Virus record (IMG/VR): IMGVR_UViG_3300003690_003177
Coordinates: 1 to 25,268 of that record
Strand: one strand, 5' to 3'
Length of the DNA: 25,268 nucleotides
Origin: a virus
Shown: positions 1 to 25,268 of the stretch, in pieces
How positions within the stretch are numbered: position 1 is the first letter of the stretch
How the letters are laid out: each line of letters starts with the position of its first letter
Made by a program: the position numbers and the translations under genes
Notes under the pieces: model-generated
What the model saw: the letters and a program-made list of their open reading frames with translations, nothing else
Told to the model about the DNA's origin: nothing
Databases searched by the model: none

Positions 1-2
1 TT

Positions 3-731
3 GTGTTAGAAACCGTGGAAGAACTGCTGGGAGCAACAGACGAGCAGCTATTGTTTATCTGGGACTCTCTGGCATTGACGCCTTCGGTGTCTGATGTAGA
101 GGGAGACTTTAATCCGCAATCTTCGATGGCGGTAAAGGCTCGTATTCTTGCAAAGGGAATGTCGAAGTTAATTATTCCGATTGCCGATAAGCAGGCCACT
201 TTCATTGTCCTCAATCAGCTTAAGACAAATATCCCCAGCGGCCCCAACGCTCGTATTATTGCAATGACGACACCATATATGACGCCGGGAGGAAAGGCGA
301 TGCATTATTCTTATTCCCTGCGAATCTGGCTCACTGGTCGCAAAGCCAAAGCTTCCTTCATCGAAGACGATAAGGGCTTTCGCATTGGTTCAGAGGTTAA
401 GGTAAAGCTGGAGAAGTCTCGCTTTGGAACTCAGGGTAGAACCTGTGCCTTCCGCATCTTGTGGGGGACAGAGGATATCGGTATTCGCGACGAGGAGTCG
501 TGGTTTGATGCCATTAAAGGTTCCGAACATATGAAGAGCGCCGGCGCATGGTATACCCTCTCGATGCCCGATGGGTACGAGAAGAAGTTTCAGCCTTCTA
601 AGTGGACTGAGTTGGTTCAATCTGATGAAGAGTTTAGAGCCCACGTGATCCAACTTATGGATAAAGAGGTGGTTCAAAAGTTTGACAAGAGAGAGGGAAA
701 AGCTGAAGATTTTTACGCAGATCCTGAATAA
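3..731 (+). CDS. RecA/UvsX-like recombinase, C-terminal part (cut by window edge)
   Basis: This is the C-terminal part of a RecA-family strand-exchange ATPase, which would coat single-stranded DNA and drive homologous pairing in phage recombination and recombination-dependent replication. Visible core motifs are a Walker-B-like strand with Asp (FIWDSLALTPS, residues 18-28), the glutamine-switch-like segment VLNQLK (69-74), and the RecA-like GGKAMHYSYSLRIWL block (96-110). The last corresponds to the GGNALKFYASVRL region of bacterial RecA. The frame is open to the left edge, so the Walker A portion lies outside the window and the GTG at position 3 is only the first full codon. The spacing of blocks is closer to bacterial RecA than to T4 UvsX. 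The C-terminus is acidic, as in many RecA proteins. Family assignment is firm; the choice between the names RecA and UvsX is not. Confidence 0.85.
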   Translation: MLETVEELLGATDEQLLFIWDSLALTPSVSDVEGDFNPQSSMAVKARILAKGMSKLIIPIADKQATFIVLNQLKTNIPSGPNARIIAMTTPYMTPGGKAMHYSYSLRIWLTGRKAKASFIEDDKGFRIGSEVKVKLEKSRFGTQGRTCAFRILWGTEDIGIRDEESWFDAIKGSEHMKSAGAWYTLSMPDGYEKKFQPSKWTELVQSDEEFRAHVIQLMDKEVVQKFDKREGKAEDFYADPE

Positions 732-735
732 CATG

Positions 736-754
736 ACTATTTATATGTGAAAAA
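736..754 (+). promoter_or_regulatory. Putative phage late promoter element (ACTATTTATATGTGAAAA)
   Basis: The gap between the recombinase and the next gene holds ACTATTTATATGTGAAAA. The same 18 bases occur at 18204-18221, and the first 10 occur at 25168-25177. Each copy is intergenic and lies 26-42 bases upstream of an ATG that has GGAG exactly 8 bases before it. No TTGACA box accompanies it, so it is probably read by a phage-modified polymerase, by analogy with the single-box late promoters of T4-like phages. TATTTATA is the reverse complement of T4's TATAAATA, so the identification is by analogy only. Confidence 0.45.
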
Positions 755-778
755 TCATTTTTTGCTGGAGTTATTAAA

Positions 779-1123
779 ATGAAGGTCACAAAGAGACAAT
801 TGAAGCAATTAATCAGAGAAGAAATAGAGAGTGTGATGAGTCATCAAGATCCCAATATTCAAAAAATTGAAAACATTATATATAGTCTTCCAAACGTCTC
901 TAGAGATAATTTTGAACTTCACATAGAGCACGATCCAGAATACGATGGCGGAGAATATATAGTATTTCATTCTGGGTATGCGATGGAGAAATTGGCTTCT
1001 CTCGCTGGGCTACGAATGGGGCACGAGATCGCTTCGATGTTTGAGGATGCTGGATTTGAGGTCGGCGAGACATGGAGTATGAAAGAGCCCGTTGTGCTTA
1101 TCGACCCAAAAGCAGAGAGATAA
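779..1123 (+). CDS. Small protein with N-terminal tag-like helix, function unknown
   Basis: This is a 114-residue protein of unknown function. Residues 1-19 form a basic-then-acidic amphipathic helix (MKVTKRQLKQLIREEIESV). Similar leaders are common at the start of unrelated proteins in large marine phages and resemble the capsid-targeting sequences that T4 removes with its head protease. The remainder (about 25-110) is a small alpha/beta domain containing YDGGEYIVFHSG and ending with VVLIDPKAER; I do not recognise it. GGAG at 767-770 supports the ATG start. The gene stands alone between a putative late promoter and the sigma-70 promoter of the next operon, so it may be expressed late and packaged. 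That role is inferred. Confidence 0.7.
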   Translation: MKVTKRQLKQLIREEIESVMSHQDPNIQKIENIIYSLPNVSRDNFELHIEHDPEYDGGEYIVFHSGYAMEKLASLAGLRMGHEIASMFEDAGFEVGETWSMKEPVVLIDPKAER

Positions 1124-1133
1124 CAAATATCAC

Positions 1134-1162
1134 TTGACAGCCCTTCTATAATGCGGTATACT
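1134..1162 (+). promoter_or_regulatory. Sigma-70 promoter, TTGACA-17-TATACT
   Basis: TTGACA (1134-1139) and TATACT (1157-1162) are separated by 17 bases, a near-consensus host sigma-70 promoter. Transcription should start near 1169 and serve the deaminase and flap-nuclease genes, with a leader of about 20 bases. GGTATA is repeated at 1155-1160 and 1165-1170, one DNA turn apart, across the -10 region. Confidence 0.85.
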
Positions 1163-1186
1163 GAGGTATAAGCTTGTAGGAGGGCT
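1139..1186 (+). repeat. Inverted repeat pairing the promoter spacer with the SD
   Basis: AGCCCTTCTA (1139-1148) can pair with TAGGAGGGCT (1177-1186) over 10 base pairs including one G-U pair, with a 28-base loop. The right arm contains the AGGAGG ribosome site of the deaminase. The left arm lies upstream of the predicted transcription start, so the hairpin can form only in RNA reading through from upstream genes. There it would mask the ribosome site. No U-run follows that would make it a good terminator. Confidence 0.5.
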
Positions 1187-1188
1187 TT

Positions 1189-1632
1189 ATCACAACGCAC
1201 GCAAAGGAATATGAGTCGGACTATGGAGCCGAGAGATTCCATAACTATTCGGGCAAGATAGCACGATATATGGAGCTAGCTAAGCGCATGGCGCAGCAGT
1301 CGACCTATCCTGATTATCGTCATGGTGCAGTGCTCGTCAAAGGATCCGTTCGAAACGTATCTTTTAACAAAAACAATTACTGTGCTTTTGGGACTCGGTT
1401 TCAAAAGGATCACAAAGGTACGACCACCCTTCACGCAGAGCTTGGAGCCATCCTGGGGATGGATAGAGGCATAACAGAGGGGTCAACCATATACGTAGCA
1501 AGAGTAGGGCGGGAAGGCGATTATAAGCTTTCTAAGCCTTGTTCTATGTGTCATGAAGCCCTTAAATATGTGGGGGTAAAGCGTGTCATTTATACCATTA
1601 ACGCTAAAATAGCAGGAAGTTATAAACTATGA
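1189..1632 (+). CDS. dCMP/cytidine deaminase-like zinc protein (possible ATC start)
   Basis: A member of the zinc-dependent cytidine/deoxycytidylate deaminase family, likely supplying dUMP for dTTP synthesis together with the dUTPase at 15016. Counting from 1189, the zinc site is H82-A-E84 and P117-C118-S-M-C121, with E84 the expected proton shuttle. Coding-like sequence continues in frame upstream of the first ATG (1270), back to a perfect AGGAGG at 1178-1183 that lies 5 bases before ATC at 1189. That start gives a 147-residue protein beginning MTTHAKEYESDYGAERF. ATG 1270 would give 120 residues and has no clear ribosome site. I therefore favour the rare ATC start, or an ATG changed by mutation or sequencing error. 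At only 120-147 residues it is small for a dCMP deaminase, and substrate is not certain. Confidence 0.72.
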   Translation: MTTHAKEYESDYGAERFHNYSGKIARYMELAKRMAQQSTYPDYRHGAVLVKGSVRNVSFNKNNYCAFGTRFQKDHKGTTTLHAELGAILGMDRGITEGSTIYVARVGREGDYKLSKPCSMCHEALKYVGVKRVIYTINAKIAGSYKL

Positions 1633-2585
1633 AAAGAGTATTGATTATTGATGCACTCAATATGTTTTTGAGAGCATATATCGTCGATCCAAGTCTGTCA
1701 ACAAATGGAGAGCCCATTGGAGGCTTCAAGGGGTCTCTTAAGATCGTTCAGAAGCTTGTGCGTATGACCAAGCCGAATGAAATTGTGATTGTATGGGACG
1801 GCCCCAACGGGTCTCGCAAACGACGGTCGATGGATAAAAATTATAAAGCAGGACGCAAGCCCATTCGTCTCAATCGCAACGTAAAAGCGCTGACCGAAAA
1901 CGAAGAATTCCAAAACCGCGTATGGCAGCAAACGCGATCTATTGAGTATTTTAACGAAATGCCCATCATTCAGGTGATGATCGCTGAAGTTGAAGCTGAC
2001 GATGTGATTTCATATTTAACACAAATGAACCACTACGAAGGCTGGCAGAAGATAATTGTATCTAATGACAAAGACTTCTATCAGTTATGCGACAAGGAAA
2101 CCGTTGTATACCGCCCCACAAGCGATATAGTTTATAATAAAAAGCGCATTGTTGAAGAATTGGGGGTTCATCCCCGCAATATGGCGCTCGCCCGTGCGTT
2201 AGTAGGAGACGTATCCGATAATTTACCGGGTATCAAATCAGTTGGGTTTAAAAGTATTCAACGACGTTTGGGATTTCTTGGCGCAGAGAAAGATTATACC
2301 ATCGATGATATTATCGGGTACTGTGAAAAAGCTGATAAAAAACTCAAGTTTCACATCAATATCCTTGAAGGACAAAAAATAATTGAGCATAATTATAAGA
2401 TGATGCAACTATATTCTCCCATGCTTTCGGTGCAGTCTAAGGACTTTGTTCGCAATGCTGTGGAGAACTTCAAGTGTAATTTCAATAAGATAGAAATCTT
2501 GAAGAAAATGCGCGATGATGGGTTCGGAGAATTGAACTGGAAGGACCTTGAACTGCACCTAAATAAAATTAATTCTGAGTGTTAA
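1629..2585 (+). CDS. 5'-3' exonuclease / T4 RNase H-like flap nuclease
   Basis: A FEN/PIN-family 5' nuclease of 318 residues, close in size to T4 RNase H (305). It is expected to remove RNA primers and 5' flaps from lagging-strand fragments. Visible features, in order: the N-terminal strand with a metal-binding Asp (LIIDALNMFLRA, from about residue 5), VWDGPNGSRKRR followed by YKAGRK in the arch region, the acidic cluster EVEADDVISYL, SNDKDFYQL, and the helix-3-turn-helix GDVSDNLPGIKSVGFKSI that binds duplex DNA. The ATG overlaps the deaminase stop codon (ATGA), so the two genes are translationally coupled and presumably share the 1134 promoter. The assignment is secure at family level. Confidence 0.88.
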   Translation: MKRVLIIDALNMFLRAYIVDPSLSTNGEPIGGFKGSLKIVQKLVRMTKPNEIVIVWDGPNGSRKRRSMDKNYKAGRKPIRLNRNVKALTENEEFQNRVWQQTRSIEYFNEMPIIQVMIAEVEADDVISYLTQMNHYEGWQKIIVSNDKDFYQLCDKETVVYRPTSDIVYNKKRIVEELGVHPRNMALARALVGDVSDNLPGIKSVGFKSIQRRLGFLGAEKDYTIDDIIGYCEKADKKLKFHINILEGQKIIEHNYKMMQLYSPMLSVQSKDFVRNAVENFKCNFNKIEILKKMRDDGFGELNWKDLELHLNKINSEC

Positions 2586-2590
2586 TTTGC

Positions 2591-2618
2591 TTGACTTTAC
2601 AACATATTGGGGTATATT
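2591..2618 (+). promoter_or_regulatory. Sigma-70-like promoter, TTGACT-16-TATATT
   Basis: TTGACT (2591-2596) and TATATT (2613-2618), with a 16-base spacer, lie in the 57-base gap before the helicase gene. Together with the 1134, 14705, 18793 and 21489 promoters, this suggests early transcription by unmodified host polymerase. Confidence 0.7.
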
Positions 2619-2642
2619 TAGTATGCGCGCCCGGGGTGTGGT

Positions 2643-4013
2643 TTGAACGAAAAAGTAACTTTTAGTCGTTATGGGAAGGCTTTTCAAGAAGGCCTTGTTC
2701 AACTTATTTACGAGGATCGTCCGTTTGCGGATCAGATTACCGAAGTATTCAATATAAGCTTTTTAGAATTGGAGTATCTTCGCGTTTTTGCTGATAAAAT
2801 TATTAACTATCGCGATAGGTACGGTACGCATCCGTCGGCGGAAGCGGCGCTAACAATAATACGCACTGATCTGGAGAATGAAGACAAGATCATCCAGAAA
2901 CAGGTCCGAGAGTACTTTGCTAAAATCACAGCTAGAGAATGCACCGATATAGCGTTTATCAAAGAACAGTCGATTGATTTTTGTCGCAAGCAAAATCTTA
3001 AAGAAGCAATGCTTAAGTCAGTTGGTCTTTTGCAAACATGTTCCTTTGATGAAATCTCTAATGTTATTAATGAGTCCCTCAAATTAGGTTCTGATAGTAA
3101 CTTTGGTTACGACTACATAGCCGATTTTGAGCAACGATTTGTCCCCAAGCATCGATTGCCCGTCACCACCGGGTGGAAAGAGATCGATGATATTCTTGGC
3201 GGTGGTTTGGGAAAGAGCGAATTGGGAGTGGTGATAGCGCCTACAGGCGCCGGCAAATCATTTTGTTTGGTGCATCTAGGTACACAGGCCCTCAAAGAAG
3301 GAAAGGCGGTTATTCATTATACTCTGGAGCTTCAAGACACAACTATTGCGAATAGATACGATAGTTGCTTAACAGGTTACCCACTTTCTGATATTATTAA
3401 TTTTAAAGAAGAAATATATCAGGAGATCAAGGATCTTAAAGGGAAACTTATTATTAAAGAATATCCCACCAAAAGTGCGACGACTAATACTATTAAATCT
3501 CATCTAACAAGATTATTGAAGCGCGGAATTAAACCAGGAATGCTCATTGTCGATTATGCCGATCTTTTAAGGCCCGTAGTCGCGAGAAAAGAGAAAAGAA
3601 TCGAGTTGGAAAGTATTTATGAAGAACTTCGTGGCATCTCAACAGAGTTCAAGTGTCCTGTTTGGACCGCCTCTCAAACAAATCGCTCGGGTTTAAATGC
3701 CGAAGTCATTACAATGGAACAAATCTCTGAAGCATTTAACAAATGTTTTGTAGCTGATTTTATTTTCTCCGTTTCTCGAACAGTTGAAGATAAACAAAAC
3801 AACAAGGGGAAAATTTTCATCGCCAAAAATAGAAATGGTCCTGACGGCATCATCTATAATATATTCATGGACCCTTCAAGTGCTAAGATTAAAATTATGC
3901 CTTCGATCACTCCCTCAAATGGAGCCATCCCGCTCAACCCTGTTGCGCTAAGTGCCTCCATGCAGAAAGACTTATTACAGAACAAGTATGAAAAATTTAG
4001 AAAAAGGAAATGA
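2643..4013 (+). CDS. Replicative DNA helicase, DnaB/gp41-like
   Basis: A RecA-fold hexameric replicative helicase that would unwind the phage fork and recruit primase. Residues 1 to about 160 form the helical N-terminal domain. The ATPase core begins with TGWKEIDDILGGGLGKSELGV. Walker A is APTGAGKS at residues 199-206, Walker B is LIVDYADLL with D304, and TASQTNR matches the DnaB sensor/H3 region. At 456 residues it is the usual size for DnaB or T4 gp41. The start is TTG at 2643, the first in-frame initiation codon after the promoter; the preceding SD is poor (GGGGTGTGG). The basic C-terminus (NKYEKFRKRK) is short. No primase is visible in the window. The identification is secure. Confidence 0.92.
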   Translation: MNEKVTFSRYGKAFQEGLVQLIYEDRPFADQITEVFNISFLELEYLRVFADKIINYRDRYGTHPSAEAALTIIRTDLENEDKIIQKQVREYFAKITARECTDIAFIKEQSIDFCRKQNLKEAMLKSVGLLQTCSFDEISNVINESLKLGSDSNFGYDYIADFEQRFVPKHRLPVTTGWKEIDDILGGGLGKSELGVVIAPTGAGKSFCLVHLGTQALKEGKAVIHYTLELQDTTIANRYDSCLTGYPLSDIINFKEEIYQEIKDLKGKLIIKEYPTKSATTNTIKSHLTRLLKRGIKPGMLIVDYADLLRPVVARKEKRIELESIYEELRGISTEFKCPVWTASQTNRSGLNAEVITMEQISEAFNKCFVADFIFSVSRTVEDKQNNKGKIFIAKNRNGPDGIIYNIFMDPSSAKIKIMPSITPSNGAIPLNPVALSASMQKDLLQNKYEKFRKRK

Positions 4014-4019
4014 AACAGA

Positions 4020-5987
4020 ATGAGAACAATTCAAAACATACGTAGATTTAGATTATCAGATACATTTATTGAACCATATAAAACGGCCGAGGTGCCTTGG
4101 GGCCCCATTGGTTACGTGACATTTAAACGTACCTATTCGCGGCGGCTTAATGAATTTGAACCGGATGCGACAGGTACCGAAGAATGGTGGCAGACGTGTC
4201 GGCGAGTAGTTGAAGGCATGTTTAACATGCAGAAGCAACATGTATTCCAATTAGGGTTGGAATGGAACGACGGAAAAGCCCAGAAGACCGCTAAGGAAGC
4301 ATATGATCGATTGTTTAATTTAAAGTGGACACCTCCTGGCCGCGGCCTATGGATGATGGGTACTAAGTTCGTAGAAGAACGCACCGCTGCGGGCTTATTT
4401 AATTGTGCCTTCCGCTCCACACGCGATTTAGCGACCAAAGGAGGTTACCTTTTCGCATGGATGATGGACGCCTTGATGGTGGGGGTGGGAGTAGGATTTG
4501 ACACGGAAGGCGCAAACGCGGTCATTATTCAAGAGCCCTCCTATACAAACGATACTCTCGTAATTGACGACTCACGCGAAGGGTGGGTGGACTCCGTTCA
4601 CACCCTTCTAGATGGGTTTTTCTTTGGTGGAAAGGTACCTAAGTTTGACTATTCCGCAATTCGTGAAAAGGGCGCGATTATCAAAGGTTTTGGAGGGACG
4701 TCGAGCGGTGCAGAACCCCTTAAGGAGCTACATCACAATCTTAAAGACCTTTATTCCACAAAGGTCGGAGAGCCGATTAGCTCTGTAGATATTGTGGACA
4801 CCGAAAACTTAATTGGCCGCTGCGTCGTAGCTGGAAACGTACGCCGTTCGGCGGCTCTGGCCATGGGCAAGTACGATGATACGCGCTATCTCGAAATGAA
4901 AAATGATCAAGAGAAGCTTTATCACCACAGGTGGGGATCAAATAATTCTTTTAACGCAGTGGTGGGGATGGATTATACTTGGCATGCTAAACAGTCACAA
5001 AAGAATGGCGAGCCCGGCTATATATGGTTAAACAACGCTCGTACGCGTGGCAGATTTAAGGACGGGGAACGATACGATGATATGAACGTGGCGGGGTTTA
5101 ACCCCTGCGTGGAACAACAACTAGAAGATGCAGAACTATGTTGTTTGGTGGAAACATACCCAGCAAAGCACGATGATCTAGAGGATTATCTGCGCACTTT
5201 AAAGATTGCTTATCTTTATGGGAAAACCATTACTCTGTCTAATACTCATTGGCCCGAGACTAATGCCAAGATGCTCAAGAATAGGCGCATTGGGCTCTCC
5301 CAATCTGGAGTTATACAGGCATTTAATAAGTTCGGCCGCCGCCAAGTATATGAAATGTGTGATAATGCGTATGATTATGTAAAACAATTAGACGAAGAAT
5401 ATTCTAACTGGTTATGTATTCCAAAGTCCATTCGCATGACGTCGATCAAGCCCTCGGGAACAGTCTCGTTGCTAAATGGCTCGACCCCCGGAATACATTT
5501 CCCAGAAAACGAATATTACATTCGCAGAATTAGATTTTCAAAAAGCTCTAAATTACTTGACAAATTGTCAGAAGCAGGATACTCTATTGAAGATGACGAA
5601 TATTCTCCCAACACTGCTGTTGTCGAGTTTCCTGTACATGAGCCGTATTTCACCAAGGGAAAACGAGACACAGGGATGTGGGAGCAACTTGAAATTGCAG
5701 CCCAATATCAATATTATTGGGCGGATAACTCCGTGTCTGTTACAATCACTTTTAAACCACAGGAAGCGTCAGAGATTAAAAGTGCTCTTGAATTATACGA
5801 GACACGGTTAAAAGCCGTTTCCTTTTTGAAATATGAAAAGACTGGTTATAAGCAAGCCCCCTATGAACCCATAACCAAAGAAGTTTATGAAGAGATGAGT
5901 GCTGTTATCACCCCCGTCCAACGATTTGAAGACGTCGAAGAGGGAACAGGCACCAAATTCTGTACCAATGATACATGTATAATTTAG
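4020..5987 (+). CDS. Adenosylcobalamin-dependent (class II) ribonucleotide reductase
   Basis: A monomeric, B12-dependent ribonucleoside-triphosphate reductase that makes dNTPs by a radical mechanism without a separate radical subunit. The radical Cys is in FNPCVEQ (C363, with E365), and its redox partner C374 is 11 residues later, as for C408/C419 of the Lactobacillus leichmannii enzyme. The second active-site Cys is in LFNCAFRS (C129), corresponding to C119. The C-terminus ends with C648-TNDT-C653, the CX4C re-reducing pair. SIKPSGTVSLLNGSTPG is the phosphate/substrate loop. At 655 residues it is about 80 shorter than the Lactobacillus enzyme, so it is a compact version. It follows the helicase by 6 bases. 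Activity depends on host cobalamin, which limits the plausible hosts. Confidence 0.93.
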   Translation: MRTIQNIRRFRLSDTFIEPYKTAEVPWGPIGYVTFKRTYSRRLNEFEPDATGTEEWWQTCRRVVEGMFNMQKQHVFQLGLEWNDGKAQKTAKEAYDRLFNLKWTPPGRGLWMMGTKFVEERTAAGLFNCAFRSTRDLATKGGYLFAWMMDALMVGVGVGFDTEGANAVIIQEPSYTNDTLVIDDSREGWVDSVHTLLDGFFFGGKVPKFDYSAIREKGAIIKGFGGTSSGAEPLKELHHNLKDLYSTKVGEPISSVDIVDTENLIGRCVVAGNVRRSAALAMGKYDDTRYLEMKNDQEKLYHHRWGSNNSFNAVVGMDYTWHAKQSQKNGEPGYIWLNNARTRGRFKDGERYDDMNVAGFNPCVEQQLEDAELCCLVETYPAKHDDLEDYLRTLKIAYLYGKTITLSNTHWPETNAKMLKNRRIGLSQSGVIQAFNKFGRRQVYEMCDNAYDYVKQLDEEYSNWLCIPKSIRMTSIKPSGTVSLLNGSTPGIHFPENEYYIRRIRFSKSSKLLDKLSEAGYSIEDDEYSPNTAVVEFPVHEPYFTKGKRDTGMWEQLEIAAQYQYYWADNSVSVTITFKPQEASEIKSALELYETRLKAVSFLKYEKTGYKQAPYEPITKEVYEEMSAVITPVQRFEDVEEGTGTKFCTNDTCII

Positions 5988-5995
5988 GAGTGAGA

Positions 5996-6226
5996 ATGAA
6001 CTTTAATCATTTAATGGAAAAGCGCACTCTTTTGCGAAGATGTGCTAAAAAATACCACAAGGAGTGTTACTGGCGCCCAATGAACCCTATTCGCGCGACC
6101 ACAGGCAAACATGTCTGCATTACTATGTATTGTAAATATTGTGACAAACGTGAGGATATATTTTTGTCAGAAAAACAATATAAAATTCAAGAAAAGATAA
6201 TATTAAGGGAGATTGAAAGTGTTTAA
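5996..6226 (+). CDS. Small Cys-rich basic protein, function unknown
   Basis: A 76-residue basic protein with cysteines at 16, 24, 41, 46 and 49. C46-K-Y-C49 is a zinc-ribbon-like knuckle, and a helical Lys/Glu-rich tail follows. I recognise no family. The ATG at 5996 is preferred to one at 5975 because TAGGAG (5985-5990) lies 5 bases before it and because it avoids overlapping the reductase gene. The gene sits between the reductase and the co-chaperonin and overlaps the latter by 8 bases. It could bind zinc and nucleic acid, but nothing in the sequence shows this directly. Confidence 0.65.
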   Translation: MNFNHLMEKRTLLRRCAKKYHKECYWRPMNPIRATTGKHVCITMYCKYCDKREDIFLSEKQYKIQEKIILREIESV

Positions 6227-6491
6227 GCCCCTAAATCGCTATATTTTAATTAATCCCACAAAAATTGAAACGGATACGACAGAATCGTTGATCGTCCTTC
6301 CAGATGATTATAAGGCTGCGGAGGAAAGATACATCGAAGTAGCCGCCATTGCGAGTGCACCAGACGTTCGTTTTGATATAAAACCGGACACAAAGCTCGT
6401 AGTAGATGCGTCCATGATTGAGGAAATAAGTATCGGCAGAACTATTTATAACATCATTCTAGACAATTATGTTGTTGGAATGATTAGCTAA
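6219..6491 (+). CDS. GroES/gp31-like co-chaperonin
   Basis: A 90-residue GroES-fold protein, the lid partner of a GroEL chaperonin. The N-terminal FKPLNRYILINPTKIETDTT matches the start of the GroES beta-barrel (compare IRPLHDRVIVKRKE in GroES). A mobile-loop-like stretch with a hydrophobic tripeptide follows (SLIVLPDDY, about residues 24-32), then a barrel ending with NIILDNYVVGMIS. GTG at 6219, 7 bases after AAGGGAG, is a better start than TTG at 6213, which is only 1 base from that site. The cognate phage GroEL is probably the one encoded at 21540, about 15 kb away, although T4 gp31 shows that such a protein may instead work with host GroEL. Confidence 0.82.
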   Translation: MFKPLNRYILINPTKIETDTTESLIVLPDDYKAAEERYIEVAAIASAPDVRFDIKPDTKLVVDASMIEEISIGRTIYNIILDNYVVGMIS

Positions 6492-6508
6492 GAAGAGGTG
6501 CCCCATGT

Positions 6509-7441
6509 ATGGACAAACATTTTTACAACGAGGCCTCCGCCAAGAAATTAGGATGGGAGCCTAACTGGTTTGGTGAAAAATATTTTGACGACAAGCTTGT
6601 AAGGGCCATTAAGAAATGGCAGCGTGTACGGAGCCTTAATGCAGATGGTTTATGCGGGCCTATGACCTTTCGTCGCCTTTGGACCGAACGGCAGGCAGAG
6701 ATAGGCGATTATAAGCCTAGCGACTGTTATTATTCAAATTACATCGTCTACAACGGTGAATTTTTTCCGATTGAGTGGGACAAGTGTGTGCTGTGGTCTG
6801 AAAAAGGCGGCATGCAAGCCAAGCCTGGACATTTTTATGATTATTCCGGGCGCCCTAAGCGCAAGATTCGCTATTTTGTGAATCATTGGGATGTGTGCCT
6901 CTCATCAAAATCCTGCCAGAGCGTGCTTAATAAACGCGGAATATCCGTTCACTTTTTGATCGACAATGACGGTACCATATATCAGACACTCGACATGCAA
7001 CACGCAGCATGGCATGCGGGTTCTTCGCGCACCAATCGTCCCTCGGTGGGAGTCGAGATTACTAACGCATATTATCCCAAATACCAAGAATGGTATGTAA
7101 AGCATGGGTTTGGAGAACGCCCCGTCATCGAGGATGCCTGGGTGCATCGTAGTCACCTTGACCCGTTCTTGGGTTTCTATCCCGAACAGATAAAGGCGGC
7201 GAAAGCGTTGTGGAAGGCCATCCACGGGGCTACCGGGATTCCCTATGAAACCCCTGTTAGTCAATTTGGGAAAACATCTACCCAGTATGTACAAGATGTA
7301 GCATATGGAAAGTTTTCGGGCTTTGTGAGTCACTACCACATTAGCAAAAGCAAGATTGATTGTGCAGGCCTTGACATTAAAACTCTCTTAGACGAAACGG
7401 AACACGACATCGAGATTTTAGACACACTCAAACAGGACTAA
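6509..7441 (+). CDS. Endolysin: N-acetylmuramoyl-L-alanine amidase with peptidoglycan-binding domain
   Basis: A two-domain lysin of 310 residues. The N-terminus (about 1-62) is a PG_binding_1-type repeat (LVRAIKKWQRVRSLNADGLCGPMTFRRL). The rest is an amidase_2/T7-lysozyme-like domain, with likely zinc ligands H126 (VNHWD), H277 and C285 (SHYHISKSKIDC). The 8-residue H-to-C spacing matches H122/C130 of T7 lysozyme. HFLIDNDGTIYQTLDMQHAAWHAG is the family's central block. No signal peptide or membrane segment is visible, so a holin elsewhere would be needed to release it. ATG 6509 lies 8 bases after GAGGTG; an out-of-frame ATG at 6505 opens only a short frame. The next gene encodes a probable exported protease, suggesting a small lysis or envelope-attack module. 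Confidence 0.9.
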   Translation: MDKHFYNEASAKKLGWEPNWFGEKYFDDKLVRAIKKWQRVRSLNADGLCGPMTFRRLWTERQAEIGDYKPSDCYYSNYIVYNGEFFPIEWDKCVLWSEKGGMQAKPGHFYDYSGRPKRKIRYFVNHWDVCLSSKSCQSVLNKRGISVHFLIDNDGTIYQTLDMQHAAWHAGSSRTNRPSVGVEITNAYYPKYQEWYVKHGFGERPVIEDAWVHRSHLDPFLGFYPEQIKAAKALWKAIHGATGIPYETPVSQFGKTSTQYVQDVAYGKFSGFVSHYHISKSKIDCAGLDIKTLLDETEHDIEILDTLKQD

Positions 7442-7465
7442 AAATGAATAATCCCTATTTATTAT

Positions 7466-7996
7466 ATGGGCTTTCTTCTCGCCTTATTTTTGAGTTGCTT
7501 TTCTGATGATCAACCTTTAATATTAAAAGTTAATGATATCGCGGTTATAGATGCTTTTGCTCTGGGGCCCCCTATTCAAAAAGCCACATGGAAAGATAAA
7601 CCCAACATAAGGATCTGTGCCGCCACCGAAGTCGAAATGTTTAGAACACAGAAAGCCATTAAGTATTGGGAAATGTTAGGATATGAATTTGGTTTCGCAG
7701 GGATTGATGAGGATATCGGGTGTATGCACCCTCGGTATGGCGAAATTATTATAACATTGCCTGAAGGCAACCTAGATAATAAACATATGGCCGCAACTAG
7801 AATTTATACTGAAAAAATAACCGGCAACATTGCCAAGGCAAAAATATTTATATATCCCAAATACGCCCGGAAAGACCGAGTCATAGAACATGAGCTAGGC
7901 CACGCATTAGGGTGGCAACATCACAAACAAAAGTTTCATATTATGCACCCCAATTGGTATTTGGGAGGATATAACAATACGGGTCTGCGGAGGTAG
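7466..7996 (+). CDS. Predicted secreted metzincin metalloprotease
   Basis: A 176-residue zinc protease. H142-E-L-G-H146-A-L-G-W-Q-H152 is a complete HExxHxxGxxH metzincin site (three zinc His, catalytic E143), followed 8 residues later by M160 in HIMHP, the Met-turn. The spacing resembles matrixins (family M10). The N-terminus MGFLLALFLSCFSDD is a short hydrophobic leader ending in Ser-Cys, possibly a lipoprotein signal, but it lacks basic residues and its lipobox is imperfect. No SD precedes ATG 7466, so the true start is uncertain. The gene lies 24 bases after the endolysin gene. It could degrade host envelope, extracellular or virion protein; the substrate is unknown. The catalytic motif is clear, and the export claim is tentative. 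Confidence 0.78.
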   Translation: MGFLLALFLSCFSDDQPLILKVNDIAVIDAFALGPPIQKATWKDKPNIRICAATEVEMFRTQKAIKYWEMLGYEFGFAGIDEDIGCMHPRYGEIIITLPEGNLDNKHMAATRIYTEKITGNIAKAKIFIYPKYARKDRVIEHELGHALGWQHHKQKFHIMHPNWYLGGYNNTGLRR

Positions 7997-7999
7997 AGA

Positions 8000-8881
8000 T
8001 TGTCCCGATATGATAAGGTAGTAATTGGTAGTTCATTAAGGGCTGTTTTATATGCTTTCACTAACAATTACCCGCTTTTTTTTGCTGAAGAACGGCGCCC
8101 CTTCAGGTTCGATTACTTGGAACCTGATGTCGATTTGTCATGCCTTAAAATTGATCCTGAAGCCAAAAGTTTAACGACTTTTCAGGAAGCAAAAGTGGTA
8201 GGATATTCTAAGGAGTTCCTGTGGGAGAGGTTGCTGTTTTTGTTAGCCGTAGAAGGACGGTCACCCCTCTCTAATTTATGCGGCACCATACGCTATGATG
8301 GAAACACGGTAGTGTGTTCCAATGAATATTCGAAAATAATGGAGTTTACCTTTGACGAGTGTTTTTATTTTGGCGACGATAATAGTACAGGATTTGTAGG
8401 GCAAAAGAGACTTGACGACGATAGATATATATGTTATGATTATATTGCATTTAATAGAGGCGGCAAGCACGAAATTGACTATATTAAAACAGAGGATAAT
8501 TTTGTTAGGGAGATATGGTTTTATTCTTCCGACCGTATTGATGGAAATACTCCTGTTAAAGATGCTTGTGCTGTCTCAATCCTAAGCGAGAACCAACTAT
8601 CTGATTTTGATTATTCTCAAACCATGGCGAGATTTAAAACCATCTACGAAATGGAACACAGAGGAATGAAAGGACGATTTGCCCATGACTACACGACCGC
8701 CGGAAACCCCAAACACTACAAATTTAGAACAACTAGCCTTTACCGCGAAAAAAGTAAGCCAAAACATGAATACGAACCGGAAGCCCCTAATATTACGATT
8801 CCACAAATTAATGAACAAGATTTACTCAAAGATCTCAAACCGGCTTGTGTGGCCTACGATAGACTTTTGAGGTATTGGTGA
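8000..8881 (+). CDS. Conserved-looking phage protein with Rossmann-like N-terminus, function unknown
   Basis: A 293-residue protein that I cannot place. Residues 4-30 (YDKVVIGSSLRAVLYAF, then PLFFAEE) look like the beta-alpha-beta start of an FAD/NAD-binding fold. The usual GxGxxG is reduced to G-S-S-L-R-A, so cofactor binding is doubtful. The remainder is rich in Tyr and Asp, with no motif that I can name. The TTG start at 8000 is well supported by GGAGGT (7989-7994), 5 bases upstream. It overlaps the following nucleotidyltransferase-like gene by 4 bases (GTGA), and the two probably act together, perhaps in sugar or nucleotide modification. A TTGACG-17-TATGAT match at 8412-8440 could be an internal promoter. 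Confidence 0.7.
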   Translation: MSRYDKVVIGSSLRAVLYAFTNNYPLFFAEERRPFRFDYLEPDVDLSCLKIDPEAKSLTTFQEAKVVGYSKEFLWERLLFLLAVEGRSPLSNLCGTIRYDGNTVVCSNEYSKIMEFTFDECFYFGDDNSTGFVGQKRLDDDRYICYDYIAFNRGGKHEIDYIKTEDNFVREIWFYSSDRIDGNTPVKDACAVSILSENQLSDFDYSQTMARFKTIYEMEHRGMKGRFAHDYTTAGNPKHYKFRTTSLYREKSKPKHEYEPEAPNITIPQINEQDLLKDLKPACVAYDRLLRYW

Positions 8882-9762
8882 GCCGGATACACTTAGCGGG
8901 TATAATTCCAGTTGCAAACCTCCAAACAGATTTTGATCTTAGAACACCAGATGTATTAACTCCAGTTAATGCAGGCTTTACAGCGATCCAAAAGTCTGTA
9001 TTTGAATGTGCCATGGCTGGTTGCAATACCATATGGATTGTAGCCAATGATGATATGGCACCTCTTATCCGCAAGGTGGTGGGCGAATGGGTTTATGATC
9101 CGGTATATTTTCGACAGGTAGCGAAATTTAGTTCCGAACAAAGAAAAGAAGTCCCTATTTATTACATTCCCATCCACCCTAAAGACCGCGACCGTCGCGA
9201 TTCTTATGGGTGGTCCGTATTATATGGGGCATACTCCGCATGGAAGGTGGCTTTTAAAATATCTAAATGGATAACTCCTGATAAATATTATGTTTCTTTC
9301 CCCATGTCAGCGTATGATGTGTACAACATACGGCAACACAGGCAATTAATTAACCACAAGACTAATAACTTTTTTTTAAGCTATGACGGTCAGACAGTTA
9401 AAGACAACAAGCCACTAGCATTCACATTTACAGGAGAAGATTTTAAACAATGCAGACGTTCGGTAAACAAACAAACAACAAGGGAGTATTTACCCCCTTC
9501 AGGCGACCAACAATACCCTACCCAGAAAATACCTTTGAGCGAGAGATGGAGCGCACGCCACTTCAATTTCCAAATAATATTCGAGAAGGTAAGCGAACAG
9601 AATGCGACCAAGATCGATCTTGATTGGTACTATGACATTTCTAGTTGGGATGGATATCGCAATTATCTTGCTTCTAACAATCTTATAATAAAACCCGAAG
9701 AAGGCTTGACAAAGCCTCATATTCATGGTAAATTAGGATATACTGAGGGCGAAAAAGAATGA
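8878..9762 (+). CDS. Nucleotidyltransferase-like protein
   Basis: A 294-residue protein whose N-terminus resembles sugar-phosphate nucleotidyltransferases of the GT-A fold. LAGIIPVAN (5-13) stands where those enzymes have their glycine-rich LAAGxGTRL loop, and PDVLTPVNAGFTAIQKSVFECAMAGCNTIWIVAND follows in the order 'substrate-readiness loop, long helix, IxIV strand'. The glycine-rich pyrophosphorylase signature itself is not conserved, so activity is uncertain. GTG 8878, 4 bases after GAGGT and overlapping the upstream stop, is preferred to TTG 8875. With the preceding gene it forms a coupled pair that might modify a nucleotide, a sugar or a virion glycan. The final part (DLDWYYDISSWDGYRNYL) is unrecognised. 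Confidence 0.65.
   Translation: MSRIHLAGIIPVANLQTDFDLRTPDVLTPVNAGFTAIQKSVFECAMAGCNTIWIVANDDMAPLIRKVVGEWVYDPVYFRQVAKFSSEQRKEVPIYYIPIHPKDRDRRDSYGWSVLYGAYSAWKVAFKISKWITPDKYYVSFPMSAYDVYNIRQHRQLINHKTNNFFLSYDGQTVKDNKPLAFTFTGEDFKQCRRSVNKQTTREYLPPSGDQQYPTQKIPLSERWSARHFNFQIIFEKVSEQNATKIDLDWYYDISSWDGYRNYLASNNLIIKPEEGLTKPHIHGKLGYTEGEKE
9706..9734 (+). promoter_or_regulatory. Possible weak promoter inside the preceding gene
   Basis: TTGACA (9706-9711) and TAAATT (9729-9734), 17 bases apart, lie near the end of the nucleotidyltransferase-like gene, ahead of the membrane-protein and dnaE genes. The -35 box is perfect and the -10 matches 4 of 6. AGGCTT-GACA-AAGCCT forms an inverted repeat over the -35 box. 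It may be coincidence. Confidence 0.3.
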
Positions 9763-10070
9763 GATTATTGCGTTGGATACGTGATCGCCTTAAGCACAAG
9801 ATATCACACTTTCGCCTATCGCGATTGATGGATACGCTAATGGAGCATGGTGTTGCATTCGTCGTTATATTTATAATTTGGGAAATTATAGAAGATGTCT
9901 TGTTCCCTCTTTTATTTTGGTGGCTAGGTACTTATGTAAGTCCCTGGTTCTTGGGGGGAGTGCCCGTCGGCTGGCTGTTGTGCCTTCACCCTATAATGGT
10001 CCCCGTTCTATGGGGAATTTGGATTAAATTTTCAAGGAGAAATAATGAGCAGAACTCAATCCAAGATTAA
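9759..10070 (+). CDS. Small membrane protein, two predicted transmembrane segments
   Basis: A 103-residue protein with a very basic N-terminus (RLLRWIRDRLKHK) followed by two hydrophobic stretches at about 31-56 and 66-90, and a short polar tail. By the positive-inside rule both ends should face the cytoplasm. A holin is conceivable because of size and topology, but the gene is far from the endolysin and inside the replication region, so I make no functional claim. ATG overlaps the upstream stop (ATGA). Its last 26 bases overlap the start of dnaE and supply that gene's AAGGAGA ribosome site. Confidence 0.7.
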   Translation: MRLLRWIRDRLKHKISHFRLSRLMDTLMEHGVAFVVIFIIWEIIEDVLFPLLFWWLGTYVSPWFLGGVPVGWLLCLHPIMVPVLWGIWIKFSRRNNEQNSIQD

Positions 10071-13000
10071 ATTTGTCGGACTCCACGCACACAGCGTGGC
10101 AGGTTCGATTTTCGACGCTATCGGTTACCCCCAGGAACATATGGATTTTGCATATGAAAATGGATCCGATGCACTAGCACTCACCGATCATGGAAACATG
10201 AATGGATTAGCATATCAGGTCTTGCACGCAAAGAAAATGCATGCTGAAGGCAGAGAGTTTAAACCAATCTTTGGTTGTGAAGCTTATTTTACCACATCTA
10301 TTTCCGAATGGAGAAAAGCTTATGAACAAGCCATGGAAGATAAGAAGCGCGCCAGAAGCATCAAGAAAGATGAACAATCGGGAGCCACGGTCGAAGATGA
10401 AGGCGACAGCAAAAAGACACAATCAATTCTAAAGCGCCGACGCCACTTAATTCTTCTGGTACAGAATCAGACGGGACTAAACAACCTCTTTAAGCTTGTG
10501 TCGGAGAGCTATAAGGCTGAGAACTTTTATCGCTATCCCCGCATTGATTACGCACTCCTAAAGAAGTATAATAAGGGCATTATCGCCGCGTCAGCATGCC
10601 TAGGGGGCGTTTATGCCGGCAACTACTGGGAGAACCGGGACGAGGGACCAGACGCGATTCTAGAGGCAATGAGAGAGACTACCATGAACATGCAAGAGAT
10701 TTTTGGTGATCGCTGGTACGGGGAAATTCAATGGAACAACATCGAAGAACAGCACGAGTTGAATCAATACATTATTCAAGTCGCACAAGAGTTTGGCGTA
10801 CCTCTCATTACAACTGCCGACAGCCATTATCCCAATCCAGATGCCTGGAAAGATAGAGAGCTTTATAAGCGCTTAGGATGGTTAGGGAAGGGACGCCCCT
10901 CCTGGGCCGACGAAGAGTCTCAATTGCCAGCCGGAGTAGAAGAAATTGGGTATGAACTGTATCCAAAGAATGGCGATCAGATGTGGCAAAGCTATAAAGA
11001 GTATTCCCGAGACTCAGGTGTTGAATATGATGATGAATTGATTTTGAAGAGCATCGAAGAAACTTATCGAATCGCCTTTGAACGCATCGAATCATTCTTG
11101 CCGGATAATACCGTACGTCTCCCTGAATTTGTGGTACCCGCAGGATACACAGCCACACAGGCACTCGTTCAGTTTGCCCTTGAAGGCCTTAAGGAACGAA
11201 ATCTTCACACCAACTCCGACTATACCGACCGCTTACGTAAGGAGCTAGAGGTTATCGATGACCGAGGATTCTCTAAATACTTCCTAACAATGAAGTCTAT
11301 TGTTGATATCGCCACTGACATGATGTTGCCAGGACCAGGGCGTGGATCTGCAGCAGGTTCCCTCGTAGCATACGCGCTTAGTATTACACAAGTAGATCCC
11401 ATCAAGCACGGACTACTCTTTAGCAGGTTCCTACGTTCTGATGCCACAGACTATCCAGATATTGATTATGATGTATCGGACAGCATGGCTCTTAAAGAAA
11501 AGTTAGTAGAGATGTGGGGAGAAGATTGTGTGGCTCCAATCTCTAATTGGAACACGCTCCAGCTTAAGTCGCTTATCAAGGACATTTCAAAACTATATAA
11601 CATTCCCTTCACCGAGGTTAACACAGTAACTTCTATCATGATGCGCGAGGCTACTCCCGAGGCAAAAAAGAAGCACGGCATCCGTGCTGGTGTATACAAT
11701 CCCACGTGGGAGGAAGTAATTGAATTCTCTCCGACTTTACAAAGGTATTTGGCACAGCACCCAGCAGTCAAGACACACGTTGAGGGGCTTGTAGGACAAG
11801 TGCGCTCTTGCTCACGTCATGCTGGTGGTGTTGTCATTGCCGAGGGCCTCGATTCCAACATGCCTTTGATTAATTCAGGTGGCATCCGACAAGCCCCATG
11901 GGCAGAGGGACAGAATGTGCGCCACCTTGAGCCAATGGGGTTCATTAAGTTTGATCTTCTTGGGCTCTCCACTCTTAAGATGATGGAAGGATGTATCGAA
12001 CACATTCTTCGGCGCCACCACGGGATCGATGACCCGACATTCCCACAGGTGCGAGAATACTATAACACACATTTGCACCCTGACGTGCTGGATATGGACA
12101 ACCAAGAGGTTTATGAGAACATTTTTCACAAAGGAAAGTGGGCTGGCGTCTTTCAGTTCACCGAACAAGGAGCACAAAAATTCTGCACCCGGGTAAAGCC
12201 ACGCAATATTATTGATGTATCGGCGATCACGGCCATCTATCGGCCGGGCCCGCTGGCGGCGAACGTTCACGATGAGTATCTGGAGGCCAAGGAAAGTCCC
12301 CATTATATCAAATACTTAACCGATGAGTCTCGCGCGATTACAGAAGAGACATTTGGATTTCTTATTTTCCAAGAGCAGATTGCATTGTTGGCTCACAAAC
12401 TAGGTGGACTGACATTAGACGAAGGAAATATATTACGCAAAGTATTAACCAAGAAGGGAACCGGGAAGGGAAGCGTTAAAGTACGCCTGCATGATAAGTT
12501 TATCGCTGGATGTTTAGAGAATAGCATTAGTAGAGAAGAAGCCCAGGCTCTCTGGGACAAATTTGAATACTTTTCTGGTTATGGGTTTAACAAGTCCCAT
12601 GCTGTTTCCTATAGCATCATTTCCTTCCAATGCGCATGGTTATGGAACTACTACCCTTCAGAATGGATGGCCGCCTTTCTTGACAAAGAGCCCGAGACTC
12701 GAAAAGAAAAGGCAATCAACATCGCAAAGAAGTTTGGTTTTAAGATTGCCCCACTCGATGTGAACAAGTCAGGCACCGTGTGGGAGATATCCGAAGACGG
12801 GAAGACTCTCATCCAGCCACTTGCATCAATCAAGGGGTTGGGTATGGCGGCAATTGAACAGATATTGGAGAACCGGCCCTTTATAAACGCAGAAGATCTA
12901 CTATTCCGGGAAGGGGTATCTTATAGCAAGCTCAACAAGAAAGCACTCGACGCACTTTGCCGCGGCGGTGCTCTGGATAATATTGTAGATGATAGATTCA

Positions 13001-13476
13001 CCGGAAGGAAACACTTCTGGTCGACCTGTATCGTAGATCGCCCAAAGAATCTTAAGAAGTTTGCAGAAAATCTAGAGCTTTATAAGGATGAAGGAGATTT
13101 TACAGAAGAAGAGATCATTCAGTTTAAGACCGATCTTACAGGAGTTTTCCCTCTCAACTTGGTAGTGGACGCTGCAATGATTCAACAACTGCAAGACAAA
13201 TATATTCCCCCTATCTCTGAATTCGATCCGGCGCTACAAATTTGTTGGTTCATTCCACGCAAGATTGTGCCGAAGAAAACAAAGAACGGAAAGCTTTACT
13301 GGATTGTTGAAGTGATTGATTCTAACAACGAACTCACCAGAATCAGATGTTGGGGTGTGAAACCAGAAAAGGATCGCATTCAATTGAATCGTCCTTACAT
13401 GGCATCATTAAAGTATGACCCGAATTGGGGATTCAGCACTTATGCGATTGGAAGAACATTTAGACAATTGGGGTAA
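10045..13476 (+). CDS. dnaE: DNA polymerase III alpha subunit (DnaE-type, family C)
   Basis: The phage replicative polymerase, 1143 residues (E. coli DnaE: 1160). The palm has the catalytic Asp pair D472/D474 in YPDIDYD and the third Asp D637 in IKFDLLGL; PGPGRGSAAGS is the nucleotide-binding palm motif. The N-terminal PHP domain keeps all nine expected metal ligands (H14, H16, D48, H49, E79, H134, C185, D259, H261), which E. coli DnaE has lost, so a built-in 3'-5' exonuclease is plausible. Helix-hairpin-helix and OB-like regions follow in the C-terminal third (from about residue 905). ATG 10045 follows AAGGAGA. T4-like phages normally encode a family B polymerase, so DnaE distinguishes this lineage. 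No clamp, clamp-loader or epsilon gene is in the window. Confidence 0.95.
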   Translation: MSRTQSKIKFVGLHAHSVAGSIFDAIGYPQEHMDFAYENGSDALALTDHGNMNGLAYQVLHAKKMHAEGREFKPIFGCEAYFTTSISEWRKAYEQAMEDKKRARSIKKDEQSGATVEDEGDSKKTQSILKRRRHLILLVQNQTGLNNLFKLVSESYKAENFYRYPRIDYALLKKYNKGIIAASACLGGVYAGNYWENRDEGPDAILEAMRETTMNMQEIFGDRWYGEIQWNNIEEQHELNQYIIQVAQEFGVPLITTADSHYPNPDAWKDRELYKRLGWLGKGRPSWADEESQLPAGVEEIGYELYPKNGDQMWQSYKEYSRDSGVEYDDELILKSIEETYRIAFERIESFLPDNTVRLPEFVVPAGYTATQALVQFALEGLKERNLHTNSDYTDRLRKELEVIDDRGFSKYFLTMKSIVDIATDMMLPGPGRGSAAGSLVAYALSITQVDPIKHGLLFSRFLRSDATDYPDIDYDVSDSMALKEKLVEMWGEDCVAPISNWNTLQLKSLIKDISKLYNIPFTEVNTVTSIMMREATPEAKKKHGIRAGVYNPTWEEVIEFSPTLQRYLAQHPAVKTHVEGLVGQVRSCSRHAGGVVIAEGLDSNMPLINSGGIRQAPWAEGQNVRHLEPMGFIKFDLLGLSTLKMMEGCIEHILRRHHGIDDPTFPQVREYYNTHLHPDVLDMDNQEVYENIFHKGKWAGVFQFTEQGAQKFCTRVKPRNIIDVSAITAIYRPGPLAANVHDEYLEAKESPHYIKYLTDESRAITEETFGFLIFQEQIALLAHKLGGLTLDEGNILRKVLTKKGTGKGSVKVRLHDKFIAGCLENSISREEAQALWDKFEYFSGYGFNKSHAVSYSIISFQCAWLWNYYPSEWMAAFLDKEPETRKEKAINIAKKFGFKIAPLDVNKSGTVWEISEDGKTLIQPLASIKGLGMAAIEQILENRPFINAEDLLFREGVSYSKLNKKALDALCRGGALDNIVDDRFTGRKHFWSTCIVDRPKNLKKFAENLELYKDEGDFTEEEIIQFKTDLTGVFPLNLVVDAAMIQQLQDKYIPPISEFDPALQICWFIPRKIVPKKTKNGKLYWIVEVIDSNNELTRIRCWGVKPEKDRIQLNRPYMASLKYDPNWGFSTYAIGRTFRQLG

Positions 13477-13478
13477 TC

Positions 13479-14078
13479 ATGAAAGAAATTAAATTGTGGA
13501 AAAATCGAACCGAGGTGTCGGATAAGGTGGCTATCGTAGATGATGAGGATTATGATAAGGTTATAGGCGCCATTAGCAAGCGCGCCAAGTGGTATGCTCA
13601 CAAAGCCCCTCCTTCAAAAAAGTTTTATGTTGTGAGTGGGCCCAGAGATATTTTAATGCATCGCGTAGTGATGAATGCTCCGGAGGGTATGGATGTTGAT
13701 CACATAAGTGGAGATCCGCTCGACAACAGAAAAGAAAATTTGAGAATCTGCACAAGAAGTGAAAACTGTAGAAACAAAAATGTAAGAGCTGATAGTAAAT
13801 CAGGATACAAAGGCGTCGAATATGTGAAAAACCCTGCATACGAAAGATATTTGAAACACGGTCCGGCATTAAATAAAGATGGTTTGCCTCGCAAGGCTCA
13901 ACCTGAACCATTTAAAAAGCCATGGCGAGCGTACATTGGGAGTGTTGATAAAAAAAATACTCACATATTTATTGGATATTTTTCCACCCCCGAAGAGGGC
14001 GCCATGGCATATGATAAAAAAGCAGCAGAACTCCACGGCGAATTCGCCCTCTTAAATTTTCCAGAGGACAACCTGTGA
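13479..14078 (+). CDS. HNH homing endonuclease with AP2 DNA-binding domain
   Basis: A 199-residue free-standing endonuclease. The HNH nuclease core spans about residues 60-100: H61, D74-H75 in VDHISGDPLDN, the Asn of NRKENLRICT, then NCRNKN. The C-terminal AP2-like domain (about 108-195) contains SGYKGVEY, WRAYIGSV, the IGYFSTPEEGAMAYDKKAAELHG block and a closing NFP. Such HNH-AP2 genes spread by cutting alleles that lack them. It begins 2 bases after dnaE and overlaps the clpP-like gene by 4 bases (GTGA), donating that gene's ribosome site, so it is fully integrated in the operon. Catalytic residues look intact. It is the only clear selfish element in the window. Confidence 0.9.
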   Translation: MKEIKLWKNRTEVSDKVAIVDDEDYDKVIGAISKRAKWYAHKAPPSKKFYVVSGPRDILMHRVVMNAPEGMDVDHISGDPLDNRKENLRICTRSENCRNKNVRADSKSGYKGVEYVKNPAYERYLKHGPALNKDGLPRKAQPEPFKKPWRAYIGSVDKKNTHIFIGYFSTPEEGAMAYDKKAAELHGEFALLNFPEDNL

Positions 14079-14680
14079 ACGTCATAAGACACTTTAGCCC
14101 GCTCCTAAAAGAACCCAAACTGATAGACGATTTGCCTGTGGTGATTCGAGTGAGGAAGTTTGATGAAACGGCGGCCAAAGAGTTTACAGGTTTAATGAGG
14201 AAAGCGCAGAATACAGGGCAACCTGTCATTCCGGTGATAGTAGATAGTTATGGGGGTCAAGTGTATAGTTTAATGTCTATGATCTCCGATATTAAACATT
14301 CCCCACTTCCAGTTGTTACAATTGCACAAGGAAAAGCCATGTCCTGTGGTGCTCTTCTATTTAGTTTTGGAACCGAAGGATACCGCTACATGGACCCCGA
14401 TGCCACTTTAATGATTCATGATGTAAGTTCTATGAAATGGGGAAAAGTGGAGGAAATAAAGGCGGGTGCTGAGGAAACTGAAAGACTTAATAAAAAAGTT
14501 TATCAAATGATGTCTAAAAATTGTGGACACCCCAAAAATTATTTTTTGGATATTATTCACACAAAGGGACACGCTGATTGGTTTCTAGACGCGCAAGAAG
14601 CCAAAAAGCATAACCTAGCCAATCATTTGCGCGTCCCAACTTTAAAGATAGATGTCGATGTCAACTTTAAATTTAGATAG
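14075..14680 (+). CDS. ClpP-like serine protease, copy 1 (catalytic Asp replaced by Asn?)
   Basis: A 201-residue ClpP-fold protein. The nucleophile is S90 in GKAMSCGAL and the general base H115 in LMIHDVSS; VDSYGGQVYSLMSM gives the oxyanion-side Gly-Gly block. Aligning LDAQEAKKHNLANHL with the ClpP motif TAEEAKEYGLIDEV puts N183 where the catalytic Asp normally stands. It may thus be weakened, regulated, or use another acid. The start is GTG 14075, 7 bases after GAGG (14064-14067). No propeptide is obvious. It may complex with the second ClpP-like protein (19263), with host ClpX or ClpA, or act in head maturation, since some phage head proteases share this fold. No Clp ATPase is encoded in the window. 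Confidence 0.85.
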   Translation: MNVIRHFSPLLKEPKLIDDLPVVIRVRKFDETAAKEFTGLMRKAQNTGQPVIPVIVDSYGGQVYSLMSMISDIKHSPLPVVTIAQGKAMSCGALLFSFGTEGYRYMDPDATLMIHDVSSMKWGKVEEIKAGAEETERLNKKVYQMMSKNCGHPKNYFLDIIHTKGHADWFLDAQEAKKHNLANHLRVPTLKIDVDVNFKFR

Positions 14681-14704
14681 CCCACAAATTTTTCATACTA
14701 ACCC

Positions 14705-14733
14705 TTGACACCCCTTATCTGCGGTGTTATAAT
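14705..14733 (+). promoter_or_regulatory. Consensus sigma-70 promoter, TTGACA-17-TATAAT
   Basis: Perfect -35 (14705-14710) and -10 (14728-14733) boxes 17 bases apart lie in an 88-base intergenic gap, giving a leader of about 30 bases before the AGGAGGG ribosome site of the gene at 14769. The spacer carries ACACC-N10-GGTGT, a possible operator. It should drive the operon that runs to about 18176. Confidence 0.92.
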
Positions 14734-14768
14734 AGTAGAACAACAGCCAAAAAACCATAGGAGGGAAA

Positions 14769-15026
14769 ATGGCAACCACAAACCAAGAAAAGAAACAATA
14801 TGTTAAGGAGTATATCCGCTCCCTGTCAGCAATTGAAGAATGCATTGAGCCTTATCAGGAACAAAAGCGTGACCTACGCTCAGAGTTTCGTGAGAATGGC
14901 TGGCTCAACACAGACGAGATTCGCGCAGCAGTAAAGGCATATCGGCTTTACAAGCAAAAGTACAATATTGACGAGGTTGTCGAGAACTTCATTATAATCA
15001 CTGGCGGCAACTCTGATGATTCTTGA
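14769..15026 (+). CDS. Small helical protein, GapR/DUF2312-like in appearance
   Basis: An 85-residue, mostly helical protein, first in a strongly promoted operon and preceded by AGGAGGG. The layout of residues 20-65 (IEECIEPYQEQKRDLRSEF, then RENGWLNTDEIRAAVKAY) resembles the helix-'NGF/NGW'-helix pattern of GapR/DUF2312 DNA-binding proteins, which bind overtwisted DNA at replication forks. The likeness is by eye and could be chance; no catalytic motif is present. It overlaps the dUTPase gene by 11 bases. TTGACG-19-TATAAT at 14968-14998 could give a weak internal promoter for dUTPase. Strong expression and position among replication genes fit a small DNA-associated protein. Confidence 0.6.
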   Translation: MATTNQEKKQYVKEYIRSLSAIEECIEPYQEQKRDLRSEFRENGWLNTDEIRAAVKAYRLYKQKYNIDEVVENFIIITGGNSDDS

Positions 15027-15477
15027 ATATGCTAAAACGCACGATGCGGCTTTCGAGCCGCACCGGGCCAACCCCTCTGACGCAGGACTAGATGTATTTT
15101 ATTCGCCGACCAATCCACACAATAAGATGTACATTGCCACCAAGAGCAGCCGGGTTATTCCGACTGGATTGAAGTTTGCTATTCCCCATGGTTACATGCT
15201 GGAAGTAAAGAATCGGTCCAGCGTGGCGGCTAAGCAACAGCTACTCGTGGGCGCATGCGTGATTGATTCTGGTTACGAAGGAGAGGTATTTGTTAATCTT
15301 CATAACGTGGGGAGCGAAAGTCAAACCCTTCATCCGGGCGATAAGATTGCCCAGCTTGTCATGACCCCCGTTATTCATTTTAGGCCGGTTGAAACCGCGG
15401 AAGCTGCCTTATACAACTATCCCATGACCATTAGCAATAGAGGCGAAGGCGCTTTGGGGAGTACTGATGGACACTAA
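15016..15477 (+). CDS. dut: dUTP pyrophosphatase (dUTPase)
   Basis: A trimeric-type dUTPase of 153 residues that hydrolyses dUTP to dUMP and PPi, preventing uracil incorporation and feeding thymidylate synthesis. All five motifs are visible: I SDAGLDVF, II KNRSSVA, III ACVIDSGYEGEVFVNLHN (with the catalytic Asp and Tyr), IV GDKIAQLV, and V RGEGALGSTD, where an Ala replaces the usual aromatic residue (RGxGGFGSTG in bacterial enzymes). Motif V is close to the end, so the C-terminal lid is complete. The reading frame overlaps the gene upstream by 11 bases and the methyltransferase downstream by 11 bases. Together with the deaminase at 1189 it forms the usual phage dUMP-supplying pair, although a thymidylate synthase is not in the window. 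Confidence 0.94.
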   Translation: MILEYAKTHDAAFEPHRANPSDAGLDVFYSPTNPHNKMYIATKSSRVIPTGLKFAIPHGYMLEVKNRSSVAAKQQLLVGACVIDSGYEGEVFVNLHNVGSESQTLHPGDKIAQLVMTPVIHFRPVETAEAALYNYPMTISNRGEGALGSTDGH

Positions 15478-15940
15478 CACTAAACTTGTAATGTTTTCAT
15501 CTAAAACAGGAGATTGGGAAACACCTCAAGAATTTTTCGACAAACTAAATTGGAGATTTGGGCCATTTGATTTAGATCCATGCGCCTGCGCTCAGAGCGC
15601 CAAGTGTGGTAAGTTTTTTACCGAAGAGGATGACGGCCTTGTCCAAGATTGGAGTGGTCATACGATATTTGTGAATCCTCCCTATGGCCGCGGCATCGAG
15701 AAGTGGATCAAAAAGGGATACGATGAGTCACGTAAAGAAAATACAAAGGTAGTAATGCTGCTACCAGCACGCCCAGACACCAAATATTGGCATCAATATG
15801 TGATGAAAGCCGATGAAGTATACTTTGTTAAAGGCAGGCTTAAGTTTGGGGATAGCGACAATAGCGCTCCTTTCCCTTCGGCTGTAGTTGTATTTTACGG
15901 GGAGAATAGACAGCAAATATTTGGGGCGATAAATCGATGA
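15467..15940 (+). CDS. Phage DNA N6-adenine methyltransferase (Dam family)
   Basis: A 157-residue methyltransferase of the phage N6-adenine type (Pfam Dam, PF05869), transferring methyl from S-adenosylmethionine to adenine in DNA. Characteristic blocks are WETPQEFFDKL (17-27), FDLDPCA (34-40) and the catalytic NPPY at N70-Y73 in FVNPPYGRG, then VVMLLPARPDTKYWHQYV and VKGRLKFG. In Dam-family proteins methylation often protects phage DNA from host restriction or marks it for packaging and replication control. No matching endonuclease lies nearby, so it is probably a solitary methyltransferase. It overlaps dUTPase by 11 bases and the next gene by 4 (ATGA). Confidence 0.92.
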   Translation: MDTNTKLVMFSSKTGDWETPQEFFDKLNWRFGPFDLDPCACAQSAKCGKFFTEEDDGLVQDWSGHTIFVNPPYGRGIEKWIKKGYDESRKENTKVVMLLPARPDTKYWHQYVMKADEVYFVKGRLKFGDSDNSAPFPSAVVVFYGENRQQIFGAINR

Positions 15941-16215
15941 ATCGTAAGGCGCGCCGCGATACAGAACAGATAATGGGGAAGGAAGCAACTGACAACCTTC
16001 TTGAAAAAATATTTCAGTTTAATAAACTCCCTGATCAGTGTGCTGCATGTCAAAAAGAGTTTAACAAAAAAAACCCGCAAATGATAGAATCATGGAAAGT
16101 CGTCGTGCGACAGAAAATGGTGAGGTTATTTTGTCCGGACTGTATACATAAAACACAGGAGGTATTAAATGAGCGTCCAAAGACTGACCGAAAAAGCCTT
16201 AAAGAAAATTCTTAG
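15937..16215 (+). CDS. Small zinc-ribbon-like protein, function unknown
   Basis: A 92-residue basic protein with two CxxC knuckles, C35-A-A-C38 and C66-P-D-C69, spaced as in a four-cysteine zinc ribbon with an intervening beta-hairpin (WKVVVRQKMVRLF). The N-terminus is helical and Arg-rich (NRKARRDTEQIMGKEA). The C-terminal 15 residues overlap the thioredoxin-like gene by 47 bases and are probably unstructured. No enzymatic motif is seen. Zinc binding is predicted; nucleic-acid binding or an adaptor role is only a guess. Confidence 0.7.
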   Translation: MNRKARRDTEQIMGKEATDNLLEKIFQFNKLPDQCAACQKEFNKKNPQMIESWKVVVRQKMVRLFCPDCIHKTQEVLNERPKTDRKSLKENS

Positions 16216-16540
16216 AGGCCAAGTGCGCGAAGACGTTACATGTGTGGTTAAATTTTATTCAAATGGGTGTGCTTATTGCAAAGCTTTAAGTGGCTACTAC
16301 GAAGACATTGCACGCGCTGAAGAGTTTTCCGCCCTACACTTTTTTGCCTTTAACGTAGATGACTACCCCAAAATAGAAAAATTGTTAAATTTCGATGGAG
16401 TGCCTACGATTTCGGTGATTAAAGCGAAAATAGGAATCCGAAAGCCAAAAATCAGGACCATGGCAGAACCGGCAAACCCGAACAAGAAAACATGGTACTA
16501 CAGCAAAGATATTAAAAAGTTTATAGAGGAACAAAAATGA
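16169..16540 (+). CDS. Thioredoxin/glutaredoxin-like protein
   Basis: A 123-residue thioredoxin-fold protein. VVKFYSNGCAYCKAL (26-40) gives the beta strand and the redox pair C34-A-Y-C37; GVPTISV is the cis-proline loop. The active site CAYC is neither the thioredoxin CGPC nor the glutaredoxin CPYC, so the redox potential is hard to predict. A Lys-rich insert (IRKPKIRTMAEPANPNKK) interrupts the last strands. The likely job is electron donation to the phage class II ribonucleotide reductase, whose C-terminal CX4C pair needs such a reductant, or dithiol maintenance more generally. AGGAGG (16157-16162), 6 bases before the ATG, supports the start despite the 47-base overlap with the previous gene. 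Confidence 0.85.
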   Translation: MSVQRLTEKALKKILRGQVREDVTCVVKFYSNGCAYCKALSGYYEDIARAEEFSALHFFAFNVDDYPKIEKLLNFDGVPTISVIKAKIGIRKPKIRTMAEPANPNKKTWYYSKDIKKFIEEQK

Positions 16541-16561
16541 ACAAAAACACAGAGAAAAAGA

Positions 16562-17599
16562 ATGTTAAGTAAGAAGAATAACTTATCATACGATGACGTT
16601 TTATTAGTTCCTCAGTATTCCGATATTCGATCTCGTTCGGGGATCGATATCTCCACAGATCTAGGTAATAATTTAAAATTAGAATTGCCCATTTTCTCCT
16701 CTCCCATGGATACAATTTCGGAGGCACCCATGGCCCTAGAAATGTCCAAGCACGGAGGGGCGGCCATTATTCATCGTTACGTTGGCATTGAAAAACAGGC
16801 CCGCATGATTAGAATGGCACATGATTTAGCTAAGACAGATTTAATTGTAGGAGCGGCGATTGGAGTGACTGACGACTATGTGAAGCGTGCAGCGGCCCTC
16901 CACGATGCCGGCGCCGCCTTTCTATGTGTGGATGTGGCCCATGGCCACCATATCTTAATGAAAGAAGCACTTCATGAATTAAGAACAACCCTTGGGCCCG
17001 ATATCCATATTATGGCAGGCAACGTGGCAACCGTAAGCGCCGTTAATGATCTGGCCGATTGGGGTGCGGATTCAATACGCTGTAACATTGGAGGAGGCTC
17101 CATTTGTTCTACTCGCATTCAGACTGGCCATGGAGTGCCAGGACTACAAACAATTTTAGATTGTGCTAAGACAGACAGAGATGTGAAAATAATTGCTGAT
17201 GGCGGTATCAGAAATTCAGGAGACATTGTGAAAGCTCTTGCTGCTGGCGCAGATGCTGTAATGTGCGGCTCACTGCTAGCTGGCACCGACGAGACCCCTG
17301 GTAAAGTATTAGAAGACAAAGGCGGAGTGCGCTGGAAGATTTATAGAGGGATGGCCTCCAAAGAAGCACAGATTAGTTGGCGTGGTCGCTATGCATCCCA
17401 TGAAGGCGTCTCCACCACAGTACCCTATCGCGGGTCTGCTAAGTATATTTTAGAAGAGTTAGAGCGAGGAATTAGATCAGGCTTTTCTTATTCCGGCGCA
17501 CGGGCCCTTTCGGAATTGCATGCACGCGCTCAGTTTGTTGGGCAAACTACCTCGGGGCTCACGGAAAGCCACACCCATATTATGGGAAGGAAATGGTAA
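16562..17599 (+). CDS. IMP dehydrogenase / GMP reductase family enzyme
   Basis: A 345-residue purine (beta/alpha)8-barrel enzyme. The catalytic Cys is C182 in GGGSICSTR; AGNVAT, IIADGGIRNSGDIVKAL and the phosphate-binding MCGSLLAGT are standard. The length, without CBS domains, fits GMP reductase (GuaC, 347 residues). However, the flap contains an Arg-Tyr (GRYASHEGV) and the C-terminus ends with TESHTHIM, like IMP dehydrogenase (ESHVHD). It therefore could make XMP from IMP, raising the guanine pool, or the reverse-direction IMP from GMP. IMPDH seems slightly favoured. The ribosome site is weak. It is surrounded by nucleotide and redox genes, so a role in phage purine supply is likely. No partner GMP synthase or PurZ gene is in view. 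Confidence 0.9.
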   Translation: MLSKKNNLSYDDVLLVPQYSDIRSRSGIDISTDLGNNLKLELPIFSSPMDTISEAPMALEMSKHGGAAIIHRYVGIEKQARMIRMAHDLAKTDLIVGAAIGVTDDYVKRAAALHDAGAAFLCVDVAHGHHILMKEALHELRTTLGPDIHIMAGNVATVSAVNDLADWGADSIRCNIGGGSICSTRIQTGHGVPGLQTILDCAKTDRDVKIIADGGIRNSGDIVKALAAGADAVMCGSLLAGTDETPGKVLEDKGGVRWKIYRGMASKEAQISWRGRYASHEGVSTTVPYRGSAKYILEELERGIRSGFSYSGARALSELHARAQFVGQTTSGLTESHTHIMGRKW

Positions 17600-17928
17600 T
17601 GAGCTTAGAGATAGACTACGGAAATTTAAATAAGCGAATAGTGTTCACAGAAAATGATCATAGGCATGCTAAATTGCTCGTAAGATTACGCTATGATGGC
17701 TTGACTCAGTCCGACTTTTTTCGCCACTTAATCACGGGCTATATTGACGGTGATGAGAGGATTCAGGAATTTATAGATAGTGTAAAAACGCAATCCCTCA
17801 AAAAGAAAGGTAAGTCTAAAAAACTGCGCCAACAAGGAAAACAAAAAAGCCAAGAACTCGGATTGGGGGAGCAGAATTTGATCGAAGATCTTTTCGATTT
17901 AATTGCCGAAGAGCACCCGGACCTCTGA
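17599..17928 (+). CDS. Ribbon-helix-helix-like small protein
   Basis: A 109-residue protein. KRIVFTENDHRHAKLLVRLRYDGLTQSDFFRHLITGYIDGDERIQEFI (about 11-58) has the strand-helix-helix order of ribbon-helix-helix DNA-binding domains. A Lys-rich segment follows (about 64-86), then an acidic amphipathic end (NLIEDLFDLIAEE). ATG 17599 is chosen over ATG 17593 because it lies 6 bases after GGAAGGAA and makes the common TAATG junction with the preceding stop. DNA or RNA binding is plausible, and it may be a regulator paired with the sigma-like gene immediately downstream (TGATG overlap). The family is not identified with certainty. Confidence 0.68.
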   Translation: MSLEIDYGNLNKRIVFTENDHRHAKLLVRLRYDGLTQSDFFRHLITGYIDGDERIQEFIDSVKTQSLKKKGKSKKLRQQGKQKSQELGLGEQNLIEDLFDLIAEEHPDL

Positions 17929-18176
17929 TGACAGATGGATTACTGGCCTGCTCGCGATTATGTCGCCAAAAAAACATTATTTGTAATCAAGAAGAGTGTC
18001 GGTTTTGGATCCACTACACCCCTGAATTTAATTGTTGCTTAATATCTATCAAAGAGAACGGATGTATGACATTGCGAGAAATTGGCGAGCGTTTGGGAAT
18101 CTCTTTTGCACGAGTAAAACAGATAGAAACTAAAGCCCTTAAAAAAATGAAAAGGAATTCTTTGCTTACATCATAA
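17928..18176 (+). CDS. Sigma-70 region 4-like helix-turn-helix protein with Cys-rich N-terminus
   Basis: An 82-residue protein. Residues 47-75 (MTLREIGERLGISFARVKQ, then IETKALKKMK) closely match sigma-70 region 4.2, the helix-turn-helix that reads the -35 box. There is no region 2, so it cannot act as a full sigma factor. The N-terminal half has C8-X3-C12-X6-C19-X4-C24, plus C36, C37 and C46, possibly a zinc or iron-sulfur site. Such proteins could bind DNA, block or replace host region 4, or serve as a middle/late co-activator. It is the last gene of the 14705 operon and is followed directly by a putative late promoter at 18204, which fits an early-to-late switch. That link is inferred. Confidence 0.8.
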   Translation: MTDGLLACSRLCRQKNIICNQEECRFWIHYTPEFNCCLISIKENGCMTLREIGERLGISFARVKQIETKALKKMKRNSLLTS

Positions 18177-18203
18177 TTTTTAAGGGGATTAGTCAAAATA
18201 CCC

Positions 18204-18221
18204 ACTATTTATATGTGAAAA
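18204..18221 (+). promoter_or_regulatory. Putative phage late promoter element, second copy
   Basis: ACTATTTATATGTGAAAA is identical over 18 bases to the copy at 736-753. It lies in the 66-base gap ahead of the acidic head-core-like gene, 39 bases before its ATG. There is no -35 box at the right distance. Confidence 0.5.
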
Positions 18222-18242
18222 CCATTCTAAGGAGAATTTTAC

Positions 18243-18785
18243 ATGGGCCGCAAGACATTACTTAATGAGAGCGAAATTCGTAAATTTATGAAGCTAGCTC
18301 AGCTTTCACCAATTACACCGGTGCGGCTCACCGAGATGGGATATCCCCCCGGTCAGCGTGATGAAGAAGGAATAGAAGACGTAGAAGGTGTCGAAATGGA
18401 TATGGGCGGTGGTGAAGAGTTAGGCATTGAAGACGAAGAAGAAGTGGAATTGGGTGGCGAAGACGACATGGGCCTAGAAGACGAGGGTGGCGCCGACATG
18501 GTTTCAGTCGATGATTTTATGGATGCTTTAGAGACGGCTCTAGAAGATACCCTCGGCGAACCTACTAGTATTGAAATGGACACCGGTGAAGAAGAAGTTG
18601 AAGCAGGCGAGGAAGAATTAGCGCTTGGACCGGAAGGTGGCGAAGAAGAGATGATGGGTGCCGAAGAGGAAGAAATTGTGGCCGAAGTTGCACGCCGCGT
18701 AGCAGCGCGCCTGATGAATGAAAAGCGCAGCGATGTCATTGCTACACAACTAGCCGAACGAATCTTTAAGAGATTAACGAAGTAA
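18243..18785 (+). CDS. Very acidic head-core/scaffold-like protein
   Basis: A 180-residue protein whose middle (about 38-160) is dominated by Glu, Asp, Gly and Met with no Cys, Trp or Tyr. It is flanked by an N-terminal tag-like helix (LLNESEIRKFMKLAQLSPI, 6-24) and a basic C-terminal helix (VAEVARRVAARLMNEK through FKRLTK). Acidic proteins with this build are typical of T4-type prohead cores (compare the acidic core protein gp67), and the leader resembles capsid-targeting sequences. This is a compositional and positional argument, not a motif match. It has a late-type promoter, GGAG 8 bases before ATG, and a terminator shortly after it, so it forms a single-gene transcription unit. A ClpP-like protease gene lies about 480 bases downstream and could be its processing enzyme. 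Confidence 0.62.
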   Translation: MGRKTLLNESEIRKFMKLAQLSPITPVRLTEMGYPPGQRDEEGIEDVEGVEMDMGGGEELGIEDEEEVELGGEDDMGLEDEGGADMVSVDDFMDALETALEDTLGEPTSIEMDTGEEEVEAGEEELALGPEGGEEEMMGAEEEEIVAEVARRVAARLMNEKRSDVIATQLAERIFKRLTK

Positions 18786-18792
18786 CTTTAAC

Positions 18793-18821
18793 TTGACAAT
18801 TAACCTTAAATCGGTTATAAT
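18793..18821 (+). promoter_or_regulatory. Consensus sigma-70 promoter, TTGACA-17-TATAAT
   Basis: TTGACA (18793-18798) and TATAAT (18816-18821) are 17 bases apart, right after the acidic gene. The spacer carries TAACC-N7-GGTTA (18801-18817), a possible operator overlapping the -10. It should express the membrane-protein, ClpP-like and tagged-protein genes. The predicted start (about 18828) falls inside the left arm of the adjoining terminator. Confidence 0.92.
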
Positions 18822-18855
18822 AACCACTAGAGCCATTGTCTCTGGTGGTTTTTTT
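18822..18855 (+). terminator. Rho-independent terminator overlapping a transcription start
   Basis: AACCACTAGAG (18822-18832) pairs with CTCTGGTGGTT (18840-18850) over 11 base pairs with one G-U pair and a 7-base loop, and the right arm runs into seven Ts (18849-18855). It ends transcripts from the acidic gene. A transcript begun at the 18793 promoter lacks half of the left arm and should escape. Confidence 0.85.
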
Positions 18856-18865
18856 GTGAGGTGAT

Positions 18866-19273
18866 ATGAATTGGTGGCTTTACCTATTAGCTTTTATATT
18901 TGGATACGTAACCTGTAGAGCTTTTTACTTTCTACGAGTTAGCCGGCTCAGTATATCCCTTTTAAAGATATCCCAGATTGTTTATCTATCAACTCTCGTA
19001 AAGGCACTCGAACATCTTTCTTATGCTCGCGAAATAATGCTTGAACATATGTTGAAGACAGAAAAAGGAAGTACCCAAATTAGCACCTTTCAATATCGAT
19101 TTGAGGAAGACGTACGTATATTAAAAGAAAAGTCTATTCGGGAACTTCTCAACCAACACCCCAAGGTCTTTCGTAACATAATTGAATTTGACGATTGGCC
19201 TTCAGCGATGAGATATTTGATGGAACACAAAGCAGAGACATTGGCATTTTGGGAGAGAGATAATGATCAATAA
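18866..19273 (+). CDS. Membrane-anchored small protein, function unknown
   Basis: A 135-residue protein with one N-terminal hydrophobic segment (WWLYLLAFIFGYVTCRAFYFL, residues 3-23) followed by a mostly helical cytoplasmic-type domain (about 30-130) rich in Leu, Glu and Lys. I recognise no family. GAGGTGAT just before the ATG is a good ribosome site. The gene is first after a consensus promoter and overlaps the ClpP-like protease by 11 bases, so it may anchor or adapt that protease at the inner membrane. A role in superinfection exclusion or in modifying a host membrane complex is also possible. None of these is shown by the sequence. Confidence 0.7.
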   Translation: MNWWLYLLAFIFGYVTCRAFYFLRVSRLSISLLKISQIVYLSTLVKALEHLSYAREIMLEHMLKTEKGSTQISTFQYRFEEDVRILKEKSIRELLNQHPKVFRNIIEFDDWPSAMRYLMEHKAETLAFWERDNDQ

Positions 19274-19907
19274 AATAAAAGAAAAAATAAATACCTTTAT
19301 CACCAATTTAGAAGAAGAACCAGAAGAAGAAAACAAAATTATTTTGGTTGATCCTGGTGGTCACAAAAACGAACCAGACATGAGAGTGATTGGTCTTTTT
19401 GCAGATGTAGTAGAAGACAAAGTGGCAGAATTAGTCCACGCTTTTTTATATTTAAATGAACTAAACAACGAAGAAAAAAACCCAAAGAACAAAAAGCCGA
19501 TAGAGTTTTACCTTTCGACCTATGGGGGGGCCGCTGATGATATGTTTGCCCTTTATGATGTGATGCGACAAATACAACAAACCAGCGAAATTCACACGAT
19601 TGGGCTAGGAAAGGTAATGTCTGCCGGCGTTCTTTTATTGGCAGCAGGAACAAAAGGAAAAAGAAAGATAGGGAAGCATTGCCGAGTCATGCTTCACGCA
19701 GCCATGGCAGGCAGCCACGGATCTCTCCCCAACATAGTAAATGAAATGGAGGCGCTTCAAGATTTACAGGAGAGCTACATAGATGCATTAGTGGAAGAAA
19801 CAACAATGACAAAAGAAGATATTAAAAACATGTTGGAACGCAAAGTGAACGTCTATTTATCTTCAGAAGAAGCAGTAAAATTTGGTATTGCTGACATAAT
19901 TATCTGA
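19263..19907 (+). CDS. ClpP-like serine protease, copy 2 (triad complete)
   Basis: A 214-residue ClpP-fold protease with a full predicted triad: S120 (GKVMSAGVLLLAAG), H145 (CRVMLHAAMAG) and D211 (KFGIADII). STYGGAADDMFALYDVMRQI is the Gly-rich oxyanion strand and helix. A charged N-terminal extension (about 1-32, with EEEPEEENK) is longer than in bacterial ClpP. It is only distantly similar to the first ClpP-like protein (14075), so the two did not arise by recent duplication. They could form a mixed ring, as ClpP/ClpR do in cyanobacteria, with copy 1 the catalytically altered subunit. Its neighbours are an acidic head-core-like gene and a protein with a duplicated tag, which hints at virion maturation. 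No unfoldase is visible. Confidence 0.9.
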   Translation: MINKIKEKINTFITNLEEEPEEENKIILVDPGGHKNEPDMRVIGLFADVVEDKVAELVHAFLYLNELNNEEKNPKNKKPIEFYLSTYGGAADDMFALYDVMRQIQQTSEIHTIGLGKVMSAGVLLLAAGTKGKRKIGKHCRVMLHAAMAGSHGSLPNIVNEMEALQDLQESYIDALVEETTMTKEDIKNMLERKVNVYLSSEEAVKFGIADIII

Positions 19908-19916
19908 GGTTTTTGA

Positions 19917-21482
19917 ATGTCTGATTTAAGAAATATACTACAAGAAGAGTACACAAAGTCTGGTTTAAGAAACATACTGAAAGAAGAATACACAAAGAAA
20001 GAACGAGCAGTCACGCCTCAAGTCTTGATGAAGATGGTTGAAGAAGTGATGAGCGTGGTTCGCACTGGCGTTCCGTCCGGATACGCCCTGACGGAAGACA
20101 CACCATTCGCCGATGCCACTGACGAAGGGGAAGACTCGGACAATGTTGAGGTTATCAGACGGCCCATCATCAAAATTACCGAGCTTTGGGGGCAACCCGG
20201 AACAGGTGATAGAGCGATTATGGAAGCCATGATGAAGAAGATTGCTGGGCCCACCGTGGAAGCGAAAATAGATAGCGTTAACAAATTCTTAGACGCGACC
20301 CCAGAACCGGGCCAGGGCGATATTTCTGAAGTCATGTCTTACCTTATTTTCTTAGATACTTTCGCGAGCATTATTAGTGACTACGGGGCTTCCGTTAGTG
20401 GTTTTCTTTTTGAAGCTTTTTTGGCCGCGTTATTTGGGGGTACGTCAATTCAAGTTGATGACCCCGCACAAGTAGGAGCAGTAGGGACGCTCCCCATTGA
20501 AGACAACCAACTTTGGGTTCAACTAAAGAAATGTAAGGAAGATGAGTCGGGCCCAGGATGTGAAGAATGGGGCATTGTTCCATACAGCCTCAAAGTTCTT
20601 CGTCAAGGTGGAGTAGTTCATGGTTCTTATAAAAACCTTGTCGATTTCTTCCTAGATCCTGCAGAAAAGCGCAAATCAGATTCTATAACCTATCTGATTG
20701 TTATTAAAGATGCACCAAAATTAGCAGGAGGCAAACTTGGCAAATGGACAGGCAAACTAAAATTTTATGAATTCATAATAACGCGCCAAAATTTCTTGGA
20801 ATTGATTGGGCCAACCAAATCAGTGGATATTTGGGACTATGTCCTAACTCCGGTGAAAGACATAAGAGCCGGCAGAGGCGCCGTGCAAAGAGAATACGAC
20901 ATCCCGTCCCAAGTAAAAGGATGGATAAAATTCAAGGGGCCAGAAGGTGAAGAGATTCCACTCGGGACCGATATTAAAGCAGCTTTTAACCCAGAAGATC
21001 AGGTTTTGATGGCCAAAGTGGTGGGAGAGGAAGATGTAATTAAGGGCGCCGCAAAAAAATTATATTCACCCGAACAATATGAAAAAATTAAAGCAGAATT
21101 TGGCGGAGCCGATGAAATTACCCGACAAGTATTCGCAGCTTTAAAGGATACAAAGGGATACGGCAGCAAAGAGGTCGGGGGGGCCCAATGGTCCATTGGT
21201 CACGGCGTGTATACAGACAAGTCGAGGTCGTATTATAAAGGCACAATCGATTTAAGTCCTGATCTTTTAAGACAAAAAGCAGAAGAATATACCCAAACTT
21301 TAAATGCTAGCATCGTTGGTATTTTCAATGCATTGGGCGCATTGTCGGATAATATCAACAATTATTTCATTAGTGGCGTGAAGGCAGCCGGAAGCGAAGC
21401 GATCCAGAATGCCAAAACTTTAAAAGATGAAGTTAATAAAGTCATTCCAGAAGAAGCAGTTGAAAAAGAAGCAGCACAATAA
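19917..21482 (+). CDS. Large protein with duplicated N-terminal tag motif; possible nuclease-like core
   Basis: A 521-residue protein of unknown function. Residues 2-27 are two adjacent copies of a 13-residue unit, S-(D/G)-LRNIL-(Q/K)-EEYTK. Their LQE and LKE tripeptides resemble the cleavage site of T4 head targeting sequences. The middle (about 160-270) shows FLFEAFLAALFGG, then a Gln/Trp strand, then PYSLKVL and HGSYKNLVDFFLD. This spacing recalls PD-(D/E)XK-type nucleases (Glu helix, acidic strand, S-x-K strand), but the likeness is by eye and uncertain. The C-terminus is helical and ends Ala/Glu-rich. GAGGT 6 bases before the ATG supports the start. It may be a virion-packaged protein of the type cleaved on maturation. 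Confidence 0.72.
   Translation: MSDLRNILQEEYTKSGLRNILKEEYTKKERAVTPQVLMKMVEEVMSVVRTGVPSGYALTEDTPFADATDEGEDSDNVEVIRRPIIKITELWGQPGTGDRAIMEAMMKKIAGPTVEAKIDSVNKFLDATPEPGQGDISEVMSYLIFLDTFASIISDYGASVSGFLFEAFLAALFGGTSIQVDDPAQVGAVGTLPIEDNQLWVQLKKCKEDESGPGCEEWGIVPYSLKVLRQGGVVHGSYKNLVDFFLDPAEKRKSDSITYLIVIKDAPKLAGGKLGKWTGKLKFYEFIITRQNFLELIGPTKSVDIWDYVLTPVKDIRAGRGAVQREYDIPSQVKGWIKFKGPEGEEIPLGTDIKAAFNPEDQVLMAKVVGEEDVIKGAAKKLYSPEQYEKIKAEFGGADEITRQVFAALKDTKGYGSKEVGGAQWSIGHGVYTDKSRSYYKGTIDLSPDLLRQKAEEYTQTLNASIVGIFNALGALSDNINNYFISGVKAAGSEAIQNAKTLKDEVNKVIPEEAVEKEAAQ
19920..19997 (+). repeat. 39-base tandem duplication within the N-terminal coding region
   Basis: Bases 19920-19958 and 19959-19997 are adjacent 39-base copies differing at 5 positions, 3 of them synonymous. 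The duplication keeps the reading frame and doubles the 13-residue tag-like motif. Confidence 0.9.
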
Positions 21483-21488
21483 ATAACT

Positions 21489-21517
21489 TGACATTCTGGT
21501 CAAATGTGATTATAATA
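21489..21517 (+). promoter_or_regulatory. Consensus sigma-70 promoter, TTGACA-17-TATAAT
   Basis: TTGACA (21489-21494) and TATAAT (21512-21517), 17 bases apart, lie in the 57-base gap before the GroEL gene. Two short inverted repeats overlap the spacer: TTGAC-N6-GTCAA (21489-21504) and ACATT-N7-AATGT (21492-21508). Neither resembles the CIRCE heat-shock operator. Confidence 0.92.
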
Positions 21518-21539
21518 TATACAGAGCTACGAGGTATGA

Positions 21540-23129
21540 ATGAGCCGAGCATATGATGACAGCCAAACACTACAACAAAAGATAATGAACGGAGCGAACA
21601 AGCTCGCAGATAACGTAGCATCGACACTTGGTCCACGCGGCCGAAATGTTCTGTTACAAGAGAAAGGAAAAATGCCCTTCATCACAAAAGATGGGGTGAC
21701 AGTAGCTCATTTTGTGGAACTAGAAGATCCTTTCGAAGACGCTGCGGTCCAAATTATTAAGCAAGCAGCTATCGAAACCAACAACACTGCTGGGGATGGC
21801 ACCACCACTGCTACAATATTAGCGCGCTCTATTCTAAGAGAGGCACAGAGACACATTGCAGCCGGCGTCTCCCCCATCGAAATTCAACGCGGAATTAATT
21901 TGGCCCTTAAGGAAATACTGAATAACCTATCAGATATGGCGATACAGGTTACCTCATTGGAGGATATTAGACACGTTGCCACGATTGCCGCCAACAACGA
22001 CCGCATCATTGGGGATCTCATTGCAATGGCAGTGGATCGGGTGGGGCAAGATGGAGCTATTACTATCGAGGAATCACGTTCGCTTGAAACTTCTATCGAT
22101 ATTGTTGAGGGTTTTAAATTTAATTCAGGGTATTGCGCCGGCGCATTTATAACGGATGAGCGACGAGCCATGATGTATTACGAGGAACCCTTTTTCCTCA
22201 TTACTGATTATAAAATTTCTACCGTAGATCAAATTCTGCCCATTCTAGAAATGGTGGCCCGGGAAGGCCGCCCACTCGTTGTGGTGGCAGAAGATATAGA
22301 AGGGCAAGCATTGGCCGCTATAATTATGAATGCGATCCGTGGAACACTACGCATTGCAGCTATCAAGGCACCTGCTTATGGCGAGGAACGCCGCGACACG
22401 CTAGAAGATATGGCCCTTTCTACCGGCGCAACTTTTATTTCGCGCCAAGGAGGGATACAACTAAAGGACACTCAATTAAAGCACCTAGGCTCAGCCAAAT
22501 TTGTAGAAAGTACCAAGCATCAAACTACAATTGTAGGAGGAACCTGTGATTTTGAAAGAATGGAAGAGCGAATTATCGCCCTTAAGGCTCAAATAGAACA
22601 AACTAGCGCGCTTTCGGAATGCGAAAAAATCCAAGATCGCATTACACGACTTGGTTCAGGAGTAGCAGTCGTGCGTGTAGGAGGATCGACGGAAGTGGAA
22701 ATGACGGAGAAAAAGCACCGAATTGAAGATGCTTTAGAAGCGGTAAAATCAGCCCAAGAAGAAGGGGTCGTCCCCGGTGGTGGCACCGCCCTTCTACGAG
22801 CTTCGGGGCAGATAACAATTGTTACGCCGGGAACAGAAAATACAACAGAGCAGATAAAGGGAGCTATGATCTTACGGCAAGCATGTGAAGAACCAATCCG
22901 CCAAATGGCACTTAACTCTGGGGAAGCCCCAGATTTAATTATCGATAAAATTCGACAGGCACCAACTAATTATGGATGGAACTTTAAAAGCGGAGAACTG
23001 GTTGACTTAATGGGGGAGGGAATTATTGATCCCGTAAAAGTAACAAAGGCAGCTATTAAAAATGCTGCGAGTTGTGCCGGTACCCTACTCACCACGAATT
23101 TTGGAATTATACAAACGGAGACAGGATGA
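21540..23129 (+). CDS. groEL: GroEL-type chaperonin
   Basis: A 529-residue group I chaperonin (E. coli GroEL: 548). ATPase residues align with a shift of one: D51 in ITKDGVTV, D86 in AGDGTTTAT and the catalytic D397 in RIEDAL (E. coli D52, D87, D398). VVPGGGTALL and the KAPAYGEERRDTLEDMA segment of the apical domain are standard. The apical substrate/GroES groove keeps Y and F in GYCAGAFI. It lacks the Gly-Gly-Met tail, ending IIQTETG. It likely pairs with the GroES-like protein at 6219 to fold the phage's capsid protein. Few phages carry both partners, and here they are 15 kb apart in separate transcription units. The start is ATG 21540 after CGAGGTATGA, with its own promoter. Identification is certain. 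Confidence 0.97.
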   Translation: MSRAYDDSQTLQQKIMNGANKLADNVASTLGPRGRNVLLQEKGKMPFITKDGVTVAHFVELEDPFEDAAVQIIKQAAIETNNTAGDGTTTATILARSILREAQRHIAAGVSPIEIQRGINLALKEILNNLSDMAIQVTSLEDIRHVATIAANNDRIIGDLIAMAVDRVGQDGAITIEESRSLETSIDIVEGFKFNSGYCAGAFITDERRAMMYYEEPFFLITDYKISTVDQILPILEMVAREGRPLVVVAEDIEGQALAAIIMNAIRGTLRIAAIKAPAYGEERRDTLEDMALSTGATFISRQGGIQLKDTQLKHLGSAKFVESTKHQTTIVGGTCDFERMEERIIALKAQIEQTSALSECEKIQDRITRLGSGVAVVRVGGSTEVEMTEKKHRIEDALEAVKSAQEEGVVPGGGTALLRASGQITIVTPGTENTTEQIKGAMILRQACEEPIRQMALNSGEAPDLIIDKIRQAPTNYGWNFKSGELVDLMGEGIIDPVKVTKAAIKNAASCAGTLLTTNFGIIQTETG

Positions 23130-23353
23130 TGAAAGAAGGAGACTTAATTTATATACCACAAGATGTTTTGTTGTTTGATAAGAAGAATATCTATATTGAC
23201 AAGACCGAGAAGCCCATTGTAGGAGTATTCCTTAAGGAGACTCCTGCAGGACAATCATTCCAAGCTGGTACCTATGTGGTATATGCGCTCGGCAGAGAGG
23301 CAACTGTCGCAAGAAAATGCGTCTATCCGATGGAGGATGTTGATGCTCATTAA
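23126..23353 (+). CDS. Small beta-rich protein, function unknown
   Basis: A 75-residue protein with alternating hydrophobic strands (GDLIYIPQDVLLF, IVGVFLKET, GTYVVYALGREATVARKCVYPM), suggesting a small SH3-like barrel. No named family is recognised. ATG 23126 overlaps the GroEL stop codon (ATGA) and lies 5 bases after GGAG (23117-23120); ATG 23129 would shorten it by one residue. Its last bases overlap the next small gene by 11. It sits behind groEL in the same operon and may be a minor virion or regulatory protein. Confidence 0.68.
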   Translation: MMKEGDLIYIPQDVLLFDKKNIYIDKTEKPIVGVFLKETPAGQSFQAGTYVVYALGREATVARKCVYPMEDVDAH

Positions 23354-23639
23354 ACTAACAGAAGTGTGTAGTAATGGGACTGTTACCACCAAGCAAGATT
23401 ATGCGCTGCGAGAAATTTTTGTGAATCCGGAGCACGTAGTCATGATCCGAGAAGACTCAAGTTTACGTAAGCTAAATGAACAAGGAAGACTAATCGGTAA
23501 TCTGGACTCGCACCACCGATTTTCGAGATTAGTCATCAACAAAGGCCACACAGGAACTGAAATTAGAGTGGTAGGTGCCCCCGAAATAATTGAGACCATT
23601 CTCAACAAAAAAAATACAAAGGAACTATTAAGAGGTTAA
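23343..23639 (+). CDS. FlbD-like small beta protein
   Basis: A 98-residue protein. MLIKLTEV, then IFVNPEHVVMI, then RLVIN and a C-terminal APEIIETIL helix follow the pattern of the FlbD/SH3-like family (IKxT...hNPxxI..I...T.I....G....V.E...EI...I), which occurs in many phages with no known role. An insertion containing SSLRKLNEQGRLIGNLDSHH lengthens the middle loop. ATG 23343, 6 bases after GGAGG, is chosen over a longer out-of-register extension into the preceding gene. The resemblance is moderate and no function is claimed. Confidence 0.7.
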   Translation: MLIKLTEVCSNGTVTTKQDYALREIFVNPEHVVMIREDSSLRKLNEQGRLIGNLDSHHRFSRLVINKGHTGTEIRVVGAPEIIETILNKKNTKELLRG

Positions 23640-23640
23640 A

Positions 23641-24045
23641 ATGGAACAAAGAGTTAATATACAATATTCTATCGATATGGAAGAACTACCAACGGAGGTC
23701 CATCGAATGTTAAAAAAGGGATCCCAGCTTGTGGATGAACTTGCATCGGAGGAAATGCAGGCTCTCTTTATTTTGGAGGAAAAGGAAGTCCTTTCTTTAC
23801 ACACCTTACAACATATTGAAAATGCTAGAAAAAAGTTGGCGGCTATTGATTATGCATTAAACGATGCCACCAACATTGTAAATGGATTTATTAATTTGCA
23901 GGTTCCTCCCCCTCCGGCCCCCACCCCTTCCTCAGAAAGAGGAGAGCCTGAGAATGGCACCACGCCGAAACCAGAGCTTCATCCACAATGGAACGAGTTA
24001 ACTAAAAAGATAGAGCAGTTTAAAAATCAAAATGCCTCCGAATAG
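23641..24045 (+). CDS. Helical protein with Pro-rich linker, function unknown
   Basis: A 134-residue protein. Residues 1-85 are predicted helical (for instance EVHRMLKKGSQLVDELASEEM and ALFILEEKEVLSLHTLQHI) and end in a segment reading IDYALNDATNIVNGFINLQ. A Pro-rich linker (PPPPAPTPSS, about 89-98) and a polar helix (WNELTKKIEQFKNQ) follow. I do not recognise the family. GAGGT just upstream of the ATG supports the start, and only one base separates it from the preceding stop. Its build, a helical bundle plus flexible linker, suits a protein-interaction role. Confidence 0.65.
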   Translation: MEQRVNIQYSIDMEELPTEVHRMLKKGSQLVDELASEEMQALFILEEKEVLSLHTLQHIENARKKLAAIDYALNDATNIVNGFINLQVPPPPAPTPSSERGEPENGTTPKPELHPQWNELTKKIEQFKNQNASE

Positions 24046-24056
24046 AATTATTTTTT

Positions 24057-24836
24057 ATGATTTCGCCCATCAAGGATCCTGCCTCATTTAAATGTTTTTC
24101 AGTTATCGCTGAGCTTATTCCTCCTGCAAGTGTCGTAAGCACTTTTTTATTTTTTGGAGGAAACATAGAACTTAATTTGGCTCAAATGAATCGGTTCGTG
24201 GTAGCTCATACAAACAAGTATGTCATTTATGAGTTTTGGGAGTGCCTAAAAGAATCCCCACCTAATTTAATAGAAACAATTAAATTTCTTCAACAAAAAT
24301 TAGGAAAGGCAGCGCCCTTTCTTGAACATCTACAAGCGCGCTGGCCAAGTTATAAAAATCCGTATATCCGCGGAGCCCTCTTCTATTTGTTGAATTCTTA
24401 TTCTGAAGACAAGTTAGTATCATCGGGCAAGCTGGACCCAGATCGCTATAATGCACTTACCTTACGTCACTTGGCTCAAATTCCTACCGTGGAGAATTTT
24501 CATTTAAATTTTTACGATAGTGAAGATTGCTTAGAGGGCATCGAAAAAAAGACCGAAAAGAGTGAATATATATTATTTCCAGTAGGAAAATTTAGTTATA
24601 ACCTTTTTGATCAAGGGAAGACCACAGGATTTGAAACAACCATAATAAATCACGAGAAGCTACGCGACTTCCTTAAAAACTCGGACAAAAAAGTCCTTTT
24701 AATATATAAATTTCATAAACAACTCCCTTCTTTCTACAAAGATTTTCCAATTAAATATTTAAATCATTATGGACAGCCCACCCGTAGTACAAAAGACGTG
24801 GCAGAGGCAATAATTGCAAACTTTAGAATTAATTAA
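24057..24836 (+). CDS. Protein resembling a degenerate D12-class adenine methyltransferase
   Basis: A 259-residue protein. VVSTFLFFGGNIELNLAQM, then VVAHTNKYVIYEFWECL and YIRGALFYLLNSYS follow the order of D12-class (Dam/T4-type) methyltransferases: a Gly-rich SAM loop with a following helix, the 'ND.N..L...Y' helix, then the 'RAALFIYLNR' helix. The final YLNHYGQPTRSTKDVAEAIIANFRI resembles the usual 'YG....EELIISNY' end. The catalytic DPPY motif is not seen; the corresponding strand reads LLIYKFHKQLPSFY. It may thus be a non-catalytic relative or something else. The ATG has no SD and a 12-base gap precedes it. A short ORF (24032-24091) overlaps the start. Confidence 0.55.
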   Translation: MISPIKDPASFKCFSVIAELIPPASVVSTFLFFGGNIELNLAQMNRFVVAHTNKYVIYEFWECLKESPPNLIETIKFLQQKLGKAAPFLEHLQARWPSYKNPYIRGALFYLLNSYSEDKLVSSGKLDPDRYNALTLRHLAQIPTVENFHLNFYDSEDCLEGIEKKTEKSEYILFPVGKFSYNLFDQGKTTGFETTIINHEKLRDFLKNSDKKVLLIYKFHKQLPSFYKDFPIKYLNHYGQPTRSTKDVAEAIIANFRIN

Positions 24837-25164
24837 GGCAGCTGCCCTCATGGCATGTGCTCAAACGATGGTATGGTTTCAGTGCTATTCACACTATGTG
24901 TGGGGATGGTGGGAGAACAAACCTCTTCATGCAGCCCTCATTTATGGAATACCTGCGAGTATGTGTTTTTGGTATGGTACGCGCATGGCAGTCGATGTAA
25001 CCAACGAAGCGTGGGCAGCTCGGATGTTAGGTTTCGGCATGTCGTACTTGACCTTTCCCTTTTTAACATGGTATTTTCTCAACGAATCTATGTTTACAAC
25101 TAAGACTATGCTTTGCGTGTTACTCTCTGCTATCATTGTGGGGATCCAACTCTTTTGGAAATAG
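24814..25164 (+). CDS. Small membrane protein with about four transmembrane helices
   Basis: A 116-residue protein with hydrophobic stretches at about 6-23, 39-59, 70-90 and 96-115 and few charges. The arrangement recalls small drug/metabolite-transporter-like or DUF486-type proteins, but no signature residue confirms this. The TTG start at 24814 is supported by GAGG (24804-24807), 6 bases upstream, and the gene overlaps its predecessor by 23 bases. Its location at the end of the operon, directly before a putative late promoter, suggests an early or middle gene. A role in host membrane remodelling or solute uptake is a guess. Confidence 0.66.
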   Translation: MQTLELIKAAALMACAQTMVWFQCYSHYVWGWWENKPLHAALIYGIPASMCFWYGTRMAVDVTNEAWAARMLGFGMSYLTFPFLTWYFLNESMFTTKTMLCVLLSAIIVGIQLFWK

Positions 25165-25167
25165 GAA

Positions 25168-25177
25168 ACTATTTATA
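25168..25177 (+). promoter_or_regulatory. Putative phage late promoter element, third copy
   Basis: ACTATTTATA recurs here, 27 bases ahead of the next ATG. After the tenth base it diverges from the other two copies. As at 736 and 18204, GGAG lies 8 bases before the start codon of the gene that follows. Confidence 0.42.
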
Positions 25178-25194
25178 ATGTTGGAGCAAAATAC

Positions 25195-25268
25195 ATGGAC
25201 ATTTCTACTGGTAGTTGGTTTAAATACCTAAACGAGAACATAAGATTAACAGAGGGTTTAAGAGACAT
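25195..25268 (+). CDS. Start of a late-type gene, cut by the window edge
   Basis: Twenty-four codons are visible, encoding MDISTGSWFKYLNENIRLTE then GLRD before the window ends. The ATG has GGAG 8 bases upstream and a putative late promoter, as for the tagged genes at 779 and 18243. The visible part is charged and helical, perhaps another tag-like leader. The function cannot be judged from this fragment. Confidence 0.55.
   Translation, partial: MDISTGSWFKYLNENIRLTEGLRD

Follow-up and report, generated by a model that had tools for sequence, protein, structure and literature searches.

In a clade of T4-related marine myoviruses, the octamer ACTAHTTA very probably serves as the late promoter box and would be read by a divergent gp55-type sigma factor. 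An element of this kind had been proposed from the sequence alone as a candidate new late promoter, and comparative evidence now supports that proposal well, through strand-specific intergenic enrichment, virion genes downstream, a single box without a -35 element, the distances to start codons and the presence in relatives of a divergent sigma resembling gp55. In the mechanism that we propose, host RNA polymerase carrying a divergent sigma of gp55 type that the phage encodes (region 2, about 240 aa) would recognise the box, one 8-bp element spanning roughly -13 to -6 without a -35 element, in the orientation of the gene, and RNA would start some 12-15 nt from the first base of this element. 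The box would thereby switch on virion and associated genes, including a downstream amidase gene served by a promoter internal to groES, and replication genes would use host-type TTGACA/TATAAT promoters. The window, the whole stretch of DNA analysed, is the entire 25,268-bp IMG/VR record, so the genome-wide test was done in relatives instead.

The window has four copies of the 10-mer ACTATTTATA, all on the + strand (736, 6441, 18204 and 25168), against 0.06 expected by chance, and none of 100 shuffles reached four. The three copies described in the sequence-only reading (736, 18204 and 25168) are all present, on the + strand and intergenic; the first two agree exactly over 18 bases, the ATG placed 27-43 bases on lies 43, 39 and 27 nt from the box start, and GGAG precedes each ATG by exactly 8 bases, all as that reading had it. 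Its statement that there was no other copy overlooked the one at 6441, within a groES-like ORF (6213-6491), which is conserved and probably functional. Copy 1 (ACTATTTA, 736-743, +) lies 43 nt upstream of the ATG of a tagged 114-aa gene (779-1123, +; N-terminal tag MKVTKRQLKQLIREEIE; no family match), with a predicted RNA start, from the spacing rule described below, at about 748-751 (+). Copy 2 (6441-6448, +) spans the groES codons ACT ATT TAT, 68 nt upstream of the amidase ATG. Copy 3 (ACTATTTA, 18204-18211, +; predicted RNA start about 18216-18219, +) lies 39 nt upstream of the ATG of a gene at 18243-18785 (+) for a tagged acidic protein (MGRKTLLNESEIRKFMKLA) that has relatives, and copy 4 (ACTATTTA, 25168-25175, +; predicted RNA start about 25180-25183, +) lies 27 nt upstream of the ATG at 25195 of a tagged gene (MDISTGSWFKYLNENIRL; 25195-25268, +) that is cut by the record end and whose homologs mostly exceed 1,100 aa.

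In the window (779-1123, 18243-18785 and 25195-25268) and in relatives (L210-L249) alike, every N-terminal tag, for example MKITKQQLKQIIKEEL or MARKTLLTESEIRRFMKLA, has [LI]xE. This is the motif cleaved by T4-type prohead proteases, and the tags may be capsid-targeting leaders. LKxIIxEE-like tags were found in 20 of 889 genes overall, in 5 of 80 genes standing first after a box and in 0 of 77 standing first after a sigma-70-type promoter.

With two proteins as queries, a DnaE-type polymerase and GroEL, 160 related loci were collected; across 2.6 Mb of them the 10-mer ACTATTTATA has 87 copies on the query-gene strand and none on the opposite one. Four long relatives were extracted whole (187-196 kb; G001, G002, G004 and G012) and searched on both strands at genome scale, as had been suggested from the window. 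Among all 8-mers, ACTATTTA was the most enriched intergenic word (56 copies vs 4.3 expected), with 104 copies on the gene strand vs 5 on the opposite strand, and the other strongly enriched intergenic words were solely of the ribosome-binding and TTGACA types. About 46 of the 104 exact copies fall in called coding sequence, some of them conserved late sites and others probably chance occurrences. When all single substitutions were scanned, variation was tolerated mainly at position 5 (12 intergenic copies of ACTAATTA, 11 of ACTACTTA), and the box is therefore ACTAHTTA, with H mostly T. Almost no information resides in its flanks, the -35 region among them, although the base directly 3' is A or T in 58 of 69 cases and a following TA is weakly preferred after ACTATTTA. 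The unit first described as 10-18 bases long thus shrinks to 8 bp; the exact 10-mer was rejected as the unit, with at most 5 copies per record in 20 relatives, and its 8-mer core retained.

The conserved first genes after the box in relatives encode baseplate wedge, tail sheath, tail tube and tagged proteins, so that the box is not restricted to tag-bearing genes such as those of the sequence-only reading. Sigma-70-type TTGACA/TATAAT sites stand in the same relatives ahead of genes for SSB, an exonuclease, DnaB helicase, GroEL, HNH and SbcC-like proteins, and the two sets are separate and largely occupy different stretches of the genome. The box itself shows no -35 signal upstream and hence lacks the TTGACA/TATAAT pair with 16-18 spacing that marks host sigma-70 promoters. 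Promoters of that type can be read from the window sequence, all on the + strand, at 1134-1162 (TTGACA-17-TATACT, ahead of the gene at 1270), 2591-2618 (TTGACT-16-TATATT, ahead of the DnaB-like helicase gene at 2643) and, with TTGACA-17-TATAAT, at 14705-14733, 18793-18821 and 21488-21516 (ahead of the genes at 14769 and 18866 and of groEL at 21540, respectively). The earlier view that genes without the element have sigma-70 promoters thus holds for several heads of transcription units in the window, but not for every gene. By inspection, two ClpP-like protease genes (14075-14680 and 19263-19907) share this 25-kb window with GroES- and GroEL-like genes.

The box is also conserved at fixed places. 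Copy 2 lies in the groES-like gene (Cpn10, PF00166; 6213-6491, +), ahead of a peptidoglycan amidase-like gene (6509-7441, +; function assigned by inspection) that it probably drives. At 23 of 23 distinct orthologous loci, ACTAHTTA is kept in groES, 59-68 nt upstream of the amidase ATG, while the codon that it spans switches among Ile, Asn and Thr; the preceding Thr is always encoded by ACT, a codon that makes up 33% of Thr codons in these genomes. As these sequences are related, the counts are non-independent trials. At the 6441 site it is clearly the DNA box that is preserved and not the protein, and the idea of a coding coincidence was rejected. The second place is the junction between a tagged gene and the gene for a protein consisting of sigma-70 region 4 only (17928-18176, +; 82 aa, Cys-rich N-terminus; PF04545, E 3e-10), where ACTAHTTA was present in 43 of 43 distinct relatives, position 5 being T in 38, A in 4 and C in 1. 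The region-4-only protein was found in 9 of 9 phages tested and is possibly a partner of the late sigma; in the window its gene sits directly before copy 3.

To place the RNA start, ATG codons opening an ORF were located relative to the box start at 557 distinct sites. Offsets 12, 13, 14 and 15 held 20, 10, 9 and 8 such codons (47 in total), offsets 16-22 held 12 altogether, and from 23 on they were again numerous, a bimodal pattern that control words did not display. These offsets are most simply read as placing the RNA start 12-15 nt from the beginning of the box, so that messages would be either leaderless or equipped with leaders that leave room for a Shine-Dalgarno sequence. This agrees with T4, where a box at -13 to -6 predicts a start at 13 nt. 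Late mRNAs without leaders are implied for a group of late genes whose ATG lies 12-15 nt from the beginning of the box (G001, G002, G004 and G012; L210-L249).

The late-sigma profile phrog_234, which represents the T4 gp55 family, matches a protein of ~240 aa in 5 of 5 long relatives (E 4e-5 to 3e-4); the gene is absent from the 25-kb window itself. An alignment of 51 such proteins and three named relatives was compared by hhalign with a set of eight gp55 proteins and matched it with a probability of 96%, colinear over 147-171 columns, and the proteins possess sigma region 2 together with the motifs that gp55 shows in its N-terminus and in this region, in colinear order. The predicted structure (mean pLDDT 80, pTM 0.44) retrieved mainly sigma factors near the top of a PDB structure search, with weak E-values, and the sigma alignment used as a profile against PDB sequences gave no match. 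Single-sequence phmmer queries with T4 gp55 or gp45 returned nothing significant, the gp55 family profile being required.

Sigma relatives recognisable over most of their length were found in only three of 50,697 phage records, namely those of Flavobacterium phage immuto, Microcystis phage Mel-JY01 and the uncultured phage LR756508; one Ochrobactrum phage gave a weak partial match. Genes that are unannotated or 'hypothetical' in the records NC_055915 (78150-78869), PP395634 (158806-159483) and LR756508 (about 100327-100995) probably encode late sigma factors. The sigma profile matches immuto at 6e-34 and Mel-JY01 at 3e-24; it gives no hit in T4 or Aeh1. From sequence comparison we infer that this sigma reads the box and that the genes behind it are expressed late. 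Searches of the five long relatives with phrog_223 and PF02767 found no clamp of the gp45 or DnaN type, so that the T4 activation circuit is not reproduced, though an unrecognised or host clamp is possible. Given this result and the occurrence of the region-4-only protein throughout the group, activation may proceed otherwise than in T4. The sigma gene also occurs in contigs binned to a Flavobacteriales MAG and an Actinomycetes MAG (L445 and L446), a contradictory host signal.

Other explanations of the box were weighed against these data. Read on the opposite strand, the T4 late box TATAAATA is exactly TATTTATA, and the sequence-only reading had therefore allowed either for a related box read in the other sense or for sites firing leftward. 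Across 159 sites in four genomes, however, an ATG opening an ORF of at least 60 aa within 60 nt was found rightward in 117 cases and leftward in 2, the 104:5 strand bias follows the gene strand, minus-strand genes have no box in their own sense, and the TA after ACTATTTA is no more than weakly preferred. A T4 box read backwards is thus not supported, leftward firing from a T4 box on the opposite strand is extremely unlikely, and the identity is best taken as a coincidence in an A/T octamer. The idea that the octamer is an A/T-rich chance word devoid of function could draw on the window alone, with its mere four copies, but that number already far exceeds the chance expectation, and enrichment and conservation in relatives refute the idea, leaving it practically no probability.

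An element acting at the RNA level in the 5' leader, as a processing site, translation enhancer or determinant of mRNA stability in transcripts from promoters further upstream, would account for the closeness of the box to start codons and for its position mostly ahead of the Shine-Dalgarno sequence. It is nonetheless a very unlikely explanation: many ATGs lie 12-15 nt from the box start, too close for a Shine-Dalgarno sequence to fit in between, and the range 16-22 nt is nearly empty, a gap that fits a transcription start rather than a leader element; the box is also kept inside groES, well ahead of the amidase ATG; and, apart from ribosome-binding and TTGACA-type words, no other intergenic word was strongly enriched. 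We regard as very unlikely that the box is a promoter for another polymerase or factor, such as a T7-like RNA polymerase or a middle-mode activator, rather than for a gp55-type sigma. Late transcription could use other enzymes and the gp55-like match is remote, but a single 8-bp box resembling a -10 element is the architecture of gp55-type promoters, and a gp55-like gene is present. No T7-like RNA polymerase was found, sub-threshold PF00940 matches being traced to a 527-aa ORF that is, by inspection in G002, the terminase large subunit.

In control phages, the upstream-word method yielded TATAAATA from T4 and GCTAAATA from Aeh1, which are the published boxes. Applied to the closest named sigma relatives, it gave TATTTATA/CTATTTAT/ACTATTTA for immuto and ATATTTAT for Mel-JY01. 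These TATTTA-type boxes precede virion genes as they do here, in immuto those for terminase, portal, sheath, tube, baseplate hub and tape measure (24-38 nt from the T of TATTTA to the ATG) and in Mel-JY01 those for terminase, tube and other proteins. The immuto (NNTATTTATA) and Mel-JY01 (NATATTTAT) boxes are looser than the present one at the first two positions, and word search found no clear TATTTA box in LR756508, the third named phage with the sigma. The link between sigma and box that these comparisons suggest is correlative and comes from three phage groups. We found in the literature no description of immuto or Mel-JY01 late promoters and no relevant paper on ACTATTTA, CTATTTAT or TATTTATA as phage promoters, and the Far-T4 paper does not mention promoters.

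With T4, whose late promoters (TATAAATA) use gp55, gp33 and the gp45 clamp, the system shares a single 8-bp box without a -35 element, virion genes downstream, A/T-rich sequence just downstream of the box, a gp55-family sigma (here in relatives) and, as deduced here from spacing, an RNA start about 13 nt from where the box begins. With both boxes set in the same sense, the letters of ACTATTTA and TATAAATA disagree at -13, -12, -9 and -8 and agree at -11, -10, -7 and -6 (TA..TA). T4 gp55 inserts the non-template bases -12, -9 and -8 into pockets (PMC7892883), so that three of the four changes from the T4 to the marine box fall in gp55 pockets. The T4 pocket residues Y97 and T99 align with Tyr and Ser/Gln in the marine, immuto and Mel-JY01 sigmas, which suggests that the pockets changed together with the box. 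In contrast to T4, gp55 homology is remote, some late genes are apparently leaderless, and no gp45-like clamp was found as activator in the five long relatives. ACTAHTTA also departs from the T4-class consensus in all its forms (TATAAATA, NATAAATA or (a/g)CTAAATA). Because of this departure and of the missing clamp match, we file the box as a T4-like working variant and not as a TATAAATA promoter, its virion genes, single box without -35 and gp55-family sigma in relatives being those of the T4 class.

The late box of Aeromonas phage Aeh1 is (a/g)CTAAATA (PMC2988020); it shares with ours AC at -13/-12 and TA..TA at -11/-10/-7/-6, and the variant ACTAATTA used here is one base away from it, whereas at -9/-8 Aeh1 has AA and the main box here TT. 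Late promoters of the cyanophages S-PM2 and Syn9 (NATAAATA; PMC2984593) likewise consist of a T4-type single box ahead of virion genes, with a core AATA as against TTTA here, and cyanophage gp55 proteins are near enough to that of T4 to be found by ordinary tblastn.

A bolder reading, which we put forward tentatively and consider less probable than its opposite, is that late transcription here is T4-like but clamp-independent, with a divergent gp55-like sigma and the region-4-only protein acting on a re-spelled -10 box, leaderless late mRNAs, and a sigma and box that diverged together from those of T4. If so, this co-divergence would span a large uncultured marine lineage. The co-change of sigma and promoter is directly testable, since three of the four changed positions are T4 gp55 pocket bases and two cultured phages, immuto and Mel-JY01, have the same sigma family. 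For an abundant and widespread group of uncultured marine phages, the box would provide an account of how late genes are regulated; it flags virion genes independently of sequence homology, aids in locating where genes begin and directs attention to a late sigma that lacks annotation.
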